Source: Acidobacteriota bacterium (GTDB lineage Bacteria; Acidobacteriota; Terriglobia; Bryobacterales; Bryobacteraceae). From it: a stretch of DNA of 64,000 nucleotides. Positions 1 to 64,000 of the stretch are shown here, piece by piece. The stretch is from assembly GCA_016871155.1 (NCBI GenBank), contig VFZO01000005.1, positions 1 through 64,000 on the forward strand, given 5' to 3'. Position 1 is the first letter of the stretch. Each line of letters opens with the position of its first letter. Position numbers and translations under genes: made by a program. The notes beneath the pieces are model-generated. The model was not told the origin of the DNA, made no database searches, and saw only the letters and a program-made list of their open reading frames with translations.

Positions 1-62
1 TTGGCGGCTCACGTTTGGAGTTTCTCTGATGGACTCCCGGAAATGTCAAACTGCTACTGCCA

Positions 63-79
63 CCCCGGCACAGCCGGGG
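63..79. other. GC-rich stem-loop
   Basis: A perfect 7-bp stem (CCCCGGC / GCCGGGG) with a 3-base loop lies in the 147-base leader before the first gene. No T-run follows on either strand, so it is not a classical intrinsic terminator. It may mark the 3' end of a gene outside the window or be chance in GC-rich DNA. I see nothing else with clear structure in positions 1-133. Confidence 0.3.
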
Positions 80-133
80 GGCCTCTTACGTTAGGCTAGG
101 ATTTGTCTGTAATCCTTCACACCTGTGCAGTGG

Positions 134-139
134 TATGAT
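134..139 (+). promoter_or_regulatory. -10-like hexamer (TATGAT), start-proximal
   Basis: TATGAT ends 8 bases before the GTG start at 148, so transcription would begin at or next to the start codon. I see no convincing -35 element 16-18 bases upstream and no Shine-Dalgarno sequence. The same arrangement recurs before many genes in this window. Confidence 0.35.
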
Positions 140-147
140 GGCCGCCC

Positions 148-1551
148 GTGCTCCGAAATCTGCGTGGCGTTGCGATCTTAGTTCTGATCTACCTGACGAT
201 CGTCTACGTTTTCCCGAAACCGCCCTCGATTAAGCCGGAGGCCTGGCGGCTATTCGGCGTCTTCGCGGCCACGGTGGCCGGCCTGATCCTGCAGCCGATT
301 CCGGGCGGCGCCATTGTCTTAATCGGGGTCACTCTGACCTCCGTCGTCGGTGGTCTGACGATTCAATCGGCGTTGGGCGGGTATGCCGACCCCACGGTGT
401 GGATGGTGCTGGCGGCCTTTTTCATTTCCCGGGCGTTGCTGAATACAGGCCTGGCGCGGCGCATCGCCCTGGTGTTTATCCGTTACTTCGGCACCACTAC
501 GCTGGGCGTGACCTACGCCCTTGCGGCCAGCGATATGACCTTGGCCGCTATTATTCCGTCCAACGGCGCGCGGTCTGGGGGCGTTACCCTGCCCTTGGCG
601 CGGTCGATCGCCGAACTCTATGAGTCCCGGCCGGGACCCTCCGCCAAAAGGCTGGGGGCGTATCTGATGGTGGCCGTATACCAGTGCATCTGCGTAACGG
701 CGGCAATGTTCTTTACCGGTCAGGCGTCCAATCCGCTTGTCGCCCAGATGGCCGCGCAACAGGGCTATTCGATCACCTGGACCAGTTGGCTCCTCGCGGG
801 CCTGGCGCCGGGCCTGGCTTCGTTGGCTTTAGTTCCGGTGATTGTGATGAAGTTGTTTCCGCCCGAGGTCCGGCGCACGCCGGAGGCCGCCCAATTCGCG
901 GCCGGCGAACTCGAAAGGCTAGGCGCCATGTCGCGGGACGAGAAGGTATTGGCGTTGGTTTTTGCCGCAGTTTGTTTGACCTGGGCCTCCAGTGGCGTTC
1001 ACGGCTTCGACATCGCGACGACAGCACTCTTGGGAGGTTCCGCACTTTTGGTCACGGGAGTGCTGCAGTGGGAGGATGTAAAACGGGAGTATGGCGCCTG
1101 GGACCTTTTCATCTGGTATGGCGGCCTGGTACGGATGGGGAAGGCGCTTGCCGACAGCGGGGTGACGGGGGTGTTCGCGGAAACGGTCGGCGTGTGGTTT
1201 GGAGACTTTACGTGGCCGGTGCTTTTCGTCTGCGCCCTGCTGATCTACGCCTACGCCCACTACGCGTTTGCCAGCATCACGGCCCACTTGCTCTCCATGT
1301 ACCCTCCGTTTCTGGCCGTGCTGACCCTGAAGGGCGCGCCCATCGGGCTTGTCGCTTATTCGTTCGCCTGCTTCGCCAACCTGGCGGCCGGGTTGACCCA
1401 CTACGGCACCACCCCGTCCCCGATGTATTTCGCACAGGACTACGTGACCTTTCGCGACTGGTGGCGGCTAGGCGCCATCGTAGTCAGCGTCAACTTCCTG
1501 ATTTGGGGGACGGTGGGTTTCGCGTGGTGGAAGCTGCTGGGCTATTACTAA
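148..1551 (+). CDS. DASS/SLC13-family dicarboxylate translocator
   Basis: This 467-residue integral membrane protein has about a dozen hydrophobic segments. It resembles the divalent anion:Na+ symporter family, most closely the 2-oxoglutarate/malate translocators (DiT1/CitT type). The family signature is visible as IPSNGARSGGV near residue 135, where most members have SNTAR, and as a second re-entrant motif, LTHYGTTPSP, near residue 420. The likely substrates are C4/C5 dicarboxylates or related sugar-acid products; exact specificity cannot be read. GTG at 148 is the first possible start after an in-frame stop at 136. The gene lies 101 bases upstream of a sugar/hydroxy-acid oxidation operon on the same strand, which would suit a transporter of oxidised acids (inference). 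Confidence 0.85.
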   Translation: MLRNLRGVAILVLIYLTIVYVFPKPPSIKPEAWRLFGVFAATVAGLILQPIPGGAIVLIGVTLTSVVGGLTIQSALGGYADPTVWMVLAAFFISRALLNTGLARRIALVFIRYFGTTTLGVTYALAASDMTLAAIIPSNGARSGGVTLPLARSIAELYESRPGPSAKRLGAYLMVAVYQCICVTAAMFFTGQASNPLVAQMAAQQGYSITWTSWLLAGLAPGLASLALVPVIVMKLFPPEVRRTPEAAQFAAGELERLGAMSRDEKVLALVFAAVCLTWASSGVHGFDIATTALLGGSALLVTGVLQWEDVKREYGAWDLFIWYGGLVRMGKALADSGVTGVFAETVGVWFGDFTWPVLFVCALLIYAYAHYAFASITAHLLSMYPPFLAVLTLKGAPIGLVAYSFACFANLAAGLTHYGTTPSPMYFAQDYVTFRDWWRLGAIVVSVNFLIWGTVGFAWWKLLGYY

Positions 1552-1639
1552 CCCGGCCTCACAGCGGAGATCTGCGGGGCCTTGGCGGCGCCCCACGCTG
1601 CGCACCCCACCTGTTTGGGAGCTGATCCGTTCACTGTGC

Positions 1640-1645
1640 TACACT
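1640..1645 (+). promoter_or_regulatory. -10-like hexamer (TACACT), start-proximal
   Basis: TACACT is followed by exactly 7 bases and then the ATG at 1653. There is no Shine-Dalgarno sequence in the gap. This predicts a leaderless mRNA for the operon at 1653-5163. No clear -35 element is seen. Confidence 0.4.
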
Positions 1646-1652
1646 GCCCGCC

Positions 1653-2321
1653 ATGCCGAGAAGACGGCACTTTCTCCATGTCGCTGCCACACAGGTGGGA
1701 GGGGCACTGGTATATACGTTGAGCGGCGAGGCCTTTAGGGCCGTGGCGCAGGACCCCAAGGCAAGTCTCCGCATCCGTCTCCGCTTTTTCAGCGAACAGC
1801 AGGCGCTCATCATCGCCGCCGCCGCGCGTATCTTTCCCACCGACGCCGCCGGACCCGGCGCCCGCGAGGCCAACGTAATCGTCTACATTGACCGCCAATT
1901 CGCTGGAGCCTACGGCCGCGACCGCTTTCGCTACACGCGGCCGCCCTTCGTTGCAGGTAAGCCCGAGCAAGGCTACCAGGGCAAGGAGACTCCTCGCGAG
2001 ATCTATCTCGACGGCCTCCAAAAGCTCGGCCCGGATTTTGGCGCACTGTCCCCAGAGGCACAAGACAGGAAGCTGGAGGCGATCGAACGGACGCGCTTCT
2101 TTCAGATGTTGCGGCGCCACGTGATCGAAGGGATGTTCTGCGATCCGATGCATGGCGGTAATGCCGATTTGATCGGCTGGCAACTCGTCGGCTTTCCGGG
2201 ACCGTACATGAGCTGGGCCAGCGAGTTTGACCAACACGACGGAGTTGCTTTCCATCCGAAGCCGAAGAGTCTGGCGCAAATCATCGGCCATCCGGTGAAA
2301 CCGTGGGACGGCGAATCATGA
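1653..2321 (+). CDS. Gluconate 2-dehydrogenase subunit 3-like protein
   Basis: This 222-residue protein matches the small (gamma, subunit 3) component of membrane-bound gluconate/FAD sugar dehydrogenases, whose Tat-type signal carries the folded flavoprotein across the membrane. The N-terminus reads MPRRRHFLHVAATQVGG, a twin-arginine-like start followed by a hydrophobic stretch. The family core runs from about residue 40 to 200, with blocks such as AAARIFPTD, YIDRQ and GMFCDPMHGGN. The next gene, the flavoprotein, overlaps its stop by ATGA, so the two are probably made together. No cytochrome c subunit is adjacent, so the electron acceptor is unknown. Confidence 0.85.
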   Translation: MPRRRHFLHVAATQVGGALVYTLSGEAFRAVAQDPKASLRIRLRFFSEQQALIIAAAARIFPTDAAGPGAREANVIVYIDRQFAGAYGRDRFRYTRPPFVAGKPEQGYQGKETPREIYLDGLQKLGPDFGALSPEAQDRKLEAIERTRFFQMLRRHVIEGMFCDPMHGGNADLIGWQLVGFPGPYMSWASEFDQHDGVAFHPKPKSLAQIIGHPVKPWDGES

Positions 2322-4042
2322 AGACTCTCCGCCATCAGGACGTCGTGATTGCCGGCGGAGGATGGACCGGGTTGATGATGGCCAAGGAATTGGGCGCTCG
2401 CACCGGCTTGAAGATCCTCGTGCTGGAGCGCGGCAAGAAGCGCAAGACCGCCGGCTACCATGCCGCCATGGACGAAATCGACTACACCGTCAGCCTGCGC
2501 ATGATGCAGGACGTGGCCAAGGACACATTCACCTTCCGCCACGCGAGCGGCGAGCGCGCGCTCCCGATGCGCCAGCATGGCTCCGTTCTCCCGGGCAGCG
2601 GCACCGGCGGAGCCGGAGAACACTGGGGCGGCTCCGCACGCCGGTTCCGTCCCGAGGCGTTCCAGCTTCGCACGCATTTCGTGAATCGCTACGGCGCGGC
2701 CAAATTGCCCGCAGGCAGCTTGATCCAGGATTGGGGATTGACGTACGAGGAGATCGAGCCTTGGTACCAGCGGGCGGAGGAATTGATGGGAGTCTCGGGC
2801 GAGACCGGCACGAACCCGTTCGATCCTCCGCGCTCTGGCTCCTACCCGCTTCCGCCATTGAAGGCCGGCGCCTTCCCCGCGCTTTTCGCCGCGACGGCAC
2901 GGGCGCAAGGTTACCATCCCTACGCCGCCCCCGCCGCGATTCTCAGCCAGCCTTACACCAACCCCGATCGCGTCGCCCGGGCCGCGTGCGAGTATTGCGG
3001 CTACTGCGACAAATTCGGTTGCATGGTGGGGGCGAAGGCTCAGCCGACTACTATCGCAATGCCGGTGATCGCCCGCCACGCCAACGTGAGCATCACTCAT
3101 AGCGCGGCGGTCCGCCGCGTGCTTCACAGGGATGGGCGCGCCACCGGCGTCACCTGGGTGAATGAGCGCGGCCAAGAGTTCTTTCAGCCTGCCGACCTCG
3201 TGATTCTGGCGTCCTGGACGTTGAGCAATGTACGCCTGCTTCTGCTCTCGAAGATCGGTGAACCCTACGACCCGGCCACGCGGCGCGGTTTGGTGGGCCG
3301 CAGTCTCACGCATCAGGCGGCGGGCGGAGTCCTGGTGTTTCTGGACAAGCCCCTGAACGGCTTCATGGGAGCCGCCTCGGCCGGCATCTGCATTTCGGAT
3401 CTCGAATGCGACAACTTCGATCACGGGCCGCTGGATTTTCTCGGTGGCGCGTTCGCCAAGGCGTCCACGCCCGGGCTCGGGCCCATCGGGTCCTTCGGCG
3501 TGCTCCCGCCGGGCGCCGGGGCGACCTGGGGAGCGGAGTGGAAGCGCGCGTCGCTCGAGTGGTATGACCGCGTTTCGCGCATCATTTTGATGGCCGACCA
3601 CTTCTCCTACGAGACCAACTATCTCAGTCTCGACCCCGAGTATCGCGATGCCTACGGCGACCCGTTGATTCGCATGACGATGGACTGGACGGACAACGAG
3701 AGGAAACTGCGAACCTACGCCGTTGCCAAGGTCGTAGCCTTGGCGCGGCAGATTCCGGGCGTGCAGCACGTGCGGGCCCCGGCGCCGTACGGGCACTATG
3801 ACGCCACCACGTATTTGGGAACCCATCTCCAAGGCGGCGCCATACAGGGCAGCGAACCGGAGACTTCCCTGTTGAATCCTTGGATGCAATCGTGGAGCAT
3901 GCCGAACCTGTTCGTGACAGGCGGTTCGGCGATGCCGCAAAACGTGTTCGCGAACCCGACGCTGACGTCCGTCGCGCAAACACTGCGCACGGCGGATGCG
4001 CTCGTGCGGCGCTACTTTCCAAAGCCGGGCTCGCTGGCTTGA
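2318..4042 (+). CDS. GMC-family FAD oxidoreductase (gluconate/sugar dehydrogenase large subunit)
   Basis: This 574-residue flavoprotein oxidises an alcohol group of a sugar or sugar acid. Its N-terminal dinucleotide fold carries GGGWTG near residue 13. A Cys-rich stretch, CEYCGYCDKFGC (about residues 226-237), resembles the iron-sulphur cluster site of FAD-dependent glucose/gluconate dehydrogenases. The C-terminal GMC domain has GTHLQGG and FVTGGSAMPQN, which include the usual active-site His/Asn region. I chose ATG 2318 over the upstream GTG 2303 because it gives the ATGA overlap with the small subunit and starts directly at the FAD fold. The protein has no signal of its own, so export probably rides on the small subunit. 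The stop overlaps the next gene's start as TTGA. Confidence 0.88.
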   Translation: MKTLRHQDVVIAGGGWTGLMMAKELGARTGLKILVLERGKKRKTAGYHAAMDEIDYTVSLRMMQDVAKDTFTFRHASGERALPMRQHGSVLPGSGTGGAGEHWGGSARRFRPEAFQLRTHFVNRYGAAKLPAGSLIQDWGLTYEEIEPWYQRAEELMGVSGETGTNPFDPPRSGSYPLPPLKAGAFPALFAATARAQGYHPYAAPAAILSQPYTNPDRVARAACEYCGYCDKFGCMVGAKAQPTTIAMPVIARHANVSITHSAAVRRVLHRDGRATGVTWVNERGQEFFQPADLVILASWTLSNVRLLLLSKIGEPYDPATRRGLVGRSLTHQAAGGVLVFLDKPLNGFMGAASAGICISDLECDNFDHGPLDFLGGAFAKASTPGLGPIGSFGVLPPGAGATWGAEWKRASLEWYDRVSRIILMADHFSYETNYLSLDPEYRDAYGDPLIRMTMDWTDNERKLRTYAVAKVVALARQIPGVQHVRAPAPYGHYDATTYLGTHLQGGAIQGSEPETSLLNPWMQSWSMPNLFVTGGSAMPQNVFANPTLTSVAQTLRTADALVRRYFPKPGSLA

Positions 4043-5163
4043 ACCTGGAGAAACACACGCTCACTCGACGGAGTTGCCTGCAACATTTATCGCTGTGGAC
4101 CGGCGCCTCGCCGCTGCTCAGTCAAGCCGCCCCCGAACCGGCCCTTCGAGAAATGATCAATGTCTTTGATTTCGGCATGGTCTTCCAACGGAAAGCCACC
4201 CAAGCGGTCTACGACTATGTGGAAGGCGGCGCCTGGGATGAGTGGACCATCAAGCGCAATCGCGAGGCGTTCGGCCGGGTCACGTTTCGCCCGCGGGTGT
4301 TGGCGGGAGTCGACCAGATTGACACGTCCACCGAACTGTTCGGCGTCACTTTGGCCTCGCCCATCATGATTGCGCCCACCGGAGCCCATCGGCGTCTGCA
4401 TGATGAGGCCGAAGCGGCGACTCGGCGCGGCGCGGCGGCGGCGGGAACTCTGATGGCCGTCTCCACGGGATCCTCGTTGCCTGTCAATCAGATCGCCGCT
4501 GCATCGCCGGCGCCGTGGATCTTCCAGTTGTACCCGCTGCCCGACCGGCCGGGCGCGTTGCGCCGCGCCGAGATGGCGGCCGGCCTCGGGGCCAAGGCTT
4601 TGCTATTCACGGTTGACACTCCTTATCTCGGATCGATGGAACGGATGCAGCGCGCAAATCTCGCCACCGTGCCGCCCGGCTCAACGGGGCTCAACAAGCA
4701 ATTCCTTGCGAAGCTCGATTGGTCCTTCCTGCCGGAACTGATCAAGACCGCAAAGGTACCTGTCTACGTGAAGGGGATCCTCACCAGCGCGGATGCCCTG
4801 CGGGCGGTGGAGCAGGGCGCATCCGGGATCGTCGTCTCCAACCATGGCGGGCGCGTGCTGGATGGAACTCCGTCCACTATCGAGATGCTGCCCGAAATCG
4901 TCGACTCGGCCGGAAAGCGGACCGTCGTTCTCATCGACGGGGGATTTCGCCGGGGCTCAGACGTTCTGAAGGCTCTCGCTCTTGGCGCCAAGGGTGTGTT
5001 CGTCGGACGTCCGCCGCTCTACGGCCTGGGCACTTTCGGGGAGGACGGGGTGCGACGCGTGATGGAGCTCCTCAACCGGGAGTTGACCCTGGCGATGGGC
5101 CTAGCGGGTTGCCCGAGCCTCGGTTCGATCAAGCGGGAGTTGGTTCATGTGGATCGCGCCTAG
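4039..5163 (+). CDS. FMN-dependent alpha-hydroxy-acid dehydrogenase/oxidase
   Basis: This 374-residue TIM-barrel flavoprotein belongs to the glycolate oxidase / L-lactate dehydrogenase (LldD) family. The catalytic His lies in SNHGGRVLDG, followed by the FMN-phosphate loop LIDGGFRRGSD and by GAKGVFVGRP. The N-terminal FMN region IMIAPTGAHRRLH is also typical. I propose TTG 4039, which overlaps the preceding TGA as TTGA. The resulting N-terminus has TRRSCLQHLSLW followed by an Ala-rich segment, a weak Tat-like signal that would place it with the exported dehydrogenase. An open frame continues upstream to 3880 but only as a shadow of the previous gene. In this operon it could oxidise a 2-hydroxy acid formed from the sugar acid (inference). 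Confidence 0.85.
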   Translation: MNLEKHTLTRRSCLQHLSLWTGASPLLSQAAPEPALREMINVFDFGMVFQRKATQAVYDYVEGGAWDEWTIKRNREAFGRVTFRPRVLAGVDQIDTSTELFGVTLASPIMIAPTGAHRRLHDEAEAATRRGAAAAGTLMAVSTGSSLPVNQIAAASPAPWIFQLYPLPDRPGALRRAEMAAGLGAKALLFTVDTPYLGSMERMQRANLATVPPGSTGLNKQFLAKLDWSFLPELIKTAKVPVYVKGILTSADALRAVEQGASGIVVSNHGGRVLDGTPSTIEMLPEIVDSAGKRTVVLIDGGFRRGSDVLKALALGAKGVFVGRPPLYGLGTFGEDGVRRVMELLNRELTLAMGLAGCPSLGSIKRELVHVDRA

Positions 5164-5277
5164 ATCCGCCTAGCACTGATTGCCACCGGCGTGCCCAGCT
5201 TTGGGCCCGAGCCCAGGGGCGCCTGAATCTCAATGGGACCGGGTTCGTCACCGGCGGATAGCGGCACGGGTACAGGT

Positions 5278-6786
5278 CTAGCCGATTACCAGCGTGGAGT
5301 GCTCCGCCGTAGGCGCTTTCCCGGGGTAGTCGCTGCGATAGTGCCCGCCCCGGCTCTCTTTTCGCTCCAGCGCGGCCATGGCGATCAGCAGGGCCACGCG
5401 GCGCATGCTGCGCAGCTCATAGTCGCGGCGGGAGGGTTTTTCGAGCCGTTCCAAGGGCACCGAGCGCAGCACGTCCGCCGCCTTACCGAGGCCGGCGCCG
5501 TCCCGCGTGATGCCGCAGTGGTCCCAGGTGATCGAGCGCAGATGGCTCTCCGTCATCGCCGGAAACACCTCGTCGCGCGGCGGCGAGCCGGACGCGGCCG
5601 TCTCGGTCAACTCCAACATGGCGCGGGCCGCGCGCGCGCCGAAGACCACGCCTTCCAATAACGAGTTGGACGCCAGACGATTTGCACCGTGGACTCCGGT
5701 GCAGGCCACCTCGCCCGCGGCGAACAGGCGCGGAACGGTGGTGAGTCCATTCAAATCCGTGTGCACGCCACCCATCGCGTAATGCGCCGCCGGATGTACG
5801 GGCGCGGGAGACTTCGTCAGATCCAGGCCGAAACGCAGGCAGGTCTGGTGGATGCGGGGAAAGTGATGCTCCATCACGCCGGGACCGAAGTGGGTCATAT
5901 CCAGAAACATGTGGGGAGAGCCGGTACGGCCGATCTCGGAGACGATCGCCCGGCTCACCACGTCGCGCGACGCCAGTTCGTCGGTGAAGCGTTCGCCGGC
6001 GGCGTTTCTAAGGTAGGCGCCTTCGCCGCGCAGCGCCTCCGACAGGAGAAAGCGCGGCGCGTTCTCCAGGTGCAGCGCCGTGGGATGGAACTGCACGAAC
6101 TCGATATCTCGAATGACGGCGCCGGCCCGGAAAGACATGGACACGCCGTCGCCTGTGGCGACGTTCGGATTCGTGGTTTCCTTGTAGACACGGCCGAGCC
6201 CGCCTGTGGCCAGCAACACAGCCTTGGCGTAGATCGGATGGCGTTCGCGGTAGCGCTCGTCGAAGGCTACTGCGCCGCGCACCTCGCCATCCTCCACCAG
6301 CAGGTCCGTCACGGCGGCGAAGGAGAGAAACCGGACGTTGGCCAGGGAAGCCGCTTTTCGATAGAGCGTGCGGGAGATCTCGCGGCCGGTGGAGTCGCCG
6401 TGGGCATGGAGAATTCGATTTCGCGAATGCGCGCCTTCGCGGCCGAAGACTAGCTCCCCGCCCTCGCGATCGAACGCGGCGCCCCAAACCAGCAACTCTT
6501 CGATCACGCGCGGCCCTTCGGCCACAAGGGTCTTTACGGCCTCCAAGTCGCACAGGCCGTCGCCGGCGGCGAGCGTATCCTGCTCATGCAAGGACACTTC
6601 GTCGTCGTCGGAGAGCGCCGCCGCAATCCCGCCCTGCGCGTATTCCGAGGCCGATTCATGCAGAGTGTCCTTGGCTAACACGAGCACTTTGCCATGCGCG
6701 GCCAGCGAGATGGCGGCGCGCAATCCAGCCACTCCCGCGCCGATCACCAGATAGTCGCAAACGATTCGTTCCGGAACACCCGCCAT
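5278..6786 (-). CDS. nadB: L-aspartate oxidase
   Basis: This 502-residue FAD enzyme makes iminoaspartate from aspartate, the first step of de novo NAD synthesis. The N-terminus (after MAGVPERIVC) has the FAD motif GAGVAGLRAA. Family blocks include SEYAQGGIAAAL, RGEGAYLRNAAGERF, HPAAHYAMGGV and ANRLASNSLLEG, the last two covering the succinate-dehydrogenase-like active site. An open frame runs a further 80 codons upstream, but homology begins at ATG 6786, only 6 bases from the divergent aroB start. nadA and nadC are not in the window. The 114 bases between this stop and the previous gene hold nothing I recognise. Confidence 0.95.
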   Translation of the reverse strand: MAGVPERIVCDYLVIGAGVAGLRAAISLAAHGKVLVLAKDTLHESASEYAQGGIAAALSDDDEVSLHEQDTLAAGDGLCDLEAVKTLVAEGPRVIEELLVWGAAFDREGGELVFGREGAHSRNRILHAHGDSTGREISRTLYRKAASLANVRFLSFAAVTDLLVEDGEVRGAVAFDERYRERHPIYAKAVLLATGGLGRVYKETTNPNVATGDGVSMSFRAGAVIRDIEFVQFHPTALHLENAPRFLLSEALRGEGAYLRNAAGERFTDELASRDVVSRAIVSEIGRTGSPHMFLDMTHFGPGVMEHHFPRIHQTCLRFGLDLTKSPAPVHPAAHYAMGGVHTDLNGLTTVPRLFAAGEVACTGVHGANRLASNSLLEGVVFGARAARAMLELTETAASGSPPRDEVFPAMTESHLRSITWDHCGITRDGAGLGKAADVLRSVPLERLEKPSRRDYELRSMRRVALLIAMAALERKESRGGHYRSDYPGKAPTAEHSTLVIG

Positions 6787-6792
6787 ACCCTC

Positions 6793-7872
6793 ATGGTACA
6801 AACGAAAAAGAGCATGTCCTCGCACGTAGTCACCACCGGCACGGCCCGATATGAGTGCCGGATTGAACGCGGCATCCTGTCCCGCGTCCCGGAGTTCCTT
6901 CCCGCAAAGACCGGAAAAATCTTCGTCGTCACGACCGCCGACGTCTGGGCGCTGCATGGCGCCAAACTTTCCTTTCCGCATGAACGCATCCTGTTTCCGG
7001 GGGGAGAACCGAACAAACGGCTGCACGTTTTGGAGGAGATGGCCGAGCGGATGCTGGCCCTGGGGGCGGACCGATCATCGATTATTGTCGCCTTCGGCGG
7101 CGGCATCGTTGGCGATACCGGCGGGTTTCTGGCAGCCGTCTTCATGCGCGGGATTCCCGTGATTCAGGCGCCGACCACGCTGCTGGCCCAGGTGGACGCG
7201 GCCATAGGCGGCAAGACCGGCGTGAACCTGGCGAGTGGGAAGAACCTGATGGGCGCATTCCACCAGCCGCTTGCCGTGCTAATCGACCCAAGCGTGCTGG
7301 ACACGCTGCCCGAGCGCGAGTACCGTTCCGGACTTTACGAAGTCGTGAAATACGGAATCATCGCCAGCCCCAAGCTTTTCGACCTTCTTGCCGTTCAATC
7401 CCAGGACGTGCTGGCGCGAAAGCCGGACGCTGTGGATTTTCTGATCGACGATTCGGTTCGCATCAAAGCGGAAGTGGTGACGGCCGACGAGAAGGAATCC
7501 GATCTGCGCCGCATCCTGAACTACGGTCACACGCTAGGGCACGCGCTGGAGGCCGAAACGAACTACGAGCGCCTGCTGCATGGCGAAGCCGTGGCCTATG
7601 GGATGAACGCGGCCGCGTATCTGGCCGAGAGGCTGGGCGTTGTGAGCAAGCCGGAGGCCGTCGAGATGCGCCGCGTGACGAACCTGTATGGACCTATTCC
7701 GGCGATCGGCGATCTAAGCCCGGAGGCGCTGGCCGGACACATTCTGAAGGACAAAAAGACGGTCCAAGGCAAGACCCACTTTGTGCTGGCCGAGGCCATC
7801 GGCCGGGTGCGGGTGGTGAGCGGCATCGCCGGTAGCGATGTGGTCGCGGCGGCGGCTGCCGCGCTGCAATGA
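6793..7872 (+). CDS. aroB: 3-dehydroquinate synthase
   Basis: This protein of about 359 residues performs step two of the shikimate pathway (DAHP to 3-dehydroquinate, NAD and metal dependent). The NAD-binding Gly-rich run VAFGGGIVGDTGGF, the PTTLLAQVDAAIGGKTGVN block, and the metal-ligand regions LNYGHTLGHALE and LLHGEAVAYGM are all present. The start is uncertain: ATG 6793 gives MVQTKKS, while ATG 6814 (MSSHVV) has a weak AAAGAG before it and leaves more room for the divergent nadB start at 6786. The stop overlaps ubiE as ATGA, so the two are co-translated. Confidence 0.95.
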   Translation: MVQTKKSMSSHVVTTGTARYECRIERGILSRVPEFLPAKTGKIFVVTTADVWALHGAKLSFPHERILFPGGEPNKRLHVLEEMAERMLALGADRSSIIVAFGGGIVGDTGGFLAAVFMRGIPVIQAPTTLLAQVDAAIGGKTGVNLASGKNLMGAFHQPLAVLIDPSVLDTLPEREYRSGLYEVVKYGIIASPKLFDLLAVQSQDVLARKPDAVDFLIDDSVRIKAEVVTADEKESDLRRILNYGHTLGHALEAETNYERLLHGEAVAYGMNAAAYLAERLGVVSKPEAVEMRRVTNLYGPIPAIGDLSPEALAGHILKDKKTVQGKTHFVLAEAIGRVRVVSGIAGSDVVAAAAAALQ

Positions 7873-8624
7873 GCACTTTGGAAGCCGGCAAAGGCACCAC
7901 CCCCGAAGGCGCGGACAACGAGGAACAAGCCGCCCGGTATGTGCGCGACATGTTCGCCCGCGTGGCGCCGCGCTACGATCTGCTGAATCACGTCCTGAGT
8001 TTACAGATCGATAAATATTGGCGAGCCACAACGGTGAAGCGGGTGGCCGCGGTGCTGGCAAATCCGAACGCCTTGGTGATGGACCTGGCCTGCGGCACGG
8101 GCGACCTGACTTGGGCGCTTGGCAAGAACGCCAAGGCGCGCGTACTCGGCAGCGATTTCTGCCACCCGATGCTGACAGCGGCGCGTGGAAAACACGCGCA
8201 CGGACTCTTCGAAGCGGACGCACTCCAACTGCCGATCGCCGCCCAGTGCGTGGATCTTATCACCTGCGCCTTCGGCTTCCGCAACTTCGCAAACTATCGA
8301 CGGGGCATGACGGAGTTTCTTCGCGTGCTGAAACCGGGCGGCCAGGTGGCGATCCTGGAGTTCTCGACGCCGCCGAACGCCGCGTTCCGGGCCGCCTACG
8401 ATTTCTATTCCACCCGGGTGCTGCCGAAGATCGGGGCGGCGCTGAGCGGCGTTCCCGACGCCTACACCTACCTGCCGGAGAGCGTAAAGAAATTCCCGGC
8501 CGCGCCGGAGTTGGCCAGCGAATTCCTCGCCGCCGGCTTCCAAAGAGTGGAGTACGAGTACCTGACGTTCGGGATCGCCGCGCTGCACATCGCGCGGAAA
8601 CCCGCCGGTCACTGCGCGCGCTGA
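7869..8624 (+). CDS. ubiE: Demethylmenaquinone/ubiquinone C-methyltransferase
   Basis: This 251-residue SAM-dependent methyltransferase performs the C-methylation step of quinone synthesis. In this type of organism that would be menaquinone, so menG is the equivalent name. Visible family signatures are the early block YDLLNHVLS, SAM motif I DLACGTGDL and the UbiE-specific FGFRNF near residue 136, followed by EFLRVLKPGG. A short N-terminal extension rich in Gly, Thr and Glu precedes the core. ATG 7869 overlaps the aroB stop as ATGA; chorismate from the shikimate pathway is the menaquinone precursor, so the pairing makes sense. The 3' end overlaps the convergent TPR gene by 16 bases. Confidence 0.93.
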   Translation: MSTLEAGKGTTPEGADNEEQAARYVRDMFARVAPRYDLLNHVLSLQIDKYWRATTVKRVAAVLANPNALVMDLACGTGDLTWALGKNAKARVLGSDFCHPMLTAARGKHAHGLFEADALQLPIAAQCVDLITCAFGFRNFANYRRGMTEFLRVLKPGGQVAILEFSTPPNAAFRAAYDFYSTRVLPKIGAALSGVPDAYTYLPESVKKFPAAPELASEFLAAGFQRVEYEYLTFGIAALHIARKPAGHCAR

Positions 8625-9355
8625 AAAGCGGCCATGTGTTCGCGGCTCTTCGCCGCGTCACCCAACGCACGATACAAACCGGCCAATCGAAAGTGCGCGG
8701 TCTTTAGCGAAGGGTCCCGGCGGAGCGCTTCCTCCAGCGCCTCCACGGCTTCGCGCTTCCGGCCGCGTTCGGTGTAGAGCCGTCCCAATTCCAGAAACGC
8801 GCGGTTGTCGCCCTCGCACGCGCGCCGCAGGGCCGCGGCGTCCTGCGCCACTTTGCCGTAGTAGTACTGCGCTTCGGCGTTGCGCGGATGGGCTTCGGCA
8901 ATCCTCAGGAGGTGGCGGGTTATGGAGTGCTTCAGGGCCGGTGCGTCCCCAGCCGTTTCACCCAGAAACGGTGTCAGCGCCTCGGAGGGGGGTAACGCCA
9001 GAAGCTCGCGAGCGGAGGCCTCGACCTTCCCGGCCAGATAGAGCGCGACCGCGGCACCGATCCGCTGTTCCCTCTTGCGAAACACGTCTTCAGCGGCGGT
9101 GAAGAGCTTCGCGTTGAGCAGGCGCACTCCTTCGTCGTGGCCGGGCAGACGCCGAAGGCGGATGATCAACTCGGTGTCGATTCGAGCCTGTTCTGCGGCC
9201 GTGTGCGTGGTGCCGTCCACGGCGGCGGCACCGCGCTGAAATTCCGGGTTCGATTGAAACTCCGGAGCGCCTGTGATGGGCTGGCCGGTCAGCAGGACGG
9301 CTTGGCAACACCCGGCGACAAGACACAGCGAGAGTTTACGGGCAACGCGTTCCAC
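8609..9355 (-). CDS. TPR-repeat protein, putative lipoprotein
   Basis: This 248-residue protein starts with a short signal, MERVARKLSLCLVAGC, whose V-A-G-C at residues 13-16 would fit a lipobox, so it is possibly a lipoprotein. Tetratricopeptide units are clear in the C-terminal half (AEAQYYYGKVAQDA, AFLELGRLYTERG, AHFRLAGLYRALGD). The start lies inside the 3' end of the ASPIC/UnbV gene on the same strand (67-base overlap), suggesting the two are co-expressed. In other acidobacterial and related genomes ASPIC and TPR proteins are often neighbours, but I cannot assign a function. A later start is possible. Confidence 0.7.
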   Translation of the reverse strand: MERVARKLSLCLVAGCCQAVLLTGQPITGAPEFQSNPEFQRGAAAVDGTTHTAAEQARIDTELIIRLRRLPGHDEGVRLLNAKLFTAAEDVFRKREQRIGAAVALYLAGKVEASARELLALPPSEALTPFLGETAGDAPALKHSITRHLLRIAEAHPRNAEAQYYYGKVAQDAAALRRACEGDNRAFLELGRLYTERGRKREAVEALEEALRRDPSLKTAHFRLAGLYRALGDAAKSREHMAAFQRAQ

Positions 9356-10881
9356 ACTTCGATTTTGCCATTCGGCCAGCGCACCGTGACGGACTCAACC
9401 GTTTTTTCGCTGCCCAGGCCGAAGTGCAAAACGGTGGAGTGTTGCGAATAGTAGCTGCCGCCGCTCATGACTTCGTCCATTTGACGGCGGCCGCCGGCGC
9501 GCACGGTGACGCGCGCGCCCACCGCGCCACGCACGTCGATGTTGATGAAGTTCCCGCCGGCGCGAGTATTCTTGAGCAGCAACGGAAGGGCGTCCATGTT
9601 CGTGACGAGCGCCTCCGGCCGGCCATCGCCATCCAGATCGCCGACGGCCAAACCTCGTGAGGCCCACTCACCGGCAACGGCGGGCACCTCAGCGAACTTG
9701 CGATTGCCGAGGTTCCTGTAGAACAGTGTTTTCTGCCGGTAGCGATCGCCCATTCCGGCCTTTTCGACCTCTGGATAAACATGTCCGTTCACGATGAGCA
9801 GATCCCGCCAGCCGTCGTCATCGGCATCGACAAACGCGATGCCCCAGCCGAGCAGCAGGTTCGCGCCCAACCCGGCCTGCTGGGCCACGTCGGTGAAGAA
9901 CTTGCCATCCTCGTTCCGGTACAGGTTGACGAGTTCGCCGGAGAAGTTGGTCTTGGCGATGTCAAAAAAACCGTCGTTATCGAAGTCGGCCACGGCCACG
10001 CCCATGCCGGCCTGGGTGTTGCCGTCGCTGTTCAGGGCGACGCCCGCTTCAACGGCCCGCTCGGTGAACGTGCCGTTGCCGCGATTTTCGAAAAGCAGGC
10101 TGGGGGTCTGGTCGCAGGCGACGTAGACGTCGGGCCAGCCATCGTTGTTGTAATCGAAACTCACAACACCCAGGCCGAAGCGCGGACCCGATTTCAGTAT
10201 GCCGGCGCGCGCGGAGACGTCCTCCAGCGTTCCGCCGGGCTGCTGCCGATAGAGGATGTTCCGCCCCATTGGGAGGCCTTTCGGGCCGCAGGCCACAGGA
10301 GTCCCTTTCCAGAAGCATTCGGTCATGGAGCCCGGCTTGGGAGGATTCCGAGCGTCGATCTCCACATAGTTGGAGACGAAGAGATCGAGAAGTCCGTCGC
10401 GGTCGTAATCCAGGAAGGCGCAGCCGGCGCCCCATCTATGCGTGGCCGCAGGCAGGCCCGCCTTCGCCGAAATGTCGACAAAACCCGCCGGCGTGTTGCG
10501 GTATAGGCGGTTGGAGCCGAATTGCGCGATGAATACATCGGGACGACCGTCGCGATCATAGTCCGCGACGCAGACGCCCTGGCCCCAGGCGCCGCCGGCG
10601 GGCCATTCGGCGGCTACGAATTTGCCGCCCGTGTTCCGATAAAGAGCAGGCTGGCGGTCGTTCACCAGCAGGATATCGTTGCGGCCGTCGCCGTCGAAAT
10701 CAAAGATCGCCGCGCCGCTGCCGGTCGTCTCATAGAGGTAGTCCTTCTTCACGGCATTGCCGCCGGAGGGCCCGCGCGTTAGGCCGAATTCCCTGGCGGC
10801 GTCGACGAATTGCGGCCCGGAACCGGTCTGCGCCAGCGCGGCAAATACGGCGGCGCGAAGTAGGAGACCCACGAAATCCAT
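9289..10881 (-). CDS. FG-GAP/VCBS repeat protein with C-terminal ASPIC/UnbV domain
   Basis: This 530-residue secreted protein has a signal-like N-terminus (MDFVGLLLRAAVFAALAQ). It then carries at least six FG-GAP/VCBS calcium-loop repeats (DFDGDGRNDILLVND, DYDRDGRPDVFIA, DYDRDGLLDLFVSNY, DYNNDGWPDVYVA, DFDNDGFFDIAKTN, DLDGDGRPEALVTN), which would fold as a beta-propeller. The last ~70 residues are an ASPIC/UnbV domain (GARVTVRAGG, SYYSQHS, VTVRWPNGK). I set the start at ATG 10881; the open frame upstream is out of homology. Such proteins are thought to act at the cell surface in binding or adhesion. The gene is divergent from the MmcQ gene with only 12 bases between starts. Confidence 0.87.
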   Translation of the reverse strand: MDFVGLLLRAAVFAALAQTGSGPQFVDAAREFGLTRGPSGGNAVKKDYLYETTGSGAAIFDFDGDGRNDILLVNDRQPALYRNTGGKFVAAEWPAGGAWGQGVCVADYDRDGRPDVFIAQFGSNRLYRNTPAGFVDISAKAGLPAATHRWGAGCAFLDYDRDGLLDLFVSNYVEIDARNPPKPGSMTECFWKGTPVACGPKGLPMGRNILYRQQPGGTLEDVSARAGILKSGPRFGLGVVSFDYNNDGWPDVYVACDQTPSLLFENRGNGTFTERAVEAGVALNSDGNTQAGMGVAVADFDNDGFFDIAKTNFSGELVNLYRNEDGKFFTDVAQQAGLGANLLLGWGIAFVDADDDGWRDLLIVNGHVYPEVEKAGMGDRYRQKTLFYRNLGNRKFAEVPAVAGEWASRGLAVGDLDGDGRPEALVTNMDALPLLLKNTRAGGNFINIDVRGAVGARVTVRAGGRRQMDEVMSGGSYYSQHSTVLHFGLGSEKTVESVTVRWPNGKIEVWNALPVNSRCVLSPGVAKPSC

Positions 10882-10887
10882 TATCTT
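10882..10887 (+). promoter_or_regulatory. -10-like hexamer (TATCTT), start-proximal
   Basis: TATCTT ends 6 bases before ATG 10894 with no Shine-Dalgarno sequence in between, which predicts a leaderless transcript. It lies in the 12-base gap between two divergent start codons, so any promoter for the opposite gene must lie inside the coding region of this one. Confidence 0.35.
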
Positions 10888-10893
10888 GTACCT

Positions 10894-11232
10894 ATGACAG
10901 CCGACGGTTTCAAGAGGATCGCACTGAGTCTTCCCGGAGCGGAAGAGGGATCTCACATGGGGGCAGTGGACTTTCGAGTGGGAGGCCGCATCTTTGCCAC
11001 TCTGGCCTCGGTAAAGGAAGGCTACGGCAACCTGATCCTGACGCCCGAGATGCAAAAGGATTTTGTTTCGGAGATGCCGGAGGTTTTTCTGCCCATCGCC
11101 GGCGGATGGGGGCGCATGGGAATGACGCACATCCGGCTCTCGAAGGCGCGAAAGGAAGTGGTGGAAGGCGCATTGAAAGCGGCCTGGCAGTTGCGGGCAG
11201 AGAAGAATAGGCCGAAGAAGAAACGTGCTTGA
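10894..11232 (+). CDS. MmcQ/YjbR family protein
   Basis: This 112-residue protein matches the MmcQ/YjbR (CyaY-like fold) family, sometimes called DNA-binding. Family features are the start FKRIALSLPGAEEGSHMG, the F-x-V-x-G-R-I-F-A-T-L strand near residue 27 and the C-terminal MTHIRLSKARKEVV. The tail is lysine-rich (RPKKKRA). The next gene starts 8 bases before this stop, so the two form a small operon. The biological role is not established for the family. Confidence 0.8.
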   Translation: MTADGFKRIALSLPGAEEGSHMGAVDFRVGGRIFATLASVKEGYGNLILTPEMQKDFVSEMPEVFLPIAGGWGRMGMTHIRLSKARKEVVEGALKAAWQLRAEKNRPKKKRA

Positions 11233-11893
11233 GCCGATCCAGCCAGGCCCGCCCCGCGCCATTCGAAACTTCGCGGGCCGCCAACGGTGGTCGGATCTCA
11301 CCTTTCTGCATTGGCCGGCACCGGTTTCCCGGTTGCAACTGCCGCCGGGCCTGCAGCCGGATCTTTGGGAAGGACAGGCCTATATTGGCCTGGTGCCGTT
11401 CCTGCTCTCGTATCGCGGACTGGGGACGTTTCCGGAAACGAACCTTCGCACCTACGTGATCGATCAGAAGGGCCGCCGGGGAGTTTGGTTCTACTCCTTG
11501 GACGCGGACCGTCTGGCTGCGGTGGCGGGTGCGCGACTCAGCTACGGGCTGCCGTACTTCTGGGCGCGAATGTCGGTGACCCGTTCGAACGGGAGCATCC
11601 ACTACCGGTCCACGAGACGCGCCGGTCCTCAGCGTGAAACGGATATCGTCATCAAGCCCGGAGCCGCCATCGCGAAGCCCACGGACTTTGAGCACTTCCT
11701 GACGGCGCGCTGGCGCCTGTATGCGCTCCGCTTCGGCCGGCTGATCCAGGCCGAGGTGGACCATCCGGCGTGGCCGTTGTACGAAGCGTCCGTTGCCGAA
11801 TGCCGGCAGACGTTTTTAGACGAAGGAAGGCCGCTGATCGCGCACTATTCGCCTGGCGTGGATGTGACGGCCTCCTGGCCGGGGCCGATATAG
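11225..11893 (+). CDS. DUF2071 (YqjF-like) family protein
   Basis: This 222-residue protein fits DUF2071/YqjF, a family related in fold to acetoacetate decarboxylase. Characteristic stretches are the opening RWSDLTFLHWPAP, WEGQAYIGLVPF, FPETNLRTYV and GVWFYSLDAD, and a late block DFEHFLTARWRLY. The GTG start overlaps the MmcQ stop by 8 bases. The function is unknown; the pairing with a MmcQ/YjbR protein suggests an accessory or stress-related pair rather than a metabolic pathway (inference). Confidence 0.8.
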   Translation: MLEPIQPGPPRAIRNFAGRQRWSDLTFLHWPAPVSRLQLPPGLQPDLWEGQAYIGLVPFLLSYRGLGTFPETNLRTYVIDQKGRRGVWFYSLDADRLAAVAGARLSYGLPYFWARMSVTRSNGSIHYRSTRRAGPQRETDIVIKPGAAIAKPTDFEHFLTARWRLYALRFGRLIQAEVDHPAWPLYEASVAECRQTFLDEGRPLIAHYSPGVDVTASWPGPI

Positions 11894-11905
11894 CGACGGG
11901 CCGGC

Positions 11906-12112
11906 CCGATACCGGTCTAAGCTCAAATCGGCCATCGGGATCGAGCGCCCGCAATCGCAGTTGAGCCAAAATGCCAGCCCTGCGGCCGATCTGCGGAGGT
12001 TTGAGGTCCGCCGCAACGTCCTTCAGCGTCTTCACGAGTTCCGGCGAAGATGTCCCAACTCACGCCATTCCCGTTGCCGCACAGGGCGCCCGGCGCTGGC
12101 ACTTTCGAAGGG
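11906..12112 (-). pseudogene. Possible degraded coding remnant
   Basis: The 221-base gap between two convergent genes reads like protein on the minus strand, but in two frames. One frame gives VPAPGALCGNGNGVSWDIFA and stops making sense near 12050. The adjacent frame then continues SSPELVKTLKDVAADLKPP and QIGRRAGILAQLRLRALD. This looks like a frameshifted fragment of a gene I do not recognise, without a start. It could also be chance reading in GC-rich DNA. Confidence 0.2.
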
Positions 12113-12114
12113 TA

Positions 12115-13020
12115 CTACGGATTGGAGATCAGATCGCGCCAATCCACTGAAATTCTTCGATCCCCCACTAGGCCGGCGAATGACGCCCGGATCTCGGCCG
12201 CACGCCGGCCGGCCTCGGCGGCCTCCGCCTTCCGGCCGAACCGCTGTAACTGCTCCCGGTACAGTTCGAGGATTGCCGCGACATCGGGATGCTTCAGCCC
12301 CACGGCTGTCTCCATCTCCGCCAGCGCCAAGCGAAGTTGTTCAGCGGCCTGGCGGTGGTCCCTCCCGATTGCATAAAGGTCACCCAGATTCGCCCGCATC
12401 CGGGCTCGCGCCTGCCCCGGCTTTGTCCGCGCGATCACGTCCCGCAAAATCGCGGCGGCTTCCCCGTATTGGCGTTTCGCGCGAAGCACCGCGGCCAAGT
12501 CGCTGGCGATCGAGACTTCCGCCTCCGCGCTCGCCAGAGAGATCGCCCGCCGAATCGACGCCTCGGCCTCCCGAACTCTGTTGCGGACCAACTGCACCTG
12601 TCCCAGACTCTGCCAAACCCGCGGCTCGGCCCGGTAGAACTCCATCGCCTTTGTAAACGCCGCTTCGGCGCGCGCCAGTTCGTGAAGTTCCAAATATACA
12701 CGCCCGAGGTTATTGTGAACTATGCCCCAGGCCGGCGTCCGTGGCTCGCAAAGCGCCAAAGCCGCTTCCAAATTCCTCTTTGCGAGTTGGGGGCGCCCAA
12801 GCTCCATCTCCGCCCGGCCCAGCGCATCGAGCACCGCGATCCGCGACTCCCCGCTGGATTCCGCCAGCACGGGCTGGAGCAGCGCCAGCGCTTCCTGCGC
12901 GCGGCCTTCGCGCAGCAGTTCAGCGCCCTTCGAATACCGTTGTTCAAGGCTCGTCTGGGCGGCCAGCGACATGGCGAGCGCAAGAGGCAGAATGTACAAT
13001 TGAGGGCGGTTAGCAATCAT
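12115..13020 (-). CDS. Secreted TPR-repeat protein
   Basis: This 301-residue protein has a signal peptide (MIANRPQLYILPLALAMSLAAQ). It then carries about six to seven tetratricopeptide repeats of the TPR_12 type (RYSKGAELLREGRAQEAL, VHNNLGRVYLELHELARAE, RANLGDLYAIGRDHRQAA). I placed the start at ATG 13020 because the open frame upstream lacks any signal and runs into the divergent gene. The start codon is 73 bases from the divergent 783-residue sensor-like gene, so they may share a control region. A periplasmic scaffold or protein-protein interaction role is likely; the partner is unknown. Confidence 0.8.
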   Translation of the reverse strand: MIANRPQLYILPLALAMSLAAQTSLEQRYSKGAELLREGRAQEALALLQPVLAESSGESRIAVLDALGRAEMELGRPQLAKRNLEAALALCEPRTPAWGIVHNNLGRVYLELHELARAEAAFTKAMEFYRAEPRVWQSLGQVQLVRNRVREAEASIRRAISLASAEAEVSIASDLAAVLRAKRQYGEAAAILRDVIARTKPGQARARMRANLGDLYAIGRDHRQAAEQLRLALAEMETAVGLKHPDVAAILELYREQLQRFGRKAEAAEAGRRAAEIRASFAGLVGDRRISVDWRDLISNP

Positions 13021-13093
13021 GGGTCGAGTGTGCGCCGGCGCTCTGAAGTAAGTCCTGAGAGCGGCCAAAGCAAGACCATAGGAATTCCTTAGG

Positions 13094-15445
13094 ATGGATA
13101 AGCCAAACAATCCGAACGAGTTAATCGCCTTTGGCCCGTTTCGCCTCGATCCCTCCGCGCGACTCTTGAAACGGGACACCGAGGTGATTCCGCTCGCCCC
13201 GAAGACCTTCGACCTCCTCCTTTTCTTCGCCGGAACAGGCGGCAGGGTGGTCACCAAGAAGGAGTTGATGGACACGCTCTGGAAAGATGTCTTCGTCGAA
13301 GAGTCGAGTCTTCTCTACCAGGTCTCGACCCTCCGAAAGGCCCTCGGCGAAGATGCGGCGAATTGGATCGAAACGGTTCCGAAGATCGGGTACCGGTTTA
13401 CGGCGCCGATCGGGGACCAAGTCTCGATCAAGCCCCCGCCACGCCGCTGGACCCGTCTCGCACTGCTCACCGCCGGACTGGTGTTAGCGGCTGGAGCGTT
13501 CGCCTACCGGGGCATCAGCCAGAGGAACTGGGCGCGCACCGAAGCGATACCCCGGATTGCATCGCTCGCCGAAGAGGGCCGTTTTCCCGCCGCGTTCGCA
13601 CTCGCCCGCAAAATCGAACCGCTGCTCGGCGACGACGCCAAACTCGCCGGCCTCCGCCGCGAAGTTTCCCGGACCGTCAACTTCGACACCGAGCCGTCCG
13701 GCGCCGAAGTCTTCTACCGCGACATCCGCGCGAGTGAAGGCGAGTGGCGGCCACTCGGAACTACGCCGTTGCGCGCCGCTGCCGTTCCGCGCGGCTACTT
13801 CCGGCTAAGGTTCGAAAAGCCGGGCTTCGAACCGACCTTCGCGCTGTTCACGGCAGTGGCCGAAGACATGAACTACCCTCTGTACCCGAAGGAAGAAATT
13901 CCGCCCGGAATGGTTCCGGTTTCACAAGCGGTATTCGACGTTCCCCGCCGCTTCGCGCCACCAGAGCGGGCCCGAGGTGTATCCCGGTTCCTGATCGACC
14001 GCTACGAAGTCACGAACCGGCAGTTCAAAGAGTTCGTCGATGCGGGCGGGTACAAGGACGAGAGCTTCTGGGAACATCCGTTCGCCGCTGGTTGGGAACG
14101 CGCAATGGCGGCCTTCGTCGACACGACCGGGCGCCCCGGTCCCGCCACCTGGATCGCCGGCACGATTCCGCCAGGCCGCGAAGATTTTCCGGTCAGCGGC
14201 GTCAGTTGGTACGAAGCCGCGGCCTACGCCAAGTTCGCGGGCAAGCAGTTGCCGACCGCCTGGCACTGGTATGCGGCCGCGCGTCTGCAAAGCGGGACGT
14301 GGGTGATGCCATCCAGCAACTTCTCCGGCAAAGACGCCGCCCGCGTGGGCGAGTTTCAAGGCGAAGGCCCGTTCGGCACGTTCGACATGGCGGGCAACGT
14401 CAAGGAGTGGGTCTGGAATGAAATCGACGCTGGGAAGCGAATGATCCTTGGAGGCGCTTGGAGCGAACCCGCCCATGCGTTCCTCACAGCCGATGCGCGG
14501 TCTCCCTTCGACCGTTCCAACTTGCACGGATTTCGCTGTGTGCGCTACGCCGCTCCGCCCCCGGCGACCTGGCTCGCTGCCGTTCATCCGGTATTGCGCA
14601 ATCCAGCCGAGAAACCGGCGTCCGCGGAAATATTCGCGGCCTATCGAAACGCGTATGCGTATGACCGCACGGATCTCGCCGCCTCGGTCGATCAGGCCGT
14701 CGAGTCGCTGCCTTACTGGCGCCGTGAGAGAGTCAGCTACACCGCACCTTATGGAAGCGGTCGAATTTCCGCCTTGCTGTTCCTGCCGAAGAACGCCAAG
14801 ACACCGTATCAGACCGTGGTCTACTACCCCGGTGCGGGAGCGATGAATTCCCTGAGTAGCGAGACAACGCAAACGCTCGAAGGATGGGCCCGATTAGAAT
14901 ACCTGCTCCGCGCCGGCCGCGCGGTGATGTATCCGATTTATCAAGGCAGCTATGAGCGGCGGCTGCAAGGCGTAACGACCCCGCTGCGCCGCCGCGAGAT
15001 GATCGTGCAACAGGTTCAGGATATGCGCCGCGCGATCGACTACTTGCAAACGCGTTCCGACATCGCCGCCGATAGCCTGGCGTTTTTCGGCGTCAGCGTG
15101 GGCGCATCGCTCGCACCAATCCCCTTGGCGGTGGAGGATCGGCTCAAAGCCGGCGTACTCGCCGACGGCGGCTTGTACCAGATACCGTCGCCGCCCGAGG
15201 TCGATCCGCTTCACTTCGCGCCGCGCGTCACCGTCCCCGTATTGATGCTGAACGGCAACAACGACTATATTTATCCGCTGGAGACGTCGCAAAAGGCCCT
15301 GCTCCGATTGTTCGCAACACCAGAGTCAAACAAGAAGCATCTGTTGTTCGACGCGGCACACGAAGTGGTGGCGGTGCGCACGCAGGTGATCCGGGAACTG
15401 CTCGACTGGCTCGACCAGCATCAGGGTCCTGTACGGAGCGAGTAG
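13094..15445 (+). CDS. CadC-like wHTH / TM / PEGA-like / FGE-sulfatase / alpha-beta hydrolase fusion
   Basis: This 783-residue protein has an unusual domain chain. Residues 10-106 are an OmpR/CadC-type winged helix (LAPKTFDLLLFF, LMDTLWKDVFVEESSL, IGYRFTAP). Residues 120-138 form one membrane helix. Residues 194-250 resemble a PEGA domain (FDTEPSGAEVFYRD). Residues 290-485 carry the FGE-sulfatase/SUMF1 fold (RYEVTNRQFKEFV, PVSGVSWYEAAAYAKFAG, DMAGNVKEWVWN, GFRCVR). Residues 545-775 are an alpha/beta hydrolase with the nucleophile elbow GVSVG (Ser668), a likely Asp724 and His756. The DNA-binding part would be cytoplasmic and the enzyme-like part periplasmic, giving a one-component membrane sensor. 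The true function is unknown. Confidence 0.85.
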   Translation: MDKPNNPNELIAFGPFRLDPSARLLKRDTEVIPLAPKTFDLLLFFAGTGGRVVTKKELMDTLWKDVFVEESSLLYQVSTLRKALGEDAANWIETVPKIGYRFTAPIGDQVSIKPPPRRWTRLALLTAGLVLAAGAFAYRGISQRNWARTEAIPRIASLAEEGRFPAAFALARKIEPLLGDDAKLAGLRREVSRTVNFDTEPSGAEVFYRDIRASEGEWRPLGTTPLRAAAVPRGYFRLRFEKPGFEPTFALFTAVAEDMNYPLYPKEEIPPGMVPVSQAVFDVPRRFAPPERARGVSRFLIDRYEVTNRQFKEFVDAGGYKDESFWEHPFAAGWERAMAAFVDTTGRPGPATWIAGTIPPGREDFPVSGVSWYEAAAYAKFAGKQLPTAWHWYAAARLQSGTWVMPSSNFSGKDAARVGEFQGEGPFGTFDMAGNVKEWVWNEIDAGKRMILGGAWSEPAHAFLTADARSPFDRSNLHGFRCVRYAAPPPATWLAAVHPVLRNPAEKPASAEIFAAYRNAYAYDRTDLAASVDQAVESLPYWRRERVSYTAPYGSGRISALLFLPKNAKTPYQTVVYYPGAGAMNSLSSETTQTLEGWARLEYLLRAGRAVMYPIYQGSYERRLQGVTTPLRRREMIVQQVQDMRRAIDYLQTRSDIAADSLAFFGVSVGASLAPIPLAVEDRLKAGVLADGGLYQIPSPPEVDPLHFAPRVTVPVLMLNGNNDYIYPLETSQKALLRLFATPESNKKHLLFDAAHEVVAVRTQVIRELLDWLDQHQGPVRSE

Positions 15446-15470
15446 GTTTCTTCCGCCTCCCCAAACAGCC

Positions 15471-15498
15471 GGGGCGGCCCGCTCCCGCGGGCCGCCCC
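15471..15498. terminator. Bidirectional stem-loop between convergent genes
   Basis: A perfect 12-bp GC stem (GGGGCGGCCCGC / GCGGGCCGCCCC) with a TCCC loop sits midway between the stop of the 783-residue gene and the stop of gap on the other strand. A T-run is not directly attached on the plus strand, where TTCGAAAAAA follows, so termination would rely on the very stable stem. Confidence 0.55.
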
Positions 15499-15516
15499 TT
15501 CGAAAAAAGCTGCGCT

Positions 15517-16524
15517 TTAAAGGCCTTTTTTGGCCAGGAACACGCAGAGATCGACAACGCGGCTGGAGTAGCCCCACTCGTTGTCGTACCAGGCCACAAC
15601 CTTCACCAGATTGCCGTCCATGACCTTGGTCAGATCCGAATCGACAATCGAGCTGTTCGAGTTGCGCATCATGTCGGTGGACACAACCGGATCGGTGGTG
15701 TAACCGAGGATACCCTTCAGAGAACCTTCCGAGGCTTGCTTCAGCGCACTGTTGACCTCTTCGGTGGATGTGTTCTTTTCCGTCACGCAGACGAAGTCGA
15801 CAACGGAAACGTTTGGCGTCGGCACGCGCATGGCGTAGCCATCAAGCTTGCCCTTCAGTTGCGGCAGGACCAAACCGATCGCCTTCGCGGCGCCGGTGGA
15901 GGTAGGAATCATGTTGATCGCGGCCGCGCGAGCGCGGCGGAGATCCTTATGCGGGAAGTCGAGGACGCTCTGATCGTTGGTGTAGCTGTGGATCGTCGTC
16001 ATCGAGCCTTTCAGGATTCCGAACTTCTCGTGCAGAACCTTGGCTACGGGAGCCAGGCAGTTGGTGGTGCACGAAGCGTTCGAGACGATGTTGTGCTTGG
16101 CGGCGACGTACTTGTCGTCGTTCACGCCGAGAACGACGGTGATGTCTTCGTTCTTCGCCGGGGCGGAGATGATGACCTTTTTCACCGTCCCGCGCAAATG
16201 CTTGCCGGCGGTTTCGGCCTCCGTGAACCGTCCGGTCGATTCGACGACGATTTCGGCGCCGTAGGTGGACCAGTCGATCGCAGCCGGATCCTTAACCTCA
16301 AAGACGCGGATGCGCTTGCCGCCGATAGTAATCGACTCGGCGTCCGAGGTCACTTCGGCGTCCAATTGACCGAGGGTGGAATCGTACTTGAGAAGGTGTG
16401 CCAGCGTCTTGTTATCGGTCAAGTCGTTCGTGGCGACAAACTCGATATCCGGGTTGTTCAAACCCGCGCGGACAACGTTCCGGCCGATCCGGCCGAAGCC
16501 GTTGATCGCAACTTTTACTGCCAT
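15517..16524 (-). CDS. gap: Glyceraldehyde-3-phosphate dehydrogenase, type I
   Basis: This 335-residue glycolytic enzyme is of normal family length. It has the NAD fold INGFGRIGRNV at the N-terminus, the catalytic Cys in SNASCTTNCLAPV near residue 150, the substrate loop RRARAAAINMIPTSTGAAKA and the C-terminal WYDNEWGYSSRVVDL. ATG 16524 is preceded by a good Shine-Dalgarno sequence (AAGGAGA). A TACACT hexamer lies about 40 bases upstream, at the end of the preceding gene, so this gene, unlike many neighbours, would have a normal leader. Codon use looks highly expressed. It follows the membrane glycosyltransferase by 38 bases. Confidence 0.97.
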   Translation of the reverse strand: MAVKVAINGFGRIGRNVVRAGLNNPDIEFVATNDLTDNKTLAHLLKYDSTLGQLDAEVTSDAESITIGGKRIRVFEVKDPAAIDWSTYGAEIVVESTGRFTEAETAGKHLRGTVKKVIISAPAKNEDITVVLGVNDDKYVAAKHNIVSNASCTTNCLAPVAKVLHEKFGILKGSMTTIHSYTNDQSVLDFPHKDLRRARAAAINMIPTSTGAAKAIGLVLPQLKGKLDGYAMRVPTPNVSVVDFVCVTEKNTSTEEVNSALKQASEGSLKGILGYTTDPVVSTDMMRNSNSSIVDSDLTKVMDGNLVKVVAWYDNEWGYSSRVVDLCVFLAKKGL

Positions 16525-16562
16525 GTAATTTGAATCTCCTTGCGGAATGGGTGGGATATGTT

Positions 16563-18071
16563 CTAGTGTACCTTGTCGATCCAGTAGAGCCGCATGGATT
16601 GGCCGATTTTCTCGGTGAGCGGGTATTTTTCGAGCCATCCGAATGGGATCTCGGCACCCGCCTGGCGGGCCAGATCGGCGTCCATGTAAAAGTGCCTTAC
16701 GCTGCTGACGGTGCATCCGGCGGCGGGTTCCTCATAGCGGAACTCGACGAAGCGTCCGGGAAACAATTTGTGAACATCGGCGGTGCCAAAGTAGGCCAGA
16801 CGGCATTGGGCGATGCCGCGGCGATCCATGGCGGCGACGGTCCGGTGGAGGTCCTGGCCCCAGTCGAGATCGCTTTCGGCCAGATAACGGCCGGGCTCTC
16901 CGCGGGCCAGAGCATTGAACCAGAAGGCGTAGTCCGGATGCGCCGATAGCGAACTCCACAGCACGAGCGCAGCGGCCCACTTGTGGCGCGCCAGCACGAT
17001 GCCGGCGGCGATCGAGACGCCGGCATAAATAGGCAAGGCGTGGCGGATTCCAAGATTGATATTCGACTGGGTGATCAGAGCCAGTGGAACCACCCCGATC
17101 ACGCACGCCCAGCGGGCGCCGGGCACGAAGAGGCCAGCCACGAAAAGCGCCAGCACGGCCAGCGGAGTCTTCAGAGCAAAGCCCACCGGGAAAAAGCGCC
17201 AGTCGGACTCGCGCGAAGCGCGGCCGTTTAAGTAGGTCCAGTGCCCCTCGTCATTGTGCCGTTTCACGGCTTCATAGCCTTGATAGTAGGCGGTGAAGAA
17301 GGCGCGAAGCGCCCAAACGCGTTTCGCGAGGGAGACGCGGTCTTGTTCATGCGGCCAGGTGTATTCCTTCTTGAAGCGATAAAAAGCCAGCAGTCCAACG
17401 ACTCCCAGCAGCAGAATCGCGATCAACTGCCGCCACCGAGGCCAGCGCCGGATCAGCAAAAGGACTAGCAGGGGGGCCAAAGCGAGGAACGTCAATTTCG
17501 ATGCCAGACCCAGACCAAGCGCCGCGCCGGCCCAAAGCGCATCCGGCAAAGATTGTTCGCGCTGCCAAACGTCGAACCGCCAGCCGAAGGCGGCAAATAG
17601 GGCGGCCGGCGCCATGTCGGTGGTCGCAAGCGCACCGTGGCCGAGTATTGGCGGCAACATGGACGCGACGAACAGGGCGCCCAGGCCCGCCTCCGGCCCG
17701 GCACGGTAGCAGGTCCAGCGCCAAACGGCGACGCAGAACAGCAAGTAGAAGGGCAGAGTACCGGCGCGCGCCATGGCGAGCCGGCGCACGTAGTCTTCGC
17801 CGGTGCCCAGCATCGCATTGCCCGCTTCGTGCGGCCAGGGGAGGGCCAACTCCCTCACCCCACCGAACCAGTATGGAATCGCGGCGATGGCCACACGCCC
17901 GAGCGGCGGGTGTTGGCGCTCCCGCGTGTACTTCTTCAGGTCCCACCACTCGATGCCACAGGCAATGTGAAACGGTTCGTCGAAGGTCTGGCTGAACGTC
18001 GTCCACACGGACGCCACGCGCGCGGCGCCGATCGCCAACAACACCAAAGGAAGCCACCTGCGCACCCACAT
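16563..18071 (-). CDS. PMT/ArnT-like (GT39/GT83) membrane glycosyltransferase
   Basis: This 502-residue protein has about ten membrane helices. The acidic pair in FSQTFDEPFH, just after the first helix, is typical of GT-C glycosyltransferases that use a lipid-linked sugar. Other family-like blocks are HPPLGRV, TDMAPAALFAAFG, GLASKLTFLAL and NINLGIRHALP, and an extracytoplasmic C-terminal part begins with ESDLDWGQDL. It probably transfers a sugar to a protein or lipid on the outer face of the membrane. Its start overlaps the stop of the DUF2103 gene (TGATG). Exact donor and acceptor are unknown. Confidence 0.8.
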   Translation of the reverse strand: MWVRRWLPLVLLAIGAARVASVWTTFSQTFDEPFHIACGIEWWDLKKYTRERQHPPLGRVAIAAIPYWFGGVRELALPWPHEAGNAMLGTGEDYVRRLAMARAGTLPFYLLFCVAVWRWTCYRAGPEAGLGALFVASMLPPILGHGALATTDMAPAALFAAFGWRFDVWQREQSLPDALWAGAALGLGLASKLTFLALAPLLVLLLIRRWPRWRQLIAILLLGVVGLLAFYRFKKEYTWPHEQDRVSLAKRVWALRAFFTAYYQGYEAVKRHNDEGHWTYLNGRASRESDWRFFPVGFALKTPLAVLALFVAGLFVPGARWACVIGVVPLALITQSNINLGIRHALPIYAGVSIAAGIVLARHKWAAALVLWSSLSAHPDYAFWFNALARGEPGRYLAESDLDWGQDLHRTVAAMDRRGIAQCRLAYFGTADVHKLFPGRFVEFRYEEPAAGCTVSSVRHFYMDADLARQAGAEIPFGWLEKYPLTEKIGQSMRLYWIDKVH

Positions 18072-18379
18072 CAGACGTCCGCGGCCGCTTTCTTCAGGGC
18101 CGCCTCCAGTTCTTCCCGTCCAAGCGTGGTACTAATAAACAGCTCCTGGCGCGCTCCATCGCTCAGTCCGATGGCCTTCCAGCCGTTGGTCACGGGAACT
18201 GTCACGCGGACCTTGACCGGTCCGCGCGCATCCCGGACGATAGCGATGCGTCCCGGCACGACGCTTCGAATCTCCGGCCGATCCTTCAACAGATTTTCAA
18301 GCATGGCCCGCACACCGTCAAGGATGCTGTGCTCGATCTTGAGGCGGTTGTTCCCGGTTCGCAGCCTCATTTTCGCCAT
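18071..18379 (-). CDS. DUF2103 family protein
   Basis: This 102-residue protein matches what I recall of DUF2103, a small family annotated as metal-binding: an early IEHSILDGVRAMLENLL, then EIRSVVPGRI and repeated short beta strands (VKVRVTVPV). It sits 4 bases after the tamB stop and overlaps the next gene, so it is part of the same transcript. The function is not established. The family call rests on memory of the pattern and could be wrong. Confidence 0.55.
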   Translation of the reverse strand: MAKMRLRTGNNRLKIEHSILDGVRAMLENLLKDRPEIRSVVPGRIAIVRDARGPVKVRVTVPVTNGWKAIGLSDGARQELFISTTLGREELEAALKKAAADV

Positions 18380-18383
18380 TCGG

Positions 18384-21300
18384 CTATTTGACCTGTTTTC
18401 GTACTTGAAAGTCCAGACCGAAGGACCCGTTCTCGTCGCGCAACGCGATCAGGGACCATTCCCGGCTCATGTTCCATTCCAGGCGAACCACCTGTTGCTG
18501 GGACCGGTTCAGGTTGGTGACGAACGTCATGGTGATGTCCTTGGAGACCTGTTGCTCCACGGTGACGCGCGCCTGGGGCGTGGAGTCCAGCCCGGAGATC
18601 GTAGGGTCGATTTTGATGCGGCTGACGCCAAAGAATCGCTGCAACTGGCTGGAGATGGGCGCCGAGATGGCGCTGCCCAACAGCGAATTCGCCCCGCTTT
18701 CCAGAAACGTTCCACGCGCGCCGCTTTGGCTTGAGCCCACGGTGGCTGAGGTAGGCGAGCGCCCCACAGTCAACAGCGCGATGATTTCGCTGGGTTGCAG
18801 CGGCGGGTCCGAACGGTAGGAGACATTGAGCTTGTCCACCGGCCCGGTAAAGTTCACCACCACATTCACGCCGCGGACGCGCGTCTCCAGGTCCATGTCC
18901 AGCGTCGGTTCGATCTTGGTGGGATTGTAGAACGCTACGTCGCCCCTTTTGATCGAATACCTGTTGCCGAAGAAGTTGATGTCTCCCTGGCTGACCGAGA
19001 TGCGGCCCAGGGCCACGGGCCTTGCGCCGGTGCCGCGGACCTGGAGATTCGCCTCCGCCTGCAAGTCACTGGTTAGCGAAGTGGAAAACTGGGTCTCCGC
19101 GGCGGTCCGCACTTTGACGTCGACCTGCATGTTGGCCAAGAACTTGTTGGGTTCCTTCGGCGCGCTTTGCAACTGGCTGGATTCGGCGAGTAAACTGCCC
19201 AGGTCGGTCCGCGGCGTGAAGCCGGAACGCAGAACCGTCACCGTTCCCGAAACCAGGCTTCGCTCCGTGCTGCCGGCCAGGCTCAGGTTGGCGTCCGCCA
19301 CCGTGCTGACGCCCTCCGGGTAGCGGATGCGCACGCGGTTCGCCTGCGCCTGCAGACGGTAGAAGGTCTCCGCGCCGGCAAAATCGATGAAACCTCCCAA
19401 GGAGAGCCCGCCGCCGCCGGACTGGGCCGTGAGACGGTCTTGAATCGTGGCTCGGCGCCGGTCAAACAGGACGCGGCCGGTGACGCGATCCAGACCGTTT
19501 GGCACGCCATCCATATTCAGAGTCGCGTTCTTCAGTTCCAATCCCCCGAACACCTGCGGATTCGCCAGCTCGCCGCGCACGTTGGCCTGAATGGTGGCGA
19601 CGCCGGTCGCCACTACATCCGGACTGAAAGCCCGCAGTCCGGCGAGGTTCACATTGCCGTTCACACGAAGGTCCCACGGCCGCTTTTCCGCCAGGGAGAA
19701 CGTGCCGTTCACCGACAGGTTCGTATCCTGCCCAACAAACTTCGCGGCGCGAATCTGAATCGTCCGCCCTTCGGCGGAGAACACCACGGGTCCGTCGTTG
19801 CGCAACTCAAAGCCGCTGCCGATACCCTGCTTCCGTTCCATTTTCGCGTTCAGACCAGTCAGTGCTACGGCAACTCTCCAACGGTCGAGCTCAAGCAGCG
19901 GCCCCCGAAAATCCACGGTGCCCTGGAACGCGCCAATAAACGGCCACTCCTCCGCGACGACGCGTGTGGGCCGCAGGGTTTCAAAGACTCGAAACGGTAC
20001 ACGGCCAAACTCCAGCCGGGCGGAGCCCGGATAGCCGTCCGAAGTTTTCCACGCCGAGGTTCCCGTCACTGGCGCGCCGGCCAGACGTCCCTGCAGGTCC
20101 GCGCGAATCTCGCCACCCGAGGTGACGGCAGTAAGGTCCAGTTCTCCGTAGGGCTGCCCGTCGATCGACAGTCCGGCGAGCCTTCCTTTCGCATCGGCCG
20201 CCCGCAGTTGAAAATCGCCGTTTCGCAACAATCCGCGCAAGCGGCCGGTGGCCGAAACAGTGCCCGCTGTTCCCTTTCGAACCGCTTGCACTCTGGGCAG
20301 CGCAGCCAGATCGAGCGCGGCCAGTGTGAAGTTGACATCGACCTCTTCGCCTCGATAGCTTCCATCGCCGGAGAGTTTCGCGGGACCCTGCGTGGCTTCG
20401 AACGAGCGAACGGTAATGCCATCGGCGTTCCGGCTCAGCGTCGCGCGCAGGCGGTCCAGCCGCTCCGTTTTCCAGGCGGGGCGGAACCAGTCCAACTCGA
20501 CATCTCCATCGGGCTTGCCGATGGTGCCGCGCACATCTGCGGTGACGTTCACCAAACCCTCGACCGGTTCCGCAAAGCCGAGCTGCTCACGCAGCGAGGC
20601 GGCGTTCCAAGCCCGGCCTTCGAAGCGAGCGTCGAGCGCACTTTGCTCCCCGGCGCGCCATTTCTCCAGCGCCATCGTCGCGGCACCGGACGCCGAGGCG
20701 CCTTCGCGGGAAATCGCGAACCGCGTGAGCGTCAACTTCGACGGGGACGCGACCACGGTGGCAGTGGCCGAGTCCAGGCGGAATTTCCCGTAGCGGACAC
20801 CAGAGGCGCGCACCTGCCCGGCCACCAGCGGCTCGGCCGGTGTGCCGGAGACCGTGCCCTCAAACGCGATCGACGCCTCAGGAAGTGCGGCATCGAGGCC
20901 GGCGAGCTTTAGAGCCGGCGCGATATCGGCCAGGCTCTCCGACACGGCCTTGACGCGCAGCGTCTGATTCATGGTTCCGGAAAAGTCGACGCGCGTTGTG
21001 CCGGACCGGAGATCCGAGTTCGCGAACGCCGCCAAACCATTCGACGAGTAGCTGACGTTGAGCAGGCCTTCCAGCGGCGCCGCGCCAGGCAAGGGCGAAA
21101 GATTCAACTGTCCCTTCAAAACGAACGGACCGTTTCGTTCCCCTTCCACTCGTACCGGCCCGCTGACGGCGGCGGAGTAGCCAAGCGGCTCCTTGCGCAA
21201 CGACGCCAACGACACGCCGTCCAGGACGCCGTCCACGATGTAGCGGGTGTACGCGGCTAGCTCCGCCCGGCCTTTGAAGACGCCCGGCCCGGCGCGGACG

Positions 21301-22223
21301 GCGAGACGATCCACTACCAGGCCCTGTTTGTCCGCGCGCAGATGCCCCGTTGCCGCTGCCTGGCCCTTCGCGTCGAACTCGCCATCGTAGACGGCCTCGG
21401 CGCCGCCAGTCCAGCGAAGCGTTCCGTTGGAGCGAAGCGGTCCGCGCCCGGCGTCGATACCGAACAGACGCCGGACCTCCGAGATATCGGAAGCGACGGA
21501 CAACTCCAATTCGCCGTTCTCCCAGAACTGGCCTTTGCCTTCCGCGATGGTGGCTCCGCTCCGCGCGCGGAAGGATTCGACGACCACCAAGTCTTTCCGC
21601 AGTTCCAGCTTCGCTTGGAGGTCCACGGGCAGTTCGGGAATTCCAGGGATCTTGAGCAACAGGGCGCTGGACCCGACCGTCCCGCGATGATCGTTGAAGT
21701 GGGCGTTCAGGTTTTTTCCGCTGGCGTGAAAAGGCGTCCGGGTGTTCGAATACGAGAAGACGCCTTCGACGATCGAATACTCCTCCACCGTCAAGGCAAG
21801 GAAGTCCTCCATTGGATTTCGCGTCCCGCGGCGGACCCTCGGGGATGGGAGGTTCGTGCGGCCTTGCGCGTCAACCGAGACGTGAATCTGAGGGCGCACG
21901 ATGACGAGCTTCTTAAGATCGATGTCTTTGCTGGTGAAGGAGCGGATGTGGAAGGCGGCCTCCACCCGTTCGGCGTGAAACAGAGGCGGCTCGCCGGCAC
22001 CCTCCGAGCCGCGCAACGTGACGGCGTCTACGCGGGCGTTCATCAACTCCGGGTCGAAATCAACCTTGCCGATTGAAGCCTTTCCGCCGGTGGCCTTCTC
22101 CAGCTCCGCGACAGCGCGTTCACGGACCTTTTCCCGCAACCAATCGCTGCGCAGCATCCAGCGCCAACCGCCATAGGCGAGTAACAGCAGGAACAGCAGC
22201 GCGGCGAAGAGCTTCTTTTTCAT
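18384..22223 (-). CDS. tamB: Translocation and assembly module protein TamB (DUF490)
   Basis: This 1,279-residue protein has a single N-terminal membrane anchor (MKKKLFAALLFLLLLAYGG). A very long series of beta-strand repeats spans the rest, with an AsmA-like region near residue 100 (ATGGKASIGKVDF) and the conserved C-terminal TamB/DUF490 domain from about residue 950 (GDINFFGNRYSIKRGDVAF, DPPLQPSEIIALLTVGR). TamB bridges inner and outer membranes and is linked to outer-membrane protein insertion and lipid transport. ATG 22223 overlaps the upstream SurA-like gene's stop (ATGA). It is encoded downstream of a TamA/BamA-like barrel, so the pair forms a TAM module. Confidence 0.9.
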   Translation of the reverse strand: MKKKLFAALLFLLLLAYGGWRWMLRSDWLREKVRERAVAELEKATGGKASIGKVDFDPELMNARVDAVTLRGSEGAGEPPLFHAERVEAAFHIRSFTSKDIDLKKLVIVRPQIHVSVDAQGRTNLPSPRVRRGTRNPMEDFLALTVEEYSIVEGVFSYSNTRTPFHASGKNLNAHFNDHRGTVGSSALLLKIPGIPELPVDLQAKLELRKDLVVVESFRARSGATIAEGKGQFWENGELELSVASDISEVRRLFGIDAGRGPLRSNGTLRWTGGAEAVYDGEFDAKGQAAATGHLRADKQGLVVDRLAVRAGPGVFKGRAELAAYTRYIVDGVLDGVSLASLRKEPLGYSAAVSGPVRVEGERNGPFVLKGQLNLSPLPGAAPLEGLLNVSYSSNGLAAFANSDLRSGTTRVDFSGTMNQTLRVKAVSESLADIAPALKLAGLDAALPEASIAFEGTVSGTPAEPLVAGQVRASGVRYGKFRLDSATATVVASPSKLTLTRFAISREGASASGAATMALEKWRAGEQSALDARFEGRAWNAASLREQLGFAEPVEGLVNVTADVRGTIGKPDGDVELDWFRPAWKTERLDRLRATLSRNADGITVRSFEATQGPAKLSGDGSYRGEEVDVNFTLAALDLAALPRVQAVRKGTAGTVSATGRLRGLLRNGDFQLRAADAKGRLAGLSIDGQPYGELDLTAVTSGGEIRADLQGRLAGAPVTGTSAWKTSDGYPGSARLEFGRVPFRVFETLRPTRVVAEEWPFIGAFQGTVDFRGPLLELDRWRVAVALTGLNAKMERKQGIGSGFELRNDGPVVFSAEGRTIQIRAAKFVGQDTNLSVNGTFSLAEKRPWDLRVNGNVNLAGLRAFSPDVVATGVATIQANVRGELANPQVFGGLELKNATLNMDGVPNGLDRVTGRVLFDRRRATIQDRLTAQSGGGGLSLGGFIDFAGAETFYRLQAQANRVRIRYPEGVSTVADANLSLAGSTERSLVSGTVTVLRSGFTPRTDLGSLLAESSQLQSAPKEPNKFLANMQVDVKVRTAAETQFSTSLTSDLQAEANLQVRGTGARPVALGRISVSQGDINFFGNRYSIKRGDVAFYNPTKIEPTLDMDLETRVRGVNVVVNFTGPVDKLNVSYRSDPPLQPSEIIALLTVGRSPTSATVGSSQSGARGTFLESGANSLLGSAISAPISSQLQRFFGVSRIKIDPTISGLDSTPQARVTVEQQVSKDITMTFVTNLNRSQQQVVRLEWNMSREWSLIALRDENGSFGLDFQVRKQVK

Positions 22224-22837
22224 CGGCGCGCTCCCTTCGCCTGGAAGGTCTCGATATGCGTCACCTGACGCGTTTCGCGCAGCCACTGGTCCAACAAACG
22301 GGCCGACTCGGCCGCGACGAACTCCGCCTCGAGCCGTTCGCGCGCCGCGTCGAAGGCCGGCTTGGGACCCTCCGGCTTCCAACGGCCGTAGAACTCCTTC
22401 AGCGTATCGTCCGTGATTTGAACGGCGGGCCGGAACCGGTATGCGAGAAACCGCTCAAACGTGATGCGCCACGCCAGATCCGACTCCAGGTCGGACTCCG
22501 TGAGCCGGTACTCCGCTAGAGCTGCGTCGAGGTTCGGAACCTGCCTCCGGACGCCTTCCAGCGCGGCCCGGACTTCATCCGGCTGAGCCATTGGATAGCG
22601 GCTGATACGGATCTCGTCCTTTACCAGAGCCTGTTCAATCAGACGGTTCCTGGTTTCGTCCCAAATCGCCTGGGACTCGTCGAGCGGGGTGCGATTGAGC
22701 AGCGCAGCCGCGCGCAACGAACGGCGTACCATGCCGTCTGTGATGATGGCCCGGCCCACGGTGGCCACAATGCGGTCCACCACCACGGCGCCGAGCGCCA
22801 GCGCGAGAATCGAAAATAGGAGCGCGCGCCGAATCAA
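22220..22837 (-). CDS. SurA N-terminal-like periplasmic chaperone lacking a PPIase domain
   Basis: This 205-residue protein has a hydrophobic leader (ALLFSILALALGAVVVD). It is followed by a SurA/SurA_N-like helical domain (DRIVATVGRAIITDGMV, RNRLIEQALVKDEI) and a C-terminal coil. The parvulin isomerase domain seen in SurA is absent. The start is probably TTG 22837, which overlaps the stop of the upstream barrel gene (TTGA). Located between tamA-like and tamB genes, it probably guards outer-membrane substrates for the TAM (inference). Confidence 0.75.
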   Translation of the reverse strand: MIRRALLFSILALALGAVVVDRIVATVGRAIITDGMVRRSLRAAALLNRTPLDESQAIWDETRNRLIEQALVKDEIRISRYPMAQPDEVRAALEGVRRQVPNLDAALAEYRLTESDLESDLAWRITFERFLAYRFRPAVQITDDTLKEFYGRWKPEGPKPAFDAARERLEAEFVAAESARLLDQWLRETRQVTHIETFQAKGARR

Positions 22838-25785
22838 AACGTTTGTCCTAACGAGAAGTGAAACTGCAGTTGATTGATCCGCTGCACAAGCCGGGTTCCG
22901 CCGCCTTGCAGCAGTTGGTCCCGCGTGCCCCGGAAGCCGAAGAACTTGGGCGAGTTGGGCGAAAATCCGATATCGAAGCGCACGGGTCCCACGGGCGTTC
23001 GATAGCGGATTCCGAAGCCGGCCGCATGGACCATGTAGTCGAAGTCTTGCACGTTGCGCTGCTTCATGCGGAGCGAAATTTTGTCGAGCTCCTTGTAGAC
23101 GTTGCCCATGTCGTGGAACAGGACTCCGCCAAAGGTGTCGCCAATTAACGGGAAGCGCAACTCCAGTGCGTTCATAAGCAAGGCTTTTCCGCCGACGGGG
23201 AATCCGGTGGAGAGGTCACGGGGACCGGCCTGATTGTCGGGAAAACCGCGATGCGTCGCGCCGCCGCCGGAGAAGAACCGCTCCGGCAACGGGACGTCCC
23301 GGCGCGGGCCGGAGGCGTTGTGGGCATACATGCCGCCGAGCGTGGTAATCCGCGCCAGCACCAGGTCCTTGCGAATCCGGTGATAGGAGGAGTTCCGGAC
23401 AATCAGGCGGAGGAAGTCCGACTGTGAGCCGAAATAACTGTTGGCCACACCAAAATCGACGGTGTTGTAGACGCCGCGCCGCGAGTCGGTGGGGTCGTCG
23501 CGTTTATCCTGCACGAACGACGTCGACACGATTCCGACGCGGACAGGCTGCGAAAGAAGCGGAATCAGAGCCGGATCGATGACCAGCGTGTTTTGGTCAA
23601 TATTGACGCGCCGGAAGGTAAACCGGTATTGCACGGTGTTGGCTTTGGAGAGCTTCTGGCCCAACTGGACCGACGACTCGAAGCGCTGCGCTTCAAATGT
23701 GCGAATGTCCCGTGAATTATCATAGAGACTCGTGAAATTCAGGTTCAGCCGGTCGTTGCCGGTGAACTGCGGCGCGTAGTAGCTGATCACGGCGCGTTCC
23801 TGAAAACGGGAAAGCTGGGTACGGAATGAGACCGTGTGCCCCAAACCCATGAAGTTCACGCGGCTGACGCCGAAATTGACGCGAGGGGAGAAGCCGGGCG
23901 CGCCGGCCGGAGCGTCGAAAGTGCCGATGCCGCCGCCGATGCGTGCCAACTGCGCGCCGAATCCAAACGTGTACGAGTAGCGGCTCGCCTCTTCCAGGCG
24001 GTAGAGCACGTTCTTGTCGCGCTCGCGGCCCTGCGGATTCTGCAAGGCAATGTCGACCTTCGCGAAGATTCCAAGATCATATAAGCGGCGCTGCGCTTCG
24101 ATGATTGCGCTTTGCGACAGCGGGTCCCCCGTGTTCAGGCTGATCCGGTCGTAGATCAGACGCGGGCGCGTGGTTCGATAGCCCGTGACCAGCACGCGGC
24201 GCACAAAGTTACGGCGGCCTTCGCTGGCGACGAAGCGCACGTTCACGAAGTTCGTCTGTTCCACGGGCTCCACGGCGAACTCCAGCGTAGCGTCCGGAAA
24301 ACCGTTGTTGAAGTAGAAATTCAGAATCCAGTCGCGGTCGGCCAGCAGCGCGGCCTCCGAGAATGGCTGGCTCTCAACGGTCCGCAATCCAAGCTGCACC
24401 GCCTCAACGTCGCGCAGGTTGACGCCGCTGAGTTCGACGGACTTGACGAACCATTGCGCGCCTTCGTGAATCGCGAGAAATACGGCGATTTCGTTGGGAT
24501 GATTCCGATAGCCCCGTTCCACGCGGCTTTCGATGCGCACGTCGCGGAAACCGTTCGAGCGGTAGAGATAGCCGATCGCGTCGATGTCCTTGCGCAGCAT
24601 CTCTTCGCTGAACCTGCCGTTGCGATAGCGCAGCCGGGTCGAGGCGGTAATGGAGAGCCGCTCCCGGATCGTTCTGGTGTCGAAGTATTCGTTACCCGAC
24701 ACTGCCACGTGAGCCAGCTTGTACCGCTCCCCGCGGTTCACAGTGAATAGGACAGTCTGCTCGCCGGTAGCCTGCGCGCCGGTGATGCCGAAATCGACGC
24801 TAGCGTCGAAAAAACCGAGACCGTGCAGATACGACGCGATGTTCCGGTTGCCTTCGACCAGCAAATCCCGATCGACAGTGCGCTCCTGAAAGACCGGCAC
24901 CAGCTGGCGCAGCCTGCCGCGCGACAGGCGCGCGCCCTCGGCGCGGATCCGGGTTTTCGGGCCCGTTTCGACACGCAGATGCGGCCGTACGCGATTGCCG
25001 GCCGCCACGTACTCCAGGTCGTCCAGCGTCACCTTGGCCATTAGGAAATCGCGCTTCTGGAACGAATACCGCACGCGCTCCAGCCCGCGTTGCACGCGGG
25101 ACTCCGTGACGTGTTTGTACCCGCCCGTGCCGAAAAGCCGGGCCCATCGGGAGGCGCTCAAGATCTGCTTCGCCGTCATGGCGCTCTCACCGGTGACAAC
25201 GGGCTGGGTAAATCGTGCCCGCCGTCCAGTGCCGATTTCGAAATTGAGGTTTACCTGCTGAGTCAGAGCGTCGTACTGAAACGCGGGCTTCACGGTGGCC
25301 CGGTGGAACCCGTTATCGCGGAGAAGCGAGAGCATGTTCTGGGTGGAGTCCAGCAGGTAATCCTCGGTGAACTCCTGCCCGAGTTCCAGACGCGAGGCGC
25401 CAATCAACTGGCTTTCGTTGGGCGGGTCTGCGACGGCGTTAACATTCACCCGCCCCACAAACCACGAGGTTTCCGTTTGGAACTCAAGGATCACCCCGTC
25501 GCCGCTTAGCACGGCGTCGACATCGATGACGTAGTAGCGGCCAGTCTCATAGAGCTTCTCGAGCGCCAGAGTGATGCGAGCGGGATCGAAGAGTTCACCT
25601 GGCTTGAGCGGATTGATTCGCTCGAGCGTCGCCAGCGGGTAGGGCTGGGCGTCCGGCGAGTAGCGGATTCCCGCGATGCGCCGGCCGGTAAACGGCGATT
25701 CCGGAGGAGTCGTCTGGGCCGCCGCCGTCACCGCCGAGACAACGAAAAGCGGCACGAGTCCCTTGTAACGATTGGGCAACGCCAC
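22834..25785 (-). CDS. BamA/TamA-family outer-membrane assembly barrel with POTRA domains
   Basis: This protein of about 983 residues has a signal (GLVPLFVVSAVTAAAQ), several POTRA domains across roughly residues 30-590 (for example RGERYKLAHVAVSGNEYF and ARFTQPVVTGESAMTAKQI) and a C-terminal Omp85/D15 barrel ending in the aromatic signature QLQFHFSLGQTF. Barrel lid motifs such as FFSGGGATHRGFPDNQAG (family R-G-F/Y) are present. The context with tamB favours TamA; the number of POTRAs would be unusually high for TamA and nearer BamA. I prefer GTG 25785 over TTG 25788 because it lies 8 bases after a TATCAT hexamer. Confidence 0.88.
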   Translation of the reverse strand: MALPNRYKGLVPLFVVSAVTAAAQTTPPESPFTGRRIAGIRYSPDAQPYPLATLERINPLKPGELFDPARITLALEKLYETGRYYVIDVDAVLSGDGVILEFQTETSWFVGRVNVNAVADPPNESQLIGASRLELGQEFTEDYLLDSTQNMLSLLRDNGFHRATVKPAFQYDALTQQVNLNFEIGTGRRARFTQPVVTGESAMTAKQILSASRWARLFGTGGYKHVTESRVQRGLERVRYSFQKRDFLMAKVTLDDLEYVAAGNRVRPHLRVETGPKTRIRAEGARLSRGRLRQLVPVFQERTVDRDLLVEGNRNIASYLHGLGFFDASVDFGITGAQATGEQTVLFTVNRGERYKLAHVAVSGNEYFDTRTIRERLSITASTRLRYRNGRFSEEMLRKDIDAIGYLYRSNGFRDVRIESRVERGYRNHPNEIAVFLAIHEGAQWFVKSVELSGVNLRDVEAVQLGLRTVESQPFSEAALLADRDWILNFYFNNGFPDATLEFAVEPVEQTNFVNVRFVASEGRRNFVRRVLVTGYRTTRPRLIYDRISLNTGDPLSQSAIIEAQRRLYDLGIFAKVDIALQNPQGRERDKNVLYRLEEASRYSYTFGFGAQLARIGGGIGTFDAPAGAPGFSPRVNFGVSRVNFMGLGHTVSFRTQLSRFQERAVISYYAPQFTGNDRLNLNFTSLYDNSRDIRTFEAQRFESSVQLGQKLSKANTVQYRFTFRRVNIDQNTLVIDPALIPLLSQPVRVGIVSTSFVQDKRDDPTDSRRGVYNTVDFGVANSYFGSQSDFLRLIVRNSSYHRIRKDLVLARITTLGGMYAHNASGPRRDVPLPERFFSGGGATHRGFPDNQAGPRDLSTGFPVGGKALLMNALELRFPLIGDTFGGVLFHDMGNVYKELDKISLRMKQRNVQDFDYMVHAAGFGIRYRTPVGPVRFDIGFSPNSPKFFGFRGTRDQLLQGGGTRLVQRINQLQFHFSLGQTF

Positions 25786-25793
25786 CAAAGCTC

Positions 25794-25799
25794 ATGATA
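25794..25799 (-). promoter_or_regulatory. -10-like hexamer (TATCAT), start-proximal
   Basis: On the minus strand TATCAT is followed by 8 bases and then GTG 25785 (5 bases before TTG 25788). There is no Shine-Dalgarno sequence. It would drive the tamA-like/surA-like/tamB operon as a leaderless transcript. Confidence 0.35.
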
Positions 25800-25877
25800 C
25801 CGCGCACCCCGGCGCTGGACTTTACATCGGACCGGCGTCGCGCTATGTCATAATGTGGCCAACCCAGGAGGGAACCC

Positions 25878-27851
25878 ATGCGGTTTTCGTCGAACCTTCT
25901 CGCGCTTGCTTTTGTCATGAATATTTCCGCGCAGGAACCGGGTCCCGGACCGGCGGGTCCGGCGCCCGTCGGCGGCGGTGGTGGCGGTGGCGGCGCGACC
26001 AACCCCACAAATCCGAGCCCCGGCGGCGGTTTCGGTAACACAAATCCGACGAATCCGGGCCGGAATCCCTTTCCCGGCCAGCAGCAGGACCCAAACAACC
26101 GTTTTCCGGACATGATGCAGAATCGGCCGATATTCCTGAGCGGCAAGGTGGTCCTGGAAGACGGCACGGCGCCGCCGGACCAAGTTGTGATTGAGCGCAT
26201 TTGTAACGGCGTGACTCGCCCGGAAGGATACACGGATTCCAAGGGCCGTTTCAGTTTCGAACTGGGCCGCAACAACGCGGTCATGGCGGACGCCAGCACG
26301 TCCGGCGCCTTCGACGATGGCGCCTTCGGATCGCGTCCCGGTTTCGGTGGCAACAATCCCCGCATGGGCGGCATTGGCTCCGCGATGGGTGGACGAGGCA
26401 TCAGCGAACGGGACCTGATGGGTTGCGAGATTCGCGCACAGTTGGCCGGCTTCCGCAGTGAAGTCGTGAATCTGGCCGGACGGCGCTCTCTGGACAACCC
26501 CGACCTGGGAACGATTATTCTTCGCCGGCTGGCCAACGTGGAGGGTTTCACGTTCTCGCTTACGACGGCGATGGCGCCGAAAGAGGCCAAGAAGAACTAC
26601 GAGAAGGGCCTGGACCTTGTGAAGAAGAAGAAGGTGGCGGAGGCTACGGCGGAGATCGAAAAGGCCACGTCGGCCTATCCGAAGTACGCAATCGCCTGGT
26701 TCGAGCTCGGCCGGCTCTACGAGAATCAACAGAGAGTCGACCCCGCTATCAAAGCCTATGAATCGGCCATCGCCGCCGACCCCAAATACGTCAATCCCTA
26801 CGTCAACCTGGCTCGGCTTCACGGACAGAAGAAGGAATGGCAGAAGACCGTGGAAGCCAGCGCGAAGGGAATCAAGCTAAATCCCTTCGAATTCCTGCAA
26901 CTCTACTATGTCAACGCAGTGGGGCACATGAATCTGGGGAAGATGGACGAAGCGGAGAAGTCGATTCGCGAAGCGATGAAGCTCGATACAAAAGGGACCA
27001 GCCCTCGGCTGGATCAGGTTCTTGGCACGATCCTAATGGAAAAGGCGGACTACGCCGGCGCGAAGGCGAGCCTGGAATCATATTTGAGGAAGGCGCCGAA
27101 TGCGGCGGACGCACCCCAGGTACGGAATCAGATCAACCAGTTGACGGAGATGGCCGCGGCTCCGCGCGTGGCGCGTTCGGTGAGCATCGAACCCGCGGCG
27201 GCGCCGGTGGTCTCCGCGCCCGTGGCGCCGCCGCCGGTCACCGTTGGCCCCCGGGCCGCCTGGCCATCGTGGGGCGGAGGAATCTCGGACCTGCCGCCGG
27301 CCACGCTGTCGAAGTCGTTGGATCCGGCGGCGCTGTCTAAGGAGCTGACGGGCGCTATCTATTGGATCTACACGGCTGGCGACGCAGCCGGGTTGAACAA
27401 AGCCGAGGTGAAGTACCAGGGCGCAGCGGTGGCCGTCAGCCGGAATCTGCTCGTTACGAATTGCGACGTGCTGGAAGGCAGCGGGGCCACCGGGCTCTAC
27501 CAGAGCGGGAAACTTGTTACTTCAAGCGTGCGCCTGGCCAAGTCGAAGCGCGCCGCGGGAATGTGTGTTCTCGAGGCGGGAGGCACGGCGTTAACGCCGG
27601 TAAACGGTGTGCGGAATGCGCAGGACTTGAGCGCCGGGGAGAAGACCTATACGCTCACCACGCAGGGAGTGGGCGAAGGGAAGTTGACGTCGGCCAAGAC
27701 GCAAGGCGGCCTGCGGCTTCTGCTGTCTACATCGCCCGTTAACGGATCGAACAACGGCGGCGGCCTATTCGACGAATTCGGCAACCTAATCGGAGTGATG
27801 ACCCAGCGCTCGCAGAACGCCGCAATCTCCGCCGAAGAGTTCTATCAGTAG
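25878..27851 (+). CDS. Secreted TPR protein with degenerate trypsin-like C-terminus
   Basis: This 657-residue protein has, in order: a signal peptide (residues 1-18); a low-complexity Gly/Pro/Asn linker (20-80); a carboxypeptidase-regulatory-like beta domain (85-218, GKVVLEDGTAPPDQV); TPR repeats (235-410, AWFELGRLYENQQRV, YVNLARLHGQKKEW); a Pro/Ala linker; and a trypsin-like domain (490-655). In that last domain the usual TNCHV is TNCDV (Asp530 for His) and the usual GNSGG is SNNGG (Asn626 for Ser), so it is probably a non-catalytic binding domain. A strong Shine-Dalgarno sequence (GGAGGGA) precedes ATG 25878. A TTTACA / TATGTC pair with 17-base spacing about 35 bases upstream is a possible promoter. 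Confidence 0.85.
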   Translation: MRFSSNLLALAFVMNISAQEPGPGPAGPAPVGGGGGGGGATNPTNPSPGGGFGNTNPTNPGRNPFPGQQQDPNNRFPDMMQNRPIFLSGKVVLEDGTAPPDQVVIERICNGVTRPEGYTDSKGRFSFELGRNNAVMADASTSGAFDDGAFGSRPGFGGNNPRMGGIGSAMGGRGISERDLMGCEIRAQLAGFRSEVVNLAGRRSLDNPDLGTIILRRLANVEGFTFSLTTAMAPKEAKKNYEKGLDLVKKKKVAEATAEIEKATSAYPKYAIAWFELGRLYENQQRVDPAIKAYESAIAADPKYVNPYVNLARLHGQKKEWQKTVEASAKGIKLNPFEFLQLYYVNAVGHMNLGKMDEAEKSIREAMKLDTKGTSPRLDQVLGTILMEKADYAGAKASLESYLRKAPNAADAPQVRNQINQLTEMAAAPRVARSVSIEPAAAPVVSAPVAPPPVTVGPRAAWPSWGGGISDLPPATLSKSLDPAALSKELTGAIYWIYTAGDAAGLNKAEVKYQGAAVAVSRNLLVTNCDVLEGSGATGLYQSGKLVTSSVRLAKSKRAAGMCVLEAGGTALTPVNGVRNAQDLSAGEKTYTLTTQGVGEGKLTSAKTQGGLRLLLSTSPVNGSNNGGGLFDEFGNLIGVMTQRSQNAAISAEEFYQ

Positions 27852-29237
27852 CTACGAGAAGTACTTGGAGAGCGGGGTCCAGTAGTAGTCGTTCCAGCCT
27901 TGCCGGTAACGGTCCACCTGATCGGCGGGAATGCGCGACTGCCGCAGTGTGACTTGCGTACCGTCGCCAGCCGGCGCGAAACGAAGCTCCAGAATCGACG
28001 GGGGAACGCCCTGGGGCCACTCTTTGGTCGACCATTCGCAGACGATCCGCCGGCTTGGCGCGAGCTCCAGATAGCGGCCCGAGATGTAGCCATCCCAGGC
28101 TGTAAACAGGCCGCCTTCGCGTGCGTCGCCCGTCGCCGGCGCTCCGGTGAAGGCCGAATGGTGGACGGGGCTCACCAGGGCATCGTAGACCTCCACGGGC
28201 TTGCGGGCGAAGCTGACGGTCTCGGCGAGCTCCGCGGTCGCGGGCGCCGGAACCGGTCCGATGCCCTGACCCTCGCGGAGTTCTTCCAATTGCTCCACAT
28301 GGCGGAAGCTATGCAAGGCGTTCGCCGACAACCACTGATACCGGTCCCATTGAATGCCGGGAATGGGTCCCTGCGCCTCGCCCCGGCGGAACGGACCGCC
28401 GTCGGTCACCACCATTTGAATCGTACCGGCTCGGCGCTCAATGTAGGCCGTAACTGCGTCCGCCAAGCCGCCAACGGGAACGGCCGGTTCGGGCGCGGCG
28501 AATCGGGTGGTGCGGTCCCGGAGCATGGAATGAATGGCCGCATCGTTTGGAGAAAAGTCGTTCGCACTCTCCGACTCCGCGGCGGCGCGGGCCGCACCGG
28601 CGGCGAGCGACTCGCCCAGGGCCAGATGCTCGAGCACCTCCGTCATCGACCAGCGATCCGCCGAGGGCTTCCACGCGAGTTGCTCCGGACTCAAGCCGCG
28701 GACACTGTCCAGTACCGCCTGACGGCCCAGACGCATCGATAGCAGCACTTCGCGCCTCTGCCGGTCGTCCGCTGTCCGGGGCGTTTTTCGCATCGCTTCC
28801 AGCCGGGCGAAACAACCGCTCCAACCTTGTCCGTGGCGGTCGCGATCCTCGGACGCCGGGAATCGTTCATGAGTCAATCGAAGCTCGGTCTCATTGCCGT
28901 CACCGTGGAACTCGACGGAAACGACGGTCTCGCCACCGCTCATCGACTCCCCCTTCCAGCGCCAGGTGTAGACCAGACGTTTCAGGGGCTCCACCTCAAG
29001 GAAAGTTCCGCGCAAGAGGAACGGCACGCCGTCCGGGGCCTTTCGCAACTTGAGCGTGTACTCGCCGCCGGGCCGAAGGTCCGTAAAGGCTTCGATGGTG
29101 TCATATCCCGGGGGGCCGAACCATTGGCAAATCTCTTCCGGATCGGTCCAAGCAGACCAGACATCGGAGACGGGCGAGCCAAACCGGCGCTCCATGTGGA
29201 GGGTCGACGACTGCGCTGTATGGGGAGCGGCGCTCAT
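27852..29237 (-). CDS. AHSA1-DinB-AHSA1 three-domain fusion
   Basis: This 461-residue protein joins three folds. An SRPBCC/AHSA1 domain (13-152; DVWSAWTDPEEICQWFGPPG, RLVYTWRWKGE) is followed by a DinB-like helical bundle (160-322), whose three expected metal ligands His204, His309 and His313 are all present. A second AHSA1 domain (338-460; YDALVSPVHHSAFTG, GGLFTAWDGYISG) closes the protein. AHSA1 domains bind hydrophobic ligands or partner proteins; DinB folds occur in thiol transferases and damage-induced proteins. ATG 29237 overlaps the arsR-like stop (ATGA), so the repressor and the fusion are co-expressed. The substrate is unknown. Confidence 0.85.
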   Translation of the reverse strand: MSAAPHTAQSSTLHMERRFGSPVSDVWSAWTDPEEICQWFGPPGYDTIEAFTDLRPGGEYTLKLRKAPDGVPFLLRGTFLEVEPLKRLVYTWRWKGESMSGGETVVSVEFHGDGNETELRLTHERFPASEDRDRHGQGWSGCFARLEAMRKTPRTADDRQRREVLLSMRLGRQAVLDSVRGLSPEQLAWKPSADRWSMTEVLEHLALGESLAAGAARAAAESESANDFSPNDAAIHSMLRDRTTRFAAPEPAVPVGGLADAVTAYIERRAGTIQMVVTDGGPFRRGEAQGPIPGIQWDRYQWLSANALHSFRHVEQLEELREGQGIGPVPAPATAELAETVSFARKPVEVYDALVSPVHHSAFTGAPATGDAREGGLFTAWDGYISGRYLELAPSRRIVCEWSTKEWPQGVPPSILELRFAPAGDGTQVTLRQSRIPADQVDRYRQGWNDYYWTPLSKYFS

Positions 29238-29566
29238 TGCTTCTTCCTTCCTTTCGCGTTCAGATGCTCGCCGAGAGCGTCCAGTTGGGTGTCCCAGAAC
29301 TTGGTGTACCGGGCCACCCAGGCCTCGGCGTCGGTTAGGGGACGGGCCGCCAAGCGGCACCGGCGCTGCCTTCCCTCCACTTCCTTCACGACGATGCCCG
29401 CCGTGGCCAGAACACTGATGTGTTTGGACACGGCCGCCAGGGACATTGGGAAGGACTTCGCCAGGTCCGACACGTTCATGTTGCCGCGCGCCAGCAGCTC
29501 AATCATCTTTCTCCGGTGTGGATCGGAGAGCGCGGCGAAGGTGCGGTCAAGAGAATACTTAACCAT
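29234..29566 (-). CDS. ArsR-family winged-helix repressor
   Basis: This 110-residue regulator has the ArsR helix-turn-helix (DPHRRKMIELLARG, VSDLAKSFPMSLAAVSKHIS) and a basic wing (VEGRQRRCRL). No metal-binding CxC is present, as is usual for members paired with AHSA1 genes. It probably represses its own operon through the palindrome at 29556-29577, which overlaps its start codon. The stop overlaps the fusion gene's ATG. Confidence 0.9.
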   Translation of the reverse strand: MVKYSLDRTFAALSDPHRRKMIELLARGNMNVSDLAKSFPMSLAAVSKHISVLATAGIVVKEVEGRQRRCRLAARPLTDAEAWVARYTKFWDTQLDALGEHLNAKGRKKQ

Positions 29567-29577
29567 CTGGTTGAATA
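29556..29577. promoter_or_regulatory. Imperfect palindrome, likely ArsR operator
   Basis: A 22-base dyad centred on AACCA-TC-TGGTT is symmetrical at 8 of 10 positions per arm (TACTTAACCA against TGGTTGAATA). It covers the ATG of the ArsR gene and the predicted transcription start, ideal for autorepression. Confidence 0.6.
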
Positions 29578-29603
29578 TTACGCCGCCCGCCCAGGCTTGT
29601 CAA
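29575..29603 (-). promoter_or_regulatory. Sigma-70-type promoter of the ArsR-AHSA1 operon
   Basis: On the minus strand TTGACA (29603-29598) is separated by exactly 17 bases from TAATAT (29580-29575). The ATG at 29566 follows the -10 by 8 bases, so the mRNA would be leaderless or nearly so. This is the best promoter match in the window. Confidence 0.65.
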
Positions 29604-29663
29604 GGCCGGGATTTCCGCGCCCACCTCAGCGAAACCGAAAACCCGATACAATCGCGGATCGAG

Positions 29664-30698
29664 ATGCCCGCACGACTCACTTCTCTGGACGCCTTCCGCG
29701 GATTCACGATGATCTGGATGTTTTCCCAGAGTTTCGGGATCCATCTGTTCAAAGACCATCCAATGGTTGGGTGGCTGGCGACGCAGTTCACGCATCACGA
29801 GTGGCACGGTTACTATGCGTGGGATATGATCCAGCCGTTCTTCATGTTCATCGTGGGCGTGGCCATGCCTTACGCGTTCGAAGCCCGCCCGAACCAGCCA
29901 CTGGCCCACGTGCTGAAGCGCTGTGCATTACTCATATTGCTCGGTCTGTTCGCCCGTTCGATTCGCGGGAACAAGCCGGTTTTGGATCTAATCAACGTCC
30001 TGGCGCAGATCGCGTTCACGTATTTCGCGGCTTTCCTGGTTCTTCGCCGCTCAATGAAGGTCCAGGCGCTAACGGCCCTTGGCCTTCTGGCTTTTCACAC
30101 GGCGTTGTTCGTTCTCAACCAGCCGGCCGGCGCGGATTCGCCTTGGGTTCGAAACAACAACTTCGGCCAGGGATTCGACATGTGGCTGCTCGGCAAGTCC
30201 TGGGGCGGCAGCTACGCCACCATCAACTGCGTCTCGTCCGCGGCCAATACGATCTTTGGAGTGATGGCCGGATTTCTGCTCAAGACGAATCCCGCGCCAA
30301 TCCGGATTCTACTCGTCGCCGGAGCGGCGGCCCTGGCCTCCGGCCTGGCACTGGACCCGTTCGTTCCGGCGATCAAGAAGATCTGGACCGCTTCGTTCGC
30401 GCTCATCAGCACGGGCTGGACGCTGTGGGTACTGGCGGGTTTCTACTGGCTCTGCGAGATCCGGCAATCGACGGGTTGGGCGAAACTCGGAGTCATCGTC
30501 GGCGCAAACAGCATATTTATCTATGTGTTCCACGAAGTGATGGAAAAGTGGTTGAATCAGTCGGCGCGGGTGTTCTTGGGATGGTCGGTCGATCTCTTGG
30601 GACCCTTCGGCGAAATGCTCATTATTTGGGCGGTCGTGGCGTTTCAGATCTACGTTTGCTGGTGGCTGTACCAGCGGCGCGTCTTTTTCAAGGTATGA
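29664..30698 (+). CDS. DUF5009/HGSNAT-like membrane acyltransferase
   Basis: This 344-residue protein has about ten membrane helices and the characteristic start RLTSLDAFRGFTMIWM. It goes on with MIQPFFMFIVGVAMPYAF and a late YVFHEVMEKW segment. This is the pattern of DUF5009 / heparan-alpha-glucosaminide N-acetyltransferase-like proteins, which acylate sugars across membranes. An open frame extends far upstream but is the antisense of the fusion gene; ATG 29664 begins the homology. The stop overlaps the next gene as ATGA. Confidence 0.85.
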   Translation: MPARLTSLDAFRGFTMIWMFSQSFGIHLFKDHPMVGWLATQFTHHEWHGYYAWDMIQPFFMFIVGVAMPYAFEARPNQPLAHVLKRCALLILLGLFARSIRGNKPVLDLINVLAQIAFTYFAAFLVLRRSMKVQALTALGLLAFHTALFVLNQPAGADSPWVRNNNFGQGFDMWLLGKSWGGSYATINCVSSAANTIFGVMAGFLLKTNPAPIRILLVAGAAALASGLALDPFVPAIKKIWTASFALISTGWTLWVLAGFYWLCEIRQSTGWAKLGVIVGANSIFIYVFHEVMEKWLNQSARVFLGWSVDLLGPFGEMLIIWAVVAFQIYVCWWLYQRRVFFKV

Positions 30699-31333
30699 TC
30701 GCCGCCTCGCTGGCCGGCGCCACGGGTCTGACCGGCGGCCACCTGCTGAATCTGTTGCTGGACCACGGCGATTTCGATCCGGTCGTATCGTGCGGCCGGC
30801 GGCCCTTGCAGCGCAATCATCCCCGGTTGCGGGACATGCGGTTCGATTTCGCCGAACAGCCTCGGATCGACGTGGCGTTCTGCTGCCTGGGGACGACGAT
30901 CCGGAAGGCCGGCAGTCAAGAGGCCTTTCGCGCGGTCGACCATGCGCTGGTGACCGGCTACGCCCGCTGGGCGCGTGCGTGCGGCGCCAGGCAGTTTCTG
31001 CTCGTTTCCTCGGTGATGGCTTCGCAAGGTTCGCCGAATTTCTATCTGCGGGTGAAGGCCGAGACGGAAAACGCGATAGAGGGTCTCGGTTTCGAGTCGC
31101 TGGATATCTTCCAACCCAGCTTCCTTCTGGGCCACCGGGGGGAGTACCGCCGCGGCGAGCGGGCGGGTCAAGCGGTCGTGGAGGTCCTGCAATTTGCGCT
31201 GCTCGGACCGTTGGAACGATTCCGCGGCGTTAGCGGCGGTGTGCTGGCGAAGGCGATGCTAAACCGTGCGCTGAAACCGGCGCCCGGCGTCCATCGCCAC
31301 GAGTGGGGCGGGATTGTGGCCCTGGCGGCTTAG
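30695..31333 (+). CDS. TIP30/HTATIP2-like NAD(P)-binding oxidoreductase
   Basis: This 212-residue Rossmann protein starts with AGATGLTGGHLLNLLL, the dinucleotide loop of the extended short-chain dehydrogenase/epimerase family. Later blocks FCCLGTTIRKAGSQEAFRAV, FLLVSSVMAS and FYLRVKAETENA match the HTATIP2/TIP30-like group (a Y-x-x-x-K pair is visible). It is translationally coupled to the acyltransferase before it. The substrate is unknown. Confidence 0.85.
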   Translation: MIAASLAGATGLTGGHLLNLLLDHGDFDPVVSCGRRPLQRNHPRLRDMRFDFAEQPRIDVAFCCLGTTIRKAGSQEAFRAVDHALVTGYARWARACGARQFLLVSSVMASQGSPNFYLRVKAETENAIEGLGFESLDIFQPSFLLGHRGEYRRGERAGQAVVEVLQFALLGPLERFRGVSGGVLAKAMLNRALKPAPGVHRHEWGGIVALAA

Positions 31334-31419
31334 GGCTCCTCGACCGATTTCATCGACTTCAACTCCGTGGTATCGGTCGACTCCTCCTTTCGGCGTTCGT
31401 TGTCGCGGCTGATGCCCAT
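31330..31419 (-). CDS. Possible 29-residue charged small ORF
   Basis: From ATG 31419 the minus strand reads MGISRDNERRKEESTDTTEL and ends KSVEEP at 31330, convergent with and overlapping the oxidoreductase stop. Composition is very hydrophilic and protein-like. It has no clear ribosome site and could instead be the out-of-frame tail of the neighbouring remnant. Confidence 0.2.
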   Translation of the reverse strand: MGISRDNERRKEESTDTTELKSMKSVEEP

Positions 31420-31529
31420 TGGTGTGAAATGACCTTTGTCACAAGAACCGGTGCCTTGCCGACGGCCTCCTTGGTCAGTTCAATCGGGACCAAGCCCTCA
31501 ATTGTGCACAGATCCTCTGGCTTAGGGGC
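31359..31529 (-). pseudogene. Remnant of a carboxypeptidase-regulatory-like domain
   Basis: On the minus strand one frame reads APKPEDLCTIEGLVPIELTK then EAVGKAPVLVTK. This matches the opening of acidobacterial secreted proteins with a carboxypeptidase-regulatory domain (pattern PEDLCTIEGxV..TGEPLxKAxV). A stop codon lies immediately upstream (31530-31532), there is no signal peptide, and homology fades after about 35 codons. It is a gene fossil in the 258-base gap before the ThuA gene. The rest of the gap (31534-31591) shows nothing. Confidence 0.4.
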
Positions 31530-31591
31530 CTAGTTCAGGCATACGCGCTTGCGGCATTTGGACTCGACACGCTCCGCCCGCGTTTCCGTTT

Positions 31592-32467
31592 CTATTTCTT
31601 ACGCGGCACCGGGTCGAGGGATTCCGCGCCAAAGGCCGCCAGGTCCGGCGGCGGCGTTTCAACGCCGCCCTTGGGCACCTTCCACTTGCCGCTCCAGACG
31701 ATGCCGTTCATCGTCAGCCGGCGGAAGTCGTCAACCTCCCAGGTACGGTAGAAGTGCGGCATTACTACGGCGAAGCCGCGGCCGCCGTCGGCCCGCTGGA
31801 CGCCCCAGGCCACCACTTCCGGCTTCGGATTTTCAGGCGGCAGCATGGCCGTGGCGAGCGCGGTGACATTGGGCGCCATCCGGTTGTTGTCGGGTCCGAA
31901 ATAGTTGTTGTAGTAGGGCTCCTCGGCGCGAGTGAACGGCTTCCAACCCTGTGAAACCGGGTGCGCCGGGGACTCCGGTGTAATCGTCACGGACGAAAAC
32001 ACACGGGCGATGGATTTGTGATGCACCGCTCCGCCCGTTGAAAAATAGCCACCCATCCATCGCAAGAGCGGATGATCCCCGGAGGACGGAACGTCCTTTG
32101 CTTGCAAACCGGTGGCATAGTGAACACAGACGAGGCCGCAGCCGCGGTTCATCATCGCGCCCAGGTCCGACATGATCCGCTCGCTGTCCGGCATGCGGAG
32201 CGGAGGGAATACGTCGCCGATAAATACGACGGTACGAACGGCGTCCAACGCAGCCTTTTCGCGCGGCCACTCCGATGTCACCGCAGCCCGGATACCGTTG
32301 ATGTTCCGTGCATTTTCAAGGCAATGGCGCAGAAGGCGGCCGCCCGCAGCGACCTCATGCGTGCCCGGCGGGTGGTTGGTTGGGCCAACAACGATCAACG
32401 CTTGGGCGGGCTTGGCTCCGGCGAACGTGGCGGAGACACCGGCGCCAAGAAGGGTTCGGCGTTTCAT
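31592..32467 (-). CDS. ThuA-domain (trehalose-utilisation-like) secreted protein
   Basis: This 291-residue protein has a Tat-like start (MKRRTLLGAGVSATFAGA) and a ThuA domain. The visible core blocks are FIGDVFPPLRMPDS, GCGLVCVHYATG, WMGGYFSTGG and HPVSQGWKPF, then YNNYFG and GRGFAVVMPHFYRTW. The fold is related to glutamine amidotransferases, but the catalytic role in ThuA proteins is unsettled; they are frequent in bacteria that degrade plant sugars. TATCGT lies 6 bases before ATG 32467, again a start-proximal -10-like element. Confidence 0.85.
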   Translation of the reverse strand: MKRRTLLGAGVSATFAGAKPAQALIVVGPTNHPPGTHEVAAGGRLLRHCLENARNINGIRAAVTSEWPREKAALDAVRTVVFIGDVFPPLRMPDSERIMSDLGAMMNRGCGLVCVHYATGLQAKDVPSSGDHPLLRWMGGYFSTGGAVHHKSIARVFSSVTITPESPAHPVSQGWKPFTRAEEPYYNNYFGPDNNRMAPNVTALATAMLPPENPKPEVVAWGVQRADGGRGFAVVMPHFYRTWEVDDFRRLTMNGIVWSGKWKVPKGGVETPPPDLAAFGAESLDPVPRKK

Positions 32468-32510
32468 CGCTCCACGATATCAGGCCGTGGAGCGCAAGGG
32501 AGGTTCGATT

Positions 32511-34078
32511 CTACAACCCAAACGCAAACAAGCCGTTCCCGGCAGCAACCAACACGTATTGCTTCCCGCCCGCCAGAAACGTGACCGGGTTGCCAAACAC
32601 TGGCCCGCCGCAGGGGAACCGGTAGAGCACGCGGCCATTCCCCGCGTCGAGCGCCAGGAAGTATCCTTCTACCGTCCCGGCGAACACGACGCCTCCGGCC
32701 GTCGACAAGATTCCCGACCACGGCGGCGCCTGCAGTTCGAATGCCCAACGCCGCTCCCCGGTCAACGGATCCAGCGCCTGAATCGAGCCCTTCGGTTCGA
32801 TCCCGTTAATGCCTCGGATGCCGCCGGCCGAGAACCACTCGCCGGCTACGAACTTCCCGTTTTCGGCCCGGAACGTCGACCCCTCCTCGCGGGTCGAGAC
32901 GTAAAACAGATTCGTCAACGGACTCAGCGATGGACTGAACCAATTCGTTCCGCCGTGAACGCCGGGATACACCGCCACTTCGCCATTCTTCGGAGGCGCC
33001 AGACCCGGTACAAGGATTGGCCGGCCTTTATCGTCCAGCCCCTTCGCCCAGGTTTGCTTAGCAAACTCCCGCGCGTGCAGAAACTCGCCCGTCACGCGGT
33101 CGAGGACGTAATAGAACGCATTCCGGTTCGCCCACAGCAGCAGCTTTCGCATGCGGCCGCGAAACTCCAAGTCCGCCAACACCGGCACCTGGTTCGAGTC
33201 CCAATCGTGGACATCGTGCGGCGTGAATTGAAAATGCCATTTGAGCTTCCCGGTATCGGCGTCGAGCGCGACGACCGAATCGGAATAGAGGTTATCCCCG
33301 AGACGGTAGTCGCCGTCGTAGTCGGGCCCCGGATTCCCGGTTCCCCAATAAATCAAGTTCAACGTAGGATCAAACGAGCCCGTCACCCACGTCGTCGCGC
33401 CGCCGGTCTTCCAGCTATCGCCCTTCCAGGTTTCATTACCTGGTTCGTCCGGACCCGGAACCGTGTAGAACCTCCACTGCCGCTTGCCCGTAGCGGCGTC
33501 GTAGGAGTCGATGAAGCCGCGCACTCCGTACTCGCCGCCGGCGACACCCACCACGACCGAGTTCTTCACAACCAACGGCGCCGCAGTCAACGCTTGTAAC
33601 TCTCGACGGTGACGTCGAACTTCACCGATCCGTTCCTCGCATCGAGCGCCACCAGATGTGCGTCGAGCGTTCCCAAGTAGAGGGTGTTGCCCAAAATGGC
33701 CAAGCCGCGGTTCACCTGGCCGCAACACACCCGCAAATCCGGTGGCAGACTGCGACGGTACTCCCACAGCGGCCTGCCCGTCTTTCCATCGAGGGCCACG
33801 ACGCGATTCGCAGGCTCGGAAACGTACAAGACCCCATCCAGCGCAAGGGCCGAAACTTCGAATTTGTTGGTGTCCCGCGCCTGGTACACCCATTTCGGCT
33901 GCAATAGAGGGGCATTGACGGTCGAGATGGACGTCAAGCGGCTGAACCGCGCAGAGTCGTATCCACCTGAATAGGTGAGCCAATTGCCAGGCTCGGCCGC
34001 CGCCGCGTCGCGAATCCGTTCGTATGTCACCTGCCCGAAGGCGGCGCACGCCGCCAAAGCAAAGATTGCACGAGTCAT
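32511..34078 (-). pseudogene. PQQ-dependent dehydrogenase, frameshifted
   Basis: A beta-propeller quinoprotein alcohol/sugar dehydrogenase is present in two frames. The first part (34078 to about 33590) starts MTRAIFALAACAAFGQ and runs through GNWLTYSGGYDSARFSRL to DVTVESYKR, then hits a stop at 33587. The second frame resumes at once with LTAAPLVVKNSVVVGVAGGE and continues through ATTWVTGSFDP and FTPHDVHDWDSNQ to 32511. Intact relatives read roughly YKxGYxxTAAPL here, so about 10 bases seem missing; restoring them gives a 525-residue protein. It is either a pseudogene or a sequencing error. The cytochrome c gene upstream overlaps its start as ATGA. Confidence 0.8.
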
Positions 34079-34833
34079 CGCTGCCCTCGCAAAGATGTCA
34101 AATACGCCACTACGTCGGCCAACTCGTCGGTGGTGAACCGGTCGCGGTAAGAAGGCATCACCGTTCGCCCCGCTCGACGTTCGATCTTCGACAACTCGGA
34201 CTTTTCGAGCGAATGGACGCGCCCGTCGGCGGCGCGCAACTGCACCGTAAACGGATCTTCGTTCATCCGCAGACCTTCGATTACGGCGCCGCCGGCGGTC
34301 GTCACGCGCAGCGACTGAAAGTCGTCCTTGATCGGGATGTACCAATGGAACATGGCGTACCGGTCTACGATCTGCCCTTCCGGGTCGACGATAGCCGCGC
34401 GCAACAGCGCCGCGCCCCGCGTTAATCCGGCGCGAGACAGGTCCGGACCCGAGACGCCACCCTCGCCCAGGATCGTGTGACATCGCAGACAACCCCCCTT
34501 CCCGCGCACCAATGCAGCGCCGCGCGCAGCCCCCGCTTGCGGCCCCGTGGCGCGCCCGGCGGCGAGCCCTTGCACGTACTCAATCAGCAGCCGGAGCTGC
34601 GCACCGTTCAGTCCAAAGGCAGGCATGGCGGCGCCAGGAATGCCCGTGGAGATAATTCCGGCGAGCGTTGCCGTGTCGGCGCCCCGGCGAAGTTCGAAGA
34701 GGTTTGGCCCCTTACCGCCCTCGCCCGCGGCCCCATGGCACGGCGCGCAATTCCGGCGGTAGACCTCGTGCGCCGGCTCCTGCGCGGTCAGGCCGAGCGC
34801 CGCGCATGTGACAAGTGTCCAGAGTCGTACCAT
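34075..34833 (-). CDS. Secreted cytochrome c with two haem sites
   Basis: This 252-residue protein has a signal (VRLWTLVTCAALGLTAQ). A first haem motif, CAPCH (Cys29-His33), lies in a class-I cytochrome domain, and a second, CLRCH (Cys115-His119), in a second domain. It ends with a DUF-like tail (FTTDELADVVAYLTSLRG). It would accept electrons from the coupled PQQ dehydrogenase encoded just downstream (ATGA overlap). With that gene frameshifted, its partner may be lost or supplied elsewhere. ATG 34833 was chosen because it starts the signal peptide; the longer open frame runs into sixA. Confidence 0.88.
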   Translation of the reverse strand: MVRLWTLVTCAALGLTAQEPAHEVYRRNCAPCHGAAGEGGKGPNLFELRRGADTATLAGIISTGIPGAAMPAFGLNGAQLRLLIEYVQGLAAGRATGPQAGAARGAALVRGKGGCLRCHTILGEGGVSGPDLSRAGLTRGAALLRAAIVDPEGQIVDRYAMFHWYIPIKDDFQSLRVTTAGGAVIEGLRMNEDPFTVQLRAADGRVHSLEKSELSKIERRAGRTVMPSYRDRFTTDELADVVAYLTSLRGQR

Positions 34834-34841
34834 CGGCCAAC

Positions 34842-34847
34842 ATCGTA
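34842..34847 (-). promoter_or_regulatory. -10-like hexamer (TACGAT), start-proximal
   Basis: On the minus strand TACGAT ends 8 bases before ATG 34833 with no Shine-Dalgarno sequence between. It may be a leaderless promoter of the cytochrome c/PQQ operon, in the 41-base gap after the sixA stop. Confidence 0.3.
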
Positions 34848-34874
34848 CCAGACGGGCCTCGGAGCCGCTTCCCG

Positions 34875-35357
34875 CTACAACGCCAGCTTGGGCGCCATCA
34901 TCCACTTCAAGACGCCGCGCGGCCGGGCGCCAAATTCGAAGACGTCGATGCGGACCAGCGCGCCCTTTTTGAAGTCGACCGCGAGTTCCGGGGTTCCAAG
35001 CAGAAAACCGGTCATGCCGCTCATGTGCGGTTCGTGGCCAACCAGCAACAGGTTCGGAACCGATCGAAGCGACCGCACCTCGGCCCACGTATCCACCGGC
35101 GATGCCATGGGAATCAGGGCGGTCGACGGGACGAGCGGGTCGGTGTACCCGAGAATGTCGGCCGCGATCTCCGCGGTTTGGCGGGCCCGCACGTAGGGGC
35201 TGGTGACAATGACCGACGGAACGACCTCGGCGGTGCGCGCACGCTTCAGGATCTCGCGCAGGCGTTTGCTACCCTCGGGCGTTAGCGCACGTTCAGCGTC
35301 CGGGCGGCCGGGGCGGGCATCTTCGGCGATGCCATGCCGGAGGAGGTAGATTTGCAT
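34875..35357 (-). CDS. sixA: SixA-like phosphohistidine phosphatase
   Basis: This 160-residue histidine-phosphatase-superfamily protein has the catalytic RHG near the N-terminus (MQIYLLRHGIAED), a VTSPYVRARQTAEI block with the second Arg, and the second catalytic His in LLLVGHEPHMSGM. SixA removes phosphate from histidine phosphotransfer domains. ATG 35357 gives the family-standard N-terminus; an in-frame ATG ten codons upstream (MTEWEQLRQS) is an alternative. It is divergent from the O-antigen-ligase-like gene with about 47 bases between starts. Confidence 0.88.
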   Translation of the reverse strand: MQIYLLRHGIAEDARPGRPDAERALTPEGSKRLREILKRARTAEVVPSVIVTSPYVRARQTAEIAADILGYTDPLVPSTALIPMASPVDTWAEVRSLRSVPNLLLVGHEPHMSGMTGFLLGTPELAVDFKKGALVRIDVFEFGARPRGVLKWMMAPKLAL

Positions 35358-35404
35358 GGACTGTCGAAGCTGTTCCCATTCTGTCATACTCGACGTTTTT
35401 GGCG

Positions 35405-36598
35405 ATGCACTCAATTCTTCAGCGGGAACACTGGCCCGCATTGGCCGCCGGTGGAGCGCTGGCACTCAGCGTCGTCTCCATCGCGGCCTCGCAGACTCTG
35501 CTTGGGGTGGCGATTCTATTGACCTTTCGGCGCTGGCACAACGCCAAATACCCGCCCGGCGCCTTGCTGCTGCTTGTCTTTTTCGGGTTGACGCTCGCCG
35601 CGGCGGCGGCATCGCCGGTCCCGCAAATGGCGTGGCCGCAGATCCGAAAATTTTACGTCTATCTCATCGTTCCCTGTGTCGCCGCCTCGTGCGCGGGTCA
35701 ATTGCATGCCCGGACGATCCTTGGCACAATGGGCGCGGCCGGCGCGTTGTCGGCCATTTGGTCATTCGTTCAATATGCCAAGCGCTACCAGGGCGCGCAG
35801 GCGGCCGGCACACCGTTTCCGGCGTTCTACATCAATGACCGGATTACTGGATTCATGAGCCACTGGATGACGTTTGCCGGAACCATGTTGTGCGTGGGGC
35901 TGTTCGCGGCGGCCTACGTTCTCTTCCACCGGCCCGTGCGCTGGCGCGTGGCGCTGCTCGCCGCCATGGCGGCCGTAGCCATCAACCTTGCTTGGACGCG
36001 CGGGGTGCTAATTGGCGCCGCAGCGGGCGGGCTTTATCTCATCTGGTTCTGGCGCCGAAGCCTGGTCCTGGCCACCCCGTTCCTCGCAGCGGGAGCGTTC
36101 TTCGTCATGCCGGAGCCGGAGCAGGCACGGATCGTGTCGATCCTAAAGCCCCGAGGCGAATTGGATTCCAATTCTCACCGGGTCGCTCTGTTTCGCACGG
36201 GCGTGGAGATGATCAAAGACAACCCGCTCCTCGGCGTTGGACCGGAACAGATACGCCGCGAATTCGAGCGCTACGCTCCGGAAGACATTCCGCGCCCGAT
36301 TCCGCGCCATTGGTTTATCGGCCATCTGCACAACATCTACATCCAATTCGCCGCCGACCGGGGCCTTCCCGCCATGTTCGCAATCATCGGGTTTGTACTG
36401 TGGAATCTCTGGGCGAAGTCCCGCCAGGCGCGTACAGCGCCCGTCGAAACGCGCTGGATCTATCGCGGCTCAGCCGCATTTCTAATCGGACTGTTGGTAG
36501 CCGGCGTGTTTGAGCATAACCTAGCCGACAGTGAGATTCTGATGCTCACTTTGGGCGTAATTGCGCTGCAACCGAACGCGGCGCGTGACATCTTATAG
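35405..36598 (+). CDS. O-antigen ligase/polymerase-like membrane protein
   Basis: This 397-residue protein has roughly ten membrane helices and the Wzy_C-type large periplasmic loop. The loop contains SHRVALFRTGVEMIKDNPLLGVGP followed by a conserved HLHNIYIQFAADRG block, the usual signature of O-antigen ligases (WaaL) and related polymerases. It would join or polymerise surface polysaccharide. I preferred ATG 35405 to TTG 35399. No polysaccharide cluster surrounds it. It is followed after 4 bases by the copper chaperone gene. Confidence 0.82.
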   Translation: MHSILQREHWPALAAGGALALSVVSIAASQTLLGVAILLTFRRWHNAKYPPGALLLLVFFGLTLAAAAASPVPQMAWPQIRKFYVYLIVPCVAASCAGQLHARTILGTMGAAGALSAIWSFVQYAKRYQGAQAAGTPFPAFYINDRITGFMSHWMTFAGTMLCVGLFAAAYVLFHRPVRWRVALLAAMAAVAINLAWTRGVLIGAAAGGLYLIWFWRRSLVLATPFLAAGAFFVMPEPEQARIVSILKPRGELDSNSHRVALFRTGVEMIKDNPLLGVGPEQIRREFERYAPEDIPRPIPRHWFIGHLHNIYIQFAADRGLPAMFAIIGFVLWNLWAKSRQARTAPVETRWIYRGSAAFLIGLLVAGVFEHNLADSEILMLTLGVIALQPNAARDIL

Positions 36599-36602
36599 AC
36601 AT

Positions 36603-36803
36603 ATGGCACCGGTATCCATCCAGATCGACGGGATGCATTGCAACGCTTGCGTGACACGCGTCGAGCGTGCGCTGTCAAAGGTCGAGGGAGCGTCCGATGT
36701 GACGGTGACCGTTGGTTCCGCGACGGCGGCCGGCGCTCCAGCGCAGGCTTTGCTAGACGCCATCGTGAAGGCCGGCTACACGGCTCGGGTAACCGCCCCG
36801 TAA
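36603..36803 (+). CDS. HMA-domain copper chaperone (CopZ-like)
   Basis: This 66-residue heavy-metal-associated domain protein has the metal motif GMHCNAC near residue 10 and the usual beta-alpha-beta pattern (VERALSKVEG, ALLDAIVKAGYTA). It would hand Cu(I) to the P-type ATPase whose gene starts two bases after its stop. The open frame extends 14 codons upstream, but ATG 36603 starts the domain. Confidence 0.9.
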   Translation: MAPVSIQIDGMHCNACVTRVERALSKVEGASDVTVTVGSATAAGAPAQALLDAIVKAGYTARVTAP

Positions 36804-36805
36804 CG

Positions 36806-38854
36806 ATGGCGGCGCGCCAAATTCTACTTCCGATTCAAGGCATGTCGTGCGCGGCCTGCGTGGGGCATGTCGAAAGGGCCCTGTTGGCCGTGGATGGTGT
36901 CCAGACGGTGCGGGTGAGCCTGTTGACCAACGACGCTCGCGTCGAAATGGACAAGGACGTACCGTGGGAAACCTTGGCAAAAGCGGTGGACGGTGCAGGC
37001 TACGAAGCCGCGGCGGCGGTGGAATGGAAAGACGAGTATCCTGGCTTGGTTCGTGCGGCGGGCCTGACGCTTTTGGCCGGCCTTGCGGCGATGGCGGCGA
37101 TGCCCTTTTCGGATCATCATTCGACCGGCATGAAGTGGCTGCAGTGGGCCGCCGCGACGCTGGTGATGGCCGGGCCGGGCCGCGGCTACTACGTGCGTGC
37201 CGTGCAGGGACTTCGGCATGGCCGTATGGACATGAGCACGCTGATCGCCGTTGGTACAGGCGCCGCCTATCTCTACTCCCTCGCCGCGACGGTGCTGTTT
37301 CATGGGCATGTCTACTACGAGGCCGTAGTCTTCATCATCGCGCTCGTGCTGGTTGGGAAAGTCTTTGAACTGCGCGCACGGCGCCAGACGGCATCGGCCT
37401 TGGAGAGCCTGGTGAAATTGCAGCCGGCCACGGCGATTGTCCTGCGCGACGGCGGGCAATCCGAAGTTCCGGTGCACGAGGTCCGCGCCGGGGACCTGGT
37501 ACTGCTGCAACCGGGCGCGCAGGTGGCGGTCGACGGGATTGTGGACAGCGGGGACTCATCGGTGGACGAATCGATGCTCACCGGCGAACCGGTTCCAGTG
37601 TGGAAAACGGCGGGAACGCGAGTGTCGGCGGGAACACTGAACGGGCTGGGCGCCCTGAAGGTGCGAGTGACGGCTACGGGCGCGGCAACAACCGTTTCGC
37701 AAATTGCGCGCGCGATGCGGGAGGCGCAGGCCACCCGCGCGCCCATTCAGCAATTGGCCGATAAGGTCAGCTCGATCTTCGTACCCGCCGTTATGGGCAT
37801 CTCGCTTTTGACGCTTCTGGGCTGGTTGGGTCAAGGGGCCGAATGGGGCGAGGCCGTCGCCAATGCCGTGGCCGTACTGATCATCGCCTGCCCGTGCGCC
37901 ATGGGCCTGGCGGTGCCGGCCGCGGTGATGGTCGCCACCGGCCGGGCGGCCCAGTTTGGCGTGTTGATCAAGGGCGGCGAAGCATTGGAACGCCTGGCGG
38001 ATATCGACACCGTCGTGCTGGACAAGACGGGCACGATTACCGAAGGGCGGCCGGTTGTGACCGAATTTAGCGGCACACCGGAGGACTTGCCGCTGATCGC
38101 GGCCGTGGAAGCGATGTCGGAGCATCCACTGGCGCGGAGTGTCGTGACCTATGCGGGCGGTGGTGGCGGCGCAACGGCCTTTCAAGCGCATCCGGGCCGG
38201 GGCGCTGAAGCCACAGTGCAAGGCCGGCGCGTGCGGGTTGGCCGTCCGGATTGGCTAGGGGTAGACTCCGCCGCGCCTATTTCCGCGACGATCGACGGCC
38301 GGCCGGCCGGAGTTTTCAGCGTGGAGGATCCGGTACGACCGTCGTCCAAAGGTGCAATCGCGCGCATGCGGGCCGAGGCGTTGGACGTCGCGATTCTGAC
38401 CGGCGACGCCGAAGCGGCGGCACAGCGCGTGGCCGGGGAGACCGGGATCGGCCGCGTGTTCGCGCGCTTGCTTCCGGCGGAGAAGCTGGAGCGCATTCGC
38501 GAGATGCAGGCGGGCGGCCGCAAGGTGTTGATGATCGGCGACGGCATTAACGATGCGCCGGCCCTGGCAAAGGCGGACGTCGGAATGGCGATGGCCACCG
38601 GCGCGGATATCGCCGTGGAAGCCGGCGACGCCACGCTGCTGCGCGCCGACTTGAACGCCGCCGTGGATGCGATTCGCCTGGCGCGCGAGGCCAAGCGTGT
38701 GATGAAGAGCAACCTGTTCTGGGCCTTCGCCTATAACGCCGTGGGCATTCCTGTGGCCGCGCTCGGTTTCCTGAACCCGATTGTGGCGAGCGCGGCGATG
38801 GCGTTCAGTTCGGTGAGCGTGCTGGCCAATAGCCTGCGGCTTCGCGGAAGATAG
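36806..38854 (+). CDS. copA: Copper-exporting P1B-type ATPase
   Basis: This 682-residue protein has an N-terminal HMA domain (GMSCAAC), eight membrane helices and the transmembrane metal site CPC in IIACPCAMGL. It carries the TGEP actuator loop, the phosphorylated Asp in DKTGT, the SEHPLA nucleotide-binding motif and the hinge GDGINDAPAL. The late helix has MAFSSVSVLANSLRL, the M-x-x-S-S of Cu(I) pumps. It exports copper from the cytoplasm. It is co-transcribed with the chaperone; no CueR- or CsoR-type regulator gene is adjacent. Confidence 0.95.
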   Translation: MAARQILLPIQGMSCAACVGHVERALLAVDGVQTVRVSLLTNDARVEMDKDVPWETLAKAVDGAGYEAAAAVEWKDEYPGLVRAAGLTLLAGLAAMAAMPFSDHHSTGMKWLQWAAATLVMAGPGRGYYVRAVQGLRHGRMDMSTLIAVGTGAAYLYSLAATVLFHGHVYYEAVVFIIALVLVGKVFELRARRQTASALESLVKLQPATAIVLRDGGQSEVPVHEVRAGDLVLLQPGAQVAVDGIVDSGDSSVDESMLTGEPVPVWKTAGTRVSAGTLNGLGALKVRVTATGAATTVSQIARAMREAQATRAPIQQLADKVSSIFVPAVMGISLLTLLGWLGQGAEWGEAVANAVAVLIIACPCAMGLAVPAAVMVATGRAAQFGVLIKGGEALERLADIDTVVLDKTGTITEGRPVVTEFSGTPEDLPLIAAVEAMSEHPLARSVVTYAGGGGGATAFQAHPGRGAEATVQGRRVRVGRPDWLGVDSAAPISATIDGRPAGVFSVEDPVRPSSKGAIARMRAEALDVAILTGDAEAAAQRVAGETGIGRVFARLLPAEKLERIREMQAGGRKVLMIGDGINDAPALAKADVGMAMATGADIAVEAGDATLLRADLNAAVDAIRLAREAKRVMKSNLFWAFAYNAVGIPVAALGFLNPIVASAAMAFSSVSVLANSLRLRGR

Positions 38855-38891
38855 CGAAACCTCGCCGGTAAATCGCGCGTCCGCACAACAT

Positions 38892-39431
38892 ATGCGGCTG
38901 GCGCTTTATCTGATCGCAATCCCACTCGCGGCCCAGATGTCCGAGGAAAAACGGCAAGCCCAAGCCGCCGCCCTGGAGAAACTGGCGGAGGTGCGGAACG
39001 TCCCAATTGCCGTCGAGTACTTTCAACGATTGACTCCGATCATTGGGCAAAGAGTGGTTCTGGCCGATTGGAACGGCCGCTCCGAGCCGGTGCCGTTGGC
39101 GCACGGCGTTATCCTTGTGCCGCCGGAATTTCTTGCGCTCATGCGAGACGAGGCGGAGTTCGTTCGCGCGTTGCGCCACATGGCCGCACATATCGTCCTG
39201 AAGCACGGCACGCTGCCGGGCAGCCAGGGTTGGATCGTCTGGCAGACGGATTTGCACGGGAGTGGAAATCTGGTCCCGATGGCCCTGCGCTCCAAGGTGG
39301 CCGAGTGGGAACGCGAAGCCGAGGCGCTGGCGCAAACGCAAACAGTTCCTGAAGTGGCCCCGGCCGGGTTCGAGGCGGCTCGCGAGGCCGTTACCAGGCG
39401 TCGCAAACCACCCAGCCTACGCTCGAAGTGA
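38892..39431 (+). CDS. M48-like metallopeptidase fold, HExxH degenerate
   Basis: This 179-residue secreted protein (signal MRLALYLIAIPLAAQ) resembles the catalytic region of M48 peptidases in the order DEAEFVRALRH-MAAH-IVLKHG. In active members the motif is HEIAH; here it is H96-M-A-A-H100, so the catalytic Glu is missing. It is also much shorter than usual and has no third zinc ligand that I can place. It may be a non-catalytic scaffold or a relic. The 3' end overlaps uvrC by 15 bases. Confidence 0.6.
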   Translation: MRLALYLIAIPLAAQMSEEKRQAQAAALEKLAEVRNVPIAVEYFQRLTPIIGQRVVLADWNGRSEPVPLAHGVILVPPEFLALMRDEAEFVRALRHMAAHIVLKHGTLPGSQGWIVWQTDLHGSGNLVPMALRSKVAEWEREAEALAQTQTVPEVAPAGFEAAREAVTRRRKPPSLRSK

Positions 39432-41198
39432 TTCGCGGATTCTGCGGGCCACGGCGGGCCCAACCTCGGCGGCCAAGGCCTCCTCGGGTGCCGCCTTCAC
39501 CCGATCCACGCTGCCAAAGGTCTTCAAGAGCTTCTGCACCGTCCTGGGACCCACCCCTTCAATTTCGAGGAGTTCCGAGCGCAGCCGCGCCGAGTCGCGC
39601 CGGTTTCTGTGGAAACTGACGGCGAAGCGGTGGGCTTCGTCGCGGACGGTCTGCACGAGATGCAAAACGGGATGGAAGCGGTCCAGAACGATAGGCTCTT
39701 CCTCCGAGCCGTACACGTAGATCCACTCCTCTCGCTTGGCGATGGAGGCCAAAGGCTGATCGGTAATTCCAATCGACTCCAACGCGGCAGCGGCCGCGTG
39801 CAACTGGCCCAGGCCGCCGTCGATCAGGACCAGCCCCGGCCTGGGACCCTCCTGCGAATACCGGCGCGTGACCACTTCGCGCATGGAGGCGAAATCGTCG
39901 TTGCCCTCCACGGTTTTGATGATGAACTTCCGGTAGTCCGCCTTCTTCATGCGCCCGTTTTCCCAGACGACCATCGACGCCACCTTGTCAGTGCCTTGGA
40001 CATGGGAAATGTCGAAGCACTCAATCCTCGGCGGGTGGAGGGGAACGCCGACGGCGTCCTCAAACGAGGTCAGAATCGTCTTTGAGGACGGCTTCAGCAC
40101 CCGGAAACGCGCGTCGAAACAGTGCTTCGCGTTGGTTGCCGCCAATTCATACATCGCCCGTTTCTGTCCGCGCTGCGGGGTGTGGATCTCGATGTTGCGG
40201 CCTCGCCTTTCGGTCAGAAGAGCCTCCAGCGCCTCGCGATCCTCGAAATCCGCGGGAACGTGAATGATGGACGGGATGTACTGTTGATCCAGATAGACCT
40301 GCTTGAGCAGAGCGGCCATGAATTCGGAGGGCTGAAACTCGTGCTGGTCCTCCCAATAGAATTCGCGCCGGTCGACAATTCGGCCGTTGCGCAGGTGGAA
40401 CAGGTTCACGGCGATAAGCGGCGGTTCGGCGTAGTAGGCGAATATGTCGATGTCATCGCCGGAGGCCGCGGCCATTTTCTGGCGGCCCTCCATCTCCTCA
40501 ACCGTACTCAGAACATCACGCAGTGCAGCGGCCTCCTCAAAGCGCAGGCCGTCCGAGGCCGCCCCCATTCGGGTCCGTAATTCGCCAGCCAAGTCACGCA
40601 GCTTTCCGTCGAGGAAAAGCTTCACGTTCCGCACCTGGGCGGCGTAGAAGTCGTCCGTCGTCAGCCCGGCCGCGCAAGGCCCCAGGCAGCGATGGATATG
40701 GAACTGCAGGCACGGATTCGGATGCAGGCGGGTCAGATCGATCTTGCAGGAGGGAATCCGGAAGTGGCGGTGGATGAAGTCTACCGCCCGATGCGCCAGA
40801 TTGCCCGGAAAATAGGGCCCGAAGTACGACGCGCCGTCCTTACGCAACCGCCGGGTGACGAAGACGCGCGGGTATTTCTCGTTCGTCACCTTGATGTAGG
40901 GATAGGTTTTGTCGTCGCGCAGGAGGATGTTGAAGCGCGGCTTGTACTGTTTGATGAGATTGTTCTCAAGCGCGAGCGCCTCCTTTTCGTTGTCGACGAG
41001 TATGTAGTCGATGTCACGGGCTTCGGAGATGAGGGTGCCCGTCTTCGAGTCCGTCAGCCGGTCCTCGGAAAAGTAGTTCCGGACGCGCGCGCGCAAGCTC
41101 TTCGCCTTGCCGACGTAGATTACGCCGCCGTATGCGTTCTTGTACAGGTAAACGCCCGGCAACAGCGGTAACTGCGAAACTTTGTCTTTGAGATCCAT
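39417..41198 (-). CDS. uvrC: UvrABC excision nuclease subunit C
   Basis: This protein of about 593 residues makes both nicks in nucleotide excision repair. It has the GIY-YIG nuclease domain (PGVYLYKNAYGG, VIYVGKAKSLRARVRNYF), a UvrB-binding segment near residues 200-235, the RNase H-like C-terminal nuclease (CFDISHVQG, VLIDGGLGQL) and two helix-hairpin-helix motifs (IEGVGPRTVQKLLKTFGS). ATG 41198 is preferred to a TTG eight codons upstream. The gene is divergent from the small TPR gene with 27 bases between starts. Confidence 0.95.
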   Translation of the reverse strand: MDLKDKVSQLPLLPGVYLYKNAYGGVIYVGKAKSLRARVRNYFSEDRLTDSKTGTLISEARDIDYILVDNEKEALALENNLIKQYKPRFNILLRDDKTYPYIKVTNEKYPRVFVTRRLRKDGASYFGPYFPGNLAHRAVDFIHRHFRIPSCKIDLTRLHPNPCLQFHIHRCLGPCAAGLTTDDFYAAQVRNVKLFLDGKLRDLAGELRTRMGAASDGLRFEEAAALRDVLSTVEEMEGRQKMAAASGDDIDIFAYYAEPPLIAVNLFHLRNGRIVDRREFYWEDQHEFQPSEFMAALLKQVYLDQQYIPSIIHVPADFEDREALEALLTERRGRNIEIHTPQRGQKRAMYELAATNAKHCFDARFRVLKPSSKTILTSFEDAVGVPLHPPRIECFDISHVQGTDKVASMVVWENGRMKKADYRKFIIKTVEGNDDFASMREVVTRRYSQEGPRPGLVLIDGGLGQLHAAAAALESIGITDQPLASIAKREEWIYVYGSEEEPIVLDRFHPVLHLVQTVRDEAHRFAVSFHRNRRDSARLRSELLEIEGVGPRTVQKLLKTFGSVDRVKAAPEEALAAEVGPAVARRIRESLRA

Positions 41199-41213
41199 CG
41201 CGGAATCGGGCGG

Positions 41214-41219
41214 TATACT
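41214..41219 (+). promoter_or_regulatory. -10-like hexamer (TATACT), start-proximal
   Basis: TATACT ends 6 bases before GTG 41226, predicting leaderless transcription of the TPR gene. Read on the other strand, the overlapping TATACC could serve the uvrC start. Confidence 0.4.
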
Positions 41220-41225
41220 CAAATT

Positions 41226-41585
41226 GTGGCACGTGGAATTTTCATCCTAGTGTTCGGTGCCAGCCTCTTTGCGCAACAGCCTCAGGAGCCGCCGGAGGAA
41301 GACTCCACTCTGGTCGAGAAGACCAACTACGCATTCAACCCATTGCAGGCGGAGAAAGAACTGAAGATCGGCGACTTCTACATGAAGAAGGCGTCGTACA
41401 AAGCAGCCACCTTGCGCTACCGCGAAGCGACGAAATGGAACCCTGGGTATGCCGATGCGTGGCTAAAGCTCGGCGCCTGCCTGGAAAAGGCCCGTGACGC
41501 AAAAGGCGCCAGGGAGGCGTACGCGAAGTACCTGGAACTCGCGCCCGACGCCAAGAACGCGGCGGAGATCAAGAAGAAGCTTTAG
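41226..41585 (+). CDS. Small secreted TPR protein
   Basis: This 119-residue protein has a GTG start, a short signal (ARGIFILVFGASLFAQ) and a C-terminal TPR block (ADAWLKLGACLEKARDAKGA). The middle KELKIGDFYMKKASYKAA resembles the repeats of BamD/YfiO-like proteins, but it is too short for BamD. It probably acts as a periplasmic adaptor; the partner is unknown. Confidence 0.75.
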   Translation: MARGIFILVFGASLFAQQPQEPPEEDSTLVEKTNYAFNPLQAEKELKIGDFYMKKASYKAATLRYREATKWNPGYADAWLKLGACLEKARDAKGAREAYAKYLELAPDAKNAAEIKKKL

Positions 41586-41718
41586 CCGGGCGGCCGCTGT
41601 ACGCTTTCGCGCAATAGATGGTCCTGCCGGCTTCGAACTTCCCGAAGGCTGCACACGCTGTCTCCATCGCGGCATTCCATGCCCGCAGGCTAGTTTGCAC
41701 GGCGATGGATTCAATCAT
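41569..41718 (-). CDS. Possible 49-residue small ORF
   Basis: The gap between the TPR gene and the receptor promoter contains a minus-strand frame from ATG 41718 reading MIESIAVQTSLRAWNAAMET and ending CAKAYSGRPAKASS. Composition and third-position GC look protein-like, but there is no ribosome site and no family I recognise. Confidence 0.15.
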   Translation of the reverse strand: MIESIAVQTSLRAWNAAMETACAAFGKFEAGRTIYCAKAYSGRPAKASS

Positions 41719-41760
41719 TCGGATGTTTTTCGAGATCCCGTCCGGGGCGGAAGGTTGAGA

Positions 41761-41766
41761 TATACT
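41761..41766 (+). promoter_or_regulatory. -10-like hexamer (TATACT) upstream of Oar-like receptor
   Basis: TATACT lies 65 bases before ATG 41832. Transcription from it would start inside or just before the palindrome at 41769-41794, giving a structured leader. No clear -35 element is seen. Confidence 0.35.
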
Positions 41767-41768
41767 AC

Positions 41769-41794
41769 CTCCGTTCTGGGAGACCAGAACGGAG
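41769..41794 (+). promoter_or_regulatory. Perfect 11-bp hairpin with GAGA tetraloop
   Basis: CTCCGTTCTGG and CCAGAACGGAG pair perfectly around GAGA, a GNRA-type loop. It sits between the TATACT hexamer and the receptor start, and could be an RNA leader hairpin or a DNA operator dyad at the transcription start. Confidence 0.5.
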
Positions 41795-41831
41795 TTGCCA
41801 TTCAGACTTTGCGCCCAAGGAGTCCTTCCAC

Positions 41832-44800
41832 ATGCGTTCCCGCCTTCCGGTCTGCCTCGCCTTCGCAACCCTTCTTCCCGTCTCGGCCCAACAGGACCAG
41901 GGACAGATCGCCGGCACCGTGCTTGACGCCAGTCAGGCCGCTGTGGCCGGAGCACGGGTTACCGCAGTCAGCACACAAGGTGTGTCCCGCACGGCAGACA
42001 CAGGTGATAAAGGGTCCTATGTCATCACGAACATCCCCGTGGGACTCTACGAACTCAGCGTGCAGGCCCCGGGCTTCAAGCGCTTTGTCCGCACCAGCGT
42101 AAAGGTCGACGTCGCCACACGAACAACGGTTGACGTCGGCCTGGAACTAGGCGTTGTCAGCGAATCGGTGACGGTGGAGGCATCCGGCGTCCAACTCGCG
42201 CAGGAGACGGCACAGATTGGCCGCGTGGTGGAATCCCGCCAGATCACCGACCTGGCCTTGAACGGACGCAACCCCATCAATCTCGCCCTACTCAAAGCCG
42301 GAGTCGTCGGCGGTAACTTTAACAACTTCAACCCCAACAACCTGCACGAAAGCTTCTCGATCAACGGCGGCCGCCGAAACGGCAATAACATTACGATTGA
42401 CGGAGTCAATGCCATGCGGACACGCGGTGACTTCACCGGCTCCGCCCAGGTCGGCCTGCTGAACGTCGACACGATTCAGGAGGTGCAGCTTCTGACGTCC
42501 ACCTATCCGGCCGAATACGGCCGCGCGATGGACGGCCAGCTGCGTTTTGTAACGAAGAGCGGCACGAAGGACTTCCACGGCACCGGCTGGTGGTTCTTTC
42601 GTAACTCCGTTCTCGACGCCAACAGTTGGACGCGAAATCAGAGTCCCGTACGCGACGACAACCGCCGCGCCGCTCCCTTCCGTTTCAACCAGCCCGGCTA
42701 CGCCATTGGCGGACCGATCTACATCCCCGGCAAGTTCAATACGAATCGCGACAAACTCTTCATCTTCGGTTCGCAAGAATGGCTGGCCTGGCGCCGGGAG
42801 CAAACCTCTACAGCCACCGTGCCTTCCATGGCCATGCGCCGGGGCGACCTCTCGGAACTCCTCAACGCGGCCAACCCGTTCTTCCGCCGTGTACGGGTTG
42901 CCAACGACCCATTAGGCGGCAATGCGCCTTTCCCCGGCAACATCATTCCCGCCGCGCGCCTGAGTGTCAATGGCACAGGAATTCTGCGCGCTTATCCCGA
43001 GCCGACGCCTGGATTCCTGCAAGGCACCGCTAACTGGATTAAGACACTCCCCAACCCGCGCCAGAGCCGCAAAGATACGTTTCGCGTCGATTCCTATCAC
43101 GGCAAACACCGGATCAACTTCACCGGCAACAACTATCTCCACTTTGAAGACGCGCCCTTCGTCACGGGAATGGACCGTTCCAACTCCAAGTGGGACCGCC
43201 CGAACCAGACGGGCGCCATCAACGTGACCACTACCTGGTCGCCTACCATCATTTCGGATTTCACTTTTACCGCCGCCAACGACATCGTCTATATCGGGAT
43301 CTACGAGAGCGAAGGCGTCGCCCGCTATCTCCGCAACCTCTACGGTCTGAACTTCCCCTACATCGTACCTGGCAATAAGCGTATTCAGGAGCGCATCCCG
43401 CGCGGCTTGATCAACGGCTTTGCCACGCTGGATGGCTCCTCGCGTCCGGTAAGTTCGTCGGGTCCCATGTTCATGTGGTCCGGAAACATGACTTGGGTGC
43501 GAGGTTCCGCGCACACCATCAAGTTCGGCTCTTGGTTCGCGCACGATCAGCAGAACAATAACGATCAGAGCGGTGCTCAGCAGAACGGTGAGTTCAACTT
43601 TCTCGACACAGGCCACCCGGCCACCTCCGGCCTGGCGATTGCCAATGCGGCTCTCGGCTACTTCGACGTCTACACCGAACAAGGTCCGGCCGCGTATACC
43701 CTTCTGCGGAGCAACTCGGTCGAGTCCTACATTCAAGACACCTGGCGCGCCAGCAAGAACCTGACGCTCGAACTCGGTGTTCGTCACTCGTACCACCAGC
43801 CGTGGTATGCGAAATGGAATGACATCGCCAACTTTGACGCACGCTACTTCGACCGTTCGCGCCGGGCCGTGATCGACCGGGCGGGCGGTTTCATCGTCTC
43901 GGGAGATCCATATAACGGCATCGTTCTCCCTGGCAACGGATTTCCGGATTCGGCCAGAGGCCGCGCAAACGGCGCCACGCTTCCGAACGTACAGAGGCTC
44001 TTCCAAGGTTTGCCGCGTGGCTTCGCCGACTCCTACGGCAACGCGTTTGCGCCGCGAGCCGGCATCGCCTACCGGCTGGGCGGCAAGACCGTCGTTCGCG
44101 CCGGAGGCGGCCTTTTCCATCACCGCCAGATGCACAATCAAGGCTCACTGTTCCGTAACGCGCCCAACCAGATTCAGGTGCAGGTATTCAACGGCGACGT
44201 CGACCGTCCCGGCGGAGCTACCCGGCGAGACTTTCCTTTCTACATCCGCGGTATCGATCTGCGGTTCAAGTACCCGTCCGCCTACAGCTATAGCCTGTCG
44301 GTTCAGCGTGAGCTTCCCGGCTCAATGCTCGCGGAGATCGCCTATGTCGGCAAGTCCGGCGTGAATCAGGAACGTACGCGTAACATCAACCAGATGACCG
44401 CCGGCACTCTGCAGGCCAACCCCGGCGCGAATGCGAATTTCCTGCGGCCGTACCATGGCCTTGGCCAGGTGGACGTCACAACGCGCGATGGCCACAGCAA
44501 CTATCAGTCCTTACAGATGAGTCTGGACCGCCGTTTCCGCGGCGGCCTCAGCTTCGGCGTCAGCTACACGTTCTCAAAAAACATCAGCGATATCCTTACC
44601 CCGTTTGACGCCTATCGCAACGTCCGTTCGCTCGACGACATGGACCGTCCTCACCTGCTGAACCTCAACTATATCTACGAATTGCCGTTCTTCAAGAGCG
44701 TTACCGGCTGGAGGGCGAATGCGCTGCGCGGCTGGCAGCTTTCCGGCGTGGTGTTCTTCCGCTCGGGTTCTTTGATGTCGGTGGTTGACGGCGTCGACGT

Positions 44801-45170
44801 CGCTGGCGTGGGCCAGGGCAGTGCCAATCAGCCGTGGAACGTCACCGGCAGCATCGTCCAGAGTGACCGCGGCCTGGGCAAGCGTTGGTTCAATGCCGAC
44901 GCCTTCACCGTTCCACGCGCGGGCACATTCGGCAACGCGGGCCTCAACATCATCCGCGGCCCGGGCTTCCAGAACTGGGACGTCGCGCTCTTCAAGACGC
45001 TGCGCATCAATGAGCGGGTCCAGTCGGACCTGCGCTTCGAGGTCTTCAACTTCCCGAACTATCCGCTGCTGAGTAATCCGGCAGTTAGCCCGCGCGCGGG
45101 CAACTTCGGCGTGATCACCTCGAAGTACAGCGAACGCAACGTTCAATTGGGCTGGAAGCTTCGTTTCTAA
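41832..45170 (+). CDS. Oar-like TonB-dependent receptor with carboxypeptidase-regulatory domain
   Basis: This 1,112-residue outer-membrane protein has a signal (SRLPVCLAFATLLPVSAQ). An N-terminal carboxypeptidase-regulatory beta domain (GQIAGTVLDASQAAVAGARV) is followed by a plug (LALNGRNPINLALL, NGGRRNGNNITIDGVN, YPAEYGRAMDGQLRFVTKSG) and a large barrel ending in VQLGWKLRF. These acidobacterial Oar-like receptors are thought to import oligosaccharides or other polymers. It is convergent with the DUF1501 operon and overlaps it by 4 bases at the stop. Confidence 0.9.
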   Translation: MRSRLPVCLAFATLLPVSAQQDQGQIAGTVLDASQAAVAGARVTAVSTQGVSRTADTGDKGSYVITNIPVGLYELSVQAPGFKRFVRTSVKVDVATRTTVDVGLELGVVSESVTVEASGVQLAQETAQIGRVVESRQITDLALNGRNPINLALLKAGVVGGNFNNFNPNNLHESFSINGGRRNGNNITIDGVNAMRTRGDFTGSAQVGLLNVDTIQEVQLLTSTYPAEYGRAMDGQLRFVTKSGTKDFHGTGWWFFRNSVLDANSWTRNQSPVRDDNRRAAPFRFNQPGYAIGGPIYIPGKFNTNRDKLFIFGSQEWLAWRREQTSTATVPSMAMRRGDLSELLNAANPFFRRVRVANDPLGGNAPFPGNIIPAARLSVNGTGILRAYPEPTPGFLQGTANWIKTLPNPRQSRKDTFRVDSYHGKHRINFTGNNYLHFEDAPFVTGMDRSNSKWDRPNQTGAINVTTTWSPTIISDFTFTAANDIVYIGIYESEGVARYLRNLYGLNFPYIVPGNKRIQERIPRGLINGFATLDGSSRPVSSSGPMFMWSGNMTWVRGSAHTIKFGSWFAHDQQNNNDQSGAQQNGEFNFLDTGHPATSGLAIANAALGYFDVYTEQGPAAYTLLRSNSVESYIQDTWRASKNLTLELGVRHSYHQPWYAKWNDIANFDARYFDRSRRAVIDRAGGFIVSGDPYNGIVLPGNGFPDSARGRANGATLPNVQRLFQGLPRGFADSYGNAFAPRAGIAYRLGGKTVVRAGGGLFHHRQMHNQGSLFRNAPNQIQVQVFNGDVDRPGGATRRDFPFYIRGIDLRFKYPSAYSYSLSVQRELPGSMLAEIAYVGKSGVNQERTRNINQMTAGTLQANPGANANFLRPYHGLGQVDVTTRDGHSNYQSLQMSLDRRFRGGLSFGVSYTFSKNISDILTPFDAYRNVRSLDDMDRPHLLNLNYIYELPFFKSVTGWRANALRGWQLSGVVFFRSGSLMSVVDGVDVAGVGQGSANQPWNVTGSIVQSDRGLGKRWFNADAFTVPRAGTFGNAGLNIIRGPGFQNWDVALFKTLRINERVQSDLRFEVFNFPNYPLLSNPAVSPRAGNFGVITSKYSERNVQLGWKLRF

Positions 45171-46462
45171 AACAACTCGCCCACCGGTTCGCCAGTCGTA
45201 TCCTCGAACGAGTTCGCGATCTTGATCGGGCGGCCGATTGGCGTCATGTACTCGCGGTGCCAGTCGATGCCCATGGCCTTGTAAACAGTCGCGAACAGGT
45301 CGCCGATAGATGTCTTGCGTTCCACCACATTCGCTGCGCGTTCATCGCTCTTTCCGACTGTCAGGCCGGTCTTCAAACCGCCACCGCCGATTGCGAGCGA
45401 CCAGCATTTCGGCCAATGATCGCGCCCCAACGCGGCATTGATGTGCGGCGTGCGGCCGAACTCACCCATAACGACGATCATGGTCTCCTGGTAGAGCCCA
45501 CGCGCGGCCAAGTCGTCGATCAACGCCGATAGGCCACGGTCGAGCGGCGGCGTAAGGCGATCACGATGCAGACGGTCGTTGTCCGAGTGCGTGTCCCAAG
45601 AACTGCCGTGATATCCGGCGGCGGTGACGAATCGCGTGCCCGCTTCCACCAGGCGCCGCGCCAGCAGAAGGCTTTGGCCCACGCTATCCCTGCCGTAGTT
45701 GTCGCGTGTCTTGGCGTCCTCCTTCGAAAGGTCGAAGGCGTCGCGAACGCTGGGCGTCAATAGCATCTCCAGCGCCTTGGTCTGGAACGCGTCAAGCTTG
45801 GCGTGTTCCGCGCTCTCCACCCGGGCCCGGTACTCTTTCTCCACGATGCGCCGGAAGGCCTGGCGGCTGTCGATAGCGGCCGGGGTCACGGATTTCGGCA
45901 GACTCATGTCGGCAACTTCAAAATTGCCCTTGGCCGGGTCCGGCACCAGCATGGGGTCGTAGTCCGCGCCGAGAAAGGCCGACCGGAAGTAGTCCTCGTA
46001 CTGCCGTCCCGACTCCCATTTCGGCACGATCGCGTAGGGCGGCATGGCGTTCTTCGCGCCCAGTTCCTTGCCCACGATCGCGCCCAGACTCGGGAACTGC
46101 ATGGCCGGGTTGTGGAGATGGCCGGTCGCCGCGTAGTGGACCGCCTGCGGATGATCGTCGCCAAACGAACTCATGGAACGGATCAACGCCAGTTTGTCCA
46201 TCCGCTTGGCCAGCTTCGGCAGCAGCTCGGATACCTGAATGCCTGGGACATTGGTGGCGATCGGCCGGAAGCTGCTATTTGGCTTCGGGTCGAAGGTGTC
46301 CATCTGTGCGGGACCACCCTCCAGCCACAGCAGGATGCACGACTTCGCCTTAGCCGGCGCGGCTTGCAGACGCAGCGACGATGCGAGATTCAGGCCGAAG
46401 AATCCGAGCGAACCGGCGCGAACGTAGTCGCGGCGGCTCCAGGTGGGTCGGGTGGAAAACAT
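45167..46462 (-). CDS. DUF1501 exported protein (first copy)
   Basis: This 431-residue protein begins with a Tat signal (SRRDYVRAGSLGFFGLNLAS). It contains the DUF1501 core blocks LLWLEGGPAQMDTFDPKP, LALIRSMSSFGDDH, FVTAAGYHGSSWDTHSDN, MGEFGRTPHINAALGRDHWP. DUF1501 is related to the alkaline-phosphatase/sulfatase fold and is nearly always encoded with DUF1549/DUF1553 proteins; its reaction is unknown. It is the last gene of a three-gene operon and has a near relative at 53436-54827. Confidence 0.9.
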   Translation of the reverse strand: MFSTRPTWSRRDYVRAGSLGFFGLNLASSLRLQAAPAKAKSCILLWLEGGPAQMDTFDPKPNSSFRPIATNVPGIQVSELLPKLAKRMDKLALIRSMSSFGDDHPQAVHYAATGHLHNPAMQFPSLGAIVGKELGAKNAMPPYAIVPKWESGRQYEDYFRSAFLGADYDPMLVPDPAKGNFEVADMSLPKSVTPAAIDSRQAFRRIVEKEYRARVESAEHAKLDAFQTKALEMLLTPSVRDAFDLSKEDAKTRDNYGRDSVGQSLLLARRLVEAGTRFVTAAGYHGSSWDTHSDNDRLHRDRLTPPLDRGLSALIDDLAARGLYQETMIVVMGEFGRTPHINAALGRDHWPKCWSLAIGGGGLKTGLTVGKSDERAANVVERKTSIGDLFATVYKAMGIDWHREYMTPIGRPIKIANSFEDTTGEPVGELF

Positions 46463-46471
46463 GCGCCTCCT

Positions 46472-48988
46472 CTAGTGATTCTCGGCGAACTCGCGTGAAC
46501 TGATGATAGCCCAAACTAGATCCTGAATGGCCTGTTCCCGGTTTGCGGTGGCGGCGAGGATACGGTCCAACGCCGCCAATTCCTCGGCCGATGGCTTGCG
46601 GGAGAAGGCGGCAGCGTAGAACTCGGAAACGATTTCGGCGTTCGAGGCGCCGCGCCGCACCAGCGCTTGGGCGCGCGAACCTTCGCCCCAGAGGCGCTGG
46701 TTGTAAGTCGTACCGGCAAGCAGATGGAGCGCCTGCGCAAGCTTCGGCGAGGCATCCCGTTCCGGTACCGAGTACCGGTTGGGCCTTCCGTACGCATCGA
46801 AGAATGGCGATGCGTAGATGTCGGTTTCCTTCAACTCCACCGCGCGGGTGCCGATTGGGGTCTTGCCGCCGCGCCACTCGCCACGATTGGTTCCGACGGT
46901 GAAGCGCTCGCGAACACCGGTGACATCGCCGATGGCGTCCAGCAAAATTTCGGCGTCCAACGCGCGCGGCTGCGAATGGGAAAAGTTGATCCGGTCGGCT
47001 TTGTTCGAAGCGTTCGGCGTACTCGAAAGCTGGTAGGTTCGCGAATTGGCGATCCAGCGAATCAGGTTCTTGAACCGGTAACCGCCGCGGACGAATTCGG
47101 CCGAGAGCTTGGCGAGCAACTCCGGGTGGCTCGGCGGATTCGTGGATCGAAAATCGTCAACTGGGTTCACGAGGCCGCGCCCGAAGAAACCGCTCCACAC
47201 ACGATTGACGGCGGCTTCGGCGAAATAGGGGTGGGACGTCATCCAGGCGGCGAGTTCGCGGCGCGGGAACTCCGTCGTTTCGAAGGGAAACACTTTGCCG
47301 TCGAGCAGCGCCGGCTGCACTTTTTGTTTCGTCCGGGGATGGTAGACGCCCAAGGGCGTGGGCACCGGCACGTCGGCCGCTACCTCCTTGCCCTGCGGAA
47401 AATCGAAGATCACGGAATCCGGATTGCCGCCCAACTTGAACATCGGGCCGAAGAACGCCGTCAGCCCCCAGAATTGGTTCTGCGTCCACTCCTCATACGG
47501 ATGGTCGTGGCATTGGGCGCAATCCAACCGCCGTCCAAGGAACACACGCATCTGCTCACCCATCATGTTTTCGGCGGGAGGCACCACCAGGTAGGGCAGG
47601 TAATGCCGCGACGCCGGACTGTACCCCTGTGCGGCGATGCGTTCGGCGGCCACTTCGCTGTAGGGACGGTCGCGCTCGATGGCGTCACGAATCCACTCCG
47701 AATACTGTTGGGTCCACTTGGGATTGATACCGACGGGGAAGATGGAAACGCGGAACACATCGGAGAGCCGGAATGTCCAGTAGTCAACGTATTCGGGCGA
47801 CTCCAGAAGGGTATCGATCAGCTTTGCGCGCTTGCGTGGATCCGTGTCCGCCACGAACTCGGCGACTCGCGACGGCGGCGGAATGCGGCCGGTGATGTCC
47901 AGACAGACACGGCGGATGAATTCACCGTCCTGCGACAACGCCGAAGGAACGATGTTGAATCGGCGCAGCTTGGCGAACACCTCGTCGTCGATAAAGCCGT
48001 TCGATGCGGTCTTTGGGTAACTGGGCACCGCCGGGCCAACTACGCCCACGCCCACGCGAACGCTGCGTCCTGCGGCCTTGATCAAAACAGCCGATTCACC
48101 CGCGGCCTTCGTAGTCACCGTGCCCGAGGCGCTGACGCTGGCTATGTCGGTATCGCTCGCCGAAAAAGAGACGCGGTGGGTAAAGTCTTCGCGATGTCCG
48201 TCGGCGAACTCCGCCGTCACGAGGATGCGTTGCGTACGCCCCGGCGGCAGAACGATATCGCGCGGAAACGTCTCCAGCTTGACGATGCGCCCGGCATTCC
48301 CCACGGCCGCCGCTTCACCGAACGGAGCGCCCGCGCGGATCCATTGCAGAATCGCCGTGTAGTCATCGGAATCCTTGGCGAATCGCTGACCGCCGCCGTG
48401 CGGCATCTCCATGGAAGCCTTGCGGAGCAACAGACTTTGTTCGGGAGACGCGAGATCGATCCGGGACACCTTCGGCCCACCGGACTCAGAGGACAGGACC
48501 TGGAATATGCCGCCCTCGACGATCCAACGATAGTCTTCCTTCGGATGAATCGCGTTGTCGGAAAGTTTGAAGCCTGCCTGGCCTTTTACGCCACCGTGGC
48601 AGCGAGCGCCGCTGCAACCGCGCCGGGTCAGGATTTCGCCGATATCGCGGGCGAAGCTGAACGGTTTGGTCTCGGCGGAGCGCTCAACTTTAACCACTGC
48701 CGCCGCCGATTTCCCTCCTACCGAAACGTTCAAACTGGTGACGCCATCCGAATTGGCGAAGAGGCGGCTCTCCTTCAACGCCGCCACGCGGACATCCTTC
48801 ACGGTGAAAACCGCTTCGGCGGTCAGGTCGGCCTCCGAACCATCACGAAGGGTCCCAAGCGCGACGAACTGTTGCGACGCGCCTTTGCCACGCAGCGCCG
48901 CCTGGGCCGGCACCACCCGCACGTTCACAAGCTCCGGAACGGCCGCGGTCACCGCGCCGCCGAATAGGAAAACGGCCAGTGACTTCAT
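46472..48988 (-). CDS. DUF1549/DUF1553 (PSD1-type) exported protein with Ig-like domains
   Basis: This 838-residue protein has a signal (MKSLAVFLFGGAVTAA). An Ig-like/BIG2 domain (residues 20-100) precedes a cysteine pattern, C125-x4-CH131 (GCSGARCHGG), usual in this family. A second BIG2-like domain (245-320, SDTDIASVSASGTVT) leads into DUF1549 (about 335-560, VCLDITGRIPP, CAQCHDHPYEEW) and DUF1553 (about 590-820, VNRVWSGFFGRGLV, RWIANSRTYQLS). It may bind haem through CAQCH. Its ATG overlaps the upstream PPC gene's stop (ATGA), preceded by GGGAGG. Confidence 0.88.
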   Translation of the reverse strand: MKSLAVFLFGGAVTAAVPELVNVRVVPAQAALRGKGASQQFVALGTLRDGSEADLTAEAVFTVKDVRVAALKESRLFANSDGVTSLNVSVGGKSAAAVVKVERSAETKPFSFARDIGEILTRRGCSGARCHGGVKGQAGFKLSDNAIHPKEDYRWIVEGGIFQVLSSESGGPKVSRIDLASPEQSLLLRKASMEMPHGGGQRFAKDSDDYTAILQWIRAGAPFGEAAAVGNAGRIVKLETFPRDIVLPPGRTQRILVTAEFADGHREDFTHRVSFSASDTDIASVSASGTVTTKAAGESAVLIKAAGRSVRVGVGVVGPAVPSYPKTASNGFIDDEVFAKLRRFNIVPSALSQDGEFIRRVCLDITGRIPPPSRVAEFVADTDPRKRAKLIDTLLESPEYVDYWTFRLSDVFRVSIFPVGINPKWTQQYSEWIRDAIERDRPYSEVAAERIAAQGYSPASRHYLPYLVVPPAENMMGEQMRVFLGRRLDCAQCHDHPYEEWTQNQFWGLTAFFGPMFKLGGNPDSVIFDFPQGKEVAADVPVPTPLGVYHPRTKQKVQPALLDGKVFPFETTEFPRRELAAWMTSHPYFAEAAVNRVWSGFFGRGLVNPVDDFRSTNPPSHPELLAKLSAEFVRGGYRFKNLIRWIANSRTYQLSSTPNASNKADRINFSHSQPRALDAEILLDAIGDVTGVRERFTVGTNRGEWRGGKTPIGTRAVELKETDIYASPFFDAYGRPNRYSVPERDASPKLAQALHLLAGTTYNQRLWGEGSRAQALVRRGASNAEIVSEFYAAAFSRKPSAEELAALDRILAATANREQAIQDLVWAIISSREFAENH

Positions 48989-50619
48989 GCGCCTCCCTTA
49001 ACCACCATGATAGGAATTTCTTTCACAAAGATACGCGCTCCCAGCTTGCCGCCCACCACTGGTTGTGCATGGACACGGCCGACAACCGGCAGCCGGGTCA
49101 ATGGCGCGGCGTCTCCGGGCGCCAGAACGATGGTCGCTTTCTGGCTCTTAGTGGCGAACCGTTCGCGCTTTGCCATCGACTCCTGAGGAGGACTGTCCGG
49201 CTCCACCTCGGTCGCCGGCATCGCCCGCACGCCGTCCGGCAGGCCGTCGATCGACAAAATCACGAAGCCTTCGTAACCTTCCTCCTGATCGGTTACGACG
49301 CTCAACTTACTCGCTTTGCCCACTTCCAGGTTCAAAGCGTCGGCGGCGATTTTCACCTCGCCCATGTGACCCAGTTGCGGCCGTACCAGGACCTTGTACT
49401 TCATCCCGGCATCTCCGTAAGCGGCTGTAATGTCGCGAATCTCCAGAATAAAATCACCGCCGCGCGGAAAGGAGAACATCGTCTTCGGCCGGATCTGCTT
49501 TGAGGCGTTGCCATTCGAATTGACGTTGGAAAAGACGTTCGTGAAGGCCTCGACGCCGTCGGAGTCGAGCACGCGCAGATACGGATTCATGAGCGGCAGC
49601 GTTGTTTCCGGAGTCTCGATCTCGAACGCTAGCTTGTCGCCCTCCTTGGCGGAGAAACGAACGCGATCGACATCGCCCGGACGTTCGATCGCACCTGTTA
49701 CCAGCGCCGGAACTGGAATTGCAGGTGGAACCACTGGCACCTGCGAGGGCTCCGCGTCGGCGTCAACAATGGGGATGGGTTTGGCAGCCGCGGGCGCCGC
49801 CCGCGCCGCCAGTTCCGTCATCCGGTCCGTGGTCAGGGACCGCGTCCAACTGCGCTCCGTCCAGTCGTTCGCCTTTTCCGCGCTGCGGGCCGGTCCCTGG
49901 TGAATGCGCAGAGTGTATTCCTGCCCGGGACCGCCGTGCCCCCAGAACCCATTCACTCGGAGGAAATACTCGCCGGCCTTCTCGAACCTGTGGGTCAACG
50001 AGACCTCCGTCGTCAGGTTCGGATAGGATACGGCTTCGTCGGAAAACGCGATGCGTATGGGCCGCTCGGAATCGAACCAGCTTCCGCCGGGCCTATAGAT
50101 TCCGATCGACGGATCCAGCGCTTCGCTTGACACCGTCTCAAAAGTCCAGCTTTCGCCGGCCTCGACGCGGATGGAGTAGAAGTCTACTTCGCCGGACTCG
50201 CCGATCCGGCCGTGAATCGCGGCCGGCAACCGCGCAATCCGTTGTGCCTGCGCGGCGATATCGTGCGCGGCGGCTTGTTCGAGGACGGCCTCTTCTGGAT
50301 GCGACGAAAGAAGGAGCGCGTTTGAAACACCGCCGGGTGTCACGGCACGAAAAGACGCTTTTGTGAAGCCGGCGGCGAGCCGTACCGTCACGAAAGCGAT
50401 TTCCGCGTTCTTGCGCTTCGGGTCCGCTTCGATTTTCAGAATCTCGGCAGCGGCGCCTGCGCCTTCAAACCAGACGGCGTAAGCGTCCCGCAAGTTCGAA
50501 CCGCGGATCTGCGCCGCGAACGACGATCCCGGCTGGCCGCTGACCGGAAAGACGGACTCCACCTTGGGCGGCGGGGCGGCGCACAGAGCGGCGGAGACGA
50601 AGGCCCAGCGATAGAACAT
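48985..50619 (-). CDS. Secreted IPT/TIG plus pre-peptidase C-terminal (PPC) domain protein
   Basis: This 544-residue protein starts with a signal (MFYRWAFVSAALCAAP). An IPT/TIG-like domain (VESVFPVSGQPGSSFAAQIRG) is followed by two or three PPC-like beta domains (GEVDFYSIRVEAGESWTFE, GDVDRVRFSAKEGDKLAFE, each with the jelly-roll pattern). No catalytic domain is visible, so it is probably a cell-surface binding partner of the two proteins encoded after it. It is the first gene of the operon; its start faces the SDR gene 65 bases away. Confidence 0.8.
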   Translation of the reverse strand: MFYRWAFVSAALCAAPPPKVESVFPVSGQPGSSFAAQIRGSNLRDAYAVWFEGAGAAAEILKIEADPKRKNAEIAFVTVRLAAGFTKASFRAVTPGGVSNALLLSSHPEEAVLEQAAAHDIAAQAQRIARLPAAIHGRIGESGEVDFYSIRVEAGESWTFETVSSEALDPSIGIYRPGGSWFDSERPIRIAFSDEAVSYPNLTTEVSLTHRFEKAGEYFLRVNGFWGHGGPGQEYTLRIHQGPARSAEKANDWTERSWTRSLTTDRMTELAARAAPAAAKPIPIVDADAEPSQVPVVPPAIPVPALVTGAIERPGDVDRVRFSAKEGDKLAFEIETPETTLPLMNPYLRVLDSDGVEAFTNVFSNVNSNGNASKQIRPKTMFSFPRGGDFILEIRDITAAYGDAGMKYKVLVRPQLGHMGEVKIAADALNLEVGKASKLSVVTDQEEGYEGFVILSIDGLPDGVRAMPATEVEPDSPPQESMAKRERFATKSQKATIVLAPGDAAPLTRLPVVGRVHAQPVVGGKLGARIFVKEIPIMVVKGGA

Positions 50620-50672
50620 AGCGTCGGCTGAGCCCTATCATATCTGGTATTCCCCGGACACCGCCCGCCCAC

Positions 50673-50678
50673 TACACT
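50673..50678 (+). promoter_or_regulatory. -10-like hexamer (TACACT), start-proximal
   Basis: TACACT is followed by GGAGGA and then ATG 50685. Either the GGAGGA acts as a Shine-Dalgarno sequence from a start further upstream, or the transcript is leaderless. The spacing equals that of other genes in the window. Confidence 0.35.
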
Positions 50679-50684
50679 GGAGGA

Positions 50685-51458
50685 ATGTCGAAGGAACTGC
50701 ACGGCAAAGTTGCTCTAGTCACCGGCGCGAGCAAGGGCGTCGGTAAAGGCATCGCGCTGCAACTGGCGCGCCACGGGGCCAGCGTCATTGTGAATTACAA
50801 CACCGATGCGAAGGGCGCCGAGGCGACTGCACAGGAGATCCGGGCGCTGGGCGCGGCCGCCTCCATCGTGCAGGCCCAGGTGGCGCAGGCTGCGGCGGTC
50901 GAAGCCATGTTCGCGCAAGTGGATCGCGACTACGGCCGGCTCGACATTCTGGTAAACAACGCCGGAATTCAAACCTGGAAACAGTTGCTCGACCTGTCCG
51001 AAACCGAATGGGACAACGTACTCGATGTGAATCTGAAGGGCTGCTTCCTGTGCACACAGCAGGCCGCCCGGCGCATGAAGGACTCGGGCGGCGGCCGCAT
51101 CGTGAATATCGGCTCGGGCTGCAACAAGATCGCCTTCCCGCGTTTGGTGAACTACACGGCCAGCAAAGGCGGCATGGAGCAGTTCACGAAGGTCTCGGCC
51201 GTCGAGCTTGGCAAGTACGGAATTCGCGTGAACTGCGTCGCGCCAGGCGCCGTGGAGATCGAACGCACCAAGGAAGAGGCCGGAGACTACGCCGGCACGT
51301 GGGCCGCGGCGACACCGCTGGGCCGGGTTGGTTCGCCCGCGGATATCGGCCGCGCCGTGTTTTTCTTTTGCAGCGAGCTCTCCGACTTTGTGACGGGCCA
51401 GACGCTCTACGTCGACGGCGGACTGTTCGCGCGGCCGCATTGGCCGTACGAGTTCTGA
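50685..51458 (+). CDS. Short-chain dehydrogenase/reductase (glucose-1-dehydrogenase-like)
   Basis: This 257-residue classical SDR has the cofactor loop TGASKGVGKGI, the NNAG strand (ILVNNAGIQ) and catalytic Ser and Tyr-x-x-x-Lys (IGSGCNKIAF, YTASKGG). It ends with the usual FVTGQTLYVDGG block. The substrate is probably a sugar or 3-oxoacyl compound and cannot be fixed. It stands alone, before an ArsR operon whose promoter starts seven bases after the SDR stop codon. Confidence 0.9.
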   Translation: MSKELHGKVALVTGASKGVGKGIALQLARHGASVIVNYNTDAKGAEATAQEIRALGAAASIVQAQVAQAAAVEAMFAQVDRDYGRLDILVNNAGIQTWKQLLDLSETEWDNVLDVNLKGCFLCTQQAARRMKDSGGGRIVNIGSGCNKIAFPRLVNYTASKGGMEQFTKVSAVELGKYGIRVNCVAPGAVEIERTKEEAGDYAGTWAAATPLGRVGSPADIGRAVFFFCSELSDFVTGQTLYVDGGLFARPHWPYEF

Positions 51459-51464
51459 TTTCGC

Positions 51465-51494
51465 TTGATAATATTTTAGCGATGGCTAAAATAT
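51465..51494 (+). promoter_or_regulatory. Promoter overlapped by perfect palindrome, ArsR operator
   Basis: TTGATA (51465-51470) and TAAAAT (51487-51492) are spaced by 16 bases. A perfect 10-bp dyad, ATATTTTAGC-GATG-GCTAAAATAT (51471-51494), fills the spacer and covers the -10. ATG 51502 follows the -10 by 9 bases, giving an almost leaderless mRNA. The arrangement is typical of self-repression. Confidence 0.65.
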
Positions 51495-51501
51495 AGAAGT
51501 C

Positions 51502-51807
51502 ATGCTGGATGTCCTCTTCGAGCCCAACCGCCAGAAGATCCTCCAACTGGTCTGGGATGGCGAGAAGACGGCCAGCGAAATCGCCGGACACTTCACGACA
51601 ACCTTTGGTGCCGTTTCTCAGCATCTGAAAGTTCTGCGCGTCAGCGGCCTGCTGGAGGTGCGGAAGAACGGCAGGAAGCGTTACTTCCAGACGAACAAGA
51701 AGCGGCTTGGCCCCATGGCCCGGACGTTCGAACAGCTCTGGAAACTGCAGCTATCCGAATTGAAAACAAGGGCGGAACTCGAGGAGAAGCGACGCCGAGG
51801 GAACTAA
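51502..51807 (+). CDS. ArsR-family winged-helix repressor (second copy)
   Basis: This 101-residue regulator has the helix-turn-helix EPNRQKILQLVWDGEK and TASEIAGHFTTTFGAVSQHL, and a wing with NGRKRYFQTN. The tail is rich in Lys/Arg/Glu. It has no metal-binding cysteines. It probably represses itself and the AHSA1 gene starting two bases downstream through the palindrome at 51471-51494. It differs clearly in sequence from the ArsR at 29234-29566. Confidence 0.9.
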   Translation: MLDVLFEPNRQKILQLVWDGEKTASEIAGHFTTTFGAVSQHLKVLRVSGLLEVRKNGRKRYFQTNKKRLGPMARTFEQLWKLQLSELKTRAELEEKRRRGN

Positions 51808-51809
51808 AC

Positions 51810-52568
51810 GTGCCTGAAAATCTGACCCTGACGATAGACATCGCCGCCCAACCGGCAACGGTCTTCCAATTCCTCTCGGATCCGGAGAAATTCAAACAAT
51901 GGATGGGCCCCGGCGCCAACGTCGGCGACGGCTGCATTACCGTTCAATACCCGGCCGGAGAGACGGCACGTGGCACGCTTCGCGAGTCGGTGCCGGGCAA
52001 GCGCATCGCGTTCGGTTGGGGCTACGACCAGGGCACGCACGGCCTGGCGCCGGACTCCACGACGGTTGTGATTGAACTAGAGCCGATTTCGATCGGGACA
52101 CGGGTAACGCTGACGCACTACGGGCTCGACGCGGCACAACAGGCCGAGCACGCCAAGGGCTGGAAGCATTACCTGGCCCAACTGGCCGGAGCGGCCGCGG
52201 GCGCCGTGTTTGCCGAGGCTTTGCCGAAATCGGTGGAAGCCTATGTCGCCGCATGGAACGAGACGGACTTGGCCAAACGCGCTGAGTTGCTCGAGTTGTG
52301 TTGGGAGGAAACGGGCGTCTTCCGGGACTCCATGGGAGTGGCCGAAGGGCGGATCCAACTGCTGCACTATATCGCCGGTGCGCAGCAGTTCGTGCCCGGC
52401 TTCCGGTTGGAAGCCAGCGGAACGCCGGAACACTGCCACGGCCACTACCGATTCCAATGGCTCATTCGCCTTCCGGACGGATCGGTCATGGCACGAGGCA
52501 CGAACTACGGCCACATGGCGCCCACGGGACGCTTTCAACTAGCCATCGGTTTTGGGGATAGGGCTTAA
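51810..52568 (+). CDS. AHSA1 (SRPBCC) - SnoaL-like fusion protein
   Basis: This 252-residue protein starts at GTG 51810 after a GAGGGA site. It joins an AHSA1/START-like domain (about 1-135; AQPATVFQFLSDPEKFKQWM, RIAFGWGYD) to a SnoaL/NTF2-like domain (about 140-250; VEAYVAAWNETDLAKRAELL, GHYRFQWLIRLPDGS). Both folds form cavities for small ligands. It is co-transcribed with the ArsR gene. The substrate is unknown. Confidence 0.8.
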   Translation: MPENLTLTIDIAAQPATVFQFLSDPEKFKQWMGPGANVGDGCITVQYPAGETARGTLRESVPGKRIAFGWGYDQGTHGLAPDSTTVVIELEPISIGTRVTLTHYGLDAAQQAEHAKGWKHYLAQLAGAAAGAVFAEALPKSVEAYVAAWNETDLAKRAELLELCWEETGVFRDSMGVAEGRIQLLHYIAGAQQFVPGFRLEASGTPEHCHGHYRFQWLIRLPDGSVMARGTNYGHMAPTGRFQLAIGFGDRA

Positions 52569-52572
52569 CGCG

Positions 52573-53439
52573 CTAGGAAAACGCGGCGCGCACCTTGTGC
52601 AGGAACGCCGTCACGATGCTCTCGGGATCACCTTCCCCTAATGCCTCAATAGGAGTGAAGCCGCGATAGCCCACTTTGTCGATGATCCGGCGGAGGCGCG
52701 GCAGATCGATCTCCACCTTCTTCTTGCCATACCAGACGTGCTCCTTGATCTGCCAATTCGAGGAGTAGGGCAGCAGGCGCTGAATCTCTTCGTAGGGATC
52801 GCCGGCGCGGAGGCTGCCGACATCCAGGATCACGGTGAACCAATCGTGGTTCACCAGATCGACGACGCGGATCGTCTCATCGGCTGTCTTAATGAAATCA
52901 TCGTGGTGCTGCAGGCCAATCATCACGCCGCGCGACGCGCCGTAGTCCGCGCATTCCTTGAACGCCGGAATCATCCACTTCAGTGCTTCATCGAAGGTGT
53001 GACCCTCGGGCACTTGCTTACCGGCGAAGACGCGCACCATGTCGCTGCCGAGCTTCTCGGCCACATCCACCCAGTTCTTGACGAGCTGGATATTCTCCTT
53101 GAGGGCCGCCGGATCCGGCAGCGCGAACTCGTTGCGGACACCGGTGCCGGAGATGGTGACGCCGTTCTGAAACGCCATACGCTTCAGCTCCCGGATGGAC
53201 GCGTCGCTCGGGACTTTCGGATACCCAGGGAAGTAGTATCCGGTCATGTCCACGCCGTCGATATTGTTCTTGGCGCAGTAGGTGATGACGTCGCGAACGG
53301 TCATTTTGCCGGCCATCAACGGCCGGTTGAACGAATACGCATTCAGCCCGATCTTGATCTTGGTACCCGGCTGCCGTTTTACGGGCGCGGCGGCCAGGAC
53401 TCCGCTGGCGAGGGTTCCGATCAGTTGGCGGCGGTTCAT
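52573..53439 (-). CDS. Xylose-isomerase-like TIM-barrel sugar phosphate isomerase/epimerase
   Basis: This 288-residue protein has a Tat-like signal (MNRRQLIGTLASGVLAAAP) and an AP-endonuclease-2 type TIM barrel (KIGLNAYSFNRPL, NIDGVDMTGYYFPGY, MIGLQHHDDFIKT, FTVILDVGSL, FTPIEALGEGDPES). Members isomerise or epimerise sugars, often outside the cytoplasm in this group. It is the third gene of the second DUF1501 operon (ATGA overlap with DUF1501), a partner not found in the first operon. Confidence 0.85.
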   Translation of the reverse strand: MNRRQLIGTLASGVLAAAPVKRQPGTKIKIGLNAYSFNRPLMAGKMTVRDVITYCAKNNIDGVDMTGYYFPGYPKVPSDASIRELKRMAFQNGVTISGTGVRNEFALPDPAALKENIQLVKNWVDVAEKLGSDMVRVFAGKQVPEGHTFDEALKWMIPAFKECADYGASRGVMIGLQHHDDFIKTADETIRVVDLVNHDWFTVILDVGSLRAGDPYEEIQRLLPYSSNWQIKEHVWYGKKKVEIDLPRLRRIIDKVGYRGFTPIEALGEGDPESIVTAFLHKVRAAFS

Positions 53440-54827
53440 GCGAGGATTTCCTTCAGAACGCGGGCCGGGGTTACGCCGACGAGCGACTCGTCGCGGCCTT
53501 CGTGGAAGAACGTGTTCTTTTGATAGTCGATGCCGAGCAGGTGCTGGACGGTAGCATGGATATCGGCATGCCCGGTCTTTTGATCGGCCACGGCGGCATA
53601 CCCCAATTCATCGGTCGCGCCGAAGTCGAGCCCCGGCTTGATGCCGGCGCCGGCCATCCACATGCCGAAGCCGTACGGGTTATGGTCGCGGCCCGGTGCT
53701 GTGTTGCGCGCCTCAATGGTTGGCAAGCGCCCGAACTCGCCGGACCACACAACTAGCGTGTCCTTTAACATGCCTCGCTGGCCAAGATCGGTGAGCAGGG
53801 CCGACATACCTTGGTCGATGTAGTGGCAAAGGCCGGGCAACTGGCCGGCGATATTCGAGTGGGTGTCCCAACCGCCGCCGCCATAGATCTGTACGAAACG
53901 GACGCCGCTTTCGATCAAGCGGCGGGCCATCAGGCACTGCTTACCGAAACTCCCGGAGGCCTTTTCGTCGATGCCGTAGAGCTTCTTGATGGCTTCCGGT
54001 TCCTGGTCGAAATCGGCGACGCGGAGCGCCTCGGTCTGCATTTGGGCCGCGAGTTCATAGTTGGCGATTCGCGCTTCCAAATCCTGGTCGAGCGGGCGAG
54101 CGGCCTTCTGCTCGGTATTCAACTCCTTCAACATGGACAGCAGGCGCTGCTGATTCTCGGGGGTGATCGCGTCGGGACGCTTGATATCGAAAATCGGCGC
54201 TTTGGCGTCTGGACGCATGGCCGTGCCAGTGAACACGGGCGGCAGCCAGGCCGACGAATGCGCGCGGCTCCCGATGGAAGCTCCTTCGCCAAGAGCGACA
54301 AAACCGGGGAGGTTCTGATTTGCGGTGCCGAGTGCATAGGTCACCCAGGAGCCGAGCGTAGGAAATCCGGTGAAACCACGGCCGGTGACGAAGGTGAACT
54401 GCGCGGTCGAGTGGTCAATGCGGTCGGTGGTCATCGAGCGGACGAAGGTGACCTTGTCGACGACCTTTTGAAAGTGCGGCAGAAGATTCGAGATTTCACG
54501 GCCGGACTGGCCGCTGCGTGTGTACGGCCATGGACTGGCCATGATCTCCTGCGAGCCATTGAGCGCGCGGCCTTTGATTTCGAACGGCGCGGGTTTACCG
54601 TTATACTTCGCCAGGACCGGCTTGGGATCGAACATATCGATGGTGGATGGCCCTCCGCCGATGTAGAGAAATATGACGTTCTTCGCCTTGGGCGCGAAGT
54701 GGGGCTGCCTGGGCTTCATGGTGAAGCTGCGTGCGGCCTCTGCGGCCATCAGCGAGTGGCAGGCCACGCCGCCGAAGCCGAGGGCGGTCTCACGCAATGC
54801 TTGTCTTCGCGACAAAAATCGGGTCAT
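53436..54827 (-). CDS. DUF1501 exported protein (second copy)
   Basis: This 463-residue protein has a Tat signal (LSRRQALRETALGFGGVACH) and the DUF1501 blocks IFLYIGGGPSTIDMFDPKP, VTFVRSMTTDRIDHS, FVQIYGGGGWDTHSN, VVWSGEFGRLPTIE and GRDHNPYGFGMWMAGAG. It is a paralogue of the protein at 45167-46462 and has the same partner type upstream (DUF1549/DUF1553). The enzymatic role is unknown; the order PSD1, DUF1501, isomerase suggests breakdown of an external carbohydrate (inference). Confidence 0.9.
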   Translation of the reverse strand: MTRFLSRRQALRETALGFGGVACHSLMAAEAARSFTMKPRQPHFAPKAKNVIFLYIGGGPSTIDMFDPKPVLAKYNGKPAPFEIKGRALNGSQEIMASPWPYTRSGQSGREISNLLPHFQKVVDKVTFVRSMTTDRIDHSTAQFTFVTGRGFTGFPTLGSWVTYALGTANQNLPGFVALGEGASIGSRAHSSAWLPPVFTGTAMRPDAKAPIFDIKRPDAITPENQQRLLSMLKELNTEQKAARPLDQDLEARIANYELAAQMQTEALRVADFDQEPEAIKKLYGIDEKASGSFGKQCLMARRLIESGVRFVQIYGGGGWDTHSNIAGQLPGLCHYIDQGMSALLTDLGQRGMLKDTLVVWSGEFGRLPTIEARNTAPGRDHNPYGFGMWMAGAGIKPGLDFGATDELGYAAVADQKTGHADIHATVQHLLGIDYQKNTFFHEGRDESLVGVTPARVLKEILA

Positions 54828-54836
54828 GGAATTACC

Positions 54837-57347
54837 TCAGAAGCTATAGAGAAAATCGTTGGCGCCTGTTAAGGCTTGCAGAAACAGCCGCAGCCCGTCA
54901 GCAGGATCGGAACCCGCGGCGATGGCGGCCTTTCCGATTTCGAGCTCTCGCGCGGTGGGCGGGCGCGTATAAGCGGCTTCGAAGGCCTTGGCCAGCGCGA
55001 CGCCAGGATCTCCCTGGGACTGCTCTAGCAGTTGCTGGGCCCAGGCTTTCGTCGCGCGCAGGACGAGAGGCCCATTGAGCAGCGCCAGGGCTTGCGTTGG
55101 CAGCGCGGACCGGAACCGCTGGGACTGATTATCCGCGGTCATGGTAGGCGCGTCGAAGGCATGCAGGAAGGCCACCGGCCGGGTGCGCGTTTGGGCGATA
55201 TAGAGGCTGCGGCGTGAGGCGCCGCCCTTTTCGTCGTCCTCCATCCACTGCCCATCGGCGCCTCGCTTAATGGGCTCCTGCCTGCCGAACATCTTGCCGT
55301 TCAGCAGTCCGCTGACCTGCAGCATGGAGTCGCGAATCGTCTCCGCTTCCAGGCGCAGCGGAGGCTTACGCCACAGCAGCTTGGCCGATGGGTCGGCGGC
55401 GAGGTACTCCGCGTTTTCCCCGGAACCCTGACGGTAGACTTTGGACATCATAATCTCTTTGTGCAGACGCTTCAGATCCCAACCGTTCTCCTGGAACGTG
55501 ACCGCCAAATGGTCCAGCAGTTCCGGATGAGACGGCTTCTCGCCCTGCTTGCCAAAATCGTCGACCGAGCGGACGATTCCTTCGCCGAAATGGAACTGCC
55601 AAACGCGATTCACAAACACGCGGGAGACGAGCGGATTCTCACGGCTGACCAGCCAGTTCGCGAGCGTCAGCCGGCGGCCGGTGTGATTCCAGTCCGGATG
55701 CGAGGCGGGGTCTGGGAAAGCGAACGGCTTTTCGGGATTGTCGAGCACCGCCGGCAAACCGGGTTGCACGGCGGAGCCGGGCGCCAAATAGTTGCCGCGC
55801 TGCAAGATGTAGGTCGGAGATGGAGTCTTCGAAACGTCCCAGGCCGCTTCAATGTAGTTCGGGTCGACTGAAGTCTGCGTCTTGCGTCGATTCATCCGCT
55901 TCGTGATCAACTCCTGTTTCCACGTAAGCAATTCCGGGTAGCGCTTCTCGAGGTCGGCGTCGGATAGGGTACCCTTCTCCGGATTGCGGTCCACTTCGAG
56001 ATCCGGATCGTCCTCAATGATCCTGCGCAGCGCAAGGCGGCGCTCCGGAGCCATGTCGCGGCCCTCCAGGGTCTCCTTCCGGAAGCGCTGATAAGAAGCC
56101 TCCAGGAGATCGTCAAGCCGGCGAATCGCCTTGGCGTCGTTGCTGGTAACGTCCTTGATCCACACGGCGCGCTTATCCTGCGGAACGTCGATGACCATGC
56201 GGCTAGGCCAGGGCCCGTACTTCACGCTGGCGGCGAGCCAGTTTTCCGGATCCCAGGTCGCCTGATAGACGGAGGTGAGCTTGTAGTAATCCTTTTGGAG
56301 GATAGGATCAAACTTGTGATCGTGGCAGCGCGCACACCCAACGGAGAGGCCGAGGACGGCGGTAAGGCTTGTCTCCACCGTTTTCTGCAGCGCATCGAAA
56401 TACTTGTCGACCTCATAAATGGTTTGATTGTCCGTAATGTCGGCAATGGTACGGAGGTAACCGGTAGCCACCAGCGCCTCGCGCTGTTCCTCGGTAGGAG
56501 TGGAGTGCGGCTTGTAGTTCACGAGTTGATCTCCGGCGAACTGTTCAAGCAGGAAACGGTTAATGGGTTTGTTCGAGTTGAACGCGCGAATCACGTAGTC
56601 GCGATACTTCCAGGATGTCTCCCGCTCCACATCACCGGCGTCGCCGAGCGAATCCGAGTAGCCCGCGATATCGAGCCAGTGGCGGCCCCAATGTTCTCCA
56701 TACTTTTCCGAGGCCAACAGCCGGTCGATTAATTTCTCGTAGGCCTCCGGCGACTTGTCGTCGAGGAACGCCTTGGTCTCCGCAGGCGTTGGCGGCAGTC
56801 CGTTCAGGTCCAGATAGGCGCGCCGAACCAGCGTCCGCCTTGCGGCCTCCGGCTGCATCGTCCAACCCTTCTCCTTCAACCTCGCATTGACGAAAAAGTC
56901 GATAGCGCCCTTGGCTGGAGCGTTGGGCTTCACCGGCGCCTGGAAGGACCACCACTTGCGGGCCTCTGGCGTGATCCGCGCTGCCTCGTGGGCCTGCTCC
57001 GCCTTGGCGAGATCCTGCACAGGGAAGCGGCCATGTTCAATATACGCGCCGAGTAACTGTTTTTGCGCGTTGGAGAGCTTGCCCCCCATCGGCATTTTCC
57101 CGCTTTCGATCTGGAGCCACAACAGGCTGCTCTTCGGCTTGCCGGGGGCGATGACCGGGCCGCTGGCGCCGCCGGCCATGAGTCCGGCGAAGGAGGTGAG
57201 GTCCAGTCCGCCCATCTTCCGTTCGGGGCTATGGCACGACGTACAGTTCTTTTGGAGTACGGGAAGAACCTCGTCCTTGAAGAGCGGTGCACGCTGAGCA
57301 AAGGAAGCGGGAGCGAGCAGGCAGACCAGTAGGAAAAATCGAGACAT
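54837..57347 (-). CDS. PSCyt1/DUF1549/DUF1553 exported protein
   Basis: This 836-residue protein has a signal (MSRFFLLVCLLAPASFAQ). A planctomycete-type cytochrome domain with haem motif CTSCH (Cys35-His39, SPERKMGGLDL) is followed by DUF1549 (about 145-360, DLNGLPPTPAE, VGCARCHDHKFDPI) and DUF1553 (about 560-810, VNRVWQFHFGEGIV, DHLAVTFQENGWDLK). It may pass electrons from the DUF1501 partner. It starts the operon and has a TATGAT hexamer in the 49-base gap to the divergent creatininase-like gene. Confidence 0.9.
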   Translation of the reverse strand: MSRFFLLVCLLAPASFAQRAPLFKDEVLPVLQKNCTSCHSPERKMGGLDLTSFAGLMAGGASGPVIAPGKPKSSLLWLQIESGKMPMGGKLSNAQKQLLGAYIEHGRFPVQDLAKAEQAHEAARITPEARKWWSFQAPVKPNAPAKGAIDFFVNARLKEKGWTMQPEAARRTLVRRAYLDLNGLPPTPAETKAFLDDKSPEAYEKLIDRLLASEKYGEHWGRHWLDIAGYSDSLGDAGDVERETSWKYRDYVIRAFNSNKPINRFLLEQFAGDQLVNYKPHSTPTEEQREALVATGYLRTIADITDNQTIYEVDKYFDALQKTVETSLTAVLGLSVGCARCHDHKFDPILQKDYYKLTSVYQATWDPENWLAASVKYGPWPSRMVIDVPQDKRAVWIKDVTSNDAKAIRRLDDLLEASYQRFRKETLEGRDMAPERRLALRRIIEDDPDLEVDRNPEKGTLSDADLEKRYPELLTWKQELITKRMNRRKTQTSVDPNYIEAAWDVSKTPSPTYILQRGNYLAPGSAVQPGLPAVLDNPEKPFAFPDPASHPDWNHTGRRLTLANWLVSRENPLVSRVFVNRVWQFHFGEGIVRSVDDFGKQGEKPSHPELLDHLAVTFQENGWDLKRLHKEIMMSKVYRQGSGENAEYLAADPSAKLLWRKPPLRLEAETIRDSMLQVSGLLNGKMFGRQEPIKRGADGQWMEDDEKGGASRRSLYIAQTRTRPVAFLHAFDAPTMTADNQSQRFRSALPTQALALLNGPLVLRATKAWAQQLLEQSQGDPGVALAKAFEAAYTRPPTARELEIGKAAIAAGSDPADGLRLFLQALTGANDFLYSF

Positions 57348-57396
57348 TTCTGGCTCCTGCCAATGTCATATCATACGGAACGCGAGGGAACAAGCC

Positions 57397-58287
57397 ATGG
57401 GCATTCGATTACTGACGGTATTTTTGGCCGGATTAGCGCTTAGCGGACAGGTCCGGAAGCTCCACACACGCGATTTGACGAGGCTGAGCCACCTGCAAGT
57501 CGCGGAGCAACTAAAGAAGTCGGACGTCATATTTATACCGGTCGGCGCAGTGGAAACCAACGGAATCCAGCCATCGGACAGGGACTACGTCTACGCCCTG
57601 AGTCTTGCCATGACGATGGCCGAGGAGACCGGCGGGTTGTACATGCCGGGGCTGGCGTGGTCCTATCCAGGCACGACGCTGCCCGCGCCTTCGACGATCG
57701 GCTTCAAAATCGGCTCCGGCACGGCTTTCCTGAAAGAGACCGCACACTCTTTGCTGCGGCAGGGGTTCCGGCGGCAGGTCTACCTGTCCATGAGCCACGG
57801 TCCGGCGGCGCTGACCGCTGGCACACTCGTCCGAGAATTCTACGACGAGGCCCGGGTGCCGCTCCTGTACATCAACATGGACGAGTTTCTGCCAAAGATC
57901 AAAGTTGTGGCGGCGGACCGGGACAAGTTCCTGTACGGCGCGCATATGATCACGGGCCGGCTGGAGGATCTGGCTCTAAAGGGTGACTACGGAGAAACGC
58001 CGCATTCCACGGCGCCGCCGAATGAAGGGTTGGCCAAGCTGGGCAAGCTCGGATTTTCCGGGAGCCTCTACCTGGGCTCCTGGATTAACGATGTTCTCGC
58101 GCACGGCGGCTCCGGAACGCTGCCGGCAACGGCCGCCGAACGCGAAGCATGGGGCCAGCACGGGGCGGCGCAGATCCGCTCCGTGGTCAAGAGGATGCAG
58201 TTACCCGGCGCGATGGAGGCGTTACGCCAGCATGACCGTTACACGCAGGATGTGATTGTTCCCCGCCTACGAGAGTGGCTGCGGTAG
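57397..58287 (+). CDS. Creatininase-family protein with altered metal site
   Basis: This 296-residue protein has a signal-like start (IRLLTVFLAGLALSGQ) and the creatininase fold opening FIPVGAVETNGI. Active members have ExH at this place and a following Asp; here it is E53-T-N55, so His is replaced by Asn, and the later NGHGGN is SMSHGPA. Metal binding is therefore probably weakened. A GAGGGA ribosome site precedes ATG 57397. Function unknown; it may be a secreted amidohydrolase-like protein. The 3' end overlaps the next, convergent gene by 49 bases. Confidence 0.75.
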   Translation: MGIRLLTVFLAGLALSGQVRKLHTRDLTRLSHLQVAEQLKKSDVIFIPVGAVETNGIQPSDRDYVYALSLAMTMAEETGGLYMPGLAWSYPGTTLPAPSTIGFKIGSGTAFLKETAHSLLRQGFRRQVYLSMSHGPAALTAGTLVREFYDEARVPLLYINMDEFLPKIKVVAADRDKFLYGAHMITGRLEDLALKGDYGETPHSTAPPNEGLAKLGKLGFSGSLYLGSWINDVLAHGGSGTLPATAAEREAWGQHGAAQIRSVVKRMQLPGAMEALRQHDRYTQDVIVPRLREWLR

Positions 58288-58898
58288 AAGCCGAGCGCGA
58301 ACATCGAGGCCCCAAGCGGCAACGCCATACGCGGCTCGGGCGCTTCGACGATTTCCGATGCGCTGATCGCGCCCAGCAGGGTCTGGCTATAACTGCTGCC
58401 CTGCGACGGCACCCAGAATTGAACACCCATCGACGACTGTCCTGCACTTGCGGCCAAATACTGATTGGCCAGGGCCTGTATTTGAGGATCTATGTTTCCG
58501 GTGTAGCGAAACATTCCGGTGCTCAGATCGTCGCCGGCATCCACGACAACTTCCCAAATCGCCAGTTGCAACGCCGCGGCCTGCCAGCCTTCGGTCAGAG
58601 TTGCGTTGTAGGTGTTGTACAACCAGGCGAGCCGGTCGCCTTCGGCGTAGAGAAATTCGGGAATCGCATACACAGAAACCGGGCCTGAACGCAGCGAAAC
58701 ACTCGGGTCCGCGCAGTAGAGCAGGGCCGGTAACGAGCCATTGAAATAGACTCCGATCTGGCCGGCATAGACGTTCTTGGTGTTCCCGTTCACCTCGATA
58801 GAGAGTGCCTGGAAAAGGTGAGGTAGAGAATTGTCCTTTGTAATGGTGGTCGCCACCAGGGGGAAGGCGGCCGCAAGGACCGCGAGAAGAAATCGCAT
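58239..58898 (-). CDS. Secreted protein with PEP-CTERM-like sorting tail
   Basis: This 219-residue protein has a signal (MRFLLAVLAAAFPLVA). Its body resembles acidobacterial PEP-CTERM proteins (VYAGQIGVYFNGS, LPALLYCADPSVSL, AWLYNTYNA, AALQLAIWEVVVDAGD). The tail has APEPRMALPLGASMFALGF followed by RSHSRRR, that is Glu-Pro, a hydrophobic stretch and a basic end, as in exosortase-processed proteins. No exosortase gene is in the window. An upstream ATG 11 codons earlier is out of homology. Confidence 0.65.
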   Translation of the reverse strand: MRFLLAVLAAAFPLVATTITKDNSLPHLFQALSIEVNGNTKNVYAGQIGVYFNGSLPALLYCADPSVSLRSGPVSVYAIPEFLYAEGDRLAWLYNTYNATLTEGWQAAALQLAIWEVVVDAGDDLSTGMFRYTGNIDPQIQALANQYLAASAGQSSMGVQFWVPSQGSSYSQTLLGAISASEIVEAPEPRMALPLGASMFALGFYRSHSRRRGTITSCV

Positions 58899-59044
58899 AC
58901 GTCGAGGAATGCAGTTCGAGGGCCACGCCAAACTGTTGAAAACACGCGTCGCCTGCGTGCCAGAATGAAACCCGTTTCATTGTGGTCCACCGAAGCGGTA
59001 CGCAAGGCATAGAATAGGCGGATGTCTTTCCAAGGAGCGGCGCG

Positions 59045-60268
59045 GTGATTTCAAGACGGTGGTTCGTGGTTTGCTGGCTAAGTTTGGGCATGATCATCGC
59101 CTACGTCGACCGGGTCAATTTGACTTCGGCCATGCCCCTTCTGGGCGGCGATTTGAAGCTCGACGCCGAGCAACGCGGAATGGCGATGTCGGCGTTCTTT
59201 TGGACCTACACGATCGGACAAATTCCGGCCGGCATGCTCGTGGACCGGCGTGGAGTTCGTTTGCTTTACGCAGCGGGCATTACCCTTTGGAGCCTGGCCA
59301 GCGCGTTGACAGTCTTCGCCACTGGCCTTTGGTCATTGGTGATTACGCGCTGGGTGGTCGGCTTGGGGGAGAGCGTCGTGACGTCGTCGTCGCTGCGGTA
59401 TATCCGCGCGCACTTCCAGGAAAAGGAACGTGGCTTTGCGGTGGGTGTCTATATGACCGGCACCAAAATCGGCCCCGCCATCGGCTTTCCGCTCGCCGGA
59501 TGGCTGGTAGCCAACTACGGCTGGCAGGCGATGTTTCTGTGCATGGGGCTCGGCAGCATGCTGTGGCTTGGGCCGTGGATGGCTACCGTGCCCTCCACCG
59601 ATCCCGCAGCCCAACCTGCCACACCGGGTGTGAAATCCGAATCGTATACGCTGTCGCAGGCGTTGTCCACCAAAGCCATGTGGGGCATCATCCTCGGGAC
59701 GTACTGCTACATGTATTTTGTCTACTACTGCATGACCTGGATGCCGGAGTACTTCCAGAAGGCGCACAACATGTCGATCAAGGACTCTAATTGGTTTGTC
59801 GGCGCGTCGTTCGGCGGTATGGCGATGGTCGCGGCGCTCGGCGGCTGGGCGGCAGACCGGTGGATCGCCCGCGGCGCCGAGCCGATCTTCGTCCGCCGCG
59901 TCTTTACGATCGCCGGCTTCGTGATGGCGGCCATGCAGACGTTAAGCGTGTTCACAACTTCGCAGCCGCTCATGATCGGCATCACCGTCGCGGCGCTGTG
60001 CGGCCTTGGCTTGGCGACCGCCAACTACTGGGCGCTGACCACCACACTGATGCCCGGCGCCGTGCCCGTTGCGATCCAGAACACGGCCGCGAACCTCGCA
60101 GGAATTGTCGCGCCCTGGCTGACCGGATGGATGATCAAGAAGACCGGCAGCTTCGAAGCGCCAATCATGGCAGTGGGCGTGTGGCTGCTGTTGGGGATCT
60201 TCTCCTATGCGGTGCTCGTCAGAAAGACAACCGTAGCGCAAACTGAACCTGTCTTGCAGGGAAGGTAG
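59045..60268 (+). CDS. MFS transporter, anion:cation symporter type
   Basis: This 407-residue carrier has twelve membrane helices. Motifs of the ACS branch of the major facilitator family are present: IAYVDRVNLTSAMPLL at the first helix, the loop GMLVDRRGVRLLY, and RWVVGLGESVVTSSSLRYI. Relatives take up hexuronates, galactonate or similar sugar acids, so an acidic sugar is likely. GTG 59045 is preceded by AAGGAG, and TAGAAT about 30 bases upstream is a possible -10. The end overlaps the receptor gene on the other strand by 50 bases. Confidence 0.9.
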   Translation: MISRRWFVVCWLSLGMIIAYVDRVNLTSAMPLLGGDLKLDAEQRGMAMSAFFWTYTIGQIPAGMLVDRRGVRLLYAAGITLWSLASALTVFATGLWSLVITRWVVGLGESVVTSSSLRYIRAHFQEKERGFAVGVYMTGTKIGPAIGFPLAGWLVANYGWQAMFLCMGLGSMLWLGPWMATVPSTDPAAQPATPGVKSESYTLSQALSTKAMWGIILGTYCYMYFVYYCMTWMPEYFQKAHNMSIKDSNWFVGASFGGMAMVAALGGWAADRWIARGAEPIFVRRVFTIAGFVMAAMQTLSVFTTSQPLMIGITVAALCGLGLATANYWALTTTLMPGAVPVAIQNTAANLAGIVAPWLTGWMIKKTGSFEAPIMAVGVWLLLGIFSYAVLVRKTTVAQTEPVLQGR

Positions 60269-63200
60269 AGCGGATCTGGCCGAACCCGGCATTGCTGCGG
60301 TTCATTTGTGGATTAGCAAAGTTCGTCCGGTTGAAGGCGTTAAAGCTCTCGGCGCGGAACTGTAGCGCCATTCCTTCGCGAAACGGCAGGGAGAACGACT
60401 TTTGGATGCCAATATCGGCTTGCGCCAGGCCGGGGCGCCGGGCGATGTTGCGTCCCGCATTGCCGAATGGCTGGCTGGGATCGGTGGGGAGGACGACCTT
60501 GTTCGGGTCGATCCAATTGTCGTGGTTCCGCTGTCCGGACGGAACCATGATGTCACCCGTCACGTTGGGCCGGTAGCTGATACCGCCCCGCCAATCGGGC
60601 AGGGTTTGCGAAACCTGGAAGGCTGCCGCCGGAGTGTAGCTCAAGTTCACGGGCTGGCCGCTCCATAGGCTGTTGATGACATTGAACTGCCATCCGCCGA
60701 TGACGTAGTCGGCTGCGGCCGGGATGCCGCTCATGAGCTTCCGGCCCTTGCCAAACGGAAGTTCGTAAATAAAGGCCGTGGTGTTGTTCACACGCTGGTC
60801 GAAATCGGATACAGCGCGCTCCGCGGCGAGCGCGTAGAAGCTCTGCGGACTGGCGCGGCCTCCGGAGCCGCCCTGCGCCTCCAGCGCCTGGCCGGTGGTG
60901 TCGATCGCCTTCGAATAGACAAACGAGTTCAACAGCGAGAAGCCGTTGGAGAACTTCCGTTCAAAACGCGCTTGCAGCGCATGGTAGTTGGCGCGCGCGG
61001 CGGGGAAAGTAACGGTGATCGCGCTGAAGGCCTGATTAGGACGCCGGGCCTGGATCGAGAGGTTCTCACCGGGGCGATTGGGACGGGCCTCGTTGAAATC
61101 GGCGAACACGATTAGATGGCTGGAACTGTTGCCCACATAGCCGATGTCGATGACAGTGTCCTTGGCGATTTCGCGCTGCACGCTGAACGACCAATTTTGC
61201 ACGTAACCGCTGGGCGACTCACGCGGCAGGTACGAAATGTTCGATGCAAGCGGATTGAACTTGTCTGGATCGGTGAGCCCGGCTGGGTATCCGGCCAGCG
61301 TGGGACGAAATCCCGGGTCGGTCGGCCGCTGCGCAATTGCCGCGATGACGACCTGAGGCCCATTGATGCCGAGAATGTTGCCGCCGCCGGCTCGATTGAA
61401 GTGAATGTAAGAGATGCCGTAAGCGCCGCGGACCACCGTCTTGGGATTCAGCGAGTATGCGAACCCGAAACGAGGCGCCCAGTTGTTGCGGTCCGGGTTG
61501 ACCTGTGCACGGTTGGCGATGGAGCCGGCAGAAGCGGGAATCAGTCGGTTCGAGACGGGATCAAAGTTAGACAGACGATTCTCGGCGTCCCACTGCGGAG
61601 TCGCGTACTCATATCGCGCGCCGATATTCAGCGTGAGCTTCGGCGTAACCTTCCAATCGTCCTGGAAGTATAGGAAATTCATTACCTGGCGGTACTGCGC
61701 GATGTAGAAATTGACTAACTGATACTCGCTGCGCGCGCCGAACAGGAAGTCGGCGAGATTGTAGCTCTGGGACTGAGCCGCGTTGGGCGCAGCCGAACCG
61801 GCCGGGCGTGAGAATTGACCTGCGTAGATGTCGTTGCCATAGAGGGGATTCACGTCCTGAATCTGTGTGTGAACTCGTTGGTACTCATACCCGGTTTTCA
61901 TGGAGTGGCGGCCGCGCGTGAAGGAGTAGTTGACCTTCGGGTTCCAAACAGTGGGATGCTGCCATTGGGGGTTGGTCGCTTGGCGGCCCAAGTCGGAGAA
62001 CCCGCCGATGCCCTGACGGGTAAGGCCGCCCGTAAGGCGCGGATCCTCGCTCAGGCCCGTGATGCCATACAGGGCGCGCATTGATGGGCCGCCCAGTCCG
62101 GGAGGCTCCTTGCCGGCTTCGGTGCGGGAGATGCCGAAACGGACCTCCAACAGCGACGCCGGCGTCAGCGTATGCGTAAAGCCGGTAGCCATGGACTGAT
62201 TCAGGACGCGAATGAAGCCGTTTCCTTCGCCGCCCGACGGGCCAGGGATTTCGGGCTGTTGGAAGATATTGGACTTGCGGTGCGAAAGGCGGACGAACGC
62301 GGTGCTGCGCGAGCTCACTTGGCCGTCGAGCTTCAGGTCCATCTTGTCGTTGTTGTTCTTGTCGGAACGCAGGTTCACAAAGTTGTTGGCGCGGGCGAGC
62401 CCGTTATTTGGCGCGGGCAAATTGTTTAGTACGGTGCGGGCGAAGGGCGTGATCGCGGTGGCCGGTATTGCCGAATTCGCCGGATAGAGCGCACCGGTAA
62501 TAGGGTTGGCGATGGGAATGTCGAACGTCGCGGCGCGGTCGGTCATTGTGGGCAAAGTGCGAAATACCGTGAACTTCTGCCTTTCCCGAAAGCCTTCGTA
62601 GTTGGTGAAGAAGAAGGCCCTGTTTTTCACGATCGGCCCGCCGAACGTGAAGCCGAACTGATTGCGCTGGAAGACCGGTTTGCCGGTGGCCGGCTTGAAG
62701 AAACCGGCGGCGTTCAACTCGGTATTACGCAGGTACTCCCAAACGGTGCCGCGATATTCATTGGTGCCGGAGCGCATAGTGGCGTTAATCACGGCACCGG
62801 AAGAGCGGCCAAACTCGGCGGACGCATTTGAAGTCACGACTTTGAACTCACCGACGGCGTCGGGCGTAAGCTGAACCACTTGGTTCGAGAAGCCTTGATT
62901 CGAGGTACCGTAAGCGTTGTTATCCATGCCGTCCATCAGAAAATTGTTGAAGATCGAACGCTGACCGTTGACGTTAAACGCGCCCTCGCGTGGCGGATTG
63001 GCGAAGGCATAGTCGGAACGGCGGACGCCGGTAGTTAGCAAGGCCAGGTCGGCGTAGTTGCGCCCGTTTAGGGGAAGGTCGACGATTTGCTTGCGTCCGA
63101 CAACGAGACCGCGGTCCGAGGAGTCCGACTCGACGGCAATGATGCCATCGGTGACGTTGATCGACTCGGTCACCTGTCCTACCTTCAAGGTGAAGTCCAC

Positions 63201-63488
63201 GCGCTGGCGGGCGTTGACGTTCACGCTCACGTTGTCCGCCGTCGCGGCGGCGAAGCCGGGCTTCTCCACCGTTACGCGATAGGCGCCGATTTTGACGTTG
63301 AGAAAGAGGTAGTCTCCGGCGTCATTGGTGGCAGTTGTGGCTTGAATGCCGGTCTCGACATTCAAGAGCTTCACTGAGGCGCCGGGAACGACGTTTGCGG
63401 CAGGATCGCGTACAGTCCCAAGTACGACCGCGGTGTCGAATTGCGCAAAGGCGTGAAGCGAGTAGAGAAAAAACGTAAGGCGAAGCAT
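60219..63488 (-). CDS. Oar-like TonB-dependent receptor (second copy)
   Basis: This 1,089-residue protein has a signal (MLRLTFFLYSLHAFAQ). A carboxypeptidase-regulatory domain (VLGTVRDPAANVVPGASVKL) is followed by a plug (LPLNGRNYADLALLTTGV, FNNFLMDGMDNNAYG, SAEFGRSSGAVINATMRSG) and a barrel ending in FALRLSF. A strong GGGAGGG ribosome site precedes ATG 63488; the open frame continues 13 codons upstream without homology. It lies next to a sugar-acid-type MFS carrier, so the two may serve one uptake route (inference). Confidence 0.9.
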   Translation of the reverse strand: MLRLTFFLYSLHAFAQFDTAVVLGTVRDPAANVVPGASVKLLNVETGIQATTATNDAGDYLFLNVKIGAYRVTVEKPGFAAATADNVSVNVNARQRVDFTLKVGQVTESINVTDGIIAVESDSSDRGLVVGRKQIVDLPLNGRNYADLALLTTGVRRSDYAFANPPREGAFNVNGQRSIFNNFLMDGMDNNAYGTSNQGFSNQVVQLTPDAVGEFKVVTSNASAEFGRSSGAVINATMRSGTNEYRGTVWEYLRNTELNAAGFFKPATGKPVFQRNQFGFTFGGPIVKNRAFFFTNYEGFRERQKFTVFRTLPTMTDRAATFDIPIANPITGALYPANSAIPATAITPFARTVLNNLPAPNNGLARANNFVNLRSDKNNNDKMDLKLDGQVSSRSTAFVRLSHRKSNIFQQPEIPGPSGGEGNGFIRVLNQSMATGFTHTLTPASLLEVRFGISRTEAGKEPPGLGGPSMRALYGITGLSEDPRLTGGLTRQGIGGFSDLGRQATNPQWQHPTVWNPKVNYSFTRGRHSMKTGYEYQRVHTQIQDVNPLYGNDIYAGQFSRPAGSAAPNAAQSQSYNLADFLFGARSEYQLVNFYIAQYRQVMNFLYFQDDWKVTPKLTLNIGARYEYATPQWDAENRLSNFDPVSNRLIPASAGSIANRAQVNPDRNNWAPRFGFAYSLNPKTVVRGAYGISYIHFNRAGGGNILGINGPQVVIAAIAQRPTDPGFRPTLAGYPAGLTDPDKFNPLASNISYLPRESPSGYVQNWSFSVQREIAKDTVIDIGYVGNSSSHLIVFADFNEARPNRPGENLSIQARRPNQAFSAITVTFPAARANYHALQARFERKFSNGFSLLNSFVYSKAIDTTGQALEAQGGSGGRASPQSFYALAAERAVSDFDQRVNNTTAFIYELPFGKGRKLMSGIPAAADYVIGGWQFNVINSLWSGQPVNLSYTPAAAFQVSQTLPDWRGGISYRPNVTGDIMVPSGQRNHDNWIDPNKVVLPTDPSQPFGNAGRNIARRPGLAQADIGIQKSFSLPFREGMALQFRAESFNAFNRTNFANPQMNRSNAGFGQIRSTFPARQVQFALRLSF

Positions 63489-63601
63489 AACCCTCCCGAA
63501 TGTAGCATCGCGCCATTTCAGGTCCATGGCAAGGGGGTGAAGATAAGGCTACTTTCCTTCGCCCATGAGAACCTATCCGGGGAGTTCGCGCATGAAGTAG
63601 C

Positions 63602-64000
63602 GTGCTGCTGCTTCAAATTCTCTTCTGGCTCCTCGTATTGTTGGATCTCGCGGTGCTCGGCGTCTTCTTTGTGTTGGCACTGGCAGCGGCGGGGCCGTCC
63701 CACACCAGCCCCTTTGCCGTTGTGGGCTTCTTCGCAGTTCCGGTGCTTGTGCTGCTGGGAGCGGTCGCACTGTTCCTGTGGAAAGACAGCACCGCGTGGC
63801 GCGGATTAGCTACGCTTCTGGTCGCCTCACCGCTGCTGTTCGTTCTGGTTGGCAATCGGGCGGCTGTGTTGTCGCTCAAGGCGTACGAGACCGCCGATGG
63901 GTCCATGAGCAATTTTCGCTCGGGGCCGCTGCGGGAAATCGAATCGGCCATCCAGCGCAACGATTTGAATACCGTCGTTGCGAAGGCGCACGGTGCGGAG
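63602..64000 (+). CDS. Membrane/ankyrin-like protein, cut by window end
   Basis: An open frame starts at GTG 63602 and runs off the window (133 codons seen). It begins with three to four hydrophobic helices (LLLQILFWLLVLLDLAVLGV, VVGFFAVPVLVLLGAVALFL, LLVASPLLFVLVG). A soluble part follows with SGPLREIESAIQRNDLNTVV, which resembles the start of an ankyrin repeat. The gene is incomplete and the start uncertain. The 113 bases before it hold no other feature that I can name. Confidence 0.55.
   Translation, partial: MLLLQILFWLLVLLDLAVLGVFFVLALAAAGPSHTSPFAVVGFFAVPVLVLLGAVALFLWKDSTAWRGLATLLVASPLLFVLVGNRAAVLSLKAYETADGSMSNFRSGPLREIESAIQRNDLNTVVAKAHGAE

Follow-up and report, generated by a model that had tools for sequence, protein, structure and literature searches.

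A winged-helix DNA-binding domain joined to an FGE-fold and α/β-hydrolase head in Acidobacteriota, with a phased 11-bp repeat array at its gene

Here, we describe a 783-residue protein, encoded in a 64,000-nucleotide stretch of an Acidobacteriota genome (family Bryobacteraceae; GenBank assembly GCA_016871155.1, contig VFZO01000005.1, positions 1 to 64,000; hereafter, the window), in which an N-terminal OmpR/CadC-type winged helix is joined to a large head containing an FGE-sulfatase fold and an α/β-hydrolase. Our analysis indicates that, in Acidobacteriota, this head is a module usually coupled to Ser/Thr kinases. It has been coupled to winged helices several times independently, with the output domains being exchanged repeatedly. 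We consider it probable that the protein acts as a membrane one-component regulator, which would bind an array of 11-bp repeats at its own gene, control both that gene and a divergent gene for an exported TPR protein, and use the esterase-like head as its input. The relevant features of the window are as follows.

12115..13020, reverse strand: gene for an exported TPR protein of 301 residues, with a presumed start at 13020 and a signal-peptide-like N-terminus recognized by eye; proposed target, found beside all four orthologues
13050..13093, forward strand: four 11-bp direct repeats (13050-13060, 13061-13071, 13072-13082 and 13083-13093); proposed operator (orthologue alignment, period test)
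13094..15445, forward strand: gene for the 783-residue protein, in the order winged helix, membrane helix, helical segment, PEGA-like region, FGE fold and α/β-hydrolase (Pfam, orthologues)
13121..13408, forward strand: OmpR/CadC-type winged helix, residues ~10-105 (Trans_reg_C, CadC match, dN/dS)
13448..13516, forward strand: predicted single membrane helix, residues ~119-141 (hydropathy)
13517..13678, forward strand: helical segment following the membrane helix, residues ~142-195, common to the kinase versions (alignment to L012; helical in a low-confidence model)
13679..13894, forward strand: PEGA-like region, residues ~196-267 (sub-cut-off Pfam match; relatives)
13895..14560, forward strand: FGE-sulfatase fold domain without paired cysteines, residues ~268-489 (Pfam, profile, cysteine count)
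14561..15442, forward strand: α/β-hydrolase, residues ~490-783 (Pfam, family profile)
15095..15097, forward strand: codon of S668, the putative nucleophile in a G-x-S-x-G motif (kept in 81 of 81 aligned relatives)
15263..15265, forward strand: codon of D724 (81 of 81)
15359..15361, forward strand: codon of H756 (79 of the 80 relatives having a letter there)

Domain architecture and conservation of the 783-residue protein

The gene is a single open frame on the forward strand, running from an ATG at 13094 to a stop codon that ends at 15445; frame, coordinates and length had all been given correctly by an earlier, sequence-only reading of this DNA. The fusion of winged-helix, FGE and hydrolase domains proposed there was borne out by a Pfam search, in which Trans_reg_C (residues 31-102, E 1.4e-15), FGE-sulfatase (residues 288-484, E 3.1e-27) and Abhydrolase_2 (residues 633-770, E 3.6e-5; 24.1 bits, with the cut-off at 23) each scored over the curated cut-off. 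The PEGA-like region named in the same reading fared less evenly: the match in the protein itself (residues 220-249, 17.7 bits) stayed below the cut-off of 20.8, but PEGA passed it in five of the nine head-bearing relatives scanned (L067, L100, L053, L127 and L085). Among the seven Pfam matches of the protein at E ≤ 1e-1 there was neither a receiver domain nor Pkinase, with a winged helix standing in place of the latter. The best match of this winged helix among solved structures was the DNA-binding domain of CadC (5ju7; residues 10-106, 6.3e-13).

Hydropathy analysis scored residues 662-680 at 1.88, compared with 1.57 for the putative membrane helix at ~119-141. We take the former stretch to be the buried nucleophile strand of the hydrolase, and regard the latter as a plausible membrane helix that would place the head outside the cytoplasm. 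With this predicted topology the protein would resemble the ToxR/CadC regulators, in which an OmpR-type winged helix at the N-terminus is followed by a single membrane helix and an outside domain; it differs from them in that the part predicted to lie outside consists of an FGE fold and an α/β-hydrolase.

The same architecture was sought in other Acidobacteriota and found at full length in three genomes, with 89%, 75% and 70% identity to the window gene (G000) in G007, G634 and G635, respectively. Over the head only, the corresponding identities to the window protein were 89%, 78% and 73%. G007 belongs to the same genus as G000, and G634 and G635 to another genus of the same family. Comparison of G000 with G007 yielded a dN/dS of 0.147 over the whole gene; by domain, the FGE part had 0.106, the hydrolase 0.144 and the winged helix 0.115, the last of which is thus under purifying selection. 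These orthologues also dispose of the concern, voiced in the sequence-only reading, that the frame could join two genes through a sequence error. The assembly is fragmented (577 contigs) and has an estimated contamination of 6.54%, which would leave room for a chimera or an assembly artefact; however, the frame is open throughout in three other genomes at 70-89% identity, and dN/dS is at most 0.264 in any domain. Because the same architecture occurs in these three genomes, we exclude the error or chimera explanation and regard an artefact as hardly conceivable.

The FGE fold and the hydrolase of the head

A profile of the FGE family, built from 41 aligned sequences, retrieved formylglycine-generating enzymes first, together with EgtB-type enzymes and PorK, and the relationship to these enzymes is one of fold by sequence profile. 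In true formylglycine-generating enzymes, a pair of cysteines provides the copper ligands. The protein described here contains a sole cysteine, C482, in its 783 residues, and a cysteine pair was found in none of the 81 aligned relatives within the stretch matching residues 449-477, as located by alignment to 6s07 for the copper site. The missing pair argues against an FGE oxidase. No DinB domain appears among the Pfam matches, a further difference from FGE, EgtB and other enzymes of this fold. The FGE assignment of the sequence-only reading therefore holds for the fold, as judged by Pfam and profile, and is not supported for the enzyme. That the domain is nevertheless a genuine formylglycine-generating enzyme, through which the protein would modify sulfatases, could draw on the strong FGE-sulfatase match and on the order in which the profile finds its structures, but the cysteine counts in the protein and its relatives led us to reject this explanation as very improbable. 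The domain is more likely a platform for binding, with no catalytic role.

The hydrolase presents a different picture. The protein contains a G-x-S-x-G elbow and Ser, Asp and His residues in family order, and the corresponding family profile (41 sequences) retrieved MHETase-like, polyester-hydrolase, cutinase, S9-peptidase and acetyl-xylan-esterase structures; in the alignments of the two best structures, the Ser, Asp and His positions coincide with those of the solved α/β-hydrolases. From 86 head-bearing frames collected, five were too partial and 81 were aligned. Across these 81 relatives, S668 and D724 are invariant and H756 is kept in 79 of the 80 that have a letter at this position, confirming as a sequence feature the Ser668-Asp724-His756 triad that the earlier reading had put forward. 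The family includes hydrolase parts with as little as 27% identity to that of the window. Structure models were computed from three-row alignments for the full protein and for the hydrolase part; with mean pLDDT values of 34.8 and 43.5, they were too poor to use. The conservation pattern indicates that the hydrolase is under strong constraint, and it would be consistent with a working esterase-like enzyme. The kinase versions of the family carry the same triad; hydrolysis, if real, is not tied to a DNA output.

The head family and its output domains

The distribution of the head was examined with residues 115-783 as the query against two sets of genomes, 396 taken from the phylum and 257 belonging to the order. 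Matches at E ≤ 1e-40 occurred in 44 of the 396 phylum genomes and 34 of the 257 order genomes, and no second head was detected at this threshold in the window's own genome. The loci fetched were part of the matches listed, some having been picked for unusual frame lengths. Among the 81 aligned frames, the output domain was a kinase in 66, a winged helix alone in eight, a winged helix followed by a kinase in two (L053 and L127) and unreadable at the N-terminus in five (L014, L083, L105, L068 and L071); the ratio of eight to 66 is no census, as odd frames were sought deliberately. The winged helix stands alone in the four orthologues and in L067, L099, L100 and L103. The kinase was called by eye in L101, L080, L048, L056 and L084, with L048 and L084 containing masked or unreadable letters, and the double output of L053 was a call by eye later borne out by Pfam. 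Pfam searches on nine head-bearing proteins agreed with their output classes. The acidobacterial relatives with a kinase in front of FGE and hydrolase domains, which the sequence-only reading had mentioned, are thus the prevailing form in this sample—documented by 66 of 81 sequences and by Pfam on examples.

The two halves of the window protein have separate closest relatives. These Ser/Thr kinase-PEGA-FGE-hydrolase receptors share the same head from residue ~134, with up to 48-49% identity and the same triad, and differ in that their output is a Pkinase domain instead of a winged helix. A near kinase relative, L012, aligns to the window protein over residues 134-781 at 48% identity. The winged helix at residues 9-106, in turn, is 53% identical to that of L018, a regulator in which a similar winged helix precedes PD40 repeats and the outside part is a β-propeller. 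Since the head alignment starts at residue 134 and the winged-helix alignment stops at 106, the boundary of the exchange lies between these positions, at the predicted membrane helix.

On a tree reconstructed for the head, five changes of the winged-helix label are required, each of them forced by starred branches; the tree came from a quick search, making the stars less trustworthy, and it is unrooted, leaving the direction of each change unproven. Placing the ten winged-helix sequences as one clade against the 66 kinase sequences was rejected (AU p 8.6e-5). A tree of 45 winged helices gave a matching result, as the ten head-linked domains did not form one clade (p 1.2e-7). The winged helix of the window protein scores up to 97 bits against those of other regulators, compared with 33-63 bits against the winged helices of the other head-bearing proteins, its three orthologues excepted. 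A single origin of the winged-helix version is rejected on both trees. Because kinases predominate, a kinase is the likelier starting state of the output.

The type of regulator and each of its domains are known; new are the pairing, the repeated exchange of outputs and the 11-bp array at the gene. A survey of transmembrane transcription regulators counted 50,302 of them, with raised numbers in Acidobacteriae (PMC10269533), and its main text, the part of the article covered here, does not contain the word stems FGE, hydrolase or enzym. No report of a fusion of winged helix, PEGA, FGE and hydrolase domains was found among the literature matches listed, as judged by the openings of their abstracts, and a literature search for FGE-sulfatase together with Trans_reg_C returned none. 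FGE-sulfatase, protein kinase and Acidobacteria occur together in an article that, from the portion covered, deals with metacaspases (PMC3501461); the portion covered of another (PMC4522959) contains nothing on a fusion of a winged helix to this head.

The repeat array, the divergent TPR gene and the proposed regulation

The spacer upstream of the gene contains a phased array that ends at the base preceding the start codon at 13094. Alignment of the spacers of the four orthologues revealed two outstanding blocks, AAGTCCYGAG and AATTCCTKAGG, which are direct repeats similar to each other; in three orthologues, the second block abuts the start codon. The end repeats are spaced by 33 bp in G000 and G007 and by 44 bp in G634 and G635—that is, by three or four 11-bp steps, such that the spacing differs between genera by exactly one 11-bp unit. 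Cutting the G000 sequence into 11-mers yields four units with CC at positions 5-6 and AG at positions 9-10 in common. In a test of self-similarity at period 11, none of 500 dinucleotide shuffles scored as well (z 5.6 for G000, 4.7 for G007 and 4.0 for G634), and no other period from 7 to 15 was outstanding in these three genomes. The array of G635 (L121) was not significant, with 227 of 500 shuffles scoring as well, although this locus has retained the outer repeats. The last repeat coincides in part with the likely ribosome-binding site, a possible reason for some of its conservation. In the genome that contains the window, the exact spaced pattern occurred only at its home site, and a two-unit form was found at home and at two sites with one mismatch, a reversed control giving one match. 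No σ70-like promoter was found in 12900-13200.

Arrays of this kind extend beyond the window locus, within limits. Period 11 reached z ≥ 3 in 11 of 45 regions upstream of winged-helix genes, a set picked by similarity to the window's winged helix and including the arrays of three of the four orthologues, as compared with one of 56 kinase versions (Fisher p 0.001; 0.0045 without the window orthologues) and none of 150 random stretches, a random set that reaches up to 9 of 150 at another period (period 9). Period-11 arrays also precede the independent fusions L100 and L127. In a sample unselected by similarity (18 N-terminal winged-helix frames passing the filters in four genomes, G000, G018, G009 and G025), period 11 was found in two frames, one being the window gene, versus three at period 10; among 39 genes with a C-terminal winged helix in the same genomes, two had period 11 and four period 12. 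A general rule that winged-helix genes carry 11-bp arrays was dropped on the results of this sample. We regard the array as real at the window locus and as a feature that certain similar winged helices share, but not as a rule.

PhoB, whose OmpR-type DNA-binding domain recognizes boxes of direct repeats in 11-bp phase, offers a parallel, and both PhoB and the SARP regulators are soluble proteins. SARPs provide a precedent: their DNA-binding part is also of the OmpR type, and the direct repeats to which it binds are set 11 or 22 bp apart (PMC10936776). The array described here shares this domain type and phasing, but differs in having four or five units and in lying at the regulator's own start codon. 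The phased repeats beside the start codon support, indirectly, DNA binding by the winged helix, as does the low dN/dS of this domain.

On the other side of the spacer lies the divergent TPR gene. When positions 1-30000 of the window were compared with three orthologue stretches of 12 to 18 kb, only the gene of the 783-residue protein and the TPR gene had counterparts in all of them; further matches in this comparison were overlapping frames of these same two genes. The TPR match of G635 is split over two frames, and this copy may be broken or misread. The reverse frame on the TPR strand remains open across the repeat array, the start at 13020 being our own placement. Relatives of the TPR protein were detected in 15 of 257 order genomes at E ≤ 1e-12, the four orthologous loci included, and 10 of the 14 other places listed were fetched. 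In three of these ten (L140, L142 and L143), the TPR gene is divergent to a winged-helix-PD40 regulator, and L018, found via its winged helix, provides a fourth such pair. Elsewhere, the divergent neighbour is a PD40 frame whose HTH match is weak and falls short of the cut-off (L146), a TPR-repeat frame (L145) or a frame of the outer-membrane-receptor type (L138), and no winged helix was found by phmmer near the TPR gene in L139, L141, L144 and L147. The exported TPR gene thus recurs, though not invariably, as a partner of winged-helix regulators, here accompanying one with a different head.

Drawing these observations together, the regulator that we consider probable would belong to the ToxR/CadC type: its winged helix would be cytoplasmic, and a single membrane helix would connect it to the large head outside. 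The winged helix would bind the phased array in the spacer between its own gene and the divergent TPR gene, and binding would control both. With the array spanning the site where translation of the regulator begins and also preceding the TPR gene, self-repression and control of the TPR gene would be the simplest consequences of this geometry. Outside, the FGE fold would offer its non-catalytic platform, and the esterase-like hydrolase may set the signal when it meets or turns over either a small ligand of the ester type or a substrate from the envelope. In this account, the architecture, the orthologues, the conserved triad, the absent FGE cysteines, the repeated exchange of outputs, the conserved neighbour and the 11-bp array were observed, and we infer the topology, the binding of DNA, the genes targeted, the catalysis, the ligand and the direction in which control acts.

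Two other explanations draw on the same evidence. The protein could be a membrane-anchored periplasmic esterase whose winged helix only tunes its own gene, with no signal sensed across the membrane, in the way that PutA-type enzymes repress their own genes. The near-invariance of the triad regardless of output domain fits such an enzyme, and so does the array at the start codon, over the likely ribosome-binding site, which would suit self-repression; L105, a 692-residue frame that starts 26 residues before the head match, even appears as a membrane helix and head without an output domain. L105 may, however, be a frameshift, while the recurrent association of this head with kinases argues for an input module and the conserved divergent TPR gene for a target beyond the gene itself, and we therefore regard this enzyme-only function as rather unlikely. 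A pure binding receptor, in which neither the FGE fold nor the hydrolase is catalytic and the triad merely holds a ligand, appears less likely still. Receptors descended from hydrolases do exist elsewhere and the FGE part lacks the cysteine pair, but a full triad kept despite identities down to 27% is more than a binding site would seem to need.

The membrane regulator with an esterase-like input thus remains our preferred explanation, and the head family invites a bolder extension, which we offer tentatively: the head may be a portable catalytic sensor for kinase or DNA outputs, with L053 and L127 as possible bridges, and ligand hydrolysis outside the membrane would, in the DNA-binding form, directly gate a tethered regulator on the array. 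Were this the case, a hydrolase receptor would act on DNA within one polypeptide. The family constitutes a natural domain-swap series, in which the same head comes with a kinase, with a winged helix or with the two together, and makes it possible to study whether two unrelated outputs can be driven by one input module. The 44-bp repeat array provides a simple and immediate binding test, and through the winged-helix version, the ligand of a large family of orphan kinase receptors could be approached with a one-gene reporter.

Repeat arrays and divergent TPR genes

Phased 11-bp direct-repeat arrays were observed upstream of winged-helix (wHTH) receptor genes in L004, L024, L025, L026, L033, L100 and L127 (L-numbers denote loci fetched from other acidobacterial genomes). 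Such arrays could represent a common operator design of one acidobacterial wHTH subfamily; as a general rule, they were not borne out in a sample of wHTH genes not chosen by similarity. We also observed, in several places, a small exported TPR family encoded divergently to membrane-type regulators with differing sensor heads—an observation drawn from the TPR-relative loci L138, L140, L142, L143, L145 and L146. A long frame lies in the window itself:

9289-11301, minus strand: translation resembling, by eye only, an FG-GAP/UnbV-type repeat protein

Cysteine positions in the head

In the alignment of 81 head-bearing relatives, cysteine occupies the position of residue 440 (codon at about 14411-14413 of the window) in 56 sequences and that of C482 in 69; the study protein carries valine at residue 440. 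The two cysteines of the relatives would perhaps form a disulfide pair.

Output composition of three frames

Three open frames carry the head in the following compositions:

L105, 548-2623, minus strand: membrane helix and head, no output domain
L053, 340-3651, minus strand: wHTH, Ser/Thr kinase and FGE head
L127, 1568-5059, plus strand: wHTH, Ser/Thr kinase and FGE head

The L105 frame may reflect a frameshift or else encode a free-standing anchored enzyme. The single open frames of L053 and L127, which unite all three parts, are possible bridges between the winged-helix and kinase outputs.
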